Shown here: piece after piece, positions 1 to 64,000 of the stretch | Layout of the letters: the number at the start of each line of letters is the position of its first letter | Numbering within the stretch: position 1 is the first letter of the stretch | From: an uncultured Christensenella sp. | GTDB taxonomy: Bacteria > Bacillota > Clostridia > Christensenellales > UBA3700 | Direction: 5' to 3' | Assembly (NCBI GenBank): GCA_949287655.1 | Contig: CASEHD010000010.1 | Coordinates: 100,509 to 164,508, forward strand | DNA length: 64,000 bases | Position numbers and translations under genes: made by a program | The notes under the pieces: model-generated | The model's input: only the letters and a program-made list of their open reading frames with translations | What the model was told of the DNA's origin: nothing | The model's database searches: none

Positions 1-144
1 TGCATGCACCCTCAGGCGATGATTTTTAGTGTGTGTTTCAGCGAGGCGAACGCAGATAATATTATAATATTTTCAAGCGAGAATCGCTAAAAAACGCATG
101 AAAGGCGCGCCTCAGGGCTGGTTCGTATTATTCTGGGCTGGTAT
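1..144 (+). mobile_element. MITE-like element, copy A (left part outside window)
   Basis: The right portion of a short non-coding repeat that recurs at 48347-48617 and 52912-53145. It carries the shared AT-rich core with an AATATTATAATATT palindrome near 57-72 and ends in GGTTCGTATTATTCTGG followed by GCTGGTAT, the right terminal inverted repeat. The left end lies beyond base 1. No coding capacity is seen, so it would depend on a transposase elsewhere. Confidence 0.75.
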
Positions 145-220
145 CGCCCGATTCGCCGTTTTTTCTCTTTCTCCGCGTATCCCGCAGTCTCTTTTTCAGC
201 GTTTTTTCGTACTTTCCGGC

Positions 221-258
221 AAAATAAAACCGTACCGGAAAACGTGATCCCGGTACGG
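221..258 (-). terminator. Intrinsic terminator of the candidate sRNA
   Basis: On the minus strand CCGTACCGG pairs with CCGGTACGG (9 bp), followed by TTTTATTTT. It lies about 170 bases beyond the S41 protease stop and just after the candidate sRNA body. Confidence 0.75.
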
Positions 259-365
259 AGCGCAAATTCGTTATCTCTACTCTCTTACTCTCGGAACGCG
301 TCTTCGATTGGGACCGTATTTGTTGTCTTTATGAGCCTTAAACGGATAAATCCGCCCTTCGGGTC
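225..365 (-). ncRNA. Candidate small RNA of about 140 nt
   Basis: A consensus-like promoter (372-400) and a strong intrinsic terminator (221-258) bracket about 140 bases that hold no ATG or GTG on the minus strand and no recognisable ORF. The 5' part can form a CCCGAAGGG hairpin and a CGGATTTATCCG stem; the middle is purine-rich. I do not recognise it as 6S RNA, SRP RNA, tmRNA or a known riboswitch. That it is transcribed is inferred from the promoter and terminator only. Confidence 0.5.
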
Positions 366-371
366 AATCGT

Positions 372-400
372 ATTTTATATTACCGGAGCGCCGTTGTCAA
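372..400 (-). promoter_or_regulatory. Promoter of candidate sRNA
   Basis: TTGACA (395-400), 17-base spacer, TAAAAT (372-377) on the minus strand. It starts 28 bases after the S41 protease stop and points away from that gene; expected start of transcription near 365. Confidence 0.65.
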
Positions 401-427
401 CTTAATCGACTGCGTTTTCCGCTTTTT

Positions 428-1804
428 TCAGGCAGCCGCGTCTTTGTCCGACATTGCGAAATACCCGGCGGCGGTGTTCAGACAGGGATCCTCCGCCATA
501 TAGTATATTCCGGAAGCGTCCGCCTCGAAATCCGGGGTCAGACCCACGCCGTGAATATTTGTCTCGAACACGGTCCCGCCGTTCTTTTCCGTCGGAATGT
601 AGTACTTGCCGTTGGTAATGAACAGTTCGTATTTCTGATTATTGTATGTCAGCACGATCTGCGCGACGCCCTTGCCGTACGTCTTCGTTCCCACCGACTT
701 TATTCCGCAATAATGCGCGAGAGTCGCGGTGAGAAGTTCGGAAGAAGAAGCGGAAGAACCGTTGACGAGAATAACGCACTCGAAGTCGTCGACTTCGTCG
801 TAAAGGTTGACCGATTCATAGGTCGTGCCGTCGAGTCCGCTCGTATAAGAAGTCTGCGTATAAAAGTAAGTCTCCGCCATATCGCCGCCGCCCGAATTGT
901 AGACGTATTTAGCCATCGGGATACCGTCGGAGGTGCCGTTCTGTTTGACGAAGAAAGACGCGATAAACCCGCACATCATCGTATCGCCGCCGCCGTTTCC
1001 GCGCAGGTCGAGCACGAGTTTATTGGGGTTATCGTCGTCGGCGAGAAACTCCTTCACCGCGTTGTAAAAATCCTCGGGTGCGGTGTCTCCGAACTCGTTT
1101 AATTTAATATATCCGACGTCGGACGGCAGACCCGTCGTATCGGAATCAAGGTAATAAGCGACGGGAGCGTGGAACATCTCTTTGTCGATGACGAACCTGT
1201 ATTGCCCGACGACGTCGTCGTCCGCGTTATGCCTCAGCACGACGAGATCGAGAGTATCTCCCGCTACCGAAAGGAGCTGAGAGAACGCGCTCGAATTGAG
1301 ATGCCGGACTTTTTGACCGTTCAGGCTAACTATTTCGTCTCCGACTTTAAGCCGCTGAGAGCCGTAGCTGTCGTTGCGAACGTTTTTCGCCTTTGAAGCG
1401 GGAGATCCCGGGGCTATCTCTGTAATATAGTAGTTGCAATAGTCGTTCCAGCCGAAAGTCACGCCTATGCTCGCCGTCTTCATGCCGGTCGGAGTCGCCT
1501 CGATAAGCCCGGTGTACGGATCGATGCTGTTGGCGACAGCCGAAGCGACGACGTACTGGAACTGCTCCCAGTCTATCTCGTCGATATAGTACCTGTTCAG
1601 CGCGTCGATGATCGTCTTTACCATCGGCATTTCCGATTCTACGGTATTGCTCTCAGCGTACATCGCGCCGCCGAAGAACGCGACGCCCGCAACCAGCGCG
1701 AGCACGAGCACGGATATCACGACGAGTGTGATTATCTTTTTCTTTGAAGGCTTAGTCTCTTCAGGATATTCGTTGTAAATATCCTTTTCTTCGAACATGT
1801 CCAT
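428..1804 (-). CDS. S41 family C-terminal processing protease, membrane-anchored
   Basis: A CtpA/Tsp-type serine protease of 458 residues that would cleave extracytoplasmic proteins. Residues 24-46 form one membrane anchor; a PDZ domain lies at about 110-205, with the S41 core behind it. DLRGNGGG (266-273) is the conserved strand. The catalytic dyad is probably Ser353 in the SASSSE stretch and Lys378 in TYGKG, 25 residues apart as in the family. An open frame runs to 1888, but AAGGAG just before the ATG at 1804 (or the ATG at 1798) fixes the start. The substrate is not evident from neighbours. Confidence 0.9.
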   Translation of the reverse strand: MDMFEEKDIYNEYPEETKPSKKKIITLVVISVLVLALVAGVAFFGGAMYAESNTVESEMPMVKTIIDALNRYYIDEIDWEQFQYVVASAVANSIDPYTGLIEATPTGMKTASIGVTFGWNDYCNYYITEIAPGSPASKAKNVRNDSYGSQRLKVGDEIVSLNGQKVRHLNSSAFSQLLSVAGDTLDLVVLRHNADDDVVGQYRFVIDKEMFHAPVAYYLDSDTTGLPSDVGYIKLNEFGDTAPEDFYNAVKEFLADDDNPNKLVLDLRGNGGGDTMMCGFIASFFVKQNGTSDGIPMAKYVYNSGGGDMAETYFYTQTSYTSGLDGTTYESVNLYDEVDDFECVILVNGSSASSSELLTATLAHYCGIKSVGTKTYGKGVAQIVLTYNNQKYELFITNGKYYIPTEKNGGTVFETNIHGVGLTPDFEADASGIYYMAEDPCLNTAAGYFAMSDKDAAA

Positions 1805-2022
1805 TTTACTCCTTACGCGGCTGCTGCCGCAAAGTTTCGCTGCGCGCCCCGCTTTTATCCGCTTCTTTCGAAACGGGTGAAAACGCAAAGCCGCTATCGT
1901 CTTTTTATATTATTTCGATTAAACGGACGTTAAAACCCGTCAACTTTTTCAGCAAACGCGAAAGAACTTATATCCGCTTTCGCGCGGTTATCCCGCTACC
2001 TGCGGATAACGACCGTATTTCG

Positions 2023-3186
2023 TCAGATCCTGTTTACCTTGTCTGCAAAAGCCTGATCGTAGACCGCTTTTGCGACAGTCGCGCCGACTCTTTCGTCAAA
2101 CGCCTTCGGCAAGATGTAGTCCGCGTTGAGTTCTTCGTCCGAAACGAGACCCGCAAGCGCTCTTACCGCCGCAAGTTTCATGTTTTCGGTTATCGCGCTC
2201 GCTCTCGCGTCCAGCGCGCCGCGGAAGATACCGGGAAACGCAAGCACGTTGTTTATCTGATTCGCGTAATCCGACCTGCCCGTGCCGACGACCGCCGCGC
2301 CGCCCTTCTTCGCCTCGTCGGGATATATCTCCGGAACGGGGTTGGACATCGCGAACACGATCGGCTTTTCAGCCATACCTTTCACCATATCCGCGGTCAC
2401 CGTATCGGGTCCGGAAACGCCGATGAGTACGTCCGCGCCTTCGAGCGCCTCTTTCGCGCCGCCCTTCTTGCCCGCTTTGTTGGTCAGCTCCGCCAGCTCG
2501 GTCTTGGACCAGTCCATACCCGTTCTTCCTTTATAAAGGATGCCCTTTCTGTCGACAAGCGTGAGGTCTTTTATTCCCGCGGCGAGAAGAAGCCTTGCTA
2601 TCGCGCCGCCCGCCGCGCCCGTGCCGAGTATCGCCGCCGTAACGTTTTCAAGCTTTTTTCCCACTATCTTGAGCGCGTTGGTCAGCGCAGCCAGCACGAC
2701 TATCGCGGTGCCGTGCTGATCGTCGTGGAAAACGGGTATATCCAGCTTTTCTTTCAGCGCCTGTTCAATTTCGAAACATCTGGGCGCGGATATGTCCTCA
2801 AGGTTTATACCGCCGAAGGTCGGAGCGATCGCCACGCACGCGTCGATGATCTCTTTCGTATCCTGTGTGGAAAGACATATCGGGAACGCGTCCACGCCGC
2901 CGAACTTCTTGAAAAGACAACACTTGCCTTCCATGACTGGCATGCCCGCCAGACCGCCTATGTTGCCCAGACCGAGGACCGCGCTGCCGTCGGTAATTAC
3001 CGCGACGAGGTTGTTTTTGCCGGTATAAGTATAAGCTAAAGACGGGTCTTTTGCTATCTCAACGCATGGCTCCGCAACGCCCGGAGTGTACGCGACCGAA
3101 AGGTCGTGCGCGTTCTGCACCGGCGCTTTGCTTATCACTTCCAGTTTGCCGTGCCATTTTTTGTGCATATCCAATGCTTCGCTCAT
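2023..3186 (-). CDS. NAD(P)-dependent malic enzyme, short type
   Basis: Oxidatively decarboxylates malate to pyruvate. At 387 residues it is the short bacterial form without the phosphotransacetylase-like extension of MaeB. Seen motifs are AYTPGVAEPC with the catalytic Tyr (about 33), the Lys-containing GKCCLFKKFGG, the metal-binding NLEDISAPRCF and DDQHGTA, and the Rossmann GTGAAGGAIA. GGAG lies 11 bases before the ATG. A GGTTATCC/GGATAAC inverted repeat without a U-run follows the stop (about 1986-2010). Coenzyme preference cannot be read. Confidence 0.93.
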   Translation of the reverse strand: MSEALDMHKKWHGKLEVISKAPVQNAHDLSVAYTPGVAEPCVEIAKDPSLAYTYTGKNNLVAVITDGSAVLGLGNIGGLAGMPVMEGKCCLFKKFGGVDAFPICLSTQDTKEIIDACVAIAPTFGGINLEDISAPRCFEIEQALKEKLDIPVFHDDQHGTAIVVLAALTNALKIVGKKLENVTAAILGTGAAGGAIARLLLAAGIKDLTLVDRKGILYKGRTGMDWSKTELAELTNKAGKKGGAKEALEGADVLIGVSGPDTVTADMVKGMAEKPIVFAMSNPVPEIYPDEAKKGGAAVVGTGRSDYANQINNVLAFPGIFRGALDARASAITENMKLAAVRALAGLVSDEELNADYILPKAFDERVGATVAKAVYDQAFADKVNRI

Positions 3187-3264
3187 ATTATTGTATCTCC
3201 ATAAAATTTAGTATTATTTAGTAGTATCCATTATTTAAAATTATAATTTAAAACATATTCTGCT

Positions 3265-4344
3265 TTATTTTTCGCTGTCGATGTTTATCTTCCTTTCGCT
3301 GACCTTATCGAAACAGTTGCCGGCGCACTTTATCGCGACGTCTGCCGCGTCTCCGCGCTTCAGGTCTCCGGCAGCGCCGTAGATAAAATTCTCGTCGCGT
3401 ATCAACAGCGCGAGGTTGCCGTCCTTCGTGCCGGACATCGCGACGACCCGCCACTTTCCGTCAGCGTTTTTGCTTATATCGACGTCTTTCGGATATACGC
3501 ATGCATAGACCATCTTGTTTTCGTAATTTTCGGCGATCGGAGGGAAAACGCCCACCTCTTCGCCGTCGTACATCTTGACGGTATACCCTTTTTCGCGCTT
3601 TTTCAGGCATCCTGAGATCAAGCCGACGTTTTCATCCAGTCCTCTTATCACCGCTAAGCTTGCGGGGTTTTTATAAAGATGATAATAATCGTCAATCTGC
3701 TCAATCCTGCCGCCGCGAATGACCGCGATCCTGTCGCCGAGAGTGCTCGCTTCAACGATCCTGTCGGTTGCGTAGATGACGACCGCGTCGCTGTCGGTGA
3801 CCGCGCGGTAAAGCAAACCGAACAACGTGCGGCGCACGCTGTAATCTATCTTCCCGAATATGTTGTCGAGAAGATAGAGTTTGCTTTCTCTTATAAATAT
3901 TCTTGAAAGAAGGACCCTGCAAAGCTGAACTTCGTCCAGCTCTCTGACTTTTACGTTGAGCAATCCTTCTATGCCGAACAACTCCGAGACGTACCCGAGA
4001 CGAGAGGCTATATACGCGTCGTCGCAGTCTCTGAGCACAAGCGGTTTGACAACGTTTTTAAGCACGCTCAGCCTTGGCGTAAGACTTGATTCGTCGAAAC
4101 TGTAAGTTATGTTGCGCTCTTCAGCAGGTATGTCTTTCAGCTCTCTGCCGCAAAGCGTAATGCTTCCGCTGTAATCCTCAAGCCCTGCCAGCGCTCTCAT
4201 CAGCGAGGTTTTGCCCTGATTTTGCCCACCGAAAACGCAAAGTTTTTCTCCCGCGCACAGCTCGAAGCCGACGTCGCCGACCGCGTCGTATCCGCCGTAG
4301 TACGTCAGGGAAAGATCTTTGACTTTTAAAATACAGTTTTCCAT
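3265..4344 (-). CDS. MalK/UgpC-like ABC protein with degenerate catalytic motifs
   Basis: A 359-residue protein with the length and layout of MalK/MsmX sugar-importer ATPases (nucleotide-binding domain about 1-235, then a TOBE-like C-terminal part). Walker A is intact (GGQNQGKTS, Lys45) and the Walker B Asp160 is kept. The Q-loop Gln is Asp84, the LSGGQ signature reads LDEVQ (136-140), the catalytic Glu is Asn161, the D-loop reads GKID, and the switch His is Asp194. It could bind ATP but is not expected to hydrolyse it normally. The frame is intact over its full length, so this is a divergent protein and not a recent pseudogene. A regulatory role is inference. No Shine-Dalgarno site is visible. 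Confidence 0.8.
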   Translation of the reverse strand: MENCILKVKDLSLTYYGGYDAVGDVGFELCAGEKLCVFGGQNQGKTSLMRALAGLEDYSGSITLCGRELKDIPAEERNITYSFDESSLTPRLSVLKNVVKPLVLRDCDDAYIASRLGYVSELFGIEGLLNVKVRELDEVQLCRVLLSRIFIRESKLYLLDNIFGKIDYSVRRTLFGLLYRAVTDSDAVVIYATDRIVEASTLGDRIAVIRGGRIEQIDDYYHLYKNPASLAVIRGLDENVGLISGCLKKREKGYTVKMYDGEEVGVFPPIAENYENKMVYACVYPKDVDISKNADGKWRVVAMSGTKDGNLALLIRDENFIYGAAGDLKRGDAADVAIKCAGNCFDKVSERKINIDSEK

Positions 4345-4353
4345 ATCTGTATT

Positions 4354-4382
4354 ATTATAAAATATTTGCGGTTTATATGCAA
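4354..4382 (-). promoter_or_regulatory. Promoter of the degenerate ABC protein, near-leaderless
   Basis: TTGCAT (4377-4382), 17-base spacer, TATAAT (4354-4359). Nine bases separate the -10 from the ATG at 4344, so the predicted mRNA leader is only about 3 nt. Confidence 0.65.
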
Positions 4383-4811
4383 CAAAATATTAAATTTAAA
4401 TGCGTATGCGCGCATAGACGCAACTGTGCGCCCGGCTGCAAGTGCGCCCGAAAATCAAGCTTTTTACATTCTGCAAAGAGCAAAATATAACGACTTATCA
4501 ACTAAAAACCGCCGATTTATTTATATATTGCCGGCACACTTTGCATATAAATTTATTTTAAATAAATCGTACGCCGGCAGCATATTGAAATCATATCTTA
4601 TTAAAGCATAAGAACGTTTATATAATCGTTTGAAAAATTGCGACGCCGGGCGGCTTTTTACTTGCGGCTGTGACGAATATAATTTATTTTTACTTAATAT
4701 TAATTAATAATAATTGATACTAATTAATAATTTTATGTAAAGTTTGATTTTTTTCTCTGTTTTTAGCCGACAATAATATTATAATCGGCTGCAAATATTA
4801 GCGCGACGTCG
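4383..4811. other. AT-rich intergenic stretch without a gene
   Basis: Between the divergent ABC-like gene and the GPH symporter. A possible 81-codon frame at 4366-4611 has no ribosome site and no recognisable product. Around 4690-4735 runs of TTAATTAATAA make the sequence very AT-rich. A TATAAT at 4780-4785 lacks a good -35. I see no RNA gene. Confidence 0.5.
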
Positions 4812-4841
4812 TTGCGCTTACGCCGCGCGATATGATATACT
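4812..4841 (+). promoter_or_regulatory. Promoter of GPH symporter
   Basis: TTGCGC (4812-4817), 18-base spacer, TATACT (4836-4841). Predicted start near 4848, at the foot of the inverted repeat. Confidence 0.5.
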
Positions 4842-4847
4842 TAATCT

Positions 4848-4875
4848 GTACGGCGGCATTTTCTACGTGCCGTAC
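4848..4875 (+). promoter_or_regulatory. Inverted repeat in symporter 5' leader
   Basis: GTACGGC (4848-4854) and GCCGTAC (4869-4875) around a 14-base loop, at the predicted transcription start. It could be a repressor operator or an mRNA hairpin; which of the two cannot be decided here. Confidence 0.5.
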
Positions 4876-4902
4876 GACAATACATAAAGGGGAATTTTCG
4901 TT

Positions 4903-6450
4903 GTGAAGAAAAAACTTACTATCGAAGAACGCGCCGCAAAGGAAAACTGCGACCCGAAAGATTACGTATCCACCAAAGAGTGTATTCTGTACGGTGCGGC
5001 AGACCTGTTCGGCGGCGGTCAGGCGGCGTTTCTGTCCGTGATCCTGCTTGCATTTTTCACCAACATCATATGCATAGAAGCCGCGATCGCCAGCACAATA
5101 ATCATGGTCTCAAAGATATGGGACGCTGTTTCCGATCCGGCAATGGGACTTATATCTGAAAACTCGCGCTTTAAACTGGGCAGAAGAAAGCCGTTTATGA
5201 TACTGGGCGGCATACTTATCCCGTTCGGGCTCGCCTTTCTGTTCGCTCCTATACAGAATATGGAAGAGCCGTCTAAGATCACATGGATGGTGTTCGCTTA
5301 TATCATCTACTGCACGATCTCGACTATCTCGCAGGTCCCGTATATGTCGATGAGCTCTGATATCTCGATGGACTACCGCCAGCGTAACAAAGCAAATACC
5401 TGGAAGCTGATATTCGACATAATCGCCGCGGGTCTTCTGTATCTCATCCCCAGCCTTATGTGGAACAAAGTCGTCGGCAAGGACGCGACGATATCTTACA
5501 CGACTTTCTACTACATCATCGTGTTCGGCTTCGGTCTTCTGTTCGCGATACCGCTCGTCGTCGCGGGTCTGACAGTCAAAGAACGCACGCCTTACAGCGA
5601 AGAAAAGAAGGTCAAATTCAGCGTTAAGGAATATTTCAAAGGTCTTACCGTCAAGTCGTATATATGGCATATACTGATGTACGTAACCGCGTTTCTTACA
5701 ATGGACCTTATCAGCGCCGTCGCTATCTATTATACCGACTATATCGGCGGCACGATAAACGGCGTAAAAGTCGACCTCGGCTTTATGCAGATCGACATGG
5801 GCTCTATAATGATAATCGCCCCGATGATGGTCTGCGCCGCTGTAGGCATAGTCGTCGCGTACGTAATAAAAGCGAAATATTCAAAGCAGGCGGCGTTCCG
5901 CGCGGGGCTTCCGCTGTATATAATCGGCGCGATACTTCTTGCGTGCTACCAGCCCGACTGGAACCCGATCCTTATCCCGGTATTCGCGGCGATAATGGGC
6001 TTCGGCTTTGCGGGCGCGCAGTCGATGCCTTGGCTGGTATTTGCGGATACCGTCGACGTTGCCGAGCTCAAACTGGGCTACCGTCCGACCGCTAACATGT
6101 CGGGCGTTATGACATTCACGAGAAAGATTGCGACCGCGCTCGGTACGGGCATGGTCGGCTGGGTGCTCAGCGCGGCGCACTACGTAAAACCGATATACGA
6201 CGCCGAAACAGGCAAAAACATACTTCAACAACAGCCGGACAGCGTTCTTCTCGCGATAAGGCTTCTGATCGCGGTATCCGTGACCGTTCTGCTGACGATA
6301 GGCTTCATCGCTTCGATAAAATATAAGGTCACCAATAAACGCTTAGAGCGCATCAGATATTTTGTCAACAAACGCAAAGAAAGCGGCGAAGAAAGCTTTA
6401 CGGAAGAAGAAATGAAGGAATACAACGAGCTCAAAACAAAGCTCTGCTGA
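4903..6450 (+). CDS. GPH-family (MelB-like) cation:sugar symporter
   Basis: A 515-residue polytopic protein of the glycoside-pentoside-hexuronide family within MFS, predicted to import a glycoside or sugar acid with a cation. The family signature is clear after TM2: DPAMGLISENSR followed by GRRKPFMILGG (about 80-103). About twelve hydrophobic helices are visible, with a charged cytosolic tail from about 485. The start is GTG at 4903, ten bases after AAAGGGG; TTG at 4901 leads straight into a stop. It stands alone, divergent from the MalK-like gene, so the substrate cannot be inferred. Confidence 0.9.
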   Translation: MKKKLTIEERAAKENCDPKDYVSTKECILYGAADLFGGGQAAFLSVILLAFFTNIICIEAAIASTIIMVSKIWDAVSDPAMGLISENSRFKLGRRKPFMILGGILIPFGLAFLFAPIQNMEEPSKITWMVFAYIIYCTISTISQVPYMSMSSDISMDYRQRNKANTWKLIFDIIAAGLLYLIPSLMWNKVVGKDATISYTTFYYIIVFGFGLLFAIPLVVAGLTVKERTPYSEEKKVKFSVKEYFKGLTVKSYIWHILMYVTAFLTMDLISAVAIYYTDYIGGTINGVKVDLGFMQIDMGSIMIIAPMMVCAAVGIVVAYVIKAKYSKQAAFRAGLPLYIIGAILLACYQPDWNPILIPVFAAIMGFGFAGAQSMPWLVFADTVDVAELKLGYRPTANMSGVMTFTRKIATALGTGMVGWVLSAAHYVKPIYDAETGKNILQQQPDSVLLAIRLLIAVSVTVLLTIGFIASIKYKVTNKRLERIRYFVNKRKESGEESFTEEEMKEYNELKTKLC

Positions 6451-6463
6451 AACAAATTCACAT

Positions 6464-6495
6464 AAAAAGACGGGCGTCAAAACCCGTCTTTTTTA
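6464..6495. terminator. Bidirectional terminator between symporter and ruvC
   Basis: AAAAAGACGGG pairs with CCCGTCTTTTT, giving U-runs on both strands. It serves the convergent symporter and ruvC transcripts. Confidence 0.85.
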
Positions 6496-6533
6496 TTATA
6501 CGAATAGCAGTCGTTTTTACAATGCGCGCAATA

Positions 6534-7025
6534 TTATATAGAAAAAAGTCCGCCAAGTCTTGCCGACTGCGAATGAGTCAGCGCGACCGCAAGCGCGTCA
6601 GCCGCGTCGTCCGGTCTGGGAATGGATTTAAGCCTCAGCATGCGCGTGACCATGAACTGCATCTGCTTTTTATCCGCCTTGCCGTAGCCCGTTATCGCCT
6701 GTTTTATCTGCATCGGCGTATATTCGTAAAGCCTGCCGCATCTGTCGGAGCACGCAAGGAGTATCACGCCTCTTGCCTGCGCGACGTTGATGCCGGTCGT
6801 GATGTTCTTAGTGAAAAACAACTCTTCGAGGGCGACGCAATCGGGCTTATACTTGTCGAAAAGCGCGTTAACTCCGTCGTATATCATATGAAGGCGCGCC
6901 GGCACGCTCTCGTTTTTCGGCGTTTCGATAACGCCGTAATCGATAGCGGTCACATTGCCTTTTTCCGAATTGACTATCCCGTAACCGACTATCGCAAGCC
7001 CCGGGTCGATACCCATTATTATCAT
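6534..7025 (-). CDS. ruvC: Crossover junction endodeoxyribonuclease RuvC
   Basis: Holliday-junction resolvase of 163 residues, normal for the family. The four-acid active site is recognisable: Asp7 in GIDPGL, Glu in the ALEELFF stretch (about 67), and the C-terminal DDAADALAVALTH. The ATG overlaps the proA stop as ATGA (7022-7025), so the two are co-translated. ruvA and ruvB are not in this window, unlike in many genomes. Confidence 0.95.
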   Translation of the reverse strand: MIIMGIDPGLAIVGYGIVNSEKGNVTAIDYGVIETPKNESVPARLHMIYDGVNALFDKYKPDCVALEELFFTKNITTGINVAQARGVILLACSDRCGRLYEYTPMQIKQAITGYGKADKKQMQFMVTRMLRLKSIPRPDDAADALAVALTHSQSARLGGLFSI

Positions 7026-8266
7026 TTGCGTACCTGTCCGTTGCCGCGCACGACGTATTTTTCGCCGGTCAGCTGTTTGAGTCCGAGAGGACCTCTCGCA
7101 TGCAGCTTCTGAGTAGAAATACCTATCTCTGCGCCGAAACCGAACTCGAAACCGTCGGTAAAACGCGTGCTGGCGTTGACGTAAACGCAGGCGCTGTCGA
7201 CTTTTGCGGTAAAATAATCGGCAGCCTTTTCGTCTTTTGTCAATATTCCGTCGCTGTGGCAGGTGCTGTGAGCGTTGACTCTTTCGACCGCTTCGACCAC
7301 GCCGTCGACGATATATACGGTCAGCACCTTGTCGCCGTGTTCTTTATAGTATTCGTCCTCTTCGCAAGGCTGAATATAGTCGCAGTAAGAGCGCGCCTCA
7401 GCGCTTCCGTTTACTACGCAGCCGTTATCTTTTAGTATTCCGCAGACAAGCGGTAAAAACTCTTTCGCCGCGCTCCTGTCAACGAGCAGCTGTTCCAGCG
7501 CGTTGCAGGTCGAAGGACGGCTTAATTTTGCGTTCGCGACGACTTCTGCAGCCATGTTGAGATCTGCCGTCTTTTCGACGTACAGGTGGCAGTTTCCGCC
7601 CGCGCTGGCAATGACCGGCATAAGCGCGTTTTCCAGCACGAACTTTTTGAGTCCGTCGCCGCCCCTGGGGATAACGACGTCGATATACTTGCCCTGTTTG
7701 AGCATAGCGAGCGAACCGTCTCTGGTCACGTCGTCGACGAAAGCGACGATATCGCGGCTGACGACGCCGCTTTTTTCGATAGCGTCCGCGATTATCGAAG
7801 CGAGTATACGGTTGCTGCATATCGCCTCTTTTCCGCCGCGCAGCACGACGCAGTTGCCCGACTTTATGCAAAGCGCCGCGACGTCCGCGGTCACGTTGGG
7901 TCTGGATTCGTAAATAACGCCGATCACGCCGAGAGGCACGCGAACTTTGCTTATTTTAAGACCGTTGGGGCGCGTCCACGTTTCGGTGACTTCGCCGACC
8001 GGGTCGTCCAGTTTCGCGACGTCCCTTACTCCCTCGCAGATAGCCGCGATGCGTTTGTCGTTGAGGCGCAGTCTGTCCTTCATCGCCTCGCTTAGAGAGG
8101 TCGCAGCGGCAATATCCTTTTCGTTTTCTTCGAGGATATCCGCCTTTTTCGCCTCTATCTCGTCTGCGATAGCCAGCAGTATTTCGTTCTTTTTCTCTGC
8201 GGGCAGCGTGGCGAGGTCATAACTCGCCTTCTTTGCCGCGGCGCATATTTTTTCAATATCGACCAT
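7022..8266 (-). CDS. proA: Gamma-glutamyl phosphate reductase
   Basis: Second enzyme of proline synthesis: reduces gamma-glutamyl phosphate to glutamate semialdehyde with NADPH. It has 414 residues and belongs to the aldehyde dehydrogenase superfamily; the catalytic cysteine lies in RPSTCNALEQ, and VIPRGGDGL and ESRPNVTADVA are typical. An open frame reaches 8317, but GGAGGGATAT before the ATG at 8266 sets the start. proB is not adjacent. A palindrome CTCCATATGGAG (8273-8284) covers the ribosome site and could mask it. Confidence 0.94.
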   Translation of the reverse strand: MVDIEKICAAAKKASYDLATLPAEKKNEILLAIADEIEAKKADILEENEKDIAAATSLSEAMKDRLRLNDKRIAAICEGVRDVAKLDDPVGEVTETWTRPNGLKISKVRVPLGVIGVIYESRPNVTADVAALCIKSGNCVVLRGGKEAICSNRILASIIADAIEKSGVVSRDIVAFVDDVTRDGSLAMLKQGKYIDVVIPRGGDGLKKFVLENALMPVIASAGGNCHLYVEKTADLNMAAEVVANAKLSRPSTCNALEQLLVDRSAAKEFLPLVCGILKDNGCVVNGSAEARSYCDYIQPCEEDEYYKEHGDKVLTVYIVDGVVEAVERVNAHSTCHSDGILTKDEKAADYFTAKVDSACVYVNASTRFTDGFEFGFGAEIGISTQKLHARGPLGLKQLTGEKYVVRGNGQVRK

Positions 8267-8280
8267 ATATCCCTCCATAT

Positions 8281-8308
8281 GGAGCAAAAACGGGACAAAG
8301 CCCGTTTT
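8281..8308 (-). terminator. Terminator/attenuator between yebC and proA
   Basis: Minus strand AACGGG-CTTTGT-CCCGTTTTT just after the yebC stop. No new promoter is visible before proA, so proA may depend on read-through. Confidence 0.65.
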
Positions 8309-8313
8309 TTTTA

Positions 8314-9057
8314 TCACTCTTCTTCCTCTTCTTCGGTGAGTTCCGCGTTGTGATAGACGTCCTGAACGTCGTCGTTTTCTTCCAGCATATCCAGAAGTCT
8401 TCTGACTTTGACTTCCGTCTCCTCGTCGACCTTGACGGTATTGGACGGGACCATCGTGAGTTCAGCGGAAAGCACGGTAAGCGCCTTGTTGCCCTCTATC
8501 GCCTGTTTGACCGTTTCGAAGTCCGCGACCTGGGTGTATATCTCGTAAACGTCCTCGTCGGTCACGACGTCGTCCGCGCCCGCCTCGAGAGCGATCTCCA
8601 TCATAGTATCTTCGTCTACGTCTCCCTTTTCGACGACGATAAGACCCTTTTTATCGAACATATAGCTGACGCAGCCGGTAGTGCCCAGGTTGCCGCCGCA
8701 CTTATCGAAATGATGTCTCACGTCGCTGGCGGTGCGGTTCTTATTGTCGGTAAGCGTTCTTACGATGACGGCAACGCCTCCCGCGCCGTAGCCTTCATAA
8801 GTGATCTCTTCATAGTTGACCGCATTGAGGTCGCCGCTCGCCTTTTTGATGCCCCTTATAATGTTGTCGTTGGGCATATTGTTAGCCTTCGCCTTTGCGA
8901 TGACGTCGCGCAATTTCGAGTTTATATTGGGATCGGGGCCGCCCGCTTTGACCGCGACCGCGATCTCTCTGCCTATCTTGGTAAATACGTTGGCGCGCTT
9001 CGCGTCCGCCGCGCCCTTCTTGTTTTTAATGTTAGCCCATTTGCTGTGTCCTGACAT
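8314..9057 (-). CDS. yebC: YebC/PmpR family protein (TACO1 family)
   Basis: 247 residues beginning [15 protein letters not shown], the near-invariant N-terminus of the family. Members are annotated as DNA-binding regulators, and more recently as factors that relieve ribosome stalling at proline-rich sequences. GGAGGA lies 8 bases before the ATG at 9057; the longer frame to 9120 is not used. The C-terminus is very acidic (about nine Asp/Glu in the last 20). It is transcribed just ahead of proA. Confidence 0.94.
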
Positions 9058-9091
9058 TGGGAAATCCTCCGTAACTGTGATTAACGCTATT

Positions 9092-9120
9092 ATTTTATAA
9101 CAAAACGCGCGCAAAATCAA
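9092..9120 (-). promoter_or_regulatory. Promoter of yebC
   Basis: TTGATT (9115-9120), 17-base spacer, TAAAAT (9092-9097). Leader of about 28 nt with a strong GGAGGA. Confidence 0.6.
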
Positions 9121-9171
9121 GGCGAACGGCGTATTTATTGCAATTTATGGCAAAACGGCGGGCAGCGGATA

Positions 9172-9196
9172 AAAAAAGAAGCCCGAAGGCTTCGTT
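9172..9196 (-). terminator. Terminator of trmH-like gene
   Basis: Minus strand GAAGCC-TTCG-GGCTTC followed by TTTTTTT: a UUCG-type tetraloop hairpin with a U-run. Confidence 0.88.
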
Positions 9197-9234
9197 TTCA
9201 AAGGTTTTTACTCTCTCGCCGCAACGCAATCCGT

Positions 9235-10002
9235 TTATTTTTCGAATACGAACGTATACAGCGCGACGCTCAGCGCGACCGCGGCGTTGAGCGACTGCAT
9301 TCCTTCTTTCATCGGCAGCGCGATTATCTTATCCGCTTTCGCCTTGAAATAGGGCGAAATGCCGTGGGCTTCGTTGCCGGCGACGAGCGCGAAAGGTCTG
9401 TCCTTGTCTATCTTTGTTTCATAGATGTTTTCGCCGCCCATATCGAGAGCGTAAACGTTGTGCCCGGAAAGCAGCTTTTCCACCTCTTCGTCGCTGCTTG
9501 CGGTCACGATATTGACAGAAAACACGCCGCCCATAGATCCTCTTATCACTTTACCGGACGTCCAGTCCGTACAGTTTACAGCGAGGATCTGACTTATCCC
9601 GCACGCAACGCACGTTCTGACTATCGTGCCGAAGTTCCCGGGATCCGAAATGCCGTCAAGCACCGCGACGTCCTCTTTTATAACGCGTTTTTCAAGCGGC
9701 ATGGCGACAACTGCGACAATGCCCGCAGGCGAAGTCGTATCGCTTATCTGCTGCATGCACTTGTCGGACACTTCGTAAATTCTGGTCCTCGTACCTTCGT
9801 ACTTTCTCAGGACGTCGAAGAACTGTTCGACCTTATCCTGCGTGACGATAATGCTGTCGACGATAACGTCTTCGGAAAGATCCCTGACTATATTCGCCCC
9901 TTCGGCAAGGAGCTTGCCTTCTTTGTAGCGCGTTTCCTTGTCTTTAAGCGACTTGAAATATTTGATTTTAGCGTTCGCAACGCTGGTAATCGTCTCTCTC
10001 AT
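9235..10002 (-). CDS. TrmH/SpoU-family RNA 2'-O-methyltransferase
   Basis: 255 residues with an N-terminal substrate-binding part and a C-terminal SPOUT domain. The three knot motifs are seen: LDGISDPGNFGTIVRT (about 115-130), ALVAGNEAHGIS (about 209), and LPMKEGMQSLNAAVALSVA (about 231). It modifies rRNA or tRNA; the exact site cannot be told. Its place after rplT matches the ysgA-like gene found there in Bacillota. It has no Shine-Dalgarno site, and the -10 box ends 6 bases before the ATG. Confidence 0.9.
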   Translation of the reverse strand: MRETITSVANAKIKYFKSLKDKETRYKEGKLLAEGANIVRDLSEDVIVDSIIVTQDKVEQFFDVLRKYEGTRTRIYEVSDKCMQQISDTTSPAGIVAVVAMPLEKRVIKEDVAVLDGISDPGNFGTIVRTCVACGISQILAVNCTDWTSGKVIRGSMGGVFSVNIVTASSDEEVEKLLSGHNVYALDMGGENIYETKIDKDRPFALVAGNEAHGISPYFKAKADKIIALPMKEGMQSLNAAVALSVALYTFVFEK

Positions 10003-10008
10003 ATTTTT

Positions 10009-10037
10009 ATTTTAACACATTCGAAATAATTTTTCAA
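10009..10037 (-). promoter_or_regulatory. Leaderless-type promoter of trmH-like gene
   Basis: TTGAAA (10032-10037), 17-base spacer, TAAAAT (10009-10014), then 6 bases to the ATG at 10002, so transcription should begin at or next to the start codon. Confidence 0.65.
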
Positions 10038-10067
10038 TACCCGTTTTAGTCGAATGCGGCAGCATAT

Positions 10068-10099
10068 AAAAAATCCGCCTTGCAAAAGCAAGACGGATA
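10068..10099 (-). terminator. Terminator of infC-rpmI-rplT operon
   Basis: Minus strand ATCCGTCTTGC-TTTT-GCAAGGCGGAT followed by TTTTT. Confidence 0.88.
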
Positions 10100-10118
10100 A
10101 AATTCAACTCAATACCGA

Positions 10119-10463
10119 TTAAGCCTTAGCCTTTTCGCAGAGCGCCGCAAATGCCGCGCTGTCGTTGACCGCGATATCCGCGAGGACCTTTCTGTTGAGG
10201 TCGATACCCTGCTTCTTCAGACCGTTCATGAATCTGCTGTAAGAAAGACCGTTCATTCTTGCAGCCGCGTTTATACGCGCGATCCACAGCTGACGGAACT
10301 GTCTCTTCTTGTTCTTTCTGCCGACGTACGCATAATTCTGCGACTTCATGACGGCTTCGCGAGCGATCCTGTAAAGTTTGGACTTAGCGCCCCAGTAACC
10401 CTTTGCTGCCTTTAATATCTTTCTGCGTTTCTTAACTGCGTTTACGCCTCTTTTGATTCTCAT
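10119..10463 (-). CDS. rplT: 50S ribosomal protein L20
   Basis: 114 residues, the usual length; a basic, helical early-assembly 23S rRNA-binding protein. [18 protein letters not shown], the ANRIN-type [15 protein letters not shown] segment and the C-terminal [11 protein letters not shown] are typical. It is the last gene of the operon. In B. subtilis L20 represses this operon by binding the leader mRNA, and the leader here carries a matching attenuator (11226-11266). Confidence 0.97.
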
Positions 10464-10479
10464 ATTCTTATACCTCCGA

Positions 10480-10668
10480 TTAGATCATGCCCTTTATCGT
10501 TTTAGCCTGAGTCTGGTCGACGAACGCCGCCTTTCTCAAACCGCGCTTTCTTTTGGGCGATTTTTTGCTAAGAATATGTCTGCGGTTCATCTTAGCTCTC
10601 TTGATTTTGCCGCTGCCGGTCAGCGAAAAACGCTTTTTCGCGCCGCTATGTGATTTTTGTTTTGGCAT
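10480..10668 (-). CDS. rpmI: 50S ribosomal protein L35
   Basis: 62 residues starting [14 protein letters not shown], the family hallmark. GGAGGA lies 7 bases before the ATG at 10668; an in-frame ATG at 10683 is upstream of the ribosome site and rejected. It sits between infC and rplT with short gaps. Confidence 0.97.
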
Positions 10669-10697
10669 TTTTCTGTCCTCCAAAAATTATTTCGATG

Positions 10698-11210
10698 TTA
10701 TTTTTTCGCGATGGGTATGAGCAGCATCGCAACCACTCTGCCTTCCGTTGTCGGAGGCTTATCCATCTGCGCGTTTTCCTTAACGAGTTCAAAGAATTCC
10801 GCCATGACTTTGAGCGCAAGCTCCGGTCTCGCCTGCTGTCTGCCCCTGAGTCTTATGGAAACTCTGACTCTGTTGCCGTCGCTTATGAACTTGTTAGCCT
10901 GCTTTGCCTTTGTATTGAGGTCTCCGACGTCGATAGTCGCGCTCAGCCAAACTTCTTTGACCTCTACGACTTTCTGATTTTTCCTGTTTTCCTTTTCGCG
11001 TTTCGTGGTCTCGTAACGGTACTTGCCGTAGTCCATGATCTTGCATACGGGCGGTTTTGCCGTCGGCGAAATGAGTACGAGATCGAGATTCTTCTCGTCG
11101 GCGATAGCGTTTGCTTCTCTTGACGACATAATGCCCAGCTGAGTGCCGTCGGAGTCGAGAAGTCTGACTTCTTTCTCTCTGATGTCGGAATTGATAAGCA
11201 GTTCTTTGAT
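10698..11210 (-). CDS. infC: Translation initiation factor IF-3, AUC start
   Basis: IF-3 binds the 30S subunit and controls start-codon choice. The first ATG (11129) gives only 143 residues and cuts off the conserved N-terminal strand. The frame stays open upstream and codes KELLINSDIREKEVRLLDSD, the expected N-terminus. AGGAGG (11219-11224) lies exactly 8 bases before an ATC at 11208-11210, giving 170 residues, the usual IF-3 size. No ATG, GTG or TTG fits there, so the gene probably starts at AUC. Non-AUG starts (AUU in E. coli) are known in infC and permit autoregulation by IF-3. Confidence 0.92.
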   Translation of the reverse strand: MKELLINSDIREKEVRLLDSDGTQLGIMSSREANAIADEKNLDLVLISPTAKPPVCKIMDYGKYRYETTKREKENRKNQKVVEVKEVWLSATIDVGDLNTKAKQANKFISDGNRVRVSIRLRGRQQARPELALKVMAEFFELVKENAQMDKPPTTEGRVVAMLLIPIAKK

Positions 11211-11225
11211 AAGCGTGTCCTCCTG

Positions 11226-11266
11226 ATATAAAAAATAGTGGGTAACAAAACATAGTCGTTACCCAC
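11226..11266 (-). promoter_or_regulatory. Leader attenuator of infC-rpmI-rplT
   Basis: GTGGGTAAC (minus strand, 11258-11266) pairs perfectly with GTTACCCAC (11238-11246) around 11 bases, followed by CTATTTTTTATA. This is an intrinsic terminator placed immediately before the infC ribosome site, in a leader of about 130 nt. Its position matches the L20 leader of Bacillota, where L20 promotes premature termination. The L20-binding fold itself was not verified. Confidence 0.75.
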
Positions 11267-11346
11267 AATAAAACTGTCGATCAATTTTATTAACCGCGTC
11301 AGACCGATGGCGACGGGTGAGAACAAGTCTGCTTCGTTACGGTAAT

Positions 11347-11375
11347 ATATTACCTTAAACTACCCGTCTTGTCAA
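11347..11375 (-). promoter_or_regulatory. Promoter of infC operon
   Basis: TTGACA (11370-11375), 17-base spacer, TAATAT (11347-11352). The -10 lies in a perfect 14-bp palindrome GGTAATATATTACC (11341-11354). Confidence 0.85.
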
Positions 11376-11428
11376 CGGTTTTTTATGTGATTTTACTGTT
11401 TTTTCAACTTTTTTGCTCTTTTGAAGCG

Positions 11429-12436
11429 TCAGGCTTTGTTTTCTGCGCTTTCTGTCGCGGGAGCTGCGGCAGTCTTTCCCGCATAGCGCTCATAATTAAG
11501 TATAACGCCGTTTATCTGCTTGCGCAGGTATGCGCTCGCCATGGCGATAACCGCGCCCGAGATACAAATCGCGCCGTCGGGAAGCACATAAGTGCACTGA
11601 TAGACGAAAGAATAGACCCACACGTTGTCAAAGTCGGACGGCATATACTCTCCGAAGTAGACCGCACCCGAAATAAAGTGGCAGATAAAGCGCGCTATCA
11701 CGCCGAGAAGTATGCCCGAAGCGAGCGCAAGCCCGTCCTTGACGGCGGCGTTTATCGGCAGCTTTGCAAATGTCTTGCGGAATATGCCGCCCAGCGTGCC
11801 GATCAGAGCGAACGGCAGTATGTAGTCGAGAAGAAATTGCACCGGATGCACTATCCACGGGTTTTGCAACGTCTGCAAAAGTCCGCATACAAAGCCCGCG
11901 ATCGTACCCCTTCTTATGCCGAACATATACGAATACAGCGCGAGCGGCAACAGCGAAAACATCGTGATCGAGCCGCCGTACGGCGCATCGTAAAACTTGA
12001 CGTAAGAGAGACCGAACGAGAGCGCGACGCAGACTGCGGCGTAGACGATCGACATCGTGTGCGCCCTGCCCGTAACCTTTTTGCGGTCGATCATAAGAGT
12101 TAGGATCAGCGCGCCGAAAAGCACTATCGTAATCACCGCGATTATCCACGGATAGGCTTTCCCTGACTCGACGAGTCCCGCAAGTCCGTCCTCCATATCC
12201 GTCGTCTTCGATACGTCGACAAGATTGATTATCGTTACGACAAGAGCGTACAGGAGCGCAAACGCAACGCACGCGATAACGGTGATCTTGAAATACTCCT
12301 TCTTTGCAAAACGGACGGCAACGCAGGCGACGATCATAGCCGCAAGCAATATAAGTCCGATGCAGACAAAGGTGCCTTCACGGGTGGAGAAATCGAAATA
12401 CGACGTGTACTCCGCCCCCAAAAGAAAATTGAACAT
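11429..12436 (-). CDS. thiT: ECF transporter S component for thiamine, ThiT type
   Basis: 335 residues. The C-terminal half (about 150-310) is the ThiT fold: GGSITMFSLLPLALYSYMFG, then GFVCGLLQ and WIVHPVQFLLDYILPFALIG. It binds thiamine and works with a shared EcfAAT module that is not in this window. The N-terminal 140 residues add about four extra membrane helices, longer than the usual 180-200-residue ThiT. Start is the ATG at 12436 after AAGGAG; the frame to 12523 runs into the riboswitch. A TPP riboswitch directly upstream confirms the substrate class. Confidence 0.9.
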   Translation of the reverse strand: MFNFLLGAEYTSYFDFSTREGTFVCIGLILLAAMIVACVAVRFAKKEYFKITVIACVAFALLYALVVTIINLVDVSKTTDMEDGLAGLVESGKAYPWIIAVITIVLFGALILTLMIDRKKVTGRAHTMSIVYAAVCVALSFGLSYVKFYDAPYGGSITMFSLLPLALYSYMFGIRRGTIAGFVCGLLQTLQNPWIVHPVQFLLDYILPFALIGTLGGIFRKTFAKLPINAAVKDGLALASGILLGVIARFICHFISGAVYFGEYMPSDFDNVWVYSFVYQCTYVLPDGAICISGAVIAMASAYLRKQINGVILNYERYAGKTAAAPATESAENKA

Positions 12437-12461
12437 AAAAAAACTCCTTAAAGCTAAGGAG
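12437..12461 (-). promoter_or_regulatory. TPP riboswitch expression platform
   Basis: Minus strand CTCCTTA-GCTT-TAAGGAG (7 bp) followed by TTTTTTT and then the ATG. The 3' arm is the Shine-Dalgarno site, so one hairpin can both terminate transcription and hide the ribosome site. Confidence 0.75.
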
Positions 12462-12480
12462 AACTCGAAAATACCTGAAA

Positions 12481-12562
12481 GATTTTTGCTTCCTTTCGCA
12501 AGTACTAACTTGACCAAGTTCAAAGGGTATTTCTCAGCCGACTTCCGCCGGCACCCCTAGCT
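12481..12562 (-). promoter_or_regulatory. TPP riboswitch (THI element)
   Basis: Conserved blocks in order on the minus strand: GGGGTGCC, GGCTGAGAAATACCC, TGAACTTGGTCAAGTTAGTA, and GCGAAAGGAAGC. This is the standard aptamer for thiamine pyrophosphate, here about 45 bases upstream of thiT. Confidence 0.96.
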
Positions 12563-12571
12563 TTTGACTAT

Positions 12572-12600
12572 ATTATAGTCGCGCGCGCAAATGTTGTCAA
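12572..12600 (-). promoter_or_regulatory. Promoter of thiT (full consensus)
   Basis: TTGACA (12595-12600), 17-base spacer, TATAAT (12572-12577). Predicted start near 12565, right at the riboswitch 5' end. Confidence 0.92.
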
Positions 12601-12610
12601 CAATTTGGCG

Positions 12611-12633
12611 GCGCAAAAATCGACATTTTGCGC
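12611..12633 (-). terminator. Possible terminator of the TIR-NACHT-LRR gene
   Basis: GCGCAAAAT and ATTTTTGCGC arms around a 4-5-base loop, 10 bases after the stop codon. The U bases lie inside the stem and not behind it, so termination strength is uncertain. Confidence 0.4.
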
Positions 12634-12642
12634 GCGCGTAAT

Positions 12643-15600
12643 TCAATCACCTTTATATCCCCAGACAACGGGGCGGTTGCCAAAATTCCAACCAGAATTC
12701 CATCCCGCAGGCTGACTTTCGGCTTCGCAGTAAATTGTCAATCCTCTGCACCCGTCAAACGCATACTTCTCGATTACCGTCACGCTGTCCGGGATGATGA
12801 TTTTTTTGATATGACGGCATCCTGCTAATGCAAACGAACTAATGATCTGCACGTCATAAACGTTTTCTTTAAATACAATCTTCTCCGGAATTTTTACTGT
12901 ATCTTCTTTGGTCTTTATATCTGTTACCACCGCAAAACCTTCTTTTAACGCATATTTTATTTCGTCTTTTCTGTAATGGATATTACCGTCCTGAGCACGA
13001 TCGTTATGTTTACAGTCCCACACAACCGCATGTTCAATTGTCATGCTGCGGTAATTAAAATCTGCTTTTGCTGTATTCCAATAACGACTGAATCCGTTTT
13101 TAGGCTTGTCTGCTTCGCAATAGATTATTAACCCTTTGCAATGAGAAAAAACTTCTCTTCCTACAAAATCTATACCGGATGGAATTGTAATAGAATTCAT
13201 CTCTTTGCAGTGCGCAAATGCGTAAGGATCTATTCCTTTGACAGGAATGTCCACCCCGCCGTATTTTACAGATCCGGGTACCGCCACTCTCTCTTTATCG
13301 TTTTCAGCGGGCTGTTGCTCCACATATGCAGCTCCGTCTTTTATCCTGTATCTCAAGCCTTTAAATTCGATATGGATATTACCATATTCGTCAGCCTTAT
13401 TATGTTTACAATCCCACACGATAGGACAAGAATTATTAGTCCCCCGCCAATCAAAATCCCATGATTCCGGTTTGTTTTTAGCTTCGCATGACATAATAGC
13501 ATAACTGCCGACGTCTTCAAAAGCTTTTACGCCCACGTATTCAACACTTTCCGGAATCATAATATGTCGTAATGAGTAACACTGATCGAAAGCGCCGTTA
13601 CCTATTGACTTAACTCCTTGCGGTATTTTGATTTCAATTAAATTTGAACTGTGGTAAAACGCAAATGCGTCTATCTTTTTTATTTTGTCGGGGAATATAT
13701 AATACTTATCCTTTTTCCCGGCAGCATAACAAACCAATACCGTCTTGTCATGACTATATAAATTCCCGTCAATCGACGTATAATAACGATTATCTTTACT
13801 CACTTCTATTGATTCAAGCTTTTCACAAGCATTAAACGAACCCGGTCCGATATATTCTACGCTTTCCGGTATCACGATCTTCTTGATTTCGCGAAGATTA
13901 TATTCAAAATCGGAATCGTCGAAATGGGGATCTACTATCTTTGAAAAAGTTGTTCCGAAGCTTACAACAGGATAGCCGTCGATTGTCGAAGGGATCGTTA
14001 CCTCTATTTCATTCCCCTTGTATTTTGTCAATACGGCTTTTTCATCATGTACTATGTAATTGAAGTTTTCGTTTGAGGTAATGCTCTTTTTCAACTTCCT
14101 TGCTTTTAATCCGCTAAAATCATAAGTCTCATCGGACATATGATAACTTCCAAAGTTTTCTCCCCAAATCTCAGGAAGTCTGTCTGATTCGATTTCAAAT
14201 GTCGTTTTATTTTGAAAACCCATATATGATATATACGTAGTCGATGCCGGCACCATAACAGACGATAACAATGGACATTCGTCAATAGCCTGTTTATTTA
14301 TGACAATTAATCCCATTGGGAGTTCGACGTCTTTAAGATTTTTTGCTCCGCACAATGCGCCGATCCCAATCTCCCTCACCCCGTGCGGCAAGATAAACTT
14401 ATCATTCTGTTTGCCGACAGCGTATTGGACCAGCGTCTTGCCGTCTTTGCTGTACAGATTTCCGTCGATGCTTCTGAAATGCGCATTACCGTCGGCTGCG
14501 GTTATTTCTTCGACTGAACAGCTGCCACAAAACGCATACTCATCTATATGATCAACCTTTTCCGGGAGATGTATTTTCGTTAGATTTTTACACCAACCCA
14601 TAGCACATCTCCCTATATAAGTAAGATTTCGTGAAAGTTCTACGGAGCGTAATTTTACGTTACGCAAAGCATATGTCTCTATTATTTTAACGCTTTCCGG
14701 CATCACGAAAGCATCTGCTGCTTTCGCTTCCGGATATTTTATAAGTTTAGTTATGTTTTTATTATAAAGAACGCCTTCAACACTTTCGAAATATCTGTTT
14801 TTTACGTCAACATTTATGCCTGTCAAAGCAGAACACCTATCGAAAGCCATTTTTCCGATACTCATCACTCGTTCCGGAATAAAGATATCCGTCAAGGCGG
14901 AACAACCGGAAAATGCGCCACGACCTATATTTTCAAGCGCACTGTTTTCAGCAAAAGTTATACTCACAAGAGCGGAACAAAAATCAAATGCGCAATCGTC
15001 TATTGACTTAATACTTCCCGGGATATAAATGCTTTTAAGTAATTTACAATAACTGAAAGCGTCTTTATCTATACTTTCAACCCGAACTGTTTTTCCTTTA
15101 TAATTTATGCTTTCGGGAAGCTCTATGTCTTCGTCAATAGCGCTAAAATGTCCGATAATTGTTGCTGCGCCGTCTTTTATTGCATATTTGATATTTTTAT
15201 CTGATGTATAATATATGTACCCGTTGTCTGCTATATCGTTATTTTTACAATCCCATACAACCGGACGTCTGCCGTACGAATATCTGTAACCGCCGGAATA
15301 ATTCCAAGCATATCCTCCGATATCGTCGTTTTTGCGCATCTCGCAATATACAACAACTTTGTCACAAGAATAAAATGCTCTTTCTCCGATAAATTTAACG
15401 CTTTCAGGTATAACTATCTTATCAAGAGACCAGCAATTGTAAAACGCTTCTTCACCTATGCTTTCCAGGCAACTACCATTGCCAAATCTTACGTCTGCAA
15501 GCGACATGCATCTTGAAAAAGAATGATCGCCTATCCTCTTTACGCTTGCCGGAATGAAAATGTTAATTAAATTATTATGATTTCTAAACGCTCCGTTTGC

Positions 15601-18570
15601 AATATTTTCAACAACATAATTTTTGTTATTTACTGTTATAGAATCCGATATTGTTACGTCATTGCTTATCGTGCAAGGTTGTTTAACTACAACTGCCTTG
15701 TTTTCTGTTAACCCGTATATTATACCCGCCTTATTTATGTATGTTAAAAAACCGCTGACAATTTGTCCTGTACTCCCTTCCCAGGGAAACGACAAACTTT
15801 TCGGATTTCCTTTAAAATAAACTGTTACATGACGGCTGTCATAAAATGCCTTTTTACCTATATTCTCTATCTCAGAAAGAACAATTACGATATTTAATTT
15901 TTCACATTTTCCAAATGCGCAAGCCCCGATTCTCTTTGTTTCCTTAGGAACGACAATTTCATAAAGAGACGAGCATCCTTCAAAAGAATTATCGCCTATT
16001 GACAATATGCTGTCAGGCAAATTTATTTCTTTAAGAGAAACACATTCGTTAAACAACCCGTCGGCAATTTCAGTCAACTTTGACGGCAAAGTGACTTTTT
16101 CAAGAGAACTGCATGAAGAAAAGGCCGCATATTCTATTGACTTAATACTATCAGGCAATATAATTTCTTTGAGTGAGCTGCATTCGTCGAAAGCAAGCCT
16201 TCCTATCGATTCTACTCCTTCGCCGATATTGATTTCCTCAACAGCCGAGCAGCCGCTGAAAGCACTCTCACCGATATCTTTTAAACTGCCGGAAAGATTA
16301 ACCTTTTTAACACCGATGCAACCGGAAAAAGCATCATCCATCAGCGTCTCAACCTTATTCAAAGCAACTTCTTTCAGCTCTTTACATCTTGAAAAAGCGT
16401 TATCTCCTATGGTTCTGACGTTTGACAGCGATTCAAATTTATTAAGTTGTTCACATCCTGAAAAAGCACGATTTCTTACTGAAGTAATGTTTCCTTCTGC
16501 CTTTACCTCTTCAAGCGATACGCAATTGTAAAACGCTTTTTCGGGGATAATCTCTATATTTTCATTTAATTCAACTCTTTTGAGTTTAGTGCAATTTGAA
16601 AATAATCCGCCGCAGAGCTTTGTGACGTTTTCAGGAATAACTACTTCTTCAATTCCGCTTAATTGTACGAAATAGTTTATAATATCCTTCCAATAAGCAT
16701 CAGCGCAATGAGAAAGCAATTCTACCAACTTATTTTCATTGACGATATTTCCTTCATCGTCAAGAACCGCATTGCAATAATACCTTGCGACAAAGTATTC
16801 CCCGTATCTCGCGTGACAAAATACATCTTTTTCCGCGTCGTAAAACGAACGGTATTCAAGATAATCTGTCAGATCCTCTCCGCTGACAACATCTTTTGTC
16901 ACTCCTATATCATCTGCACTTTGTTTTTCTTTTCCGAAAATAGAACGTAATGTTCTTAATACAGACTTGATCAGGATCTTCAGCGCCTCCGTCACCGACG
17001 CCTGATTGGCATCGATATTTTCTATATTCAACAATTTGTCAAATATACGTGCGACTTTCTTCTCAGACATCTTCTTCCCTTTCACGATGCAAATATGTCT
17101 TTCGTAAGCAAAAGCCGACAATATCTTCAATAAATTTTTGGGCACCTTATCGTCTATGCCGAATAACTCTTTTCTGTTTTCGCTTTTAAACATAACCTCG
17201 ACGATAGCGTTCAAAATTTCGACAACGCCTGTTTTTATCTCGCCCGTAAACGCATACAAAAGCAAGAGCTGCGTCAGCATAAGAGGATTCCTCTTTATAT
17301 CGTCTTCGGTATTATTGATCTTCTCCAATACCTCGGCATTATCGACGTCATCTCTTTTTATGCCTTGAAGCTCAGCTTTTTTTAAATAAAGTGAAACTCC
17401 TTTACAATATTCAGATATGTCTTCATCGCTAAAGGAATTTAATTTAGCAATTTTTACCTTTTCAATCCGACCTTCAAACGGATAGCTGTTGTTTTCAGTT
17501 CTGTCCGTGATTATTATTTTGATTTTGCCTTTGCCGTATTCCGACAATGCAATTATAGCTTCTTCAAGTTCGTTTGCTCTCTGCTTGTTTGGAACTTCGT
17601 CCAAAGCGTCAAAGATAACAATGATTTTTCCACTGTTATCCGATAATGTGTTACCCAATAATGTGTTAAAATTTTCCTGAGTATAGAAATCTTTTCCCAC
17701 ACCGCACGTGTTAATAAAATTATTCCTTAACAGTTCGTACAATATCGGATAACCGCTTGTATCCTTGTTTTTGCATTGAGCCACAAATTTTGAAGATTCA
17801 ACGCAGCTTATTGAAAAAACAAGCGATCTTTCTTTTAAATCGCTTTGTCCGATACTTTTAAATATCTGACTTATATAACAACTTTTTCCGCTGCCGCCGG
17901 GCGCAGTTATAAATAATATGTTTGTATCGTCTATCAAACTATTGATTTCTTTATAATCATTATCGTCACAATTGATTGTTCGGGGAATATATAAATCATT
18001 ATAATCGGCAGATTTATATGTAATATCTTTTTGATTGATACCCAACAGACGTGAAATATCCATACTTCGCGACTTAGACGATTGTGCCAAATACACGGCT
18101 CTCATTCTGTAGACGATGCGATCTACGGTTTTATTATAGATTTCGTCTAAAACGCTGTCGTCAAACCCGTTTTCACCGTATTCAATACAGCTTACTTTTA
18201 CGTCATCTCCGATGACAGGCCGATCGTTCTTGTCAACAAATTTTTTCATTATTTTGTGTTGAGGACAAACAATAATCGTCCTGTTTGCGAACTTATCGCC
18301 GGTAGCCTTTTTCCATTCCCTGACCTCGTCTATAACTAAACTTTTTTTATTTTTAATAAGATTTTCAGTTAAAACAAGTATAAAAACAGAAGCGCTTACA
18401 GCCGCACATTCACTCCATTCCTCAAATTCGCCGGAACACTTCTCTTTTGATTCTAAAACCGTAAGTCCTTTTTTTCTCAAATAGTTACAAATAGCATCTT
18501 TTATTGAAGCGTCGAGGTCTGTCCAACTTATAAAAACGTTTCTTTTTGAAATATCGTCTCGTACCGCCAT
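12643..18570 (-). CDS. TIR-NACHT-LRR protein (NLR-like, putative antiphage sensor)
   Basis: A 1975-residue cytosolic protein with no signal peptide or anchor. TIR domain at about 9-155: NVFISWTDLD opens it, and Glu82 in SLVIDEVREW sits where TIR NADases have the catalytic Glu. NACHT-type STAND NTPase at about 215-600: Walker A APGGSGKS (223-230), Walker B IIVIFDALDEV (316-326), sensor-like IIITDR (352-357), NPLML (428-432), and the terminal HARYGEYFVARYY (586-598). From about 640 to the end are BspA-type LRRs of about 23 residues (IG..AF..C..L..I.IP), interrupted by recurring modules with YCEA, W, VVWDCKHN and KDGAA. GAGG precedes the ATG by 7 bases. By analogy with NLR-like bacterial defence proteins, ligand binding to the LRRs would trigger oligomerisation and NAD+ loss. 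The family logic is established; the function here is inference. The DNA is clearly AT-richer than its neighbours. Confidence 0.9.
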   Translation of the reverse strand: MAVRDDISKRNVFISWTDLDASIKDAICNYLRKKGLTVLESKEKCSGEFEEWSECAAVSASVFILVLTENLIKNKKSLVIDEVREWKKATGDKFANRTIIVCPQHKIMKKFVDKNDRPVIGDDVKVSCIEYGENGFDDSVLDEIYNKTVDRIVYRMRAVYLAQSSKSRSMDISRLLGINQKDITYKSADYNDLYIPRTINCDDNDYKEINSLIDDTNILFITAPGGSGKSCYISQIFKSIGQSDLKERSLVFSISCVESSKFVAQCKNKDTSGYPILYELLRNNFINTCGVGKDFYTQENFNTLLGNTLSDNSGKIIVIFDALDEVPNKQRANELEEAIIALSEYGKGKIKIIITDRTENNSYPFEGRIEKVKIAKLNSFSDEDISEYCKGVSLYLKKAELQGIKRDDVDNAEVLEKINNTEDDIKRNPLMLTQLLLLYAFTGEIKTGVVEILNAIVEVMFKSENRKELFGIDDKVPKNLLKILSAFAYERHICIVKGKKMSEKKVARIFDKLLNIENIDANQASVTEALKILIKSVLRTLRSIFGKEKQSADDIGVTKDVVSGEDLTDYLEYRSFYDAEKDVFCHARYGEYFVARYYCNAVLDDEGNIVNENKLVELLSHCADAYWKDIINYFVQLSGIEEVVIPENVTKLCGGLFSNCTKLKRVELNENIEIIPEKAFYNCVSLEEVKAEGNITSVRNRAFSGCEQLNKFESLSNVRTIGDNAFSRCKELKEVALNKVETLMDDAFSGCIGVKKVNLSGSLKDIGESAFSGCSAVEEINIGEGVESIGRLAFDECSSLKEIILPDSIKSIEYAAFSSCSSLEKVTLPSKLTEIADGLFNECVSLKEINLPDSILSIGDNSFEGCSSLYEIVVPKETKRIGACAFGKCEKLNIVIVLSEIENIGKKAFYDSRHVTVYFKGNPKSLSFPWEGSTGQIVSGFLTYINKAGIIYGLTENKAVVVKQPCTISNDVTISDSITVNNKNYVVENIANGAFRNHNNLINIFIPASVKRIGDHSFSRCMSLADVRFGNGSCLESIGEEAFYNCWSLDKIVIPESVKFIGERAFYSCDKVVVYCEMRKNDDIGGYAWNYSGGYRYSYGRRPVVWDCKNNDIADNGYIYYTSDKNIKYAIKDGAATIIGHFSAIDEDIELPESINYKGKTVRVESIDKDAFSYCKLLKSIYIPGSIKSIDDCAFDFCSALVSITFAENSALENIGRGAFSGCSALTDIFIPERVMSIGKMAFDRCSALTGINVDVKNRYFESVEGVLYNKNITKLIKYPEAKAADAFVMPESVKIIETYALRNVKLRSVELSRNLTYIGRCAMGWCKNLTKIHLPEKVDHIDEYAFCGSCSVEEITAADGNAHFRSIDGNLYSKDGKTLVQYAVGKQNDKFILPHGVREIGIGALCGAKNLKDVELPMGLIVINKQAIDECPLLSSVMVPASTTYISYMGFQNKTTFEIESDRLPEIWGENFGSYHMSDETYDFSGLKARKLKKSITSNENFNYIVHDEKAVLTKYKGNEIEVTIPSTIDGYPVVSFGTTFSKIVDPHFDDSDFEYNLREIKKIVIPESVEYIGPGSFNACEKLESIEVSKDNRYYTSIDGNLYSHDKTVLVCYAAGKKDKYYIFPDKIKKIDAFAFYHSSNLIEIKIPQGVKSIGNGAFDQCYSLRHIMIPESVEYVGVKAFEDVGSYAIMSCEAKNKPESWDFDWRGTNNSCPIVWDCKHNKADEYGNIHIEFKGLRYRIKDGAAYVEQQPAENDKERVAVPGSVKYGGVDIPVKGIDPYAFAHCKEMNSITIPSGIDFVGREVFSHCKGLIIYCEADKPKNGFSRYWNTAKADFNYRSMTIEHAVVWDCKHNDRAQDGNIHYRKDEIKYALKEGFAVVTDIKTKEDTVKIPEKIVFKENVYDVQIISSFALAGCRHIKKIIIPDSVTVIEKYAFDGCRGLTIYCEAESQPAGWNSGWNFGNRPVVWGYKGD

Positions 18571-18602
18571 TTTTTATCCTCGATCAATTTATTGACAATT
18601 AA

Positions 18603-18631
18603 ATATTATCATAGCTTATAACATTTGTCAA
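18603..18631 (-). promoter_or_regulatory. Promoter of TIR-NACHT-LRR gene
   Basis: TTGACA (18626-18631), 17-base spacer, TAATAT (18603-18608); leader about 26 nt. A second TTGACA lies at about 18650-18655 without a matching -10. Confidence 0.75.
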
Positions 18632-18696
18632 TACTTAACTGTTATATTAATGTCAAATATAGGTAAATAACGGTAAGAAATCGTACTTTGCAAAAA

Positions 18697-19229
18697 GACA
18701 AAAAAAAGACCCGCGGTAATACTCTTGCGGTATTATCGCGGGGATTTGACGCAGTATCAATTCATATTTTACACACTGAACCAAGCAATTAATATTGCCG
18801 GAGCGACCTACGAAATTACGTCTGCGAAGCGTTTTGAGCAAGAAAAACGGTAACCGTTAGCTGCTCTCCATAATTGCCGAAGAAGGCGGCGAGAACAGTC
18901 AGCGCATGCGGTTTTGAGCAGAAAAATTTGTATTCAGACAAGAAAAAGACCCGCGGTAATACTCTTGCGGTATTATCGCGGGGATTTGACGCAGTATCAA
19001 TTCAAACCAAACAATTATATTGCCGGAGCGACCGACGAAATTACGTCTGCGAAGCGTTATGAGCGAGAAAAACGGTAACCGTTAGACGTTCTCCATAATT
19101 GCCGAAGAAGGCGGTGAGAACAGTCAGCGTAAGCGGTTTTGAGCAGAAAAATTTGTATTCAGACAAGAAAAAGACCCGCGGTAATACTCTTGCGGTATTA
19201 TCGCGGGGATTTGACGCAGTATCAATTCA
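18697..19229. repeat. Tandem repeat array, about 2.3 units of 225-240 bp
   Basis: Unit 1 at about 18697-18936, unit 2 at 18937-19161, partial unit 3 at 19162-19229. Each starts with a near-identical 68-base block holding the hairpin CCGCGGTAATAC / GGTATTATCGCGG (hairpins at 18710-18743, 18950-18983, 19175-19208). Read on the minus strand, each hairpin ends in a U-run, so each is a terminator. The rest of the unit shares ATTGCCGGAGCGACC, the palindrome AACGGTAACCGTT and GCCGAAGAAGGCGG. A 26-base near-copy of the last element lies inverted at 19235-19260, after pgi. No convincing ORF is found. Not a CRISPR: the repeats are long and there are no spacers. Confidence 0.85.
19165..19208 (-). terminator. 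Terminator of pgi (third array hairpin)
   Basis: Minus strand CCGCGATAATACC-GCAAGA-GTATTACCGCGG followed by GTCTTTTTCTTG, about 55 bases after the pgi stop. Two more copies follow downstream at 18940-18983 and 18700-18743. Confidence 0.8.
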
Positions 19230-19262
19230 AAAAACACTGTTCGAGCCGCCTTCTTCGGCAGA

Positions 19263-20678
19263 CTAAATAATATACTTATTCAACTTCTGCGGCGCGTTGG
19301 CGAGTTCAGCCCTCTTTTCATCGTAACCGGGACGGCCGAGAAGCGCATAGGTCGCGTTCTTACCCTCTTCGACGCCGGGCTGGTTGAAGGTGTCGATACC
19401 CATCAGCGCGCCGGCGTAAGCGGTCTTGAGCATGAAGAACATCAAAAGTTCGCCGAGCGTGAATTCGTTGAGCACGGGGAGCATTATCGTATGATTGAGC
19501 TTGCCCGCCTTGGTCAGCGCGTATTCGGTAGCCTTTCTTTCCGCGGTGATGAGTTCGTTCATCGTATGACCGCACAGGAAATTGACGTTGGGGAAATCTT
19601 CGCAGCCTTCAGGGATCATTACCTCTGCGCGGTAGTTGTCGACGCCGATAAAGGTGATGACCTTGTCGAACGGACCTTCGGCATAAAGCTGGACCTGGCT
19701 GTGCTGATCGGTAACGCCGAGGGATTTGACCGGGGTCTGACCCTTATTGCAAGCGGTGCCGTCGAGGTTCTTATTCTTGCCCAGGCTTTCAGCCCACAGC
19801 TGAGCGTACCAGTCCGCGACGTATTTGAGACCGTCCGCGTAAGGCATCATGACGGAGATATTTTTACCTCTCTTCATCGCCATATATTGCATAAGCGCGG
19901 CGAGAAGCGCGGGGTTTTTCTTGACGTTGGGGGTATTGCACTGCTCGTCCATACAGCGCGCGCCCTGCAGAAGCCCTTTGATATCAATATTAACGACCGC
20001 CGCGGGGAGCAGACCGACCGGGCAAAGTTCGCTGAATCTGCCGCCGACGCCGTCGGGGATATAGAAAGTCTTATAACCCTCTTTCTGCGCGATCTTTATA
20101 AGGTTGCCGCTGTTTGCGGAAGTGGTCGCGATAATGTGATCTTTTGCCTTATCTCCCAGTTTAGCTTTGAGAATATCGTTGATGATGAGGTACTGGGTCA
20201 TCGTCTCAGACGTACTGCCCGACTTCGTGATCACGTTGAACATCGTCTTTTCAACGTCGATAACGTCGAAAAGCGCCGCCATTCTTTCAGGGTCGACGTT
20301 GTCCTCAACATAGAATTTGGGTCCCTTTCTCCTGCGTTTGGGCAGGTCGTTGTAATGCAGGTGGCAGATAGCCTGGAAAGCCGCGATCGGACCGAGCGCG
20401 CTGCCGCCGATGCCGAGAACGACGAAATATTCGAAATTCTTGCGGACGTACTTAGCGGTCGCGAGGATATCTTCGACGACCTCGTCCTGATTGTAAGGAA
20501 GTTCAGTCCAACCCATCATGCCCTTACCTCTGCCGGCGGCGACGGCTGCGAAAGCCGCCTCTACCTCTTCGACGTAAGAAGCTATCTGTCTTTCGGTAAA
20601 TCCTTCGTGACCGACTGACTTACTCATCATATTGTTGAAATCCACGCGGATTCTGAGTTCTTTTTTGTTATAACGCAT
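19263..20678 (-). CDS. pgi: Glucose-6-phosphate isomerase
   Basis: Interconverts glucose 6-phosphate and fructose 6-phosphate. At 471 residues it is the shorter bacterial type. Seen are the SIS-domain motifs VVLGIGGSALGP (about 86-97), ITKSGSTSETMTQ (about 149) and PDGVGGRFSELCPVGLLPA, the active-site Glu region and the C-terminal FNQPGVEEGK with the catalytic Lys. AAAGGAG lies before the ATG. It has its own promoter. Confidence 0.97.
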   Translation of the reverse strand: MRYNKKELRIRVDFNNMMSKSVGHEGFTERQIASYVEEVEAAFAAVAAGRGKGMMGWTELPYNQDEVVEDILATAKYVRKNFEYFVVLGIGGSALGPIAAFQAICHLHYNDLPKRRRKGPKFYVEDNVDPERMAALFDVIDVEKTMFNVITKSGSTSETMTQYLIINDILKAKLGDKAKDHIIATTSANSGNLIKIAQKEGYKTFYIPDGVGGRFSELCPVGLLPAAVVNIDIKGLLQGARCMDEQCNTPNVKKNPALLAALMQYMAMKRGKNISVMMPYADGLKYVADWYAQLWAESLGKNKNLDGTACNKGQTPVKSLGVTDQHSQVQLYAEGPFDKVITFIGVDNYRAEVMIPEGCEDFPNVNFLCGHTMNELITAERKATEYALTKAGKLNHTIMLPVLNEFTLGELLMFFMLKTAYAGALMGIDTFNQPGVEEGKNATYALLGRPGYDEKRAELANAPQKLNKYII

Positions 20679-20824
20679 AAAAATCTCCTTTAGGCGTGCG
20701 GCTGCGAGAGCGCGCGCCGTTATGTTCTTCTTTATCCCGCATAAAATCTGCTTTGCGGAAAGCGTATTTTTAAACCTAAAACGTATAAAAATCCGTCTTT
20801 TTCCGTTTGCATATCAGCAATAAT

Positions 20825-20851
20825 ATTATACTAAGCAGGCAAAAAAGTCAA
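20825..20851 (-). promoter_or_regulatory. Possible promoter of pgi
   Basis: TTGACT (20846-20851), a short 15-base spacer, TATAAT (20825-20830). The leader would be about 140 nt; it can form an AAAATCTGC/GCGTATTTT type stem but I recognise no riboswitch. Confidence 0.45.
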
Positions 20852-21657
20852 CGGGTTGAGGCTTTGATTTCACACTCTTTTAAAAATTCGAAAGCGCGTT
20901 TAAGCTCGCTTTCGTCCTTATAACTCTTCGTATAAACCTCCATAAGGCAGGGACCTTCGAAGCCGGCTTCCGAGAGCGCGGAATAGAGGGCGACGAAGTC
21001 GAAAGTTCCCTTTCCGGGCAGGCAAAGATTGCCGTTGTCGTCGTAGTCGCAAAGGTGGACCGTCTTCAGCCTGCCTTTCATTGCGGCGAGGTATTCTCTC
21101 CAGCTTATTTCGGACTGCATCGCCTGCTTTATGTCGAGAGTCGCGCCCAGTTTCGGACAGCGGTCCTTTATCTCGTTGAAAAATCCGGGGTTGCAGAAAT
21201 AAGCCCAATGCACGTTTTCGTAACACAGCGTGACGCCGTATTTTCCGGCGAGGTCGCACAAAATATTCACTCTTTGCGAAATGAGGTCGTAATTAAAACT
21301 GTATTTTACCGCTTTTTTCAGCATCGTCGCGCCGTGGAAAGTATAATTATGCGCGCCGATCTGCTCCGCTACTCTGCAGACCGCTTCAAAAGTCGCGATC
21401 GCGTCGCCGTAAGCGCGGTCGTTGAGGCTGTAAAGTTCAGGTTCAAACTGATTTGTAAGCGCGTGTACCGAATGAACGCGCATTCCGGGCGCGGCTTTGA
21501 GCCTACCCAGCAATACGTTGCCGAAGTCCTTAGTATATTCGCATCTCGAAGCGAAGAACACCTCTGATACTTCCGCGCCCAGTTCGGCTATCTTCGATAG
21601 AGCGTCCTCTGTGTAAAGCCGCGGAAAAAACGACGCGGTAGAAATTCCTGTTTCCAT
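20848..21657 (-). CDS. Sugar phosphate isomerase/epimerase-like TIM barrel
   Basis: 269 residues of the xylose isomerase-like (AP endonuclease 2) family. The metal-ligand pattern is visible: HALTNQF and YTFHGAT with His, CYENVHW with the Glu, TLDIKQA with the Asp, TVHLCDYDD with His/Asp, and LMEVYTKS with the final Glu. Such barrels isomerise or epimerise sugars or act on inositol derivatives; the substrate is unknown. It sits upstream of pgi, separated by pgi's own promoter. Confidence 0.82.
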   Translation of the reverse strand: METGISTASFFPRLYTEDALSKIAELGAEVSEVFFASRCEYTKDFGNVLLGRLKAAPGMRVHSVHALTNQFEPELYSLNDRAYGDAIATFEAVCRVAEQIGAHNYTFHGATMLKKAVKYSFNYDLISQRVNILCDLAGKYGVTLCYENVHWAYFCNPGFFNEIKDRCPKLGATLDIKQAMQSEISWREYLAAMKGRLKTVHLCDYDDNGNLCLPGKGTFDFVALYSALSEAGFEGPCLMEVYTKSYKDESELKRAFEFLKECEIKASTR

Positions 21658-21826
21658 AATAATAATTATATCATCATTATGCGTTATTGCAAACGTTTTT
21701 AACGACAGGTATCCGGTTTTCTGAATAATTCGCTGAATTTTCGCCGTTCGGGCACGTCTTTCGTACGGCGTACCGATATTTACAAAAATTTGACATAGAC
21801 AATATAAAATTTGGCTTATTCAACGA

Positions 21827-21855
21827 TTGTGTATTTTGGTTTTTTATGCTATACT
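21827..21855 (+). promoter_or_regulatory. Promoter of RND/MMPL transporter (extended -10)
   Basis: TTGTGT (21827-21832), 17-base spacer, TATACT (21850-21855) with TG one base upstream (TGCTATACT). Confidence 0.65.
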
Positions 21856-21885
21856 ACAGTTGTTATAAAATTTTGAGGAGAGATT

Positions 21886-24576
21886 ATGGCAAGGTTTACC
21901 AGATGGCTTTTAAAGTACAGATATGTCGTCATCGGCGTACTGATACTTCTTCTCGCTCTTTCGATCGTCGGCAGTATGCTGGTAGAGAAAGAAAGCGACG
22001 TGTTGTCTTATCTCGATAAAGACAGCGACACCGTCAAAGGCAAAGAGATACTCAATCAGGAATTTTCGATCGTCGGCGATTGTACGATAGGTCTTTCCTT
22101 CCTTACAAAAGACGAAGTCGCTGAGATCGTGACCCGGTTTGAAGAAAGCAACAAGATCGGCAAATGCAAGGTCGAGGAAAACGGCAAAGAAGTCGATCTT
22201 CTGAGCAAAATGGTCTGGATGGGCACGTTCGACGCGTTGTATCAGCTTGAAGACGACATCGACATCGACCCGATGATGAAGCTGCTGCAAAACAAATTCC
22301 AGGTGAACACGGACGGCATCGACACCTTTGTCGTCAGCCTTTATTTCGTGCGTTCCGGTTCCGATAACGCGGTCATCGACGCGCTCGACGAAGCGGAAAA
22401 TATAATCCGCGACGCTTACTCCGCAAAGATCGATGCGGGAGAGCTCAACACGACGGTCGACAACTGCTACTATATCGGCGGTATGGCGCAGAACGCCCGC
22501 GTGCTCGTCGACAGCTCTGTCAACGATATGCCCAAGTTCGTAGCGGCGGCAGTCATCTGCGTTTTCGTGATTCTGCTCATCTCGACCAACAGCTACCTTG
22601 AGCCGATCGTATTCCTCGCTACACTCGGTATTTCAATACTGCTCAACATGGGCACCAACCTGATAGCGGGCAACCCGATGGGCACGATATCCACGATAAC
22701 GTCTTCGTGCGCTTCGATATTGCAGCTCGCGATCTCAATGGACTACTCGATCTTCCTGATGCACACCTACTACGAAGAGAGGCGCGCCGGCAAGGATCCG
22801 AAAGAAGCGCTGATCTCAGCGATGCCGAAAACGCTTAAATCCATAATGGCGAGCGCGCTGACAACAATCGGCGGTTTCGTAGCGCTGTTCTTCATGACGT
22901 ACGGCATGGGTTACGACCTCGGTTTCGTTCTCGCGAAAGGCGTGCTCCTTTCCCTGCTCGCGGTCGTGTTCGTACAGCCGATACTCATACTGATCTGCCG
23001 CAAGCTGATAGACAAGACGCACCACGACTGGATCGTTACCCCGAGGCTGAATTTCATCGGCAAGACGATCACCAACAAAGGCATAGCGATATTTGTGCTT
23101 GTGCTCTGTATCGTGATCGCGATCCCTTCGTCCATATTGCAAAGCCGGGCTCCGCTGAATTACATCACGATGACAGAAGAAACCCCCGTCGAGGAAATGT
23201 CTCTGCCCCAGCGCGAGATAACTCAGCTGAACAACCAGATAATTATGTGTGTGCCCGTCACCTACGAAAACCTGACGGAAGGCGATATAGAGGCAGGTAC
23301 ATCGAACTCGGCGGCGTACAATATCAACCTTGACAAACAATACGAATTTATCGAAAAGATAAAGCTTGTCGGTACTGAAAACGATACGATGGAGGAAAGC
23401 ATTGCGGGCTACGGCAGCGCAGGGGTCACCGACATATTCTCTCTGGGCACGATGCTCGATTCGGAAACGCTCTCCGCGCTGAAATCCCTTACCGGAATCA
23501 GCAGCTGGACTGTAGTTTCGAAAGTATTGCAGGGTCAGCTGTTCGGCAGCTTTATCTCCGGCATGGACGATCTCTCTCCCGGCAGCATGCACTATATGCT
23601 GTACACGATCAATCTGACGGGCGCGCCGGAAGACGTCGAAAGCTATAACGCTATGCTCAAAATAAGATCCATCGCGAACGAGACTTTCGGCAGCAACGTT
23701 TATATTACCGGACTCGTACAGGGCGCTTACGAACTTTACAGCGTCACGCCCGACGACTTCACTCTCGTCAACGTACTCAGCGCGGTAATAGTCTTCGCAG
23801 TCCTGCTGCTTACGTTCCGCAAGCCGATAATGAGCGTAATTCTTCTGCTTGTCATCGAAACGGGTATCTGGGCTAACCTTACGCTCGTATATCTGATAGG
23901 AACGAAGATAAACTTTATAGCATACCTTATCGTCAGCGCGATACAGCTGGGCGCGACGGTCGACTACGCAATACTCTTTACAAGCAAGTATTACGAAGAA
24001 AAAGAGACCTCGACCGGCATCGTCGCGGTAAAGAACGCGATACACCGCGCGGCTCCCAGCGTCATAACCTCCGCGGCGATACTGATATGCGCTTGTATGG
24101 CGGTCAACCTGCTGACGACCAACGTCATAGTCGCTCAGATAACCAGACTTATCGCGATCGGCACCGTATTCAGCCTTATCCTCGTATTCACGCTGCTCCC
24201 GTCCATACTGTCGCTCAAAGAATACGCTACCCGCAAGCTGTACATCAGAATGGGTAAAGGCGACCCGGACGAAGGCAAGGACAACGTGCCTATCTACGAC
24301 AAGAAGGCGCAGGCAAAAGGACTTGCCAAGGCTAAGGCAGTCGGTCTCAAAGGCGTGATATTCGGCGGCGTAAGCGCCGACACCCTTGAACCCGCCGTCG
24401 AAACCGCGGCTCCCGCAGCGGTCGTCGAAGAGCCTGCCGCCGAGACGGAAAACCCCGTCGAAGAGGCGTTCGGCAAAAGCAAAAAGGAGAAAAAGACGGA
24501 CAAGAACAACCCCGTTGATTCTGTATTCGATAAGTCGGAAACGGTCTATAAGAAGGATCCGAAAAGTAAAAAATAA
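21886..24576 (+). CDS. RND superfamily (MMPL/YdfJ type) transporter
   Basis: 896 residues with the RND duplication: TM1 at about 12-32, an extracytoplasmic loop, five TMs at about 215-365, then TM7 at about 395, a second loop and five TMs at about 615-770. The paired proton-relay motifs are AISMDYSIF (about 285) and QLGATVDYAIL (about 684). It probably exports lipids or hydrophobic compounds; no adaptor or outer-membrane partner is present, as expected in a Gram-positive. A hydrophilic tail of about 110 residues rich in Ala, Glu and Lys ends the protein. GAGGAG lies 5 bases before the ATG. Confidence 0.9.
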   Translation: MARFTRWLLKYRYVVIGVLILLLALSIVGSMLVEKESDVLSYLDKDSDTVKGKEILNQEFSIVGDCTIGLSFLTKDEVAEIVTRFEESNKIGKCKVEENGKEVDLLSKMVWMGTFDALYQLEDDIDIDPMMKLLQNKFQVNTDGIDTFVVSLYFVRSGSDNAVIDALDEAENIIRDAYSAKIDAGELNTTVDNCYYIGGMAQNARVLVDSSVNDMPKFVAAAVICVFVILLISTNSYLEPIVFLATLGISILLNMGTNLIAGNPMGTISTITSSCASILQLAISMDYSIFLMHTYYEERRAGKDPKEALISAMPKTLKSIMASALTTIGGFVALFFMTYGMGYDLGFVLAKGVLLSLLAVVFVQPILILICRKLIDKTHHDWIVTPRLNFIGKTITNKGIAIFVLVLCIVIAIPSSILQSRAPLNYITMTEETPVEEMSLPQREITQLNNQIIMCVPVTYENLTEGDIEAGTSNSAAYNINLDKQYEFIEKIKLVGTENDTMEESIAGYGSAGVTDIFSLGTMLDSETLSALKSLTGISSWTVVSKVLQGQLFGSFISGMDDLSPGSMHYMLYTINLTGAPEDVESYNAMLKIRSIANETFGSNVYITGLVQGAYELYSVTPDDFTLVNVLSAVIVFAVLLLTFRKPIMSVILLLVIETGIWANLTLVYLIGTKINFIAYLIVSAIQLGATVDYAILFTSKYYEEKETSTGIVAVKNAIHRAAPSVITSAAILICACMAVNLLTTNVIVAQITRLIAIGTVFSLILVFTLLPSILSLKEYATRKLYIRMGKGDPDEGKDNVPIYDKKAQAKGLAKAKAVGLKGVIFGGVSADTLEPAVETAAPAAVVEEPAAETENPVEEAFGKSKKEKKTDKNNPVDSVFDKSETVYKKDPKSKK

Positions 24577-24599
24577 TAAATAATAAATAGCAGACGTTT

Positions 24600-24630
24600 C
24601 CCGTCGCCGTTTGGCGGCGGGATATTTTTT
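24600..24630 (+). terminator. Terminator of RND transporter
   Basis: CCCGTCGCCG-TTTGG-CGGCGGG followed by ATATTTTTT. Confidence 0.85.
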
Positions 24631-24865
24631 ATCCGGCTTGCCCTGTCAGAAACGCAGGCTGAAGCGTGATTTCAGATATAAGCGGTGCAATTTACCGCGT
24701 GTAATTAAGCGGATGCCTTACGGACAGTCGGTCCCGATAAGTTTTCAGATAAGCCGGAATTTAAAGAAAAAACCTCTCATAAACGATTAAAAACGACGCT
24801 ATATATAAAAAGTTCGACAATCGATCATTTCAAAAAAACTAAGCGCGGGCGTCGCTTTCCGGGCA
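24631..24865. other. Intergenic stretch without a recognised feature
   Basis: Lies between the terminators of two convergent transcripts. No ORF, RNA gene or repeat shared with other parts of the window was seen. Confidence 0.5.
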
Positions 24866-24896
24866 AGAAAAAAGCGCCGTTTAATCAGGCGCTTTA
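24866..24896 (-). terminator. Terminator of the ilv-ridA operon
   Basis: Minus strand AAAGCGCC-TGATTAAAC-GGCGCTTT merging into a U-run (GCTTTTTTCTT). Confidence 0.85.
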
Positions 24897-24925
24897 AATC
24901 CGTTATTGCCGATACTTCCCGTCCG

Positions 24926-25297
24926 TTACAGTTCGGTGACCGTGTCAATTTCTACGAGCACGTTTTTGGGAAGAGTCTTTACCGCCACGCAGGAGCGCGC
25001 CGGCTTAGATACAAAATGCTTTGCATACACCTCGTTAAAGCGACCGAAGTCGCCCATATCCGCGAGAAAACAGACTGTCTTGACGACCTTTGAGATATCC
25101 GTTCCCGCCGCTTTGAGCAGGTTTTCGATATTTGTGCAGACGAGTTCGGTCTGCTCCTCTATCGTCGTGCCCTCGACGTTTCCGCTCGAGGGATTTATCG
25201 CTATCTGACCGGACGTATAGACCATTCCCCCGCTTATTACTGCCTGGGAATAAGGTCCTATCGCCTGCGGCGCCTTGTCTGTGCTTACGTATTTCAT
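24926..25297 (-). CDS. ridA: RidA family reactive intermediate deaminase
   Basis: 123 residues, usual length. RidA hydrolyses the reactive enamine/imine intermediates (2-aminocrotonate, 2-aminoacrylate) released by PLP dehydratases such as IlvA. The family marks are GPYSQAV, TSGQIAI and the active-site Arg in ARSCVAVKTLPKNVLVEI. It lies 19 bases after ilvA and is clearly co-transcribed, so the enzyme and its clean-up factor are made together. GGAGG precedes the ATG by 7 bases. Confidence 0.96.
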   Translation of the reverse strand: MKYVSTDKAPQAIGPYSQAVISGGMVYTSGQIAINPSSGNVEGTTIEEQTELVCTNIENLLKAAGTDISKVVKTVCFLADMGDFGRFNEVYAKHFVSKPARSCVAVKTLPKNVLVEIDTVTEL

Positions 25298-25316
25298 TTT
25301 TATGCCTCCGTGTTTA

Positions 25317-26510
25317 TTAAACCAGTTTAAAGCCTCTGTCTGTCAATGCCTTTCTTATCTGCGCGATATGGTCGAAATTCTTTGTCTCGACCTGAATACG
25401 CAGGAAACATCCGTTTACGTCGCTGCCCTCGTTGGCTCTCTCGTGATGCACTGAAATGACGTTGCCGCCGAGATCCGCGATTATCGTCGCGACGTCTTTG
25501 AGCTGACCGGGCTTGTCGAGGAGCTCTATCATAAGCATCGTGTTTCTGCCCGACATCAGAAGTCCTCTCTTTATGACCCTCGAAAGTATCGTAACGTCGA
25601 TATTGCCGCCAGAAAGCAGACAGCACACCCTTTTGCCTTCTACGGGGATCTTGTTGAAAAGAACCGCCGCGACCGATACCGCGCCCGCGCCTTCGGTGAC
25701 CAGCTTCTGCTGTTCGATAAGGCTTAAAATCGCCGCAGATATCTCGTCGTCGCTTACGCTGACGATCTCGTCGACGTACTTGCTGCAAAACTCGAATGTA
25801 TTTGCGCCCGGCTCCTTTACCGCGATACCGTCCGCAATCGTGGAAACGCAGTCAAGTTTTTCGATCTTGTGGTCGTGCACGCTGTTCAGCATGCTGGGAG
25901 CTCCGCTCGCCTGCACGCCGTAGACCTTTACGCTGGGCTTTAAGCACTTTATCGCGTACGCAACGCCGCTGATAAGTCCGCCGCCGCCGATAGGAACGAC
26001 GACTGCGTCGACAGCGGGCAGCTGATCGAGTATTTCGAGTCCGATAGTACCCTGACCCGCGATGACGTCGATGTCGTCGAACGGATGAATAAAGGTATAA
26101 CCGCACTCTTCCTTAAGCTGAAGCGCCTTGTTGTAAGCGTCGTCGTAAACGCCTTTGACAAGGCAGATCTCCGCGCCGAGACGACGGGTCGCTTCCACCT
26201 TGGATATCGGCGCGCCGTCGGGAAGGCAGATAAGGGATTTGATGCCGTTCTTGGTCGCCGCAAGCGCGACGCCCTGCGCATGGTTGCCCGCAGAGCAAGC
26301 GATAACGCCCTTTTTCTTCTCTTCTTCGCTGAGCTGGGATATCTTGTAATACGCGCCTCTGACCTTGAACGAACCTGTCACCTGCAGGTTTTCGGCTTTC
26401 AGGTATACGTCGCACTTCTTGCAGAGATTGGGGGCGTAGATCATATCCGTCGGACGGATAGCCTCTTTGAGTACGAACGCCGCGTGATAGATTTTGTCTA
26501 ACGTTAACAT
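25317..26510 (-). CDS. ilvA: Threonine ammonia-lyase with C-terminal ACT domain
   Basis: Converts threonine to 2-oxobutanoate, the first step of isoleucine synthesis. It has 397 residues: a PLP fold II catalytic part (about 1-320) with the Schiff-base Lys49 in TGSFKVRGAYYK and the phosphate-binding IGGGGLISG, then one ACT domain (about 325-397, MLMIELLDKPGQLKDVA). This is the shorter form with a single ACT domain, unlike the 514-residue E. coli enzyme. Its place in the ilv operon supports a biosynthetic role. Confidence 0.94.
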   Translation of the reverse strand: MLTLDKIYHAAFVLKEAIRPTDMIYAPNLCKKCDVYLKAENLQVTGSFKVRGAYYKISQLSEEEKKKGVIACSAGNHAQGVALAATKNGIKSLICLPDGAPISKVEATRRLGAEICLVKGVYDDAYNKALQLKEECGYTFIHPFDDIDVIAGQGTIGLEILDQLPAVDAVVVPIGGGGLISGVAYAIKCLKPSVKVYGVQASGAPSMLNSVHDHKIEKLDCVSTIADGIAVKEPGANTFEFCSKYVDEIVSVSDDEISAAILSLIEQQKLVTEGAGAVSVAAVLFNKIPVEGKRVCCLLSGGNIDVTILSRVIKRGLLMSGRNTMLMIELLDKPGQLKDVATIIADLGGNVISVHHERANEGSDVNGCFLRIQVETKNFDHIAQIRKALTDRGFKLV

Positions 26511-26521
26511 TTTATTACCTC

Positions 26522-28186
26522 TTATTTGAGCACCGCGCCCTTATCCGCGCTGGAAACAAGCCTCGAATAACGGCTGAGCCAACCGGTCTTGAATCTGGGC
26601 TCCGGCATTACCTGAGCCTTTCTTCTTTTTTCGAATTCTTCGTCTGAAACGTCCGCGCTGATCTTATGAGCGGGGATATCGATGGTTATCATATCGCCCT
26701 CTTTGAGAAGACCTATCTCTCCGCCGACAGCGGCTTCGGGACATACGTGACCGATCGACGCGCCTCTCGACGCTCCGCTGAATCTGCCGTCGGTAATGAG
26801 CGCAACGCTCTTGTCGAGTTTCATTCCCGCGAGCGCGCTGGTCGGATTGAGCATCTCTCTCATACCGGGACCGCCCTTGGGACCTTCGTATCTGATGACA
26901 ACGACGTCGCCGTCTTTGATCTTCTTGCCGTAGATTGCCTCTATCGCCTGCTCTTCGCCGTCGAACACTCTGGCGGGACCGGTATGCACCAGCATTTCGG
27001 GAGCGACCGCGCTGCGCTTTACTACGCAGCCGTCCTTGGCGATATTGCCCCACAGAATAGCGAGACCTCCCGTCGGCGAATAAGGATTGTCGAGGCTTCT
27101 TATAACGTTGTAATCGAGAACCTTTACGTTCTTAATGTTTTCCGCAACGGTCTTGCCGGTTACCGTCATAGCTTCGCCGTGGATATATCCTCCCTTGTTC
27201 AGCTCGCTGAGCACAGCCTGAACGCCGCCCGCCGCATACAGATCCTGCATATGAGTCGGACCCGCCGGAGCGAGATGGCACAGGTTGGGCACCTTATCGC
27301 TGTATTCGTTGAAGATATTGAGGTCGAGTTTTACGCCCGCCTCATTCGCGATGGCGAGAAGGTGGAGTACGCTGTTGCTGGAACAGCCCAGCGCCATATC
27401 GCAGGTCAGCGCGTTCTGAATCGAAGTCATATTGATGATATCGCGCGCTTTTATACCCTTCTCTATCATATTCATGATTGCCATGCCGGCGTGTTTTGCC
27501 AGCACGGTGCGCTCGCTCATCACGGCGGGAATTGTTCCGTTGCCGGGAAGCGCTATGCCGATCGCTTCGCAAAGGCAGTTCATGCTGTTTGCCGTATACA
27601 TACCGCTGCACGAGCCGCAGGTCGGGCAGACCTTCTTTTCGTACTCGGTAAGTCCTTCGTCGTCTATTATGCCCGCCTTGTACGCGCCGACGGCTTCGAA
27701 CATCTTGGAGAGCGAAACCTCGCATTTATCGACGATACCCGCCATCATCGGGCCGCCGCTTACCACTACCGCGGGGATATTCATTCTGACCGCCGCCATG
27801 ACCATACCCGGCACTATCTTGTCGCAGTTGGGCACGAGTACGACGCCGTCGAGACAATGCGCGTTGATCATAGTCTCAACGCTGTCAGCGATCAGCTCTC
27901 TCGAAGCGAGCGAGTAATTCATACCGACGTGACCCATCGCTATACCGTCGCAAACGCCGATGGACGGGATCATTATCGGGGTTCCGCCTGCCATTCTGAC
28001 GCCCGCTTTGACCGCTTCGGTCAGCTTGTCGAGGTGAATGTGCCCGGGCACGATATCGCTGTGCGCGGATACCACGCCGACAAGAGGTCTTTCAAGCTCT
28101 TCCTTCGAGAATCCGCACGCATACAAAAGTGATCTCTGAGGAGCGGTATTCGCGCCGCTCGTAAGATATTTACTGCGAAGTTCCAT
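26522..28186 (-). CDS. ilvD: Dihydroxy-acid dehydratase
   Basis: Dehydrates dihydroxy-isovalerate and dihydroxy-methylvalerate to the 2-oxo acids, third common step of valine and isoleucine synthesis. 554 residues, full length. The iron-sulfur cysteines lie in [10 protein letters not shown] and [15 protein letters not shown]; other marks are [20 protein letters not shown] and [17 protein letters not shown] lies before the ATG. It is 75 bases downstream of ilvC; that gap has an AAGTCGC/GCGACTT stem (about 28205-28235). Confidence 0.97.
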
Positions 28187-28261
28187 ATTTTGTCTCCTTA
28201 AATGAAGTCGCCTTGCGGTTGGGCAAAGCGACTTAAATCTTGATCGAATTTCTGCGTCGTT

Positions 28262-29320
<1,059 letters not shown>

Positions 29321-30979
29321 TTACATGACGATGTCGTCGATCGAGCCGCCGGGCGGTATCATCGGGAGCACCTTTTCGTCGCGGTCGATCACTGCGTCGA
29401 TAACGCACGGTCTGCCGCTGGCGAGAGCCTTTTTGAGCGCCGCGTCGAGTTCTTCGACGGTGGTCGCCCTGAAGCCGAGCGCGCCGAACGCCTCCGCGAG
29501 TTTGACGTAATCCGTCTTTCTGTCAAGCGTTGTGCACGAATATCTCTTGCCGTAGAACTGCGTCTGCCACTGTCTGACCATACCCAGAACGTGGTTGTTG
29601 ACGACTACGGTCACTATCGGCAGATTATAAGTGACGGCTGTGCACATTTCATTCATGTTCATATGGAAAGAGCCGTCGCCGGTTATCATCACGACCTTAC
29701 GGTCGGGCTTAGCGACCTGCGCGCCTATCGAAGCGCCGTAACCGAAGCCCATCGTACCCAGACCGCCCGAGGTCACAAAGTGACGGGGCTTTGTGCGCCT
29801 TGCGTACTGCGCCGCCCACATCTGGTGCTGACCTACGTCTGTAGTCACGATATCGTCGTCGGTGATGTTGTCCGCGACGCAACCGATTATCTGATGCGGA
29901 CGGAGAACGCCCGGGATATCCTTCGGCTTATAGTCAAGGCTTCTCCACTTGTCTGTCTGAGCGATCCAGTCCTTATGCTTTGTATCCTTGATCAGCGGGA
30001 GCAGCTTTTTGAGCACGTCTTTTACGTCTCCGACAACGCTGATGTTGCAGGGAATATTCTTGTTTATCTCAGCGGCGTCGATGTCTATATGGATTATTGC
30101 CGCCTTTGTCGCAAATCTGTTTTTATCCGTCGCCACGCGATCCGAAAAACGGGTGCCGACCGCGATAAGCACGTCGCTGTCCGCACACATCCTGCCCGCG
30201 CTCATGCTGCCGTGCATGCCGACGAGTCCCAGGTTGAGAGGATCTTTGCAGTCGAGCACGCCCGCCGCCATAAGGGTGTGGCAGCCGGGGATCTCCGCCT
30301 TATGCATAAGAGCGGTAAGTTCGTCCTGCGCGCCGCTGGTCTGAACGCCGCCGCCGAACAGGATCGCCGGCTTTTCAGCGTTGTTGATATACTCCGCGAC
30401 CTTTGCGATCTCCTCGTCCTTTACGACGGGTACCGGATCGGTTTCGACGGGAGGCTTCTTTTCGTATTCGCATTCCGCGCTCGTGACGTCTTTCGTGATA
30501 TCGACGAGGACGGGACCGGGACGGCCGCTCTTTGCGATCTTGAACGCAAGGCGGACGGTATCCGCGAGATCTTCGACTTTGCGGACGACGAAATTATGCT
30601 TGGTTATCGGCATCGTGATGCCTGCGATATAGACTTCCTGGAAGCTGTCCAGACCGATAAGGTTGTTGGAAACGTTGCCGGTAATAGCTACGACGGGGAC
30701 GCTGTCCATAAACGCGGTCGCGATACCCGTGATAAGGTTGGTCGCGCCGGGACCCGAAGTGGCGAGCACAACGCCGGTTTTGCCGGTAACGCGCGCATAA
30801 CCGTCTGCGGCGTGCGCCGCGCCCTGCTCGTGCGCCGTGATGATGTGCCTTATCCTGTCCTGATTCTTGTACAGAGCGTCGTAGATGTTAAGCACGGCGC
30901 CGCCGGGATAACCGAAAATGGTGTCCACGCCCTGTTCGAGAAGAGTTTCTACCAAAATTTGAGAACCGTTCAACTTCAT
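29321..30979 (-). CDS. ilvB: Acetolactate synthase, large (catalytic) subunit
   Basis: 552 residues. A TPP enzyme that condenses pyruvate with pyruvate or 2-oxobutanoate. The catalytic Glu lies in AHEQGAAHAADGYARVTGK; the TPP/Mg motif GDGSFHMNMNEMCTAV lies at about 432. The frame is open to 31093, but the family N-terminus MKLNGSQILVETL and GAGGG just upstream place the start at 30979. No regulatory subunit gene (ilvN) follows; the next gene is ilvC. The small subunit may be encoded elsewhere, or the enzyme may work without it. Confidence 0.95.
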   Translation of the reverse strand: MKLNGSQILVETLLEQGVDTIFGYPGGAVLNIYDALYKNQDRIRHIITAHEQGAAHAADGYARVTGKTGVVLATSGPGATNLITGIATAFMDSVPVVAITGNVSNNLIGLDSFQEVYIAGITMPITKHNFVVRKVEDLADTVRLAFKIAKSGRPGPVLVDITKDVTSAECEYEKKPPVETDPVPVVKDEEIAKVAEYINNAEKPAILFGGGVQTSGAQDELTALMHKAEIPGCHTLMAAGVLDCKDPLNLGLVGMHGSMSAGRMCADSDVLIAVGTRFSDRVATDKNRFATKAAIIHIDIDAAEINKNIPCNISVVGDVKDVLKKLLPLIKDTKHKDWIAQTDKWRSLDYKPKDIPGVLRPHQIIGCVADNITDDDIVTTDVGQHQMWAAQYARRTKPRHFVTSGGLGTMGFGYGASIGAQVAKPDRKVVMITGDGSFHMNMNEMCTAVTYNLPIVTVVVNNHVLGMVRQWQTQFYGKRYSCTTLDRKTDYVKLAEAFGALGFRATTVEELDAALKKALASGRPCVIDAVIDRDEKVLPMIPPGGSIDDIVM

Positions 30980-31064
30980 AAACCCTCGCTTTGCTCCCCG
31001 CGCCGTCATAAATATGCACGCTTTCGCGCGACTCCGCGCACGGGGGATAATCAGATTATTTAAT

Positions 31065-31093
31065 ATATTAATATAAAAGCCCGTCAAAGTCAA
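31065..31093 (-). promoter_or_regulatory. Promoter of ilvBCDA-ridA operon
   Basis: TTGACT (31088-31093), 17-base spacer, TAATAT (31065-31070). The leader is about 80 nt. No T-box or leader peptide rich in Leu/Val/Ile was found. Confidence 0.75.
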
Positions 31094-31237
31094 GTGTATT
31101 CCGATTTTTTTTACCTTTTGCGCTCTTTCCCAGTCGTTTTAGCACACGTCATAAAGCTATAATAATTATAGGTTAATTTTATGCAAAATTATGAGCCGGA
31201 CGTGAATATTTATTAATTAATACGAATATTAAGAAGC

Positions 31238-31266
31238 AAAAGAAAAAGCGGAGAAAGTCCCCGCTT
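31238..31266 (-). terminator. Terminator of icd
   Basis: Minus strand AAGCGG-GGACTTTCT-CCGCTT followed by TTTCTTTTG, 27 bases after the icd stop. Confidence 0.8.
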
Positions 31267-31292
31267 AAAATTTTATATCGTAATTTTGTCCG

Positions 31293-32495
31293 TCAGCCCA
31301 GTTTTTCCGCGATTTTTTTGAGGAAATCTTCGGTCTGCATCGTCACAGGCTCTTTGTCTCCCTTGAAAAGCGCCGCCAGGTCGCCGGTCATATAGCCGTC
31401 CTCTATCGTTCCGATCGTCGCCTTTTCGAGTTTCGCGGCAAAGTCGGCGAGCTCTTTATTGCCGTCCATCTGCGCGCGTTTGCCGAGCGCTCCGCTCCAC
31501 GCGAATATGGTCGCCACCGGGTTAGTCGACGTAGGCTTTCCGTCGCGGTACTTGTAGTAGTGACGGGTCACGGTGCCGTGCGCCGCCTCGTATTCGTAAT
31601 TGCCGTCCGGCGAAACGAGTACGGAGGTCATCATCGCAAGTGATCCGAAAGCGGTCGCTACCATATCGCTCATAACGTCGCCGTCATAATTCTTGCACGC
31701 CCAGATCATTCCTCCGTTGCTGCGGACAACTCTGGCTACCGCGTCGTCTATCAGAGTGTAAAAATAAGTTATGCCCGCCTTTTCGAATTTTTCCTTGTAT
31801 TCTTTGTCGTATACCTGCCTGAAGATGTCCTTGAACCTGTGATCGTATGTCTTTGATATCGTGTCTTTTGTCGAGAACCAGAGGTCCTGCTTAGTGTCCA
31901 GCGCATAATTGAAGCAGCTCTTTGCAAAACTGGTGATACTGTTGTCCGTGTTGTGCATACCGAGGACGACGCCGCCCGTCTTTGAGAAATCGAATATCTC
32001 GATATCTCTCTCATTGTCGGATCCCGTGACGACGAGTTTCGCGCTCTCGCCCTTTTTGACATACGCCTCTACGTCCTTGTAAACGTCGCCGTACGCGTGC
32101 CTTGCGATGGTTATCGGCGCGGTCCAGGTCGGTATATACGGGTTTATGCCTTTCACGAGGATAGGCGCGCGGAATACGGTGCCGTCAAGGATTGCTCTTA
32201 TCGTACCGTTGGGGCTCTTCCACATCTGCGAGAGGTTGTATTCGGCAACTCTCTGCGCGTTGGGGGTGATCGTCGCGCACTTTACGCCGACGCCGTAAGT
32301 CTTTATCGCGTTCGCCGCGTCGTGCGTGACCTTATCGCCGGTGCGCTCTCTGTTCACGAGTCCGAGGTCGTAGTATTCGGTACGCAGATTCACGTAAGGC
32401 TTTATGAGGATATCCTTTATCCAGCCCCAGATTATCCTGGTCATTTCGTCGCCGTCCATTTCGACGATGGGCGTAGTCATTTTTATTTTGTCCAT
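31293..32495 (-). CDS. icd: Isocitrate dehydrogenase (NADP+), eukaryote-like subfamily
   Basis: Oxidative decarboxylation of isocitrate to 2-oxoglutarate. The 400-residue sequence starts KIKMTTPIVEMDGDEMTRI, which is the homodimeric type II family also found in eukaryotes and many anaerobes, not the E. coli type. The coenzyme region AAHGTVTRHYYKYRDGK is typical of NADP-dependent members. GGGAG is seen upstream. It has its own promoter overlapping the end of ddl. It supplies 2-oxoglutarate, hence glutamate. Confidence 0.95.
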   Translation of the reverse strand: MDKIKMTTPIVEMDGDEMTRIIWGWIKDILIKPYVNLRTEYYDLGLVNRERTGDKVTHDAANAIKTYGVGVKCATITPNAQRVAEYNLSQMWKSPNGTIRAILDGTVFRAPILVKGINPYIPTWTAPITIARHAYGDVYKDVEAYVKKGESAKLVVTGSDNERDIEIFDFSKTGGVVLGMHNTDNSITSFAKSCFNYALDTKQDLWFSTKDTISKTYDHRFKDIFRQVYDKEYKEKFEKAGITYFYTLIDDAVARVVRSNGGMIWACKNYDGDVMSDMVATAFGSLAMMTSVLVSPDGNYEYEAAHGTVTRHYYKYRDGKPTSTNPVATIFAWSGALGKRAQMDGNKELADFAAKLEKATIGTIEDGYMTGDLAALFKGDKEPVTMQTEDFLKKIAEKLG

Positions 32496-32542
32496 AGAGT
32501 ATCTCCCGCGGCAAAAGCCGTAAAAATTTTCTTTTGATAATG

Positions 32543-32571
32543 ATTATAATATCTTACCGTGCATTTTGCAA
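32543..32571 (-). promoter_or_regulatory. Promoter of icd
   Basis: TTGCAA (32566-32571), 17-base spacer, TATAAT (32543-32548), lying in the last codons of ddl. Leader about 40 nt. Confidence 0.75.
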
Positions 32572-33689
32572 GCGTTTGCCGAACTTTTGCCGTAAACGTC
32601 AAGCACATTTGACCCGAATTGTGCGGTTTTTTGCGTTTTCGCGCGCAAAAGCGCGTCATCGACCGCGTATTTTACTACGTCCGCGTAGTCGTCGCCGTCC
32701 GCTTCGAAAAGGTAGGTCGCCAGACTCCCCGGCACCGTGTTCGCCTCGTTGATATAGAGCGTTCCGTCCGTGTTGTCCAGAAGAAAATCTATCCTCACGA
32801 CGCCCTTTGCGCCGACGCCATCGTACGCTCTGACCGCCGCCGCGCGCACCTCTTCTCTTACCCTTCCGTCTACTTTCGCAGGGTATATCCTGCCGCCGCC
32901 GGACAGCTTGCCTCCCGACGAAAGATATTTTTCCTCGAAGGTCAGAAACTCTTGCCAGCTGAGCGGCTGTTCAAGTTCTGACACTACGGTTTTGCCGTCT
33001 TTTGTCATCACCGCGCAGTTCAGTTCGGTAAGATCGGTAAGCGCTCTTTCGCATATCGCCCGCTCGTCGAATTTAAGCGCGACCGTGACCGCTTCTTCAA
33101 GTTCTCCGCGGTCTTTCGCGACCGCTATCCCGACCGACGAGCCTTGAGAAACCGGCTTTACTATCACGGGGTATCCTATCTTTTCTTCAACCGCCGAAAT
33201 ATCCGGCTTTTCCGCGCTCTTTACGACGACGTATCGCGTTACGTTGAGCCCGAGAGAAGAAAAAACGACCTTTGACAGCGCCTTGTCCATCCCTATCGCG
33301 CTTGCCTTTACGCCCGCGGACGTGTACGGTAGACCGATCACGTCAAGGTACCCCTGCAAGCCGCCGTTTTCACCGCTACCGCCGTGCGCGCATATAAGAC
33401 AGCAGTCCGGCTTAAACAGGTCTTTTCTCCCCAGCGCGCCTGCGCAGAACACTCCGTCTTTATCCAGATAAACGCGTTTTTTGCGCGTATTGCCGCCGAT
33501 ATAACTCTTTATCCCGTCCGCTTTTTCGACAAAATAAAATGCGTTGTTTTCTATCATAAGCGGATAAAGGTCGTATGTCCCTTTAAGCGCTTTCATCGCC
33601 TGCACCGCAGTTATCACGGAAATGTCTCTTTCGGTCGAGTCGCCGCCGTATATCACCGCAAGCGGGATCTTTTTACTATGTTTCGCCAT
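32544..33689 (-). CDS. ddl: D-alanine--D-alanine ligase
   Basis: Makes the D-Ala-D-Ala dipeptide used by MurF. 381 residues with an ATP-grasp fold: IYGGDSTERDIS (N-terminal Gly-rich and Glu), AHGGSGENGGLQGYLD, YPVIVKPVSQGSSVGI, and the metal site RIDFLLDN...YINEANTVPGS. It follows murF by 13 bases in the same direction, so the two consecutive reactions are encoded together. Whether the product is D-Ala-D-Ala or D-Ala-D-Lac was not judged; the omega-loop was not aligned. Confidence 0.94.
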   Translation of the reverse strand: MAKHSKKIPLAVIYGGDSTERDISVITAVQAMKALKGTYDLYPLMIENNAFYFVEKADGIKSYIGGNTRKKRVYLDKDGVFCAGALGRKDLFKPDCCLICAHGGSGENGGLQGYLDVIGLPYTSAGVKASAIGMDKALSKVVFSSLGLNVTRYVVVKSAEKPDISAVEEKIGYPVIVKPVSQGSSVGIAVAKDRGELEEAVTVALKFDERAICERALTDLTELNCAVMTKDGKTVVSELEQPLSWQEFLTFEEKYLSSGGKLSGGGRIYPAKVDGRVREEVRAAAVRAYDGVGAKGVVRIDFLLDNTDGTLYINEANTVPGSLATYLFEADGDDYADVVKYAVDDALLRAKTQKTAQFGSNVLDVYGKSSANACKMHGKIL

Positions 33690-33702
33690 ATCTTATCCCT
33701 CC

Positions 33703-35280
33703 TCAATAATTGTCCGGCAGATCGTTTTCTATAAGAAGAACGTCGCCTTTTCGCATTATCTCCGCAAACAGATCCTGCGCCTGCGCAAGGTTTTTCTTTA
33801 CGAACACCGCGCCGTCCGCCATACCCGCGGAAAGCGCCCCTTCTCTCATATCGTCCGCATTGGGACCTATCAGCACGGCTATATCCGCGACGAACGCTAT
33901 CTCTCTTCCGAGGGCGAAATTCGCGTCCCTTTCCGCCCTGCCCATCTCGACGAGTCCCTGGCAGGCGACGACCTTGCGCCCTTTGAACGCCGCGAGCGTC
34001 GAAAGCGCCGCCCTCGCCCCCTCTTCGTTGCTGTTGTAACCGTCGTCGATTATCGTTATCCCGGCGATATTTTCAACAAGCTGCAGCCTGTGCGGTGTCG
34101 GCATTAGTTTTGCGGCGGCAGCGGCTATCTCTCCGGGCGAAACGCCCATGCCGTAAGCGACCGCGGCGGCAAGCGTTATATTGCTAACGTTATGCGCGCC
34201 GAGAAGAGGGGTCGCGCATCTTACTTCTTCGCCGCCCGAAAAACAAAGCGTGAACTTGCTTCCCTCTCCGCTTACGCTTATCTCTTTCGCGTAACATTCG
34301 CCGCCGAAACTTACGCGGTATTTTTCGCCCTTTGCGTCGCGGTACATCAGTTTGCAGTAGTCGTTATCCGTGTTGAAATAACTCTTCCCGCCCGCTTTCG
34401 CGACGTACGCGGGCAATTCCGCTTTTGTGTCGACGACGTTCTGAATAGAGCCGAAGGTTGCAAGGTGCTGAGCGGCTATGCCCGTTATTACCGCGACCAC
34501 GGGCTTCACGATCTCGCAAAGCCGGCTTATATCCCCCTTTCTCTTCGCGCCCATCTCTGCGACGAAGATCTGCGTATCCTCAGGCATTTTGTTTACCGCG
34601 ATACATATCCCCATCGGGGTATTGTAGCTTTCCGGGGTGGCGTAGACCTTATATTTTTCGGCTAAAAACGCCGCCAAAATATTTTTTACGCCTGTTTTGC
34701 CGTAGCTTCCCGTGACGCCGATTACGATCAAGTCCGTTTTTGCGTCCAGCGCCTTTTTGCAACCCTCGGTATATATTCGGGCTACGGCTTGTTCGACAGG
34801 ATATACCGCCGCCGCGGACAGCGCGAACACCGCCGGCGACAGCAAACAGCAAAGCGGCATAAGCGCAAAATCGAGCGTTACGCCGCCGATGATAAATGTC
34901 CTTCCCGCGGCGACGAGACCGACTGAAAGCGCAACGCTTATAAGCGTATGAGCCGCGAGAAAACGAACGCATCTTTTGGTGACTTTCAAAGGCGTCCTCG
35001 CCCCCTTTTTCCTGTGTCCGAAAAAATAGAATACCGCGCCGAAAGCGGCAAACAGCATATAAAACCAACCGCCGTATTCAAACCCTCTCGCTGCGCTGAT
35101 AAAGTATACGAAACTGCATACAAAAACGTGAACCGCGCCGAAGCCGACCTGCGAAAGCGCCTGTTTTTTCAGGCTTTTCGACCCGCTTAGTCTGTACCCG
35201 TTAAGCTGAAAGTAATTCAGCGTTCTCAGTGCGACCACCGTCGTCAGTACGCCGTTAAACGCCGCCGCGATCCACTCCAT
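33703..35280 (-). CDS. murF: MurF-like Mur ligase with N-terminal membrane domain
   Basis: Adds D-Ala-D-Ala to UDP-MurNAc-tripeptide. The central Mur ligase fold starts near residue 185 with the P-loop GVTGSYGKTGVKN, followed by the C-terminal domain with DDGYNSNEEGARAA. The first 170 residues form about four to five hydrophobic helices in place of the usual soluble UDP-sugar-binding domain, so the enzyme should be membrane-bound. Total 525 residues. The ATG at 35280 follows GGGGG by 6 bases; a TTG at 35286 is an alternative. Its neighbour ddl supports the MurF call over MurT or MurC. Confidence 0.85.
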   Translation of the reverse strand: MEWIAAAFNGVLTTVVALRTLNYFQLNGYRLSGSKSLKKQALSQVGFGAVHVFVCSFVYFISAARGFEYGGWFYMLFAAFGAVFYFFGHRKKGARTPLKVTKRCVRFLAAHTLISVALSVGLVAAGRTFIIGGVTLDFALMPLCCLLSPAVFALSAAAVYPVEQAVARIYTEGCKKALDAKTDLIVIGVTGSYGKTGVKNILAAFLAEKYKVYATPESYNTPMGICIAVNKMPEDTQIFVAEMGAKRKGDISRLCEIVKPVVAVITGIAAQHLATFGSIQNVVDTKAELPAYVAKAGGKSYFNTDNDYCKLMYRDAKGEKYRVSFGGECYAKEISVSGEGSKFTLCFSGGEEVRCATPLLGAHNVSNITLAAAVAYGMGVSPGEIAAAAAKLMPTPHRLQLVENIAGITIIDDGYNSNEEGARAALSTLAAFKGRKVVACQGLVEMGRAERDANFALGREIAFVADIAVLIGPNADDMREGALSAGMADGAVFVKKNLAQAQDLFAEIMRKGDVLLIENDLPDNY

Positions 35281-35932
35281 ACGCAACCCCCGAAACGAAT
35301 TTTTTGACTATCGCCGTATATCTTTCAATCTCTTCGATATAACAGAAATGACCGCCGTCAAAAAGCAAAACCGCACTGTCCTTAATAAGCCGGGAAAAGC
35401 GCCGCGCCATATAAAGCGGCGTTTCCCTGTCTTCTTTTCCCCAGCAGATCAGAGTCGGACAATTTATCCGCGCGCACTCCTTTTCCGTATACCTGTTGAC
35501 GACGTTTACGAACGTCTTTTTCATAACGGGCGAAAGCGTCCTGTAATCGTCAGACCCGTCGCCTGATACGTCCAGTCCCAGTCTTCTTTTGAATTTGTGA
35601 AGGTAAACTTTAAAATAGTATTTTAAACCTCGCACGGGTTTCAGCCCCGCGCCGTCAGTAATAACGAATCCGAGCGCCCTTTCGGGGTAATTCGCCGCGA
35701 TATACGCGCCCACCCTGCAACCGAAAGAATGACCGACGAACACCGCCTTGTCTATCCCCGTTTCGTCCATAAGTTTAAGCACGTCTTTTGCATAATCTTC
35801 CAGCGTACGCGCGCCGCCCTCCGGCGACCTCCCGAAGCCTTTGAAATCGAATAATAGCCTGTTGAATTCCGGCATGCCCTTAGCGACGGGCAAAAAAGAA
35901 ACGACTCCGCCGCCCCAGCCGTGCAGAAACAC
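35255..35932 (-). CDS. Alpha/beta hydrolase, probable non-AUG start further upstream
   Basis: Serine hydrolase with FLHGWGGG as oxyanion-hole motif, the nucleophile elbow GHSFGC (Ser), Asp in CWGKEDRETP and His in FDGGHFCYIEE. The first standard codon is GTG at 35932, but it cuts off the first beta strands and has no ribosome site. The frame is open to 36013, and GGAGG (within the rimI end) lies 8 bases before an ATA at 35993-35995; this would add about 21 residues including NIYYQYLKSS. It overlaps murF by 26 bases. Substrate unknown. Confidence 0.8.
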   Translation of the reverse strand: MFLHGWGGGVVSFLPVAKGMPEFNRLLFDFKGFGRSPEGGARTLEDYAKDVLKLMDETGIDKAVFVGHSFGCRVGAYIAANYPERALGFVITDGAGLKPVRGLKYYFKVYLHKFKRRLGLDVSGDGSDDYRTLSPVMKKTFVNVVNRYTEKECARINCPTLICWGKEDRETPLYMARRFSRLIKDSAVLLFDGGHFCYIEEIERYTAIVKKFVSGVAYGVDRGGV

Positions 35933-35978
35933 TACCGCGGGCGCGCCGTCGCTGCTCTTTAAATATTGATAATAAATA

Positions 35979-36443
35979 TTATCCGCGCTTAATATCGTCC
36001 TTACCTCCGACGTTCAACCAGTAGATTATCGCGTCTTCGGTATTCTGATAAAATCTCTTCCTTATCCCCCCGACCTTAAAGCCGAAGCTTTCGTACAATC
36101 CCCTTGCGCGGGCGTTCGAACTCCTCACCTCGAGGGTAAGTCCTTCGAGCCCCGCAAGCGAAGCGGTATAAGTCATATCGCGCATCAGCGCCTTGCCTAT
36201 CCCCTGCCCCCTGAGGTCCTCTCTTACGGCGATATTGTTTATATAACCGTCGCCGCAGACGGCGTTATAACTGTAATAACCGGCGACTTTTCCTTCTCCG
36301 TCCTCAGCGACCCTCGCGACGACGCCGTATTTACCGCAAAGCTCCTCTATCTGCTTTTCGCTCCACGGCTCAATGAACGAAGCGGCTTCTATCGCGGCGA
36401 CCTCTTTTGCGTGCGCCTTGGTCATATCGACTATTTCAATCAC
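35979..36443 (-). CDS. rimI: Ribosomal protein S18-alanine N-acetyltransferase
   Basis: 154 residues of the GNAT fold. The acetyl-CoA motif VREDLRGQGIGKALM lies at about 81-95 (Q/RxxGxG/A), followed by LEVRSSNARARGLYESFGFK, typical of RimI. It acetylates the N-terminal Ala of S18. The tsaE-tsaB-rimI order is a classic conserved set. Its start overlaps the tsaB end by 8 bases. Confidence 0.93.
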   Translation of the reverse strand: MIEIVDMTKAHAKEVAAIEAASFIEPWSEKQIEELCGKYGVVARVAEDGEGKVAGYYSYNAVCGDGYINNIAVREDLRGQGIGKALMRDMTYTASLAGLEGLTLEVRSSNARARGLYESFGFKVGGIRKRFYQNTEDAIIYWLNVGGKDDIKRG

Positions 36444-37014
36444 CGTCTTTCATCCTCTCCGCCTGACATTTTTTGAGGTAGACTGGCGAAAGATTGCTTT
36501 CGAAAAGTCCGTTTTCAGCCCTCTTTTTCGCTATCTCTATGATATCTCTGCCAGAAGTCGGCAAAGACTGATAAGTTACGCTGACATTATATGAGAGCAT
36601 TTCGCTTTTGGTTACGCTCTTTTCCCAGACGGTCTCCCCGTCCTTTATCATAGCCGCGTAGAAGTTGTCGTTGCGCGCGTCTATCGCCGCGATGAATTCT
36701 CCGCTTTTGCCGTGACCGATAAGCTCCAGCGCGTCGACCGCGACCGCGGGTTTGCCCAGCGCGAGCGCGAACGCCTTTATCGTCGCGACTCCGACCCTTA
36801 TCCCGGTAAAAGATCCCGGACCGCACACCGCCGCGAACACGTCGAGATCGCTTATCTTCGCGCCCGCTTCCGCGAGTATTCCGTCGACGTATTCAAGCAA
36901 AAGCCCGTTGTGACGCTTTATATTTTCGTCGCTTATCTTCTCAAAATATTTACCGTCTATCTCTGCGGCTGCGACCAGTCTTTCAGTCGTGCTGTCAATC
37001 GCCAATACGTTCAT
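36436..37014 (-). CDS. tsaB: tRNA threonylcarbamoyladenosine synthesis protein TsaB
   Basis: Partner of TsaD and TsaE in making t6A37 of ANN-decoding tRNAs. About 192 residues, on the short side; it has the ASKHA N-terminal motif VLAIDSTTERLVAAA and the conserved VCGPGSFTGIRVGVATIKAFA. Start is probably ATG at 37014; TTG at 37026 is also in frame but too close to GGGAG. It overlaps tsaE by 20 bases. tsaD is not in the window. Confidence 0.93.
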   Translation of the reverse strand: MNVLAIDSTTERLVAAAEIDGKYFEKISDENIKRHNGLLLEYVDGILAEAGAKISDLDVFAAVCGPGSFTGIRVGVATIKAFALALGKPAVAVDALELIGHGKSGEFIAAIDARNDNFYAAMIKDGETVWEKSVTKSEMLSYNVSVTYQSLPTSGRDIIEIAKKRAENGLFESNLSPVYLKKCQAERMKDGD

Positions 37015-37411
37015 CGTGCGTTTCAAACTCCCTTACGCCTTCTCCCACCGCTTTCACGTCGATAACGATGGGGTCTTTCACGTCGTCGAACTTGTTCCAC
37101 TCGACGACGACCACTCCGCCTTTGTAAAAATACTCTTCGAGACCCAGCTCGTACACCTCGTCCGCGTCGCCCACTCTGTACATATCGAAATGATACAGCG
37201 GCAGTCTGCCGTAATATTCCTTTACGTAAGTGAACGTCGGCGAAGTTACGGTTTCTTCCACGCCGAGAGCTTTCGCAAGCCCTTTGGTAAAAGTGGTCTT
37301 TCCCGCGCCCAGATCGCCGTTTAAAATAATCACTTCTCCGCCTTTGAGCTTGTCGGCGACTTTTTTTGCGAACGCGTAAGTATCGTTTACCGAATGAGAG
37401 ACAAATTTCAT
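36995..37411 (-). CDS. tsaE: tRNA threonylcarbamoyladenosine synthesis ATPase TsaE
   Basis: 138 residues with P-loop GDLGAGKTTFTKG (about 33-45), the TSPTF switch and the Walker B-like VVVVEW. It powers the TsaBDE complex. The frame is open to 37471, but the homologous N-terminus is MKFVSHSVNDTYAFAKK at 37411. No Shine-Dalgarno site is present there; the -10 box lies 7 bases upstream, so the mRNA is predicted to be leaderless. First gene of the operon down to ddl. Confidence 0.93.
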   Translation of the reverse strand: MKFVSHSVNDTYAFAKKVADKLKGGEVIILNGDLGAGKTTFTKGLAKALGVEETVTSPTFTYVKEYYGRLPLYHFDMYRVGDADEVYELGLEEYFYKGGVVVVEWNKFDDVKDPIVIDVKAVGEGVREFETHDERIGD

Positions 37412-37418
37412 ATTTTTG

Positions 37419-37447
37419 ATTATATACCGCTTGACAACATTTTGCAA
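37419..37447 (-). promoter_or_regulatory. Leaderless-type promoter of tsaE operon
   Basis: TTGCAA (37442-37447), 17-base spacer, TATAAT (37419-37424), then 7 bases to the ATG. It overlaps the divergent ribU promoter. Confidence 0.75.
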
Positions 37448-37459
37448 TCGTTTCATAAT
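37431..37459 (+). promoter_or_regulatory. Promoter of FMN riboswitch-ribU
   Basis: TTGACA (37431-37436), 17-base spacer, CATAAT (37454-37459). Start expected near 37466, just before the aptamer. Confidence 0.75.
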
Positions 37460-37470
37460 GTTATAGAACA

Positions 37471-37592
37471 CTTTGAGGGCGGGTGAAATTCCCCACCGGC
37501 GGTATAGTCCGCAAACGCCGCAAATAACTCAATAGGCGGCGCCGAAAGGGTGCAATCCCCTTACCGACGGTACAGTCCGGACAGGAAAAGGA
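37471..37592 (+). promoter_or_regulatory. FMN riboswitch (RFN element)
   Basis: Contains the RFN blocks in order: AGGGCGGGTGAAATTCCCC, ACCGGCGGTATAGTCCGC, GCCGAAAGGGTGCAATCCCC, TTACCGACGGTACAGTCCGG and ACAGGAAAAGGA. The closing stem seems to pair CTTT near the 5' end with AAAG at 37587-37590, which is the ribU ribosome site, so FMN binding should block translation. Confidence 0.96.
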
Positions 37593-37597
37593 CGTTT

Positions 37598-38311
37598 ATG
37601 ACCAATAAGTTTCACTATTCGCGTACGCGTTATATCGCGTTTACCGCTATTTTTGCAGCACTCTCCACGGCACTTATGTTTCTGAGCTTCGGCGTACCCT
37701 TTATGCCGTCTTTTCTCAAACTCGACTTTTCGGAAGTTCCAGCGCTGATCGCGGCGTACTCGCTGGGTCCTGTATCCGGCGTCATCGTCTGCCTCGTCAA
37801 GAACCTTATCAATATGACGGCTTCGACGACGAGCTGTATCGGCGAGATTTCCAACTTCCTGCTCGGCTGTATGTTCGTCGTGCCCGCAGGCATGATCTAT
37901 AAGCACAAAAGAAACCGCGTCGGCGCGCTTATCGGTGCAGTCGTCGGCTCTGCGGTAATGGGTCTCGGCAGCCTTCTTACCAACTACTATATCGTCTACC
38001 CGGTATACTACAATTTCATGCCGTACGAAGCGATATTCGGCATGTATCAGGCGCTTTACCCCAAGGTCGAAAACCTGTGGGACTGCCTGTTTATCTTCAA
38101 CCTGCCGTTCACGGTGATGAAAGGACTGCTCTGCGCGGTGATAACATTCCTCATCTACAAACCTATCAGCCTTGTAATGAAAACGGTAGAGGGCAAATTC
38201 GTGATCGCCGGCCGTAAAAAGGAATATGAACTCAACAAAAAGCGCGTCGCGGCGGTGATAATACCGTCCGAAAGCTATGAAAGTGCTGATTTATCCGGCA
38301 AAAAAGACTGA
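37598..38311 (+). CDS. ribU: ECF transporter S component for riboflavin, RibU type
   Basis: 237 residues, six hydrophobic helices. Typical RibU features are the N-terminal IAFTAIFAALSTALMF helix, FMPSFLKLDFSEVPALIAA and NLINMTASTT. It binds riboflavin outside and needs the shared EcfAAT module (not seen here). The ATG at 37598 follows AAAAGGA at the 3' edge of the FMN riboswitch; the longer frame to 37550 lies inside the aptamer. A charged tail of about 35 residues follows the last helix. The gene is monocistronic. Confidence 0.95.
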   Translation: MTNKFHYSRTRYIAFTAIFAALSTALMFLSFGVPFMPSFLKLDFSEVPALIAAYSLGPVSGVIVCLVKNLINMTASTTSCIGEISNFLLGCMFVVPAGMIYKHKRNRVGALIGAVVGSAVMGLGSLLTNYYIVYPVYYNFMPYEAIFGMYQALYPKVENLWDCLFIFNLPFTVMKGLLCAVITFLIYKPISLVMKTVEGKFVIAGRKKEYELNKKRVAAVIIPSESYESADLSGKKD

Positions 38312-38453
38312 AAACATCTCTCCTGCCCGCTTTGCGCCGTAGGAAGAGCCGTCAAAACCTGCGAGAACAAAGCAAACGCAAAACCTTCGTCCGCCCGGCA
38401 GCGGCTGCGCCGGACGGCTAAATAAATATTTGTAAAAATTATGTCGCGCACAA

Positions 38454-38482
38454 TTGACAAAAGCCGATTATTTTAGTAAAAT
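38454..38482 (+). promoter_or_regulatory. Promoter of tRNA-Thr/tRNA-Pro
   Basis: TTGACA (38454-38459), 17-base spacer, TAAAAT (38477-38482). Start near 38489. Confidence 0.8.
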
Positions 38483-38497
38483 AAATAAGCTTGATAA

Positions 38498-38573
38498 GCT
38501 GATGTGGCTCAGTCGGTAGAGCAATTCACTCGTAATGAATAGGTCGGCGGTTCGAATCCGCCCATCAGCTCCA
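38498..38573 (+). tRNA. tRNA-Thr (CGU anticodon), CCA encoded
   Basis: 76 nt. Acceptor GCTGATG pairs with CATCAGC, discriminator T, then CCA. Anticodon loop CTCGTAA gives CGT (reads ACG). The T arm GGCGGTTCGAATCCGCC is canonical. Confidence 0.97.
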
Positions 38574-38576
38574 CAA

Positions 38577-38604
38577 TAAAAACTTACGCTCGCGTAAGTT
38601 TTTA
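38577..38604 (+). terminator. Hairpin between the two tRNAs
   Basis: AACTTACGC and GCGTAAGTT arms with flanking A- and T-runs: an intrinsic terminator or a processing hairpin. Confidence 0.65.
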
Positions 38605-38607
38605 TTT

Positions 38608-38684
38608 CGAGGTGTAGCGCAGTTTGGTAGCGCGCTTGGTTCGGGACCAAGAGGCCGCTGGTTCAAATCCAGTCACCTCGACCA
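38608..38684 (+). tRNA. tRNA-Pro (CGG anticodon), CCA encoded
   Basis: 77 nt. Acceptor CGAGGTG pairs with CACCTCG, discriminator A, then CCA. Anticodon loop TTCGGGA gives CGG with G37. The T arm GCTGGTTCAAATCCAGT is normal. Confidence 0.97.
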
Positions 38685-38714
38685 CGCGATTGCTCGGCGT
38701 AACGAGCAAAAAAA

Positions 38715-38750
38715 GAAGATATGCAAAACCGCATATCTTCTCTTTTTTTG
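38715..38750 (+). terminator. Terminator after tRNA-Pro
   Basis: GAAGATATGC-AAAACC-GCATATCTTC followed by TCTTTTTTT. Confidence 0.9.
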
Positions 38751-39064
38751 CATTTTTGCCTTCGCAATCTTAGTCGAGGTGACTTGTCCTGTTTGAATTA
38801 GTGGGCACTCAAAGCAATTTGTTTGCACAACGACACAAACTTTCTTTTGAGTGCTTTCGCGGTATGTATTTTGTTTGTTTTGCGAACAACTCTATCTTAG
38901 CGAAACGCTCAATATTCCGTCAGTCGCTTCGCTTCTGACTTACAAATCCAGTCACATGGACAAAGAATGACTGGATTTACCTGCGACTCTAGTCCAGCCA
39001 AGTGTAGCTCATTTAAACCTGGACTCCCGAAAAGCAAAGCGTAAGCGTGCTTAAAAAAACGTAC
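38751..39064. other. Non-coding stretch with tRNA-Pro fragments and large hairpins
   Basis: Holds an inverted piece of the tRNA-Pro 3' end (AGTCGAGGTGACT, 38772-38784), a direct 13-base copy CAAATCCAGTCAC (38943-38955; original at 38664-38676), a long stem-loop with GCACTCAAAG/CTTTTGAGTGC arms (38805-38854), and an 11-bp hairpin AAATCCAGTCA/TGACTGGATTT (38944-38978). No ORF. It looks like a decayed integration site, but no integrase is present. Confidence 0.55.
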
Positions 39065-39271
39065 TCAATAGTCGATCCCTTCGATTAGTTCTTCAAACGT
39101 AATGTTGAAAATTTTGAGAATTTTTATAATGTTGAACAAAGACGGCTCAACCTTATTGCACTCCCATTCGCTTACGCGTTGCTGAGTGGTTTGCATTTTT
39201 TTTGCAAACTCGCTTTGGCTGATTCCGTTGACCTTTCTGTAATATTTTAAATTTTCGCCAAATCCTTTCAT
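39065..39271 (-). CDS. Small XRE-family DNA-binding regulator
   Basis: 68 residues, almost only a helix-turn-helix: LKYYRKVNGISQSEFAKKM, then TTQQRVSEWECNKVEPSL, with the C-terminal FNITFEELIEG typical of Cro/CI-like regulators. It has no ribosome site; TAATAT ends 6 bases before the ATG, reminiscent of lambda cI from PRM. The palindrome TGTAATATTACA (39274-39285) covers that -10, and another palindrome lies in the divergent promoter, so it probably represses itself and the gene at 39373. Confidence 0.88.
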   Translation of the reverse strand: MKGFGENLKYYRKVNGISQSEFAKKMQTTQQRVSEWECNKVEPSLFNIIKILKIFNITFEELIEGIDY

Positions 39272-39273
39272 AT

Positions 39274-39334
39274 TGTAATATTACATTTATTTTAGTGTAA
39301 TCTGCTTGACTTACACTATATATAGTGTTATATT
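39274..39334 (+). promoter_or_regulatory. Divergent promoter region with two palindromic operators
   Basis: Plus-strand promoter TTGACT (39306-39311), 17-base spacer, TATATT (39329-39334). The spacer is itself a perfect 16-bp palindrome ACACTATATATAGTGT (39313-39328). A second perfect palindrome TGTAATATTACA is at 39274-39285, and a half-site TTAGTGTAA is at 39292-39300. Confidence 0.75.
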
Positions 39335-39372
39335 GATGACATAAAACAATTAATAATTTATGGAGTAAAAAT

Positions 39373-40455
39373 ATGGACATTTACAGAAAATCATTATGCT
39401 GGTTACCCTTCTTTACAGTTTTTTATATTATTTCTATGGTTCTGCTATTCAACGGAAATACAGCTTTAGGATTAACATTTCTCTTACTGTTGATTTTCGG
39501 CTCAATTATTATCTTTGCTGTAATATCATCGGTAACAAAGAAGAAAGTAAAAATCGTACAAGCAGAAGGAGAATCCGTTGCCAGACAGCATAGCGCTCTG
39601 CTTGCATATGTAGGAAGCAATGAGTTTATCGTTCTCAGCGATAAAGAAATGAAACTTTATTACAAAAACTTTAAAAATGGAAACAATGAATTAAGACAGA
39701 TCGATTACAATAAACTATGTATGTTAAAATGCGGAATATGGACAAGTAAATTAATTTTAACAGACGGAGAAAGTATAGATATTGTTTTCAGGGGCTTACG
39801 TCAGATTACTATGCTTATCCAAAAGATCAATGCGATAATTCAATTAAGCAGAATGCAAAAATACGATTACCGAGTTACAAGATCTGAAAATGCAGAAACC
39901 GATTCAACTGCTTCAGTGTCGCAAAACGTTGCAACAGATAAAACGAATGCCTCTCAAAGAGCTAAAGTAAGTTTTTGTGGATATGAGGGCAATATTTATT
40001 GTATTGCGCCTGAGAGTGCATTTGTATTTCCCGCTACATACGAATTCTGGAAGGAAGGCGAATACGTCTGTATGAAATTCAACAATATACTTGATATCCA
40101 TCCTCAAGGAAAACGTGACGAACGTAGTGTTAATAGAAATCCGAATTACGAAACATATAAATTTGCGATAAAAAATATTGTTTCCATCGAACAAGAGGGA
40201 GATGTTCATTATACTTCCAATGTACACGGAGGTGATACTTCTGTCATGGGTGCGTTGGCAGGCGGTGTTTTATTCGGCGGCGTTGGAGCGATTTTAGGCG
40301 GAAAAAAGAAAATATCAACTACCACGAGACAAATCGACGATCGCATTACTAAATTAAAATTAGTTGACGATTCAAATCAATATTGTGCTCTTAAATTCGC
40401 ATACAACGATTATTATGTTCTGGATCGCCTTATCAACAACGGTAACGCACAATAA
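39373..40455 (+). CDS. Unrecognised membrane-anchored protein
   Basis: 360 residues, family not recognised. Two membrane helices lie at about 10-28 and 33-53. A soluble part (about 60-160, YVGSNEFIVLSDKEMKLYY onward) has a beta-rich pattern like bacterial PH domains. A Ser/Thr/Asn-rich linker (about 170-195) and a second beta-rich part follow, with a Gly-rich hydrophobic stretch MGALAGGVLFGGVGAILGG at about 290-308. GGAG lies before the ATG. Codon use is AT-rich. It shares a regulatory region with the XRE gene, suggesting a small mobile or stress-related module. Confidence 0.75.
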   Translation: MDIYRKSLCWLPFFTVFYIISMVLLFNGNTALGLTFLLLLIFGSIIIFAVISSVTKKKVKIVQAEGESVARQHSALLAYVGSNEFIVLSDKEMKLYYKNFKNGNNELRQIDYNKLCMLKCGIWTSKLILTDGESIDIVFRGLRQITMLIQKINAIIQLSRMQKYDYRVTRSENAETDSTASVSQNVATDKTNASQRAKVSFCGYEGNIYCIAPESAFVFPATYEFWKEGEYVCMKFNNILDIHPQGKRDERSVNRNPNYETYKFAIKNIVSIEQEGDVHYTSNVHGGDTSVMGALAGGVLFGGVGAILGGKKKISTTTRQIDDRITKLKLVDDSNQYCALKFAYNDYYVLDRLINNGNAQ

Positions 40456-40511
40456 TCTGACACGTCAATAAATATCAAGATAATCCAAATAGCTCAACAA
40501 GTAATTTTATT

Positions 40512-40546
40512 GCGACGGACAGAGATTGCCCGTCGCTTTATTTTTA
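40512..40546 (+). terminator. Terminator of the gene at 39373
   Basis: GCGACGG pairs with CCGTCGC around an 11-base loop, followed by TTTATTTTT. Confidence 0.85.
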
Positions 40547-40595
40547 CGGTGAATTACACTTTTAAGCCAACATCAGATATACCTCTACTCTATTC

Positions 40596-40847
40596 TTAAT
40601 TCTCCTCAGCAAATTCATAACAGTGATTTGTCCGAAGTCCGTTTTGCTGAAAATTTGATTCACGAGCGATTTCCGATGCAAAAAGCGCTACTTCTTCAAC
40701 AGAACACAGCAAGATACGTAAATATCGAAACAAACTAAATGTACGGCGCAAAAACGCCGTACTCGTTAGAAAAAGCGCGTTTTCGTATAATAAACGCAGA
40801 GAAAGTCTGTTTATACTACCATGTTTATTTTCGCTATATCGGATATA
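40596..40847 (-). pseudogene. Possible gene remnant without a start codon
   Basis: A stop-free frame of 83 codons ends at 40596. Its C-terminal part (CSVEEVALFASEIARE, then NGLRTNHCYEFAEEN) reads like real protein, while the upstream part does not, and there is no ATG, GTG or ribosome site. A GTACGGCG/CGCCGTAC hairpin (40741-40762) interrupts it. It could be the 3' end of a lost gene or chance. Product unknown. Confidence 0.3.
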
Positions 40848-40874
40848 CTAAAATGTATCTGTTGTTTTTTATAT

Positions 40875-40917
40875 TATACTAGATATTTTGTCTAGTATCA
40901 AGACATTTTGTCTAGTT
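40875..40917 (+). promoter_or_regulatory. -10 box and repeated operators before XRE gene
   Basis: TATACT (40875-40880) without a clear -35. ACTAGA-TATTTTG-TCTAGT is an inverted repeat (40878-40896), and ATTTTGTCTAGT occurs twice in direct order (ends at 40896 and 40917). These are probable binding sites for the XRE protein just downstream. Confidence 0.55.
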
Positions 40918-40951
40918 TGATTTAAGATTTAAATGTAAACGGAAGATAGTT

Positions 40952-41152
40952 ATGGACAAAGTATTTTGCAAAAATTTAAAAGAGGCGCGCAGATCCTGTT
41001 CGCTAACCCAGAAGCAGGTAGCAGAAAAGCTGGGCGTTGTTGAAAGCTGTTACGCCAATTGGGAACAAGGCAGGACTGAACCGGGCATTGAAATGCTAAG
41101 AAAACTCGGTTCAATATTCGGCATGAGCATTGAAGATCTTATAAACGGTTAA
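40952..41152 (+). CDS. Small XRE-family DNA-binding regulator
   Basis: 66 residues, an HTH_3 domain only: LKEARRSCSLTQKQVAEKLGV, then SCYANWEQGRTEPGIEMLRKL, ending FGMSIEDLING. Single-domain regulators of this type act as autorepressors or as partners of toxin or phage modules; no such partner lies next to it. Operator-like repeats precede it and a terminator follows directly, so it is monocistronic. The ribosome site is weak (GGAAGAT). Confidence 0.88.
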   Translation: MDKVFCKNLKEARRSCSLTQKQVAEKLGVVESCYANWEQGRTEPGIEMLRKLGSIFGMSIEDLING

Positions 41153-41188
41153 ACCGATACTGACGAAGAGTCACGTATCGGTTTTTTT
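41151..41188 (+). terminator. Terminator of the XRE gene at 40952
   Basis: AAACCGATAC pairs with GTATCGGTTT around 14 bases, followed by TTTT. It overlaps the stop codon. Confidence 0.88.
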
Positions 41189-41250
41189 CTGCTTTTATCT
41201 TACTGAAAATACTGTTTATGAAGTAAAGAGTTTATTATAGCAACTATATT

Positions 41251-41733
41251 TTATTTTGAATCTCTTACAAAATAAAGCGTATATTCATCTCCTACCGTCA
41301 AGGTAAGTTCGTATTTTTCAGGGAGATCGTAAGCGTCGTCCTTATCGGTATCGGAAGGATAAACGGCGTCCTTGTCTTCAAGATAAGTCGCAATGCCCGC
41401 CGAGCCGTCCGAGTATGCGACGGAATATCTCTGAGACTTGTCCGCACCCTCGCCAATTTCGGTCATCTTGCCGGTAAGCGACTTTTTCCCTTCAGCCCAG
41501 GTCAGCTTTATCTCTCCGTCTACGGATACCGTGCAGGTCACCGTAGCGACGGGTACGGATTCGTCGTAAGAAAAATCTTCTCCGCACGCGACGATATCGC
41601 CCTGCGCGTTTCGTACGACCGCGGCTTCCCAGGACGATTCGAAAAGTTTATCTCCGTCGCAGGCGGTAAACGCCGTAAGCACTGCAACAAGAACGCATAT
41701 TGCCGAAATTGTCGCGACAAGTCTTTTTTTCAT
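41251..41733 (-). CDS. Lipoprotein of unknown function
   Basis: 160 residues with a lipoprotein signal peptide: KKR, a hydrophobic core and lipobox FTAC, so Cys25 would be lipidated. The mature part is small, acidic and beta-rich (repeated VTCTVSVDGEIKLTW-like strands), with no recognised domain. AAAGGAG lies before the ATG. It stands alone between the accessory patch and the operon ending at 41999. Confidence 0.85.
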   Translation of the reverse strand: MKKRLVATISAICVLVAVLTAFTACDGDKLFESSWEAAVVRNAQGDIVACGEDFSYDESVPVATVTCTVSVDGEIKLTWAEGKKSLTGKMTEIGEGADKSQRYSVAYSDGSAGIATYLEDKDAVYPSDTDKDDAYDLPEKYELTLTVGDEYTLYFVRDSK

Positions 41734-41931
41734 GTTGCTGTATCTCCTTTTATCGAGTATTTACCAGTTCTTACAAATTACGCTTCGCGCTCAGAAAAAC
41801 GACGACGTATCTATCGCCTTTTCTATCATTGATTTTAATACAATACCTTTGATCTGTCAATATCGGCAGAAAGCGGCGTATCTTAAGCCATCGCAAAGTA
41901 TACTATCTCATACCGTGAATTTTTCGACGAA

Positions 41932-41968
41932 AAGACAAAAAAATAAACGGCTCATCGCCGTTTATTTT
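41932..41968 (-). terminator. Terminator of the pgsA-valS operon
   Basis: Minus strand AAATAAACGGC-GATGA-GCCGTTTATTT followed by a U-run. Confidence 0.88.
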
Positions 41969-41998
41969 AACGATTCGTCTATCTGAATCGTAGGTTTA

Positions 41999-42931
41999 TC
42001 AGATCGATCTCTGCTTTATCGACGGGTCTACTACGTTGAGCACGTCGATATAATATCTCTTTCCTACCGTGCGGTAATAGATGACGAGGTCGCAAGCCTG
42101 CGCGAGCGCGAGCGAGACGGAAACGGCAAACAGCGTGCCGACGAACATCGTGAATAAGCTTATCGCAACCGTAAGCCCGAGCCACGCTATATAATAGATC
42201 AGATAAAGACCGAACGCGTAAGAAAACCTCTGTTTCAGCAAGCTCACGCCTTTTTTGAGTCCGTCCACTACGCCCAACCCGTCCGAGACCATTGCGGGCA
42301 CCCAGCCGAACAACAGCGCGCGGCGGACAGCCATCGCGAGCACGAATATCGCGACCGCGGAAGCAAGACCGGTAAGCGGAGCAACCTTAAACAGCGTCGC
42401 AAAACTGAGCCAGTACAAAAGCGCGACGACTATCATGAATCCGATCGTTATCGCGGTGTAAAGAAGCGAATATCTCATCGCCTTTTTGAAATTCACGATA
42501 AGATTTGAGCTGAATCCGAATTTACTGTTTGAGCTCATATGGTGGTTGATGACGTCCGACACGCAATACTGTCCCCACGAGAAGAATACGACGAATAACA
42601 GGTACAGCACGACCAGCAAGACTATCGAAAGATTGATCTGCAAGTTGTTTTTCTGTATGATATCCGTTGCCAGATCGAATTTAGCGGACAGCTCTTCGTA
42701 CGCCTTCGCCTGCATGTCCGGCTCGCCTTTCAAAGCCTCTCTGACATAATTCCCGACCGCTTCGCCCAACCCCAGTTCGTTAATATTGTTGCGGAGATCG
42801 GAAAGCGTCGGATAGATCGCGCATACGGTGAGCACGCTGAACAGAAATACTATAATAAGTATGAACGCCAGCAATTTGTATACGATCGAAAACCTCGACG
42901 TCAGGATACTAAGGGAATGTTTAAAAGACAT
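41999..42931 (-). CDS. Polytopic membrane protein, unknown function
   Basis: 310 residues, about six membrane helices (about 20-42, 98-122, 153-178, 184-205, 238-262, 264-285). Between TM1 and TM2 is a charged loop of about 55 residues. It resembles the next gene upstream in size and layout (gap 3 bases), so the two may form a heteromeric membrane complex. I recognise no transporter or enzyme motif. Confidence 0.8.
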   Translation of the reverse strand: MSFKHSLSILTSRFSIVYKLLAFILIIVFLFSVLTVCAIYPTLSDLRNNINELGLGEAVGNYVREALKGEPDMQAKAYEELSAKFDLATDIIQKNNLQINLSIVLLVVLYLLFVVFFSWGQYCVSDVINHHMSSNSKFGFSSNLIVNFKKAMRYSLLYTAITIGFMIVVALLYWLSFATLFKVAPLTGLASAVAIFVLAMAVRRALLFGWVPAMVSDGLGVVDGLKKGVSLLKQRFSYAFGLYLIYYIAWLGLTVAISLFTMFVGTLFAVSVSLALAQACDLVIYYRTVGKRYYIDVLNVVDPSIKQRSI

Positions 42932-42934
42932 ACG

Positions 42935-43762
42935 TCACCCCCAATAATTATTTTCGTTTATATTTGCGACCTCAACGTTTTCGAGGTCGAAGAAGATCAC
43001 ATACATAAGCACGTGGTAGTACATCAGCGCAAACGCGTAAAACAGCACGTCGAGTATCTGCGTAAGCACGTTTATATGAAAAGCGTTGACCACGATAAGC
43101 GGAATATACGCGATGACGATCGGCACTATTACCGGGACGACTACCTGTTTGAATTTTTTTATCGACGTCATCCAGCTGAGTTTTATGGATTTGAACAATC
43201 CGAATCCGCGCATCGTCATGTTGGGGATCGTCAATATCAACATCGAAGCAAAGAACAGGAACAAACCCACGAAAAGCAATACCGAAAGGGTGCAAAGCAC
43301 GATGGTAACAGCTTGTATCGCGACGACTTTGGACCAGAAAAACACAAAAAGCGTCGTGACTATGCCGAGAAATTCCATCATCAACATAAGCGAAAGCATA
43401 CCTTTCGCGACCGGTAAAAAGTTGTTGTTTACCAGCCTGAAAAAATTGTGCGCGTTGATTTTGTAAAAATGCCCGTAACGCATCTTGTGCTGCACGCTTC
43501 CTACGTACGCCGCCGCGCAGATCGCATACAGAATGAACGCGAGGATCATCACGACGAGCTTATACGGTTTGTCGAGATCTGTGCCCGTCAAAAAGACTTC
43601 GGAAAAGCTGACCGTCCTGTCAAGTTGTTTGCTGAAAAGAAGGCTTATCAGCGAAACGGGCGAAGAGACCAGCCCCAGCAAAAGCGCGGGCAGGGCGCAA
43701 AAACAGAGCGCCCTCAGAAAGTGATCTTTAAGGTAGCCGAACGTGGCTTTCATGTATGCCAT
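42935..43762 (-). CDS. Polytopic membrane protein, unknown function
   Basis: 275 residues with about six helices (about 16-42, 68-90, 117-140, 145-180, 205-228, 235-258) and a conserved-looking amphipathic segment MRYGHFYKINAHNFFRLV. AAGGAG lies 6 bases before the ATG. It sits 3 bases after the HAD phosphatase gene and 3 before its probable partner, so all are co-translated with valS. Function unknown. Confidence 0.8.
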   Translation of the reverse strand: MAYMKATFGYLKDHFLRALCFCALPALLLGLVSSPVSLISLLFSKQLDRTVSFSEVFLTGTDLDKPYKLVVMILAFILYAICAAAYVGSVQHKMRYGHFYKINAHNFFRLVNNNFLPVAKGMLSLMLMMEFLGIVTTLFVFFWSKVVAIQAVTIVLCTLSVLLFVGLFLFFASMLILTIPNMTMRGFGLFKSIKLSWMTSIKKFKQVVVPVIVPIVIAYIPLIVVNAFHINVLTQILDVLFYAFALMYYHVLMYVIFFDLENVEVANINENNYWG

Positions 43763-43765
43763 AAC

Positions 43766-44404
43766 TTACTCCTTGGTCACAAATTCCACAACTTGTTGTG
43801 GCGTCGAAGCGAAGAAAACGATGTTCTTCTGCTTCATCTTGCCGTAATCTCCGAAACCCCATTTGCAGACGATGCAGTCCATGCCGCACTCCGCCGCGCC
43901 GTCGACGTCGAAATCGGTATCGCCGATCATTACGCATTCGTCCGCGGCAGCGCCCAGTTCTTTGAGCGCGTATTCCAGCACTTCCCTCTTCGTCTCTCTT
44001 ACATTATAGCACAAACCCGACGTAAAAGTAACGCAATCGTAAATTCCGAATTTTTTGAGGAGAGCAACGGCTTCTTCGTGCTTTTTGCAGGTCGCGACGC
44101 AGACTTTGAAGCCTGCGGCGGACAGAGTTTTAAAGCACTCCTCTATCCCGTCGTAAAGTTTTGTCGTGCCGATATATTTAGTCGTGTATATCGATCGGAA
44201 CAGCGCGACCGCTTCGTACGCCTTGTCCTTGTCCCTGAAATAGGAATAGAATGTGTCCGAAAGCGGCGGACCGATATAGCGGGAGTATAAACTCTCGTCG
44301 ACGTTCAGCCCGTAATGCGGGAACACTTCGCGAAACGTCTTGTATATCCCTTCGGAAGTGTCGCATATCGTGCCGTCGAAATCAAAAAACAGGTATTTGT
44401 ACAT
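43766..44404 (-). CDS. HAD-superfamily phosphatase, phosphoglycolate phosphatase-like
   Basis: 212 residues. Motif I is DFDGT (Asp8 nucleophile, Asp10), motif II Thr lies in VCVATCKK, motif III Lys is near KREVL, and motif IV is GDTDFDVDGA. The alpha-helical cap inserted after motif I (about 15-80) is of the PGP/Gph type. Small phosphate esters are likely substrates. Its ATG overlaps the valS stop (ATGA). Confidence 0.88.
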   Translation of the reverse strand: MYKYLFFDFDGTICDTSEGIYKTFREVFPHYGLNVDESLYSRYIGPPLSDTFYSYFRDKDKAYEAVALFRSIYTTKYIGTTKLYDGIEECFKTLSAAGFKVCVATCKKHEEAVALLKKFGIYDCVTFTSGLCYNVRETKREVLEYALKELGAAADECVMIGDTDFDVDGAAECGMDCIVCKWGFGDYGKMKQKNIVFFASTPQQVVEFVTKE

Positions 44405-47028
44405 CAGTCTTTCATACTGTCGAGCTGAGCCTGCAATTTAAGCGCCTTTTCTTTGTTCGCCTGCAGCTTCTGCTCTTCCTTTTCGATAAGCGCTCTGGGA
44501 GCCTTAGAGGTAAAGCCGACGTTGGCGAGCAGCCCTTCGCTCCTCTTTATCTCCGAATTCGTCTTTTCGAGTTCCTTATTCAGGTTTTCTATCTCTTTGT
44601 CGATATCGACCAGATCTCCAAGCGGCACGACGATCTCGCCGAAACCGCCGAACAGCGAAACCGTCTTTCCTTGTATGCCCGACTTGTCCGCGCAGAAATC
44701 GATATTTTCCACGCCGGCGAGCTTTCCGATATAGTCCGCTTCCCTTTCCTTTATCGGACTTGCGACGAGGTGTATATTCACCTTTTTTGAAGGAGCGACG
44801 CCTTTTTCCGCCTTCATATTGCGGATTGCGCGGATCGCTTCCATAACGTTTTCGAAATACGATCTGTCCTTGGAATAGGTGTATTTTTTCTCATACTGCG
44901 GCCACGGCGCGAGCATTATCGTGCCTTTGGTCGTGGGCAGATGCCGATAAATCTCTTCCGTAATGAACGGAACGAACGGGTGCATCAGTTTGAGTATGTT
45001 TTCGAGCACGTAAAGGAGCACGGTCACCGTGTTCGCCTTCTTGTCAGCGTCGCCGCCGTACAGCGCCGTCTTGGAAAGCTCTATATACCAGTCGCAGAAC
45101 TGCGACCATACGAAATCGTATATCTTCGCGTTGGCAAGACCCAGTTCGTATTTATTGAGCGCCGCGGTGACGTCCTTTATCGTGCGGTTAAGACCCGAAA
45201 GTATCCACTTGTCGGCGACGGTGAGCCTGAACGAGCCCATCTGCCTGACCTTGACGCCCTCCGCATTCATAAGCACGAAACGAGAAGCGTTCCACAGTTT
45301 ATTCATAAAGTTTCTCGCGCTCTGCGTCTTTTCGTCGATATAACGTGTGTCTCCGCCGGGGGATATGCCCTGCGTAAGCGAAAATCTGAGGCTGTCCGCG
45401 CCGTACTGTTTGATCACGTCGAGCGGATCCACGCCGTTGCCGAGCGATTTGCTCATTTTTCTGCCGTACTGGTCGCGTACTATGCCGTGGATCAGCACTT
45501 CGGGGAACGGGATGTCGCCCATATGTTCGAGACCGGAGAAGATCATTCTCGCGACCCAGAAGAAGATTATGTCATAACCGGTGACAAGAAGACTGTTGGG
45601 ATAGAAATATTCGAGATCCGCGGTCTTGTCCGGGTAGCCGAGCGTAGAGAACGGCCACAGCGCGCTTGAAAACCATGTGTCGAGAACGTCCTCGTCCTGC
45701 TTAAAATGCGTGCCGCCGCACTTGGGGCATACCGTCGGCTCTTCTTTCGCGACGACGGTCTCGCCGCAGTCAGAGCAATAGTATGCGGGGATACGGTGAC
45801 CCCACCAAAGCTGACGGGATACGCACCAGTCCTTTATGTTCTCCATCCAGTTCAGATAGACTTTGGAGAATCTCGCGGGTATAAATTCCACCTTCTTTTT
45901 CTTGACCACGTCGATCGCGGGCTTTGCGAGAACGTCCATCTTTACGAACCACTGCTTTGAGACAATAGGCTCGACGTTGCAGCCGCAGCGGTAGCACTGA
46001 CCGACATTGTGCTTATAGTCTTCGATCTTCACCATAAAGCCGCCCTTTTCGAGGTCCTCGACGATCACCTTTCTGCTGTCCTGTCTGGAAAGTCCGCAGT
46101 ACTTGCCGGCGTTCTCGTTCAGCGAGCCGTCGTCGTTCATAACGCGGATAACGGGCAGATTGTGGCGTTTTCCGACCTCGAAGTCGTTGGGGTCGTGAGC
46201 GGGCGTGATCTTGACCGCGCCGCTTCCGAAGTCTTTTTCGACGTAATCGTCCGCGACTATCGGGATCTCTCTGCCGACAAGGGGCAGAATGAGGGTCTTG
46301 CCGACCATATCGGTATATCTTTCGTCTTTGGGATTGACCGCGACCGCGGTATCGCCAAGTATCGTTTCGGGGCGGGTCGTCGCAACGATTATCTCGCCGC
46401 TTCCGTCTGCGAGCGGATATCTGATATGCCACAGATGCGAAGCCTGCTCGGTATATTCGACCTCCGCGTCCGAAAGCGCCGTCTTACAGGACGGGCACCA
46501 GTTGATTATCCTGTCTCCGCGGTAGATAAGTCCCTTGTTGTAAAGATTTACGAATACCTCTTTGACCGCCTTTGAACGCTGTTCGTCCATCGTGAAAGCC
46601 ATGCGCGACCAATCGCAGGAAGAACCGAGAAACCTCGTCTGCTTCTCTATCCTGTCGCCGTATCTTTCTTTCCACGCCCACGCGCGTTTTAAAAAACCGT
46701 CTCTGCCGACGTCCTGCTTCGTAAGTCCTTCCTCTTCTTTCATAAGGTTGACAATCTTGACCTCGGTCGCAATGGAAGCGTGGTCTACGCCCGGCAGCCA
46801 CAGCGTGCAGTAACCGCACATGCGCTTGAAACGGGTTATGACGTCCTGCATCGTATGATCGAGCGCGTGCCCGAGGTGCAGTTGTCCCGTAATGTTCGGC
46901 GGCGGCATCATGATCGTGAACGGCTCTTTCTTCTTATCTATGACCGCCTTGAAATAGCCTTTCTCCTCCCACTCCTTGTAGAGCCTGCTCTCAAACTCCG
47001 AGGGGTCGTAAGTCTTTGACATCTCCAT
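44404..47028 (-). CDS. valS: Valyl-tRNA synthetase
   Basis: 874 residues, class I. HLGH (51-54) is the HIGH motif and KMSKS is in GRKMSKSLGNG (about 520). The editing domain (about 190-330) has the TTRPETILGDTAVAV motif. A zinc-like site CSDCGETVV with CPKCGGTH lies at about 418-437. The C-terminal coiled coil starts near 805. GAGG lies 8 bases before the ATG. No T-box leader is present upstream. Confidence 0.97.
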   Translation of the reverse strand: MEMSKTYDPSEFESRLYKEWEEKGYFKAVIDKKKEPFTIMMPPPNITGQLHLGHALDHTMQDVITRFKRMCGYCTLWLPGVDHASIATEVKIVNLMKEEEGLTKQDVGRDGFLKRAWAWKERYGDRIEKQTRFLGSSCDWSRMAFTMDEQRSKAVKEVFVNLYNKGLIYRGDRIINWCPSCKTALSDAEVEYTEQASHLWHIRYPLADGSGEIIVATTRPETILGDTAVAVNPKDERYTDMVGKTLILPLVGREIPIVADDYVEKDFGSGAVKITPAHDPNDFEVGKRHNLPVIRVMNDDGSLNENAGKYCGLSRQDSRKVIVEDLEKGGFMVKIEDYKHNVGQCYRCGCNVEPIVSKQWFVKMDVLAKPAIDVVKKKKVEFIPARFSKVYLNWMENIKDWCVSRQLWWGHRIPAYYCSDCGETVVAKEEPTVCPKCGGTHFKQDEDVLDTWFSSALWPFSTLGYPDKTADLEYFYPNSLLVTGYDIIFFWVARMIFSGLEHMGDIPFPEVLIHGIVRDQYGRKMSKSLGNGVDPLDVIKQYGADSLRFSLTQGISPGGDTRYIDEKTQSARNFMNKLWNASRFVLMNAEGVKVRQMGSFRLTVADKWILSGLNRTIKDVTAALNKYELGLANAKIYDFVWSQFCDWYIELSKTALYGGDADKKANTVTVLLYVLENILKLMHPFVPFITEEIYRHLPTTKGTIMLAPWPQYEKKYTYSKDRSYFENVMEAIRAIRNMKAEKGVAPSKKVNIHLVASPIKEREADYIGKLAGVENIDFCADKSGIQGKTVSLFGGFGEIVVPLGDLVDIDKEIENLNKELEKTNSEIKRSEGLLANVGFTSKAPRALIEKEEQKLQANKEKALKLQAQLDSMKD

Positions 47029-47103
47029 TTAATTTACCTCTGTATATTGTACAAATTGTTATCTTTTAAACGCTTTGCCCGTGTTTCAGGCAAACGCTTT
47101 TTG

Positions 47104-47340
47104 TCAGGCGCAAAGCACTGCGGTTATGCCTCCGGCAAGCAGAACGACCGCGCCGCATATCCTTACGACGTTGCGCCGGAAGTCGGGGCTTTCCTCTTTT
47201 TTCGGAAACATATCCGCTATAACGCCGCTTGCGAGCACCGCGACCAGTCCGACGACCATCAGCACGAGTCCGACGATAACGCCCGGGGTCGTCAGCCTTT
47301 CGGGGCTGAATTCGAGTATCGCGGAAATTACTGCCGTCAC
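47104..47340 (-). CDS. Small membrane protein downstream of pgsA
   Basis: 78 residues with two membrane helices (about 18-45 and 61-77) joined by a short charged loop (FPKKEESPDFRRN). Its ATG overlaps the pgsA stop by 4 bases, which supports real translation. Unrecognised; a role linked to the phospholipid synthase is only suggested by position. Confidence 0.75.
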   Translation of the reverse strand: MTAVISAILEFSPERLTTPGVIVGLVLMVVGLVAVLASGVIADMFPKKEESPDFRRNVVRICGAVVLLAGGITAVLCA

Positions 47341-48167
47341 TCTTTGTCTCCGCCCTTTAAGTCTGTATTATTTTTCGCTTCGTCTCCGTCGTCTGCCGGT
47401 GCGTTATCCGTTGACTTCTCTTCGTCGGCAATTTCAGCCGCGTCTTCCTGCTCTTTCGCAACGACGTCGACCATAACGCTCTTGTTGCGATAGTCTTTAA
47501 GACCGTATTCCGCCCTTACGACCGCGATGTTCCTGCCGTCGAGAGGGTTGCCGTTCTTATCGAGAACATTGAGTATACCGCTCTTCCTTACCTGCGAAAG
47601 CTGCTTGCAGTAAACGACGGTGTACTGGGTCGCCGCGATTATCGCCATAACGCTTCCTATGCAGAATATCACAAGATCCGCGATCGCGATCGCTTTATGG
47701 AAAGGCACGAGAAACGCGAAGAAAAGACCTATGAACACGGTCAGCGCGGCGTATTTGCCCCACTTGTTCGCCATCTGCTCGACCTGGCGTTTGCTTGCGC
47801 GCATAAAATATTTGCTGGTCACGCCGATAAATATCTCTTTCGCGACGATAATGACGACGAACGCCCAATGAACGTTGCCGGCAATGCCGAGCATCAGCAC
47901 CGCGAAGCCCTGCAGAAGTTTGTCTGCGACCGGGTCGAGAACTTTGCCGATATCGGATATCATATTGAAATGCCTTGCGATGTATCCGTCCGCGATATCT
48001 GTCGCGCTGGCGAATACGAACAAGCCGAAAGCCGCCCACAGATACTGAGTCGCCGTCTTGTCCACGCAATAGGCGATCATCATACCGATAAAGACGGGTA
48101 CGCACAGAAGTCTGATATAGGTCAGAACGTTGGGCACCGTAAACAGATCTTTTTTTGAAAACTGCAT
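47337..48167 (-). CDS. pgsA: CDP-diacylglycerol--glycerol-3-phosphate phosphatidyltransferase
   Basis: Makes phosphatidylglycerol phosphate in the membrane. The CDP-alcohol phosphatidyltransferase motif is complete: DG at 60, then AR, G, D and D in DGYIARHFNMISDIGK and VLDPVAD. About 195 residues form the usual enzyme; a further 80 residues form a cytosolic tail, at first conserved-looking (VRAEYGLKDYRNKSVMV), then very acidic. GAGAGG precedes the ATG. It heads the operon to 41999. Confidence 0.92.
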   Translation of the reverse strand: MQFSKKDLFTVPNVLTYIRLLCVPVFIGMMIAYCVDKTATQYLWAAFGLFVFASATDIADGYIARHFNMISDIGKVLDPVADKLLQGFAVLMLGIAGNVHWAFVVIIVAKEIFIGVTSKYFMRASKRQVEQMANKWGKYAALTVFIGLFFAFLVPFHKAIAIADLVIFCIGSVMAIIAATQYTVVYCKQLSQVRKSGILNVLDKNGNPLDGRNIAVVRAEYGLKDYRNKSVMVDVVAKEQEDAAEIADEEKSTDNAPADDGDEAKNNTDLKGGDKE

Positions 48168-48199
48168 ATATCCTCTCCGTAAGTCTGTTGTACTTATGA

Positions 48200-48228
48200 A
48201 TTATAGCACAAGGCAAATACGTTATCAA
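48200..48228 (-). promoter_or_regulatory. Promoter of pgsA-valS operon
   Basis: TTGATA (48223-48228), 17-base spacer, TATAAT (48200-48205). Leader about 26 nt. Confidence 0.82.
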
Positions 48229-48346
48229 CTCATTTTTATTATATATATTGCTCAATCGTTTAATAAAATGCGTCAAAACGCCCGTTTAGTTATCTTACCG
48301 CAGCGAAAGCTAAATTATCCCTCTGTTTTCTCTTTACGTTTTTCGC

Positions 48347-48617
48347 TATACCAGACCAGAATAATACGAACCTGGTTTAAAGCGGCAAATTTTCGTAGCT
48401 ACTGCGTTAAATGCCTTGATAATATGTCTAATATTACCTGCGGATTTGCCTTGTATCGACAAAAATTTGCCGGCTTAAAACTGCATGCACCCTCAGGCGA
48501 TGATTTTTAGTGTGTGTTTTAGCGAGGCGAACGCAGATAATATTATAATATTTTCAAGTGAGAATCGCTAAAAAACGCATAAAAGGCGCGCCTCAGGGCT
48601 GGTTCGTATTATTCTGG
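48347..48617 (+). mobile_element. MITE-like element, copy B
   Basis: Longest copy, about 270 bp. It begins TATACCAGACCAGAATAATA and ends GGTTCGTATTATTCTGG, after which the sequence departs from copies A and C, so the last nine bases of the right end are lost. It has about 46 internal bases that copy C lacks (about 48445-48490). No ORF. Confidence 0.85.
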
Positions 48618-48782
48618 TCCGTCCGGCTGCGTTTTGAAAAGACTCCTCTTACGCATATCTCTTTTTTGCGTCAGACTGAGGATAAAGACAAACCGTCGTT
48701 GCCGAAAGCTGTTTTTTATACAAATCAAACAACCGTTTTGTCCATAAATTTAAGCGCATCGTCATTCGCCACGCGTACCTAT

Positions 48783-48810
48783 TTCACCCTTTTCGAATAA
48801 TATGTATTAT
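48783..48810 (+). promoter_or_regulatory. Promoter of NitT/TauT-type ABC operon
   Basis: TTCACC (48783-48788), 16-base spacer, TATTAT (48805-48810). A GTCTTTTAAGAC palindrome (48811-48822) lies on the predicted start. Confidence 0.5.
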
Positions 48811-48837
48811 GTCTTTTAAGACAACCAAGGAGGCAAA

Positions 48838-49851
48838 ATGAAAAAGACTTTAACATTGATGATGATATGCTGTATCCTCGCGGTCGCGACGGTCTTCTGT
48901 TTCGCGGGCTGCAACACAGAACAGGACACAATAAGACTTATCGAGGTCACCCATTCGGTATTCTACGCTCCCCTTTACGTTGCGATAGACGGCGGCTATT
49001 TTGAAGAAGAAGGGATAACGGTAGAGCTGTCCAACGGCGGCGGCGCGGACAAATGTATGACCGCGGTGCTGTCCGGTCAGGCGGACATCGGATTCCACGG
49101 CCCCGAAGCGGTGATCTACGTCGCGGATAAAAAGGACGCGGACTACCCGATAATGTTCGGGCAACTGACTGAAAAGGACGGCTCTTTCCTTATGGCTCGT
49201 CAGCCGATGCCCGACTTTGAATGGAGCGATATGGCGGGCAAGGAAGTCATCGGCGGCAGGCGCGGAGGCGTACCCGCAATGGCTCTCGAACACGCAATGC
49301 TTTTAAACGGACTTACCGACGGCGTCAACGTGACGATAAATTACGACGTTCAGTACGACCTCATAGGCGCGGCGTTCATAGCAGGTACAGGCGATTTTTG
49401 TACGATGTTCGAACCGGCGGCGTCAGAAATGCAAGCTCAGGGCACCGGCTATATCGTGGCTTCAGTCGGCGAAGCGGCGGGCGATATGCCGTTCACCGCG
49501 TTCAGCGCAAAGCAGAGCTACATCGACGAAAACCCCGACAAGATACAGGCGTTCTGCAACGCGATAGCGCGCGCGATCGAATACGTATACGGCACGGACA
49601 GTGAAGAGATTGCCCGCCTTATCTCCCCCTCTTTCGCGGGCAGCGACATCTCTACTCTCGCCAATGCGATACAGGCGTATAAGGATATCGGCGCGTATTC
49701 GCCCACCCTTGTGCCGGACGAGGAGGACTTTGACAGACTTCAGGACGTCATCATAGAGGCGGGCGTCATGGATTCAAGGACGGATTTCGATAAGATAGTC
49801 GACCTTACATTCGCGCAAAAGGCGACGGAATACGCAAGATCTCTCGCGTGA
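48838..49851 (+). CDS. ABC transporter substrate-binding lipoprotein, NMT1/SsuA-like
   Basis: 337 residues; signal peptide with lipobox FAGC (Cys25). The mature protein starts with the typical VTHSVFYAPLYVAIDGGYFEEEGI and has GQADIGFHGPEAV, the ligand-binding pattern of the NitT/TauT/THI5-like family. Ligands of this family include sulfonates, nitrate, pyrimidine precursors of thiamine and other small organics; which one is unknown. AAGGAGG lies before the ATG. No thiamine riboswitch is present here. Confidence 0.9.
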   Translation: MKKTLTLMMICCILAVATVFCFAGCNTEQDTIRLIEVTHSVFYAPLYVAIDGGYFEEEGITVELSNGGGADKCMTAVLSGQADIGFHGPEAVIYVADKKDADYPIMFGQLTEKDGSFLMARQPMPDFEWSDMAGKEVIGGRRGGVPAMALEHAMLLNGLTDGVNVTINYDVQYDLIGAAFIAGTGDFCTMFEPAASEMQAQGTGYIVASVGEAAGDMPFTAFSAKQSYIDENPDKIQAFCNAIARAIEYVYGTDSEEIARLISPSFAGSDISTLANAIQAYKDIGAYSPTLVPDEEDFDRLQDVIIEAGVMDSRTDFDKIVDLTFAQKATEYARSLA

Positions 49852-49876
49852 CCAACCGCATACGGAGGTGATAAAA

Positions 49877-50716
49877 ATGGAGGACAAAAAGACCCTCGCG
49901 TTAAACACTTGCGTTAAAGACGCGTTCCCGTTCCCGTCCGGGGCGGGAAACGCTCGGACTGACGATATCCCGGTAATATTCGACGACGTGTCGCTGACCT
50001 ATCACGACAAGTCGGGCGAAACGCTTGCGATACACGGATTGAGTTTTCAGGTAAAACGCGGCGAACTCCTCGGGATAGTAGGTCCCAGCGGCTGCGGAAA
50101 GACAACCGTTTTATCCATAATATCATCAATAATAAAACCGTCTTCGGGCAATGTCTCCGTCGACGGCTGTCCGGCGGAAGAAAGCCGTGACAAATGCGGA
50201 TATATGCTTCAGCGCGACGAACTTTTCCCGTGGCTCACGATATCGCAGAATGTCCTGCTGGGAACAAAAATAAAGAAGATGAAGGGGCGGCGCGACTATG
50301 CGTTCGCTCTTCTCGACAAATACGGGCTGGGCGATTTTAAAAACCGCTACCCTCACCAGCTTTCGGGCGGCATGAGACAGAGGGTCGCTCTTATTCGCAC
50401 CCTCGCGACCGCGCCCGAACTCCTGCTTCTCGACGAACCTTTCGGCGCGCTCGACTTTCAGACCAGACTGCACGTCGTCGAGGACGTTCACGCAATAATC
50501 AAAAACGAGAAAAAAACGGCTGTTTTCGTAACTCACGACATATCCGAAGCGATTTCGATGTGCGACAGGATAATCATACTGACCCCGCGCCCGGCGACGG
50601 TAAAAAAGACGGTCGACCTGGCGGCGATAAAGGAACTCAGCCCTCTCGACAGAAGAGAATCCCCCCTCTTCCAGAAGTATTTTGAAGACATCTGGAAAAA
50701 TCTGCAGAACAAATGA
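49877..50716 (+). CDS. ABC transporter ATP-binding protein, SsuB/TauB-like
   Basis: 279 residues. All ATPase motifs are intact: Walker A GPSGCGKTT, Q-loop MLQRDELFPW, signature LSGGMRQRVAL, Walker B LLLLDEPFGALD, switch VFVTHDISEA. This contrasts with the degenerate protein at 3265. The start is the ATG at 49877, 8 bases after GGAGG; GTG at 49868 overlaps that site. Middle gene of the ABC operon. Confidence 0.93.
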   Translation: MEDKKTLALNTCVKDAFPFPSGAGNARTDDIPVIFDDVSLTYHDKSGETLAIHGLSFQVKRGELLGIVGPSGCGKTTVLSIISSIIKPSSGNVSVDGCPAEESRDKCGYMLQRDELFPWLTISQNVLLGTKIKKMKGRRDYAFALLDKYGLGDFKNRYPHQLSGGMRQRVALIRTLATAPELLLLDEPFGALDFQTRLHVVEDVHAIIKNEKKTAVFVTHDISEAISMCDRIIILTPRPATVKKTVDLAAIKELSPLDRRESPLFQKYFEDIWKNLQNK

Positions 50717-50725
50717 GGTGAACTT

Positions 50726-51541
50726 ATGAAAAGAAAAGACGACTGCTCTTCAGAGCATAAGAAATACGTAAGCCGTATAAAGCGCAGAAAGATCGCGATA
50801 TCGATAATGCGGTGGGGACTGCTGGCGGCGATAATCGCGCTGTGGGAGATACTCGCCGCGGTCGGCGCGATAGATTCTTTCATAACCTCGTCGCCTTCGC
50901 GCATATGGGAGACCTTCGTCTCTCTTTGCAAGGACGGCTCTCTCTTCACTCACGCGGGAGTCACGCTGTATGAGACCGTCGTCAGCTTTCTGCTCGCGAC
51001 CGTGCTGGGCACGCTGATCGCGGTCGCGCTGTGGTGGTGCGATACCCTGCGCGAAGTCCTTGAGCCGCACCTCGTCGTGCTCAACGCGCTCCCAAAAATC
51101 GCGCTGGGTCCGATAATCATCATCTGGGTCGGCGCAGGCACCGGCGCAATAATCGTGATGGCGCTGATGATCTCTCTTATAATCACCGTGCTAAGCACTC
51201 TGAACGGCTTTATCGAAGTCGACAAAGGCAAGCTTACGCTTATGGACACGATGAACGCGACTAAATTTCAGAAACTCATACACCTTGTGCTTCCGTCCAA
51301 CGTGCCGACGATAATTTCCGCTTTGAAGATAAACGTCGGACTTTGCTGGGTCGGGACTATAATGGGCGAATACCTCGTATCGCGCGCGGGACTGGGATAT
51401 CTGATAATATACGGCGGTCAGGTGTTCAAACTAGACCTGGTGATGACGAGCACCGTCGTACTGTGCGTGCTCGCGGCGCTGATGTACGCGTGCGTGGCGA
51501 TACTTGAAAAACTTGCGTATAAAAAATTCGGCAAAGCATAA
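50726..51541 (+). CDS. ABC transporter permease, SsuC/TauC-like
   Basis: 271 residues, about six helices, with the inner-membrane permease coupling motif (EAA loop) near MDTMNATKFQKLIHLVLPSN (about 173-192). It begins 9 bases after the ATPase gene and completes a one-permease importer. GAGGTG lies before the ATG. Confidence 0.92.
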   Translation: MKRKDDCSSEHKKYVSRIKRRKIAISIMRWGLLAAIIALWEILAAVGAIDSFITSSPSRIWETFVSLCKDGSLFTHAGVTLYETVVSFLLATVLGTLIAVALWWCDTLREVLEPHLVVLNALPKIALGPIIIIWVGAGTGAIIVMALMISLIITVLSTLNGFIEVDKGKLTLMDTMNATKFQKLIHLVLPSNVPTIISALKINVGLCWVGTIMGEYLVSRAGLGYLIIYGGQVFKLDLVMTSTVVLCVLAALMYACVAILEKLAYKKFGKA

Positions 51542-51557
51542 AAAACGTAAAACGCTG

Positions 51558-51603
51558 TGCGGACGGCTTGCGACTTTGAGCGCATACGTCCGCATTTTGT
51601 TTG
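51558..51603 (+). terminator. Terminator of the ABC operon
   Basis: TGCGGACG pairs with CGTCCGCA around 21 bases, followed by TTTTGTTTG. Confidence 0.65.
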
Positions 51604-51701
51604 AGATCGACCCGGGCTTCATACGCCGCCCGAATATAGCTTAAAATGACTGCGTCCGCGCGGATGATGCTGTTTATAAACCTGCTAAACGCGGACTTTT
51701 T

Positions 51702-52712
51702 CTATCTTATATTCCGTTTGTAAGCAAACAGCTTTTTCGTCTTATCCTTTAACGCGCAGGCCGCAAACGCCGCCAGCGCGAGAGCGAAAACCCCGCTCGC
51801 TACCGCCGCGATAAACGGATAGAACAGGTTTACCGCTTCCGCAAAATCCCAACCGTAAGACGCCAGCGTTATCAACAGCAGCGCGCATGCCACCGCGGCT
51901 TTTGACGGTACGACCGCATACGCGATATCCCCCAGACTTTGCGCCGCGCCCGCAAGCGTTGTGAGTATCGCGATACCCACCGTCGCCGCGCCGACGACAC
52001 CCATTCCGTTTTCAACGCAAAGCGCGTATACAGGCATCTGCGAATAAGGTTTAAGGCTCGCAGCCTCGTATACGAAAAAGGTCATCGAGCCCAAGACCGC
52101 GGCGCATATCACGCCTATTATCGCCATATCCTTTGCGCTCGCCCTTCTGCCGTCTTTTACGGTAAGACAGCCGCCGAGAAGCATATTCATCGAAAGATAG
52201 CTGACGCTCTTCAAAGCGTTGAAAGGAAGCGCCTCGCTCGACTTTGCCCCCTTAAAGTAAAGCGCGGCGAGAAGAAGGAAAAGCACGGGTACCAGCGCCG
52301 TGTTTATACGCGCGACCGCCTTTGCTCCCGACGCGCTGAAAGCGACGCACGCCACGGCAAGCGCAAATCCGCAAAGTCTACCCGTGCGCGAATCGCCGAA
52401 AATAGTCTGCATGCCTCCCGTCATCGTGGTCATGGTAAGAAGCATACATATCCCGATAACGCCGTAAAACGCATATTTCGCGGCTGAAAACGCCATGCCG
52501 GTCAATACTCCCCGCTCGTTCAATCCCGCCGCGGCTTTGCCTACATACAGAAAAAGAGCCGCGCACAGCCCCATAGCCGCGCCGGTCACGAGAGGGGCAA
52601 GATATCCGCCGTCCCCGAAAAACAATATTATTTCCTTTCCCGTGGCAAACCCCGCGCCGACGATTGCGCCGATATATACGCAGCAAACTTTTACTCTTTC
52701 CAAAGCGGTCAT
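51702..52712 (-). CDS. YkvI-like membrane protein, LeuT-fold transporter
   Basis: 336 residues with ten hydrophobic helices. The first helix carries GAIVGAGFATGKEI, the hallmark of the YkvI family, whose fold resembles amino-acid transporters of the LeuT/APC group; the substrate is unknown. No ribosome site is visible before the ATG; a promoter TTGTTT, 18-base spacer, TATTAT lies about 30 bases upstream (52742-52771). It converges with the ABC operon inside the MITE-flanked segment. Confidence 0.82.
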   Translation of the reverse strand: MTALERVKVCCVYIGAIVGAGFATGKEIILFFGDGGYLAPLVTGAAMGLCAALFLYVGKAAAGLNERGVLTGMAFSAAKYAFYGVIGICMLLTMTTMTGGMQTIFGDSRTGRLCGFALAVACVAFSASGAKAVARINTALVPVLFLLLAALYFKGAKSSEALPFNALKSVSYLSMNMLLGGCLTVKDGRRASAKDMAIIGVICAAVLGSMTFFVYEAASLKPYSQMPVYALCVENGMGVVGAATVGIAILTTLAGAAQSLGDIAYAVVPSKAAVACALLLITLASYGWDFAEAVNLFYPFIAAVASGVFALALAAFAACALKDKTKKLFAYKRNIR

Positions 52713-52911
52713 AATTAATCTTATGCGCGTGCGGTATCAATAATACTTCTTACCCGACAGCGTAAACAAACGCAAAACAATATTATTCTCCGCAGTCTGA
52801 AAGAAAGCAGCCGTCAATGCCGTAAAACCTGTTCTGATCTACACGGGCAGGAAAATTTTATATAATTTAATCAAACGTCGCGCCGCGGCATTGTTTCCCG
52901 TGCGCGTTATC

Positions 52912-53145
52912 TATACCAGACCAGAATAATACGAACCTGGTTTAAAGCGGCAAATTTCCGTAGCTACTGCGTTAAATGCCTTGATAATATGTCTGATATT
53001 ACCTGCGGCACTTAGGCGATGATTTTTAGTGTGTGTTTCAGCGAGGCGAACGCAGATAATATTATAATATTTTCAAGTGAGAATTGCTAAAAAACGCATA
53101 AAAGGCGCGCCTCAGGGCTGGTTCGTATTATTCTGGGCTGGTATA
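52912..53145 (+). mobile_element. MITE-like element, copy C (complete ends)
   Basis: 234 bp, both ends intact: TATACCAGACCAGAATAATA at the left and TTCTGGGCTGGTATA at the right. The two ends are inverted repeats of about 26 bp with one or two mismatches, and TA at both outer ends fits a TA target duplication. It lacks about 46 internal bases found in copy B. No ORF. Confidence 0.85.
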
Positions 53146-53172
53146 AATAAAAAAGACGGCTTTTGCCGTCTG
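53146..53172 (-). terminator. Terminator of the obg-yhbY transcript
   Basis: Minus strand AGACGGC-AAAA-GCCGTCT followed by TTTTTATTT, abutting MITE copy C. Confidence 0.85.
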
Positions 53173-53205
53173 ATTTAATTGCCTGTGATATCCCGAAGAA
53201 GATCC

Positions 53206-53499
53206 TTATATCTCCAGAATATGTTTTACGCCGTCTTTGGTCGAGACCTTATAAAGCGTTATCTTGTTTCCCAGCACCTGCACGACCTCCGCGCCCGCAG
53301 CTCCGGCGACTTCTCCCGCCAGTTCTTTTGCGGAAAAATCGCAGTTTTTCAGCACGTTTATTTTGACGAGTTCATGCGCCTGCAACTGCTCTGATATCTG
53401 TGCGACGACCTCTTCGGTCACGCCGTTCTTGCCGATATGCGTAGTCGGTTGCATCGTCATCGCGACGCTCCTTAATTTTGCTCTTTCCTTTGTAGTCAT
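53206..53499 (-). CDS. yhbY: YhbY/CRS1-YhbY (CRM) domain RNA-binding protein
   Basis: 97 residues. The CRM-domain loop is GKNGVTEEVVAQI (about 23-35), with the basic surface and the C-terminal LGNKITLYK. YhbY associates with pre-50S subunits. It is encoded 3 bases after obg, itself a 50S assembly GTPase, a pairing common in Bacillota. Confidence 0.93.
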   Translation of the reverse strand: MTTKERAKLRSVAMTMQPTTHIGKNGVTEEVVAQISEQLQAHELVKINVLKNCDFSAKELAGEVAGAAGAEVVQVLGNKITLYKVSTKDGVKHILEI

Positions 53500-53502
53500 A
53501 AA

Positions 53503-54756
53503 TTACTCCTGATATTCGAATTCTATGTCGAGAATACGGACGATATCGCCGTCCTGAATCCCCTTTTCTCTCAACGCGTCGTAAACGCCCATCTTCTGCA
53601 GCCTGCTCTGGAAGAACTGGAAGGACTCGTAGTCGCTCAATACAACTATCCTGGCGAGATAGTTTACCAGTCCGCCCGACACGACGTAAGCTCCGTCGTC
53701 CGCAATTTCTATCTCGTAACCCGTCTGCTGATCTTCGGGCACGTAAGTCGCTTCGAAAGGCGTTGTCTTGGGAAGGGTCGGAAGGACGCGAGCGATCTCC
53801 GCGAGCAGATCTTTAAGACCAGTATTGGTCGCCGCGCTTATCCTTATCACCTTCTTGCCCGCCTTTTGTTCGAATTCCGCTATCTTCTCATCGTCGGTCA
53901 GAAGGTCGCATTTATTCGCGCAGATTATCTGAGGAAGCGAGCCGAGTTTTTTGCTGTACTGCGACAGCTCGTTGTTTATCTTTACGTAATCGTCGTAAGG
54001 GTCTCTGCCCTCGCTTCCGGATATGTCGACGACGTGTACGATAAGGCGCACGCGTTCTATATGGCGCAAAAATCTGGTGCCGAGTCCCGCGCCCTGCCAT
54101 GCGCCCTCGATAAGCCCGGGGATATCCGCGACGACGAAACGCTGATCGTAATATTCTGCGACTCCGAGGTTGGGATTAAGGGTCGTGAAATGATAGTTGG
54201 CGATCTTTGGTCTCGCTCCCGAAACGACGGAAAGTATAGTCGACTTGCCTACGTTGGGAAAACCGACGAGTCCGACGTCCGCTATCGTTTTGAGTTCGAG
54301 GGTGAGTTCGCGCTCCTTTGTAACTATTCCTCTGTGACTGAAATGCGGCGCGCGGCGCTGAGCGGTCGCGAATCTCGCGTTGCCCTTGCCTCCTCTGCCG
54401 CCCTGTTCGCACACGAATCTGCTGCCGGGATAAAACATATCGGCAAGTATCGTATTGGTCTTTTTATCCTTTATTATCGTACCGCACGGCACTTTTATCT
54501 CAAGATCCCTGCCGCTCTTTCCGGTACAGTTTTTCGAGCCGCCTTTCGCTCCGTCTTCCGCGCGGAAATGTTTTGCATAGCGGAAGTCTATCAGCGTAGC
54601 GGAAGTGTCCTCGGCAACGAAAACAACGTCGCCGCCCTTACCTCCGTCGCCGCCGTCCGGACCTCCGTTCGCGACGTACTTTTCGGTATGAAAGGATATC
54701 GCTCCGTCGCCGCCGTTGCCGGCTTTGACGAATATGGTAGCTATATCGAGAAACAT
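53503..54756 (-). CDS. obg: GTPase Obg (CgtA)
   Basis: 417 residues in three domains: the glycine-rich Obg fold (about 1-157; KAGNGGDGAISF, GGDGGKGGDVVF), the GTPase (about 158-330; G1 GFPNVGKST, G3 DIPGL, G4 NKCD), and the C-terminal OCT domain (about 345-417). It acts in 50S assembly and the stringent response. Start MFLDIATIFVKAGNGG is family-typical. Confidence 0.97.
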   Translation of the reverse strand: MFLDIATIFVKAGNGGDGAISFHTEKYVANGGPDGGDGGKGGDVVFVAEDTSATLIDFRYAKHFRAEDGAKGGSKNCTGKSGRDLEIKVPCGTIIKDKKTNTILADMFYPGSRFVCEQGGRGGKGNARFATAQRRAPHFSHRGIVTKERELTLELKTIADVGLVGFPNVGKSTILSVVSGARPKIANYHFTTLNPNLGVAEYYDQRFVVADIPGLIEGAWQGAGLGTRFLRHIERVRLIVHVVDISGSEGRDPYDDYVKINNELSQYSKKLGSLPQIICANKCDLLTDDEKIAEFEQKAGKKVIRISAATNTGLKDLLAEIARVLPTLPKTTPFEATYVPEDQQTGYEIEIADDGAYVVSGGLVNYLARIVVLSDYESFQFFQSRLQKMGVYDALREKGIQDGDIVRILDIEFEYQE

Positions 54757-54762
54757 ATCTTT

Positions 54763-56142
54763 TTATTCAACTCCGAGTTGTTCGGCTATCGCTTTCGCGG
54801 CTTTTCTGCCCGCGCCCATAGCGAGAATTACGGTTGCCGCGCCGGTGACCGCGTCGCCGCCCGCGTAAATGCCGTTTACGTTGGTCATCATCGTTTCTTC
54901 GTTGACGACGATCGTGCCTTTCTGCGAGAATTCGATATCCTTGCAGGACTTGCGGATAAGCGGGTTGGGACTGGTGCCGAGGGAAACGATGACCTGATCC
55001 ACGTCGATCACGTATTCGCTGCCTGCGATCGGAACGGGACGACGCCTTCCGGAAGCGTCGGGTTCGCCCAACTCCATCTTTATGCACTTTATGCCGCACA
55101 CTCTGCCGTCTTTGCCTAGAATTTCGACGGGATTGGTGAGCAGTTTGAATTCTATGCCCTCTTCTTCCGCATGCATGATCTCCTCGCCTCTTGCAGGCAT
55201 TTCCTCGCGGCCGCGGCGGTATATTATATATACCTCGTCGCCGTTGATCCTCTTTGCTGTACGCGCCGCGTCCATCGCGACGTTGCCCGCGCCTATGACC
55301 GCGACCTTCCTGCCGCAGTAAACGGGGGTTATCGCATCCTCTTTGTACGCCTTCATCAGATTGACTCTGGTGAGGAATTCGTTTGCGGAGCTTACGCCGT
55401 TAAGGTTTTCGCCGGGGATATTCATAAACTGCGGAAGTCCCGCGCCTGTACCGATGAATATCGCGTCGAATTGTTCTCTCAGTTCGTCTATCGTTATCGT
55501 CTTGCCGACGACGGTGTTGAGTTTGATCTCTACGCCGAGAGCCTTTAGCTTGTCTATCTCTTTCGCGACGACGTCGTCTTTGGGCAGTCTGAATTCCGGT
55601 ATTCCGTAGACGAGAACGCCTCCCGCCTTGTGAAACGCCTCGAATATCGTGACCTGCATACCGCGCATAGCGCAGTCCGCCGCGCAGGTAAGACCGCTGG
55701 GTCCGCTTCCGATAACGGCGACCTTCTTGCCGTTAGCGGGTTTCTTTTCGGGAACCGTGCCCGTCTTCAACGCATAGTCGCCGACGTATCTTTCCAGCGC
55801 GCCGATAGCTACGCTGCCGCCGAGTTTCGTCTTTCTCACGCAGAAATTCTCACATTGTTTTTCCTGCGGGCATACTCTGCCGCAGATCGCGGGAAGAAGG
55901 GTATCTTTGCTGATCTGCGCGACCGCGCCGTCCATATCGTTTTCTTTAAGATACGCGATGAACGCCGGGATGTCTATTCCGACCGGGCAGCCCTTGCGGC
56001 AGGGCGCCGCCTTACAGCCTAAGCATCTGTCCGCCTCTGCAAGCATCAGCTTTTCGTCGAACCCCAGGCTGACCTCGTTGAAATTGGTTATCCTTACCTT
56101 GGGGTCCTGCTGTATCGTCTTGTTTCTTTCGCTGTTGTTCAT
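54763..56142 (-). CDS. gltA: NfnB/GltD-like NADPH flavoprotein with Fe-S clusters
   Basis: 459 residues. The N-terminal Cys-rich part (CLGCKAAPCRKGCPVGIDIP, and later CGRVCPQEKQCENFC) binds two [4Fe-4S] clusters; FAD site VIGSGPSGLTCAADCA; NADPH site VIGAGNVAMDAART. This family is annotated as glutamate synthase small subunit (GltA in Clostridia), but beside an NfnA-like gene it is the large subunit of NADH-dependent reduced ferredoxin:NADP+ oxidoreductase. Start is the ATG at 56142 after GAGAGG. It begins 2 bases after the partner gene. Confidence 0.9.
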   Translation of the reverse strand: MNNSERNKTIQQDPKVRITNFNEVSLGFDEKLMLAEADRCLGCKAAPCRKGCPVGIDIPAFIAYLKENDMDGAVAQISKDTLLPAICGRVCPQEKQCENFCVRKTKLGGSVAIGALERYVGDYALKTGTVPEKKPANGKKVAVIGSGPSGLTCAADCAMRGMQVTIFEAFHKAGGVLVYGIPEFRLPKDDVVAKEIDKLKALGVEIKLNTVVGKTITIDELREQFDAIFIGTGAGLPQFMNIPGENLNGVSSANEFLTRVNLMKAYKEDAITPVYCGRKVAVIGAGNVAMDAARTAKRINGDEVYIIYRRGREEMPARGEEIMHAEEEGIEFKLLTNPVEILGKDGRVCGIKCIKMELGEPDASGRRRPVPIAGSEYVIDVDQVIVSLGTSPNPLIRKSCKDIEFSQKGTIVVNEETMMTNVNGIYAGGDAVTGAATVILAMGAGRKAAKAIAEQLGVE

Positions 56143-56144
56143 GG

Positions 56145-56960
56145 TCAACCTCTCAATCTGCACTTGCCCTCGTGCTCTCTGTAAAAGCCCGAGCGGTTCA
56201 TAGCTTCCGCGAAATCCACCTTGTGTCCGTCGAATTCGGGACCGTCCACGCAGGCATACCTGGTCTTTCCGTCAACGGTAAGTCTGCAACCGCCGCACAT
56301 ACCCGTGCCGTCGACCATGATGCTGTTCATGCTGACTATCGTGTGTATGCCGTATTTACGCGTGAGCTCGCTGACGTTTTTCATCATTATCATCGGACCG
56401 ACAACGAACACGCAGTCTATCTTCTCGCCCCTGTCGATAAGCTCCTGAAGCACGGTGGTCACAAAACCTTTCGTGCCCAGCGAGCCGTCGTCTGTGGCGA
56501 TCAAAAGCTCTTTGCTGTTCTCTCTGAATTCTTCGATGCTGAACAGAAGCTCTTTGGTACGCGCGCCGATTATCGTAGTGCACGGCTTGCCCTGCGCCTT
56601 GCGCAGCTTTGCCTGCGGATAAATGACCGCGCAGCCTATGCCGCCGCCGACGAGCACGACGTTTTCGTACTCAGAAAGATCTGTCGCGTTGCCGAGAGGA
56701 CCGACGATATCGTGTATAAAATCGCCTTCGCAGAGCTGACCCATCTTGTGGGTGCTGTATCCGACGTCCTGAACGAGCAAGGTTATCGTGCCCGCCGCTT
56801 TATCGTAATCGCATATAGTGAACGGTACGCGTTCGCCTTCATCGTCGACGCGCAGTATAATAAACTGACCGGGTTTGCAATGAGTAGCGATCTCTTTCGC
56901 TTCGATGAGGTACTCTTTGACTCTCGGAGCGATATCGACTATTCTCAGGATCTTATTCAT
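56145..56960 (-). CDS. NfnA-like FAD/NAD-binding ferredoxin reductase subunit
   Basis: 271 residues of the sulfide/dihydroorotate dehydrogenase-like family: FAD domain with RVPFTICDYD, NAD domain with VLVGGGIGCAVIYPQ, and the C-terminal [2Fe-2S] site in MVDGTGMCGGCRLTV and YACVDGPEF. With the following gene it would form an electron-bifurcating NfnAB complex linking NADH, ferredoxin and NADPH, which suits a strict anaerobe. GGAGG precedes the ATG. Confidence 0.9.
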   Translation of the reverse strand: MNKILRIVDIAPRVKEYLIEAKEIATHCKPGQFIILRVDDEGERVPFTICDYDKAAGTITLLVQDVGYSTHKMGQLCEGDFIHDIVGPLGNATDLSEYENVVLVGGGIGCAVIYPQAKLRKAQGKPCTTIIGARTKELLFSIEEFRENSKELLIATDDGSLGTKGFVTTVLQELIDRGEKIDCVFVVGPMIMMKNVSELTRKYGIHTIVSMNSIMVDGTGMCGGCRLTVDGKTRYACVDGPEFDGHKVDFAEAMNRSGFYREHEGKCRLRG

Positions 56961-57027
56961 CAGACCGACCTCCTTGAAAATATTATACGTATTTCCGTTT
57001 TAATTATCGCGGGAATTTATTCCGCGT

Positions 57028-57693
57028 TTATTTTCCGCTTATCTCCTTGTAGTGATCGCAGAATTCGCATATGTTGCATTTGTCGCATTCCGGATTGCGG
57101 GCTTTGCAGGTATATCTTCCGTGATGTATAAGAAGGTGGTGAGCCTGCGCCCATCTCTCTTTCGGGAATATCTCGGTGAGCGCCTTTTCGACGACCTCGG
57201 GTTTGTCTGTCTTTACGAAGCCTATGCGGTTCGAGACCCTGAGAACGTGGGTATCGACCGCGATAGCCTGCCCGCCGAAAGCGACGGCATAGACCACGTT
57301 CGCGGTCTTTCTGCCTACGCCCGCGAGCGTTACCAGCTCTTCGACTGTGGACGGGACCTTTCCGTCAAAGCGGACGAGGACGTCTGTAGCCGCCTTGATT
57401 ATGTTCGCTGCCTTATTCCTGTAAAATCCGCAAGAGAATATCAGCTTTTCCAGCTCGCGCGGATCAATATTTGCAAAGTCCTCGGGAGTATTGTATTTTT
57501 TAAACAGCTCCGTCGTGATCTCGTTGACCCGTTTATCCGTACATTGCGCGCTTAAAATCACCGCGACCAGAAGTTCGAAAGGCGTATTGAATTTGAGTTC
57601 GCAAACAGGCTCGGGGTGAATGAGAATAAGTCTGTCCAGAATTTCTCCCGCGATCTCTTTCTTGCCCGCCGCGACTTTAATTTCTTTCGTCAT
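57028..57693 (-). CDS. nth: Endonuclease III (DNA glycosylase/AP lyase)
   Basis: 221 residues. Base-excision repair of oxidised pyrimidines. The helix-hairpin-helix LAGVGRKTANVV carries the catalytic Lys, VDTHVLRVSNR the catalytic Asp; the [4Fe-4S] loop C-X6-C-X2-C-X5-C is complete at CKARNPECDKCNICEFC. The frame is open to 57837, but the homologous start is the ATG at 57693, which shares one base with the purA stop (TAATG). Confidence 0.95.
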   Translation of the reverse strand: MTKEIKVAAGKKEIAGEILDRLILIHPEPVCELKFNTPFELLVAVILSAQCTDKRVNEITTELFKKYNTPEDFANIDPRELEKLIFSCGFYRNKAANIIKAATDVLVRFDGKVPSTVEELVTLAGVGRKTANVVYAVAFGGQAIAVDTHVLRVSNRIGFVKTDKPEVVEKALTEIFPKERWAQAHHLLIHHGRYTCKARNPECDKCNICEFCDHYKEISGK

Positions 57694-58967
57694 TATTTCA
57701 TCACGACGTACTGCTCTCTTTCCGCGCCGACGGACACGTAGGTTATCGGGCAGCCGACAGCCTTTTCTACGTATTTGATATAGTCGAGCGCCGCTTTGGG
57801 CAGATCTTCGACCTTCTTGCATCCGCTGATGTCGCACTTCCAGCCGTCGAGATATTCGATGACCGGCTTAGCCTTGTCGAGGCGTTCTCCTCTGGGGAAT
57901 TCGGTCGTCTTTTCGCCGTCTATGTCGTACGCGACGCAAACGGGTATCTTGTCAAGGTAAGAAAGGACGTCCAGCTTTGTCAGCGCGAGTTCGTCCGCGC
58001 CCTGCATTTCCACGCCGTACCTGGATGCGACGACGTCGAACGAACCCACTCTGCGGGGTCTGCCGGTAGCCGCGCCGTATTCCGCGCCCGCCTTTCTGAG
58101 TTCTTCAGCTTCTTCGCCGAACATTTCGACCGTGAACGGTCCTTCGCCGACGCAGGAGGAATACGCCTTCATAATGCCGAACACGTTGTCCAGCTTATAT
58201 TTGGGGATGCCCGCGCCTATCGGAGCGTACGCCGCGATCGTATTCGACGACGAGGTGTACGGATTGATACCGAAGTCGATATCTCTGAGCGCACCCAGCT
58301 GCGCTTCGAATACGATCTTCTTGCCCGCCTTTACGCATTCGTCGAGGTACCTGCCTGTATTGCAAACGAACGGTTTGAGCTTGTCGCCGTATTCTTTCAG
58401 CCAGTCCATGATGTCGTCGACGTCTATCTTCGTGCTGCCGTAAGCCTTTTCGATAAACAGATTCTTCCATTCAACTATCGACTTCATACGCTTTTTAAGC
58501 GATTCGGGATAGAACAGATCGCCCATCGTGATTATCTTTTTCAGGTACTTGTCGCCGTAAACGGGAGCTATGCCCCTTCTGGTGGAGCCGTATTTCGCGT
58601 CGCCCAGTCTGTCCTCTTCCAGACAGTCCTGCCTTACGTGATAAGGCATACAAATGACCGCCCTTTCGCTGATCTTGAGGTTTTCGGGGGTGATCTTAAC
58701 GCCCGCGTCCGTCAGTCTCTTCATCTCGCCGACGAGGTGCTGCATGTCGATGACCATACCGTTGCCCATCACGTTGACGACCTCGGGGCGCAGAATTCCC
58801 GAAGGGATAAGGTTGAGAATGAATTTGCCCAGGTGGTTGACGACGGTATGACCCGCGTTGTTTCCGCCCTGGTACCTTACGACCACGTCGTAATCGCTCG
58901 ACACAAGGTCAACCATTCTGCCCTTGCCTTCGTCGCCCCAGTTGATACCTACGATAGCTGTTAACAT
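57693..58967 (-). CDS. purA: Adenylosuccinate synthase
   Basis: First committed step from IMP to AMP, using GTP. 424 residues. INWGDEGKG (9-17) is the phosphate loop; NNAGHTVV holds the catalytic His; FEAQLGALRDIDFG and TGRPRRVGSFD are typical. AGGAGATAAC precedes the ATG. It lies 38 bases after the P-type ATPase gene and is translationally coupled to nth. Confidence 0.96.
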   Translation of the reverse strand: MLTAIVGINWGDEGKGRMVDLVSSDYDVVVRYQGGNNAGHTVVNHLGKFILNLIPSGILRPEVVNVMGNGMVIDMQHLVGEMKRLTDAGVKITPENLKISERAVICMPYHVRQDCLEEDRLGDAKYGSTRRGIAPVYGDKYLKKIITMGDLFYPESLKKRMKSIVEWKNLFIEKAYGSTKIDVDDIMDWLKEYGDKLKPFVCNTGRYLDECVKAGKKIVFEAQLGALRDIDFGINPYTSSSNTIAAYAPIGAGIPKYKLDNVFGIMKAYSSCVGEGPFTVEMFGEEAEELRKAGAEYGAATGRPRRVGSFDVVASRYGVEMQGADELALTKLDVLSYLDKIPVCVAYDIDGEKTTEFPRGERLDKAKPVIEYLDGWKCDISGCKKVEDLPKAALDYIKYVEKAVGCPITYVSVGAEREQYVVMK

Positions 58968-59005
58968 AATGTTATCTCCTTTTGCTTAGCAAAATATTTC
59001 GTATA

Positions 59006-62000
59006 TTAATCGGACGTCTTTCCGTCCTTTTTTTCCTTTCTCTTACCGCGCAGTTCGTCCCAGTACTCTATAACTCTCAGTCTGAAATCCTTTATCTCTC
59101 TGACGAGGCTGTTGAACGCGCCTATCTCCGCGCGCCAGAAGATTATCATCGGGAACACCGCGAGCAGCATAAATACCGTATTTATAATCATTTCCGTGGT
59201 AAGACCCGAAAGCGACAGTATGTTTCTTATGAACGACGACGTGATTGCGGCTATAAACAGCACCAGACACATCGCGATAAGATACAGCCTTTCCTTCGTG
59301 TACGGTATGCAGACCCACATCAGCATTATGAACGACACGAGACTGGTCACGTAAAACGCCATCGTCGAGACCTGCGCGGACACGTCTATGCCGACGTCGC
59401 GGTAGACGAAACATATTATCGTGACCATGGTCGCGACGGTAAAGCCTGCCGGCAAAGCCTTTTTGAACACCTTTCCGAGGAAAGACCCCCTGACCTTCGT
59501 ATCGTTGGGTTCGATCGCGAGGAAGAAGGACGGCAGACCCACGAACAAGCCGCTTATCAGCGTGAGCTGTATAGGCTCAAACGGATAGTTCATTCTGAAG
59601 ATTATCAGAAGAAGGGTCAGCAGTATGCTGAACGACGTCTTTACGAGGAACAGCGAAGCCGCGCGTTCAATGTTGTTGATAACGCGCCTGCCTTCCGCGA
59701 CCACGCTGGGAAGCGCGGCGAAATCGCTGTCCAGAAGAACGAGCTGCGCGACGTTTCTGCTCGCTTCGCTTCCCGAAGCCATCGCGATCGAACAATCCGC
59801 TTCTTTAAGCGCCATAACGTCGTTTACGCCGTCGCCGGTCATTCCGACGGTATGTCCTTTGGATTTAAGCGATGTCACCAGCACCTTTTTCTGCTTGGGG
59901 GTGACTCTTCCGAATATCGTGTACTTGTCGCACGCTTCGTATATTTTCTCGTCGGTATCGAGTTCTGTAGCGTCGATGAATTTGTCCGCGTTTGCGAGAC
60001 CCGCGCGCTCAGCTACCTTGGACACGGTCAGCGGATTGTCGCCCGAAATCACTTTGAGCTCCACGCCCTGCTTTGCAAAATACGCGAGGGTGTCTTTCGC
60101 GTTCTCTCTTATCTTATCCGAAAGCACGATGAGCGCGATCGGCTTTAACTTCTCTCTGTCGAGGTCGTCTTTAAGAGGCTGGGTCGTTCTTACCAGCACG
60201 AGCACGCGGAAACCCTGCGCGCTGTACTCTCTTACGTCGTTTTCGACGAGAGAATATTTTTCTTTCAGCACGAATTCCGGCGCGCCGACTATGAATTTAC
60301 CGACAGGACCGAAATCTGCCGCGCTCCATTTTCTTGACGAAGAGAACGGGACGGTCGACACGACGTCGTACTTTTCGCTGCTCTTGAAATATTGCGCGAA
60401 CGCCTCGAAAGTCGATCCCTGCGCGCCCAGCGCCGCGACCATATTCGTCATTATGTCGTCGACGTGACCGAACTTTGTCGAATATATATGCGTCTTTTCG
60501 ACCTCCATGCTGCCTTCGGTTATCGTACCCGTCTTGTCAAGACACAGCATATCCACCCGCGCGAGCGTCTCAATACTGTACAGGTCCTGCACCAGCGTGC
60601 GTTTCCGCGCCAGCTTTATAACGCCGACCGCAAGCGCGATAGAGGTCAGCATAACGAGACCTTCCGGGATCATACCGACGACGGAAGCGACGGTGCCCGT
60701 GACTGCTTCGTTTATCGTCGACGTGGTTATCTTATTGGTATAGAACATAAGGATGCCCAGCGGGAAGATCGCCAGCGTGACTATTCTTATTATCCAGTTT
60801 ATCGAGCGCATAAGCTCGGATTTGGGCTTCTTGAACTTTTTGGCTTCCGCCATAAGCTTTGAGGTAAAGTTATCCTCGCCGACCGCGGTAACGCGCGCCT
60901 TGCACTCGCCCGCCTGGACGAAACTGCCCGAATACAGGAAATCGCCGTTCTGCTTATGCACGTCGTCCTGTTCGCCTGTAAGCAGCGACTCGTTGACCTC
61001 GCACTGCCCTTCGACGACTATGCTGTCCGACGGGATCTGCATGCCCTGTTTTAATATCATGATGTCGTCGATGACGATATCCGATATCTCGCTTTGCACT
61101 ACCTTGCCGCCTCTTATCAGATCGACGTGAGGCGCAGCGATAAGCGACATCTTTTCAAGGACTTTCTTACTTCTTATCTCCTGCACTACTCCTACGATGA
61201 TGTTTACGGTAACCACGCCGACAAACAGCATGTTCTTGAGTTCGCCGTACACGAATATGAGCGCGGCGAGCACGAAGTTGATGAAGTTGAACAGTGTGAG
61301 TACGTTTGAACGGAAGATCCCCAGGTAGGATTTTGAGACAACGTTGGGCTGAACGTTGTTCATGCCTCTTGCGAACCTCTCCTGCACCTGCTCTTCGGTA
61401 AGTCCCTGAGATGGGTCGGGCTGAAGCCTCTGCAGCTCTCCCGTATATTTCATTTTATCTTTTTTGGATTTTTTTCCCTTTGCGGGTATCTCTTTTGCGG
61501 GCTCTTCAGTCGCTCCCGCTTCGTTTGCGGCTGCTTCGTCGGCGACGACGTGCGCTCCCTCCTCTTTTATCTCTGCGGCGACAAATTCTTCCGCAGGTTT
61601 TTCCTCTGCGGGAACCGCGCTCTCTTCCTTTATCTCTTCGACGATCTCGCCGGCTTTTTCTTCCTTTTTGCGGGCTCTTCTCTGTCTTACGGGTTTTTCG
61701 GCATCCGCGGATGCGATCCCGCCCGCCCCTGTATCCGCGGCGACCGGCTCTTCTTTTTCTGCGGAAGCTTTCTTAGCCGCCCTCTTCGCGACGTGTTTTT
61801 CTTCCTTTACAGGCGCAGCGATCTTATCTTCTTGCTCCGCTGACGCTGACGCAGCGGGTTTTGCTCCCTTCTCTTTAAACTGTCTGGGCGCCCCGCCGGA
61901 CGGTCTCGCCGCACGCGTCCTCGCGCGCGCAGAAGAAGTCGCCGCGGGAACTGTTCCCGTGGCTATTGCGTCGCCGCTTCCGACAGTGGTCTTTTCAAGG

Positions 62001-62077
62001 TCGGGAGAAGTTTTTACCCCGCTCTCTGCGACCTCTTTTTCAGCCTTTTGTTTTTTGCTCTTTCCGGAGTTTCCCAT
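59006..62077 (-). CDS. Cation-transporting P-type ATPase with long disordered N-tail
   Basis: 1023 residues. The P-type core starts near 215: actuator TGEQDD (TGE), TM4 GMIPEGLVMLTS, phosphorylation site DKTGTITEGS, and hinge MTGDGVNDVMALKEAD. PEGL in TM4 points to Ca2+ or Mg2+ type transport, as in CtpE-like pumps. The first 215 residues are low-complexity, rich in Ala, Glu, Lys and Pro, with basic patches such as RARTRAARP and KRAAKKA; such a tail is not part of the family. No ribosome site is seen, and the leader is about 3 nt. Confidence 0.9.
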   Translation of the reverse strand: MGNSGKSKKQKAEKEVAESGVKTSPDLEKTTVGSGDAIATGTVPAATSSARARTRAARPSGGAPRQFKEKGAKPAASASAEQEDKIAAPVKEEKHVAKRAAKKASAEKEEPVAADTGAGGIASADAEKPVRQRRARKKEEKAGEIVEEIKEESAVPAEEKPAEEFVAAEIKEEGAHVVADEAAANEAGATEEPAKEIPAKGKKSKKDKMKYTGELQRLQPDPSQGLTEEQVQERFARGMNNVQPNVVSKSYLGIFRSNVLTLFNFINFVLAALIFVYGELKNMLFVGVVTVNIIVGVVQEIRSKKVLEKMSLIAAPHVDLIRGGKVVQSEISDIVIDDIMILKQGMQIPSDSIVVEGQCEVNESLLTGEQDDVHKQNGDFLYSGSFVQAGECKARVTAVGEDNFTSKLMAEAKKFKKPKSELMRSINWIIRIVTLAIFPLGILMFYTNKITTSTINEAVTGTVASVVGMIPEGLVMLTSIALAVGVIKLARKRTLVQDLYSIETLARVDMLCLDKTGTITEGSMEVEKTHIYSTKFGHVDDIMTNMVAALGAQGSTFEAFAQYFKSSEKYDVVSTVPFSSSRKWSAADFGPVGKFIVGAPEFVLKEKYSLVENDVREYSAQGFRVLVLVRTTQPLKDDLDREKLKPIALIVLSDKIRENAKDTLAYFAKQGVELKVISGDNPLTVSKVAERAGLANADKFIDATELDTDEKIYEACDKYTIFGRVTPKQKKVLVTSLKSKGHTVGMTGDGVNDVMALKEADCSIAMASGSEASRNVAQLVLLDSDFAALPSVVAEGRRVINNIERAASLFLVKTSFSILLTLLLIIFRMNYPFEPIQLTLISGLFVGLPSFFLAIEPNDTKVRGSFLGKVFKKALPAGFTVATMVTIICFVYRDVGIDVSAQVSTMAFYVTSLVSFIMLMWVCIPYTKERLYLIAMCLVLFIAAITSSFIRNILSLSGLTTEMIINTVFMLLAVFPMIIFWRAEIGAFNSLVREIKDFRLRVIEYWDELRGKRKEKKDGKTSD

Positions 62078-62086
62078 ACAATAAAT

Positions 62087-62115
62087 AATATAACATTTTT
62101 ATAATATTAAGTCAA
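62087..62115 (-). promoter_or_regulatory. Near-leaderless promoter of P-type ATPase
   Basis: TTGACT (62110-62115), 17-base spacer, TATATT (62087-62092), then 9 bases to the ATG. Confidence 0.7.
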
Positions 62116-62180
62116 TAAATTATTGCCTTTCCCTCTCTCTTTTACAACGGCGTAAGTTGTTAAAGCGGTATTTTTAATGT

Positions 62181-62210
62181 AAAAAATCTCCCCGTCGCCT
62201 CGGCGGGGAG
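62181..62210 (-). terminator. Terminator of aro-tyrA transcript
   Basis: Minus strand CTCCCCG-CCGAGGCGA-CGGGGAG followed by ATTTTTT. Confidence 0.9.
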
Positions 62211-62231
62211 AAAAACGCGCGTGTTTTGCGC

Positions 62232-63089
62232 TTAAAGTTCTTTGTTGAATTCCGTCCTTCGCTTTGTCGCCTTGACGAATTCTTTTTCAAGAGTCTCCTT
62301 GTCCTCATTTTCGATGGCCTCTTTTATTACGTCCAGGCACTTTTCGAACTCCTTTATCGACGAAAGAAGGTTTTGCTTGTTCCCCAGGAAAAGTTCGGAC
62401 CACAGACTTTCGTTGATATTGGCTATCCTCGTAAGATCGCGGTAGCTGTCGCCTACGAAGCGCGGCGTGTCGAACTGTCTGTCGTCGCTGTTGACCAGAG
62501 CGACAGCGAGCGCGTGAGGGAGCTGGGACACGAAAGATATTATCTTGTCGTGCTGCGCGGGCGTCAGTTTCATCACGTTCCTGAATCCCATCTCGCGCGC
62601 GAGCTTTTCTATCGCGTCTATCGAACTCTGTTTATTTTTTTCGGACGGAGTTATTATGAAATTCGCGCCTTTGAAAACCGCGTCATCGGCGTAATCTATC
62701 CCTTTTTTTTCTCTGCCCGCCATCGGGTGAGCAAAGACAAAATCCGTATTTTCCGGCATAAGCGCGATTATTTTTTCTGTGAAATGCGATTTTATGCCGG
62801 CGACGTCGGTGACAATCGCGCCTTCTTTCAAAAGACGTCGTATCCTTCCCAGTTCGCCCTCTACCTGCTTTGGATAAAGCGCGATCACAACGATATCGGA
62901 AAGGGGTATGAATGGGTCTGCGCTTGTTGCCGCGTCGTCGACTATCCCTCTCTCTTTTGCCTTTCTTACCGTCTCTTCGTCGCAGTCAGCGCCGTAAACG
63001 GTGTAGCCGTTCTTTTTCAGCGACATCGCGTATGAGCCGCCGATAACGCCCAGACCTATCACTGTTACGATATGTCTTTTCACCGTCAT
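62232..63089 (-). CDS. tyrA: Prephenate dehydrogenase
   Basis: 285 residues; oxidative decarboxylation of prephenate to 4-hydroxyphenylpyruvate for tyrosine. The Rossmann motif GLGVIGGSYA lies at about 11-20; the catalytic His is likely in DVAGIKSHF, and AHPMAGREKKG and SQLPHALAVAL are family marks. No ACT or chorismate mutase domain. The ATG at 63089 follows GAGG; the open frame to 63176 lies in aroQ. It overlaps the aroQ end by 4 bases. Confidence 0.94.
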   Translation of the reverse strand: MTVKRHIVTVIGLGVIGGSYAMSLKKNGYTVYGADCDEETVRKAKERGIVDDAATSADPFIPLSDIVVIALYPKQVEGELGRIRRLLKEGAIVTDVAGIKSHFTEKIIALMPENTDFVFAHPMAGREKKGIDYADDAVFKGANFIITPSEKNKQSSIDAIEKLAREMGFRNVMKLTPAQHDKIISFVSQLPHALAVALVNSDDRQFDTPRFVGDSYRDLTRIANINESLWSELFLGNKQNLLSSIKEFEKCLDVIKEAIENEDKETLEKEFVKATKRRTEFNKEL

Positions 63090-63532
63090 TTTATATCCTC
63101 GTACTTTCCGCTTTCTATCATCTTTACCGCCGCCACGTAGCCGTCGAAGCCCTTGCCGCATATCTGCGCTTTGCACACGGGCGCGGTGACCGAAACGCGG
63201 CGGAATTCTTCCCTCTTGTCTATCGCCGATATATGCACCTCCACGACGGGCAACATTATCGCCTTTATCGCGTCTCTTATCGCATAGCTGTAATGGGTAT
63301 GCGCGGCGGGGTTTATAACTACGCCGTCGTATTTTTCAAAGAAACATCTGTGCAGGCAATCGACGATGTCTCCTTCGTGATTGCTTTGAAAAAAATCCAG
63401 CTCCGTGTTCGTTCCGGTGCAATTCTTCCTGATATACGCATACAGATCCTGCAGCGTATTTTCTCCGTAAACGTCCTTTTCGCGCGTGCCAAGCATATTC
63501 ATGTTCACGCCGTTGATAACCATAATCTTCAC
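63086..63532 (-). CDS. aroQ: 3-dehydroquinate dehydratase, type II
   Basis: 148 residues; third step of the shikimate pathway. Seen are INGVNMNMLGTRE with Arg and the catalytic Tyr in VYGENT, FQSNHEGDIVD, INPAAHTHYSYAIRDA with the active-site Asn and His, and EVHISAIDKREEFRRVS. Two usually conserved positions differ (Val for Pro in NGPN, Ala for Asn in HLSN), but the catalytic residues are kept. Encoded between aroK and tyrA. Confidence 0.94.
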   Translation of the reverse strand: MKIMVINGVNMNMLGTREKDVYGENTLQDLYAYIRKNCTGTNTELDFFQSNHEGDIVDCLHRCFFEKYDGVVINPAAHTHYSYAIRDAIKAIMLPVVEVHISAIDKREEFRRVSVTAPVCKAQICGKGFDGYVAAVKMIESGKYEDIK

Positions 63533-63536
63533 TGTC

Positions 63537-64000
63537 TCATCTCCTTTCGCCGATTATTGCGAGCAGTTTTTTAAGTCCCTCTTTTTCGTTGCCTTCGTTA
63601 TCGAGCACGGCTTGCGCCGAACTGTAATATATGCTCTTTCTCTCTTCGTAAATGCCGGCGAGTTTTTCCGCGCCTTCAGCCAGAAGGGGTCTTCCGGTAC
63701 AGTCAGCGGCAGCGATTATCTTATCTATATTCCGTTTTATAAATATAGTCGCGCCGGAAAGAAGGATCATATCGCGGTTCCTTATCCTGACGACCGCTCC
63801 TCCGCCCGTAGCTACGACGAGTCCTTTTTCAAGCGAGAGTTCGTAAAGCGCGCGGCTTTCCGCGTCTCTGAACGCATTTTCGCCTTTGGCAAAAAGCTCC
63901 GGAATCGTCTTTCCTTCCCGCTCGACGATATAGTCGTCCATATCTACGAAACGCCTGCCGGTCGCCTCAGCCAGCATCTTTCCGAGCGTGCTCTTTCCGC
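63537..64000 (-). CDS. aroK: Shikimate kinase, N-terminus beyond the window
   Basis: Phosphorylates shikimate. The visible frame continues past 63977 to the window edge and codes GKSTLGKML, the P-loop end, so the gene starts outside. Other marks are FVDMDDYIVE (substrate Asp), FRDAES, and VATGGGAVVR. About 153 residues are seen of a usual 165-175. It precedes aroQ by 4 bases. Confidence 0.92.
   Translation of the reverse strand, partial: GKSTLGKMLAEATGRRFVDMDDYIVEREGKTIPELFAKGENAFRDAESRALYELSLEKGLVVATGGGAVVRIRNRDMILLSGATIFIKRNIDKIIAAADCTGRPLLAEGAEKLAGIYEERKSIYYSSAQAVLDNEGNEKEGLKKLLAIIGERR

Follow-up and report, generated by a model that had tools for sequence, protein, structure and literature searches.

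A chromosomal slot holding very different versions of a TIR–NACHT–LRR gene, or none, suggests a fast-evolving bacterial sensor

A long solo gene among housekeeping genes

The window, which is the whole 64,000-nucleotide stretch of DNA analysed here, comes from a metagenome-derived genome of a gut bacterium in the genus Candidatus Ornithoclostridium (Christensenellales) and carries the candidate receptor gene described below together with the features collected in Table 1. A preliminary description of this DNA had reported an uninterrupted frame of 1975 codons, and we find the frame intact at exactly positions 12643-18570; to this we add the strand, which had been left unstated, as the gene reads on the minus strand from 18570 to 12643. 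Among 200 shuffles of the gene's own bases the longest stop-free run was 209 codons. The G+C content of the gene is 0.38 and that of the surrounding genome region is approximately 0.50. Upstream lie genes for phosphoglucose isomerase (PGI), a TIM-barrel protein and an MMPL protein, and downstream lie a TPP riboswitch, the thiamine transporter gene and the gene for IF3. Because these neighbours on both sides are housekeeping genes, the receptor gene stands alone and belongs to no defence island, and no recurring partner gene was found beside it across the loci examined.

Table 1. Features of the receptor locus (window coordinates).
Feature	Residues	Coordinates	Strand	Basis or remark
TIR–NACHT–LRR_5 gene	1-1975	12643..18570	minus	1975 aa, intact
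TIR domain	9-155	18106..18546	minus	Pfam TIR_2 and structure match; Glu82 codon 18325-18327
NACHT NTPase with HD1, winged-helix and HD2	150-639	16654..18123	minus	motifs, Pfam and structure
BspA-type LRR array	640-1975	12643..16653	minus	LRR_5 profile, 4gt6/4fs7, repeat listing, partial model
Sigma-70-like promoter, TTGACA-17-TAATAT		18603..18631	minus	about 30 bp 5' of receptor start; consensus match only
Intergenic repeats, two 225-bp units and partial third		18690..19230		between PGI and receptor gene
PGI gene		19263..20678	minus	near edge of slot
TPP riboswitch of downstream thiamine transporter		12474..12568	minus	marks far edge of slot
Thiamine transporter gene (Thia_YuaJ, ThiT)		11429..12523	minus	far edge of slot

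Each of the intergenic repeat units carries a terminator-like hairpin, and the core of the repeat recurs in about seven more partial copies elsewhere in the same genome. Similar repeats border the corresponding site in sister species, where several assemblies break.

A TIR domain joined to a NACHT module

The first 639 residues were modelled with AlphaFold2 from ten aligned relatives (mean pLDDT 77.8). The preliminary description had assigned a TIR domain to the N-terminus and proposed a structural check, and the outcome favours the assignment: modelled residues 9-149 superimpose on the TIR domain of SARM1 (Z 14.8, rmsd 2.9, 126 residues aligned) and on that of grapevine RUN1 (Z 13.9). At the level of sequence, Pfam TIR_2 matches residues 12-93 at 22.6 bits, which is under the curated cut-off of 28 that relatives clear at 29-40 bits. 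A TIR profile searched against PDB sequences retrieved no TIR chain, the match having come from fold comparison. Glu82, which had been placed at the NADase position, is kept in all ten aligned sequences and sits in helix 79-93 (alpha-C) of the predicted model, in agreement with that placement; in a profile alignment to the other TIR domains of the order it falls one residue off the reference Glu, inside a gapped loop. Some TIR domains act as scaffolds and not as enzymes.

The central module carries a Walker A motif (GGSGK), a Walker B motif (DALDE), a sensor (TDR), an NP motif and a winged-helix histidine (FCH), and every motif quoted in the preliminary description (APGGSGKS, IIVIFDALDEV, NPLML and HARYGEYFVARYY) is present in the protein. 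An NPHP3_N-type NTPase scores above the Pfam cut-off over residues 204-357. No match to the Pfam NACHT model is listed for the window protein, although that model is above its cut-off in the relative P0003 (34.1 versus 26.7), and matches to NB-ARC are sub-threshold only. When an NTPase profile was compared with PDB sequences, NOD2 was the best match (E 0.001). Modelled residues 150-639 resemble NLRC4 from the NAIP5–NLRC4 structure (Z 19.5, rmsd 4.9, 374 residues aligned), NOD2 (Z 17.9) and NLRP3 (Z 17.6); NACHT proteins are thus the closest folds (Z 15-19.5), with plant RPP1 at Z 12.8. RPP1, a plant TIR-NLR, is the top Foldseek match when the whole 1-639 model is used, over residues 6-632. The GxGK, DxxDE, sensor Arg, Asn-Pro and FxH winged-helix His elements are retained in eight of eight NACHT modules. 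With this invariant core, the NACHT–HD–WHD arrangement and the fold matches, the earlier claim of a complete NACHT/STAND NTPase stands.

The LRR array and the predicted location of the protein

The approximately 1330 residues of BspA-type LRRs that had been described are borne out by Pfam LRR_5, which matches in 11 stretches (E = 9e-172), and by the solved BspA-like chains 4gt6 and 4fs7, which match the array. The array is built in blocks, three of which are closed by a cap-like YCE...VVW motif. A model of the LRRs made from the single sequence is poor except at about residues 690-890, and its overall curvature was left unused.

Within the first 60 residues the highest 19-residue Kyte-Doolittle mean is 0.42, as against 2.4-3.2 for the LRR_5 lipoproteins of the same genome, and the window protein has no BspA-type export signal or lipobox. 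No signal peptide-like or membrane segment was seen in the nine TIR–NACHT–LRR relatives examined. The reported absence of a signal peptide is therefore supported by hydropathy, and a cryptic export signal was not seen. Apart from the receptor gene, the genome (contigs 9, 11, 12, 14, 16, 17 and 18) holds about ten genes for LRR_5 proteins. For six of these, including one with a product of 1862 aa, the N-terminus was read; all six products look exported or membrane-anchored, having clear hydrophobic N-termini and in most cases a lipobox-like Cys. Because these other LRR_5 proteins look exported, the predicted use of such repeats in the cytosol is unusual, as the preliminary description had remarked.

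That the array was captured recently from LRR_5 lipoproteins of the same genome was considered and is disfavoured, since the window LRRs are closer to those of most other TIR–NACHT–LRR proteins than to the six local lipoproteins examined. The G+C content also counts against recent local capture (0.39 versus 0.46-0.58 for the lipoproteins).

Relatives within the order

A scan of 84,980 genome species returned nine loci, all in Clostridia metagenome assemblies, several of which are named from caecum samples. In a profile search of the order, 13 of 396 genomes matched at E 1e-12. The same kind of search found no further TIR–NACHT–LRR_5 gene in the sampled genomes, 391 from the class and 398 from the phylum, where two partial matches to the NTPase region were the only returns. 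Searches of phages and viral contigs gave no relatives of the receptor, and a plasmid search gave two weak NACHT matches only.

The domain order that the preliminary description had proposed to look for in other genomes does recur across the order. The NACHT module leads directly into the LRRs in the window protein and in L062, L063 and L013, and about 300 extra residues separate the two in L014 and L064-L066. More distant members occur in two other families of Christensenellales: L103 has the TIR–NACHT–LRR_5 order, and L098 and L101, both cut off by a contig end, jointly show it. In L097, L099 and L100 the TIR–NACHT core carries N-terminal Sel1 repeats in place of the LRRs. As LRRs are kept in some relatives and Sel1 repeats are found in others, the sensor looks like a replaceable part.

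At L013 (3266-12565, genome G080 of the same genus) the receptor lies at another site, between genes for an AbiEii toxin and an AAA_14/DUF4143 ATPase. At L017 (4993-10275) a Sel1-repeat TIR–NACHT gene adjoins a shorter gene with a near-identical Sel1-repeat N-terminus. The second NACHT-scoring gene of the window's genome (L001/L019) was rejected as a paralogue of the receptor, as its product is a TIR–STAND protein whose sensor differs; this product (L019 6209-9937, contig 18 of G000) is 1242 aa long and has a repeat-like C-terminus and no LRRs.

One slot, divergent alleles or no gene

The site between the PGI and thiamine transporter genes was compared in 13 genomes of the genus, a slot being counted as occupied when the receptor lies in this interval or, where the contig stops early, adjacent to PGI. 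The receptor occupies the slot in four species, which are those of the window, L067 (Ca. Ornithoclostridium faecavium), L062 and L063. In four others (G303, G285, G265 and G396) the interval is 437-503 bases long and holds no gene. Two assemblies (G275 and G357) break at the slot and two genomes (G080 and G397) have a different arrangement. In the remaining genome, G312, the gene at this position encodes a BspA LRR_5 lipoprotein, about 420 aa long (L084 7328-9684, reverse strand); its presence there may be a coincidence or a clue to how LRR modules reach the slot.

Identity of the flanking DNA is 78-90% all the way to either end of the receptor gene. By blastn the window gene shows no resemblance to the other slot alleles, whose proteins are 37-42% identical to that of the window. 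In amino acid sequence, the PGI of the window is 96-99% identical to its counterparts in L067, L062 and L063. Nearly all comparisons of a receptor gene with the window allele show saturation at synonymous sites, and the dS of PGI is 0.16-0.53. Faster amino acid substitution was accordingly rejected as the only cause of the divergence, because synonymous sites are saturated too, and the contrast with the low dS of PGI points to replacement by long-separated alleles and not only to fast change. Transposon insertion was also considered; no target-site duplication stood out on reading the slot sequences in parallel. As judged from these sequence comparisons, the receptor is an allelic, presence/absence locus in this genus.

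The alleles at L062 and L063 differ from one another in an uneven manner. Their TIR domains share 45% of amino acids with saturated dS, and the first part of their NACHT modules shares 90% with a dS of 0.31, the switch being abrupt near residue 160 at the TIR–NACHT joint. Similarity drops again towards the LRRs (59%, dS 1.1). This pattern fits exchange of the TIR module, although both are metagenome assemblies, which leaves a residual chance of chimaeric assembly.

Proposed function and alternatives

Taken with the domains, the catalytic and nucleotide-binding residues, the absence of an export signal and the solo gene, the slot and the mosaic lead us to propose, with fair but not strong confidence, that the gene encodes a self-contained cytosolic NLR-type NADase receptor for abortive infection that is triggered through its LRRs and exchanged as alleles. 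The proposal draws on sequence and predicted structure, and for oligomerisation, NADase activity, a phage trigger and cell death it leans on established NLR and TIR biology. The BspA-type LRR array would keep the receptor inactive and would bind a molecule of an invader inside the cell, a phage protein being the likeliest candidate. On binding, the NACHT module would exchange nucleotide and oligomerise, and the oligomer would gather the TIR domains so that NAD+ could be cleaved through Glu82, leading to growth arrest or death of the infected cell. Through the homologous flanks, divergent alleles would be able to pass between lineages, as would the TIR module on its own. The preliminary description had held that one gene may form a complete system. 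The solo gene with its own promoter-like site and its TIR–NACHT–LRR order makes a one-gene system plausible, and the activity that such a system would require is predicted. In favour of the proposal, the named NACHT–LRR, TIR–NACHT and TIR-NLR relatives are themselves antiphage or have been described so (PMC12169576, PMC10952713, PMC9122126). Several observations count against it. The receptor lies amid housekeeping genes outside a defence island, for six family members PADLOC matched no model of an antiphage NLR or of Avs convincingly, and the searches of phages and viral contigs gave no relatives. For the TIR domain, the sub-threshold TIR_2 score of the window protein, the one-residue shift of Glu82 in the profile alignment and the existence of scaffold TIR domains fall on the same side. 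We suggest only tentatively that the slot is a polymorphic receptor locus, in which whole alleles and TIR and LRR modules are recombined among gut Clostridia under phage selection, and the likeness of this one chromosomal slot to plant and animal receptor loci is offered with the same reserve. More simply, a slot that holds very different versions of a gene, or nothing, points to a bacterial sensor that evolves fast and whose targets are probably phages.

An activated TIR domain might instead produce a cyclic ADP-ribose isomer, which would turn on a separate effector encoded at another place in the genome, so that the outcome would be signalling and not suicide. In Thoeris the product of ThsB switches on ThsA, and the N-terminus of the receptor weakly resembles ThsB in PADLOC (E 0.02). 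Prokaryotic and plant TIR domains are also reported to yield cADPR isomers among their products (PMC10022894). A search of the genome for a STALD/ThsA-type domain gave no match, with its control equally silent. Because no effector gene adjoins the receptor at any locus examined, we prefer direct NAD+ depletion and regard signalling as unlikely. The LRRs might also read a marker of self or non-self, for example a surface or conjugation protein that is polymorphic, in allorecognition or in sensing of competitors. Fungal incompatibility NLR genes provide a model for divergent alleles at one locus, which is how alleles only 37-42% identical could be understood, and the LRR_5 lipoprotein that occupies the slot in one species can be counted on the same side. 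However, the finding that roughly half of the resolved species have an empty slot fits phage defence also, and the slot showed no gene for a partner antigen; we consider allorecognition or competitor sensing improbable.

Two further explanations are much less probable still. If the gene were decaying, its divergence would reflect lost constraint on a drifting frame, for which the very divergent alleles and the truncated members might speak. The truncated copies, however, stop at contig ends, frames of 933-1975 codons are intact, the catalytic and nucleotide-binding residues are invariant, and dN is well under dS in every measurable segment of the L062 and L063 pair, so that decay has very little to recommend it. 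Even harder to credit is export of the product to serve, as other BspA proteins do, in adhesion or host interaction, with a TIR domain acting outside the cell. The LRR part does resemble surface proteins, as 4gt6 is a solved 'cell surface protein' and the HupY/LrrG adhesin model matches at E 1e-57, though far below its cut-off. Against this, the nine relatives without a signal peptide-like or membrane segment differ from the six LRR_5 proteins of the genome with hydrophobic N-termini, and no role outside the cell is known for an ATP-dependent NACHT switch. A cytosolic receptor that depletes NAD+ remains the reading that we favour.

Comparison with known systems

Plant TNLs combine a TIR domain, a STAND NTPase and LRRs. 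The preliminary description had called the window protein plant TNL-like, which is apt for the architecture and the TIR fold, both held in common with RPP1 and RUN1. The comparison fails for the NTPase: that of plant TNLs is of the NB-ARC (AP-ATPase) type, a type not found in the window protein, whose NTPase is a NACHT closest to those of NLRC4 and NOD2 and whose LRRs are BspA-type. With animal NLRC4, NOD2 and NLRP3 it shares the NACHT–HD1–WHD–HD2 fold (374 residues, Z 19.5), but the effector of animal NACHT–LRR proteins is a CARD or PYD and here it is an enzyme-type TIR domain. A TNL-like order with an animal-type NACHT core should help in asking whether such receptors took shape in bacteria or came together several times over from a common set of parts.

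Among bacterial systems, Avs (AVAST) proteins likewise place a STAND NTPase, an effector and a long C-terminal sensor in a single gene; to our knowledge their sensors are not BspA LRRs, and the Avs protein models of PADLOC matched none of the six family members. Thoeris has an adjacent ThsA effector, in place of which the window receptor has ThiT, IF3, PGI, TIM-barrel and MMPL neighbours. In NACHT/STAND sensors diversified by DGRs a retroelement diversifies the recognition part (PMC10907252), and at the window locus the corresponding variation would come from exchange of alleles and modules at the slot.

The architecture has more precedent than had been implied. Bacterial NACHT–LRR proteins have been reported as 'bona fide bacterial NLRs' (Kibby et al. 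2023, as cited in PMC12169576), with a tripartite effector–NACHT–sensor logic (PMC12169576). By that citing description, the window protein has in common with them a NACHT switch and LRRs in one frame, the order of parts and the single gene, including a NACHT core with Walker A, D-x-x-D-E and winged helix and a C-terminal LRR in-frame; it differs in its TIR effector, its BspA-type LRRs and its apparently allelic slot with mosaics. TIR effectors on bacterial NACHT proteins have also been reported (PMC10952713). A TIR-NLR protein of P4-like satellites protects E. coli from phage (Rousset et al. 2022, PMC9122126) and, as described, is likewise a single system with a TIR domain and an NLR-type ATPase; it is satellite-borne, and the passages found on it mention no LRR, whereas the window receptor is chromosomal and has LRRs. 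For BspA-type LRRs on a TIR–NACHT protein, or an allelic slot for them, our search found no paper, many subscription papers lying outside it.

What is new here, beyond the earlier view of a single window, is the genetics that the sequences indicate, namely the allelic slot and the TIR/NACHT mosaic. The locus also shows an LRR of the exported-adhesin type used inside the cell as the likely sensor. How LRR variation and TIR swaps affect specificity is a question that is hard to approach with isolated bacterial NLRs, and the slot offers a natural allelic series for it in four occupied and four empty species.
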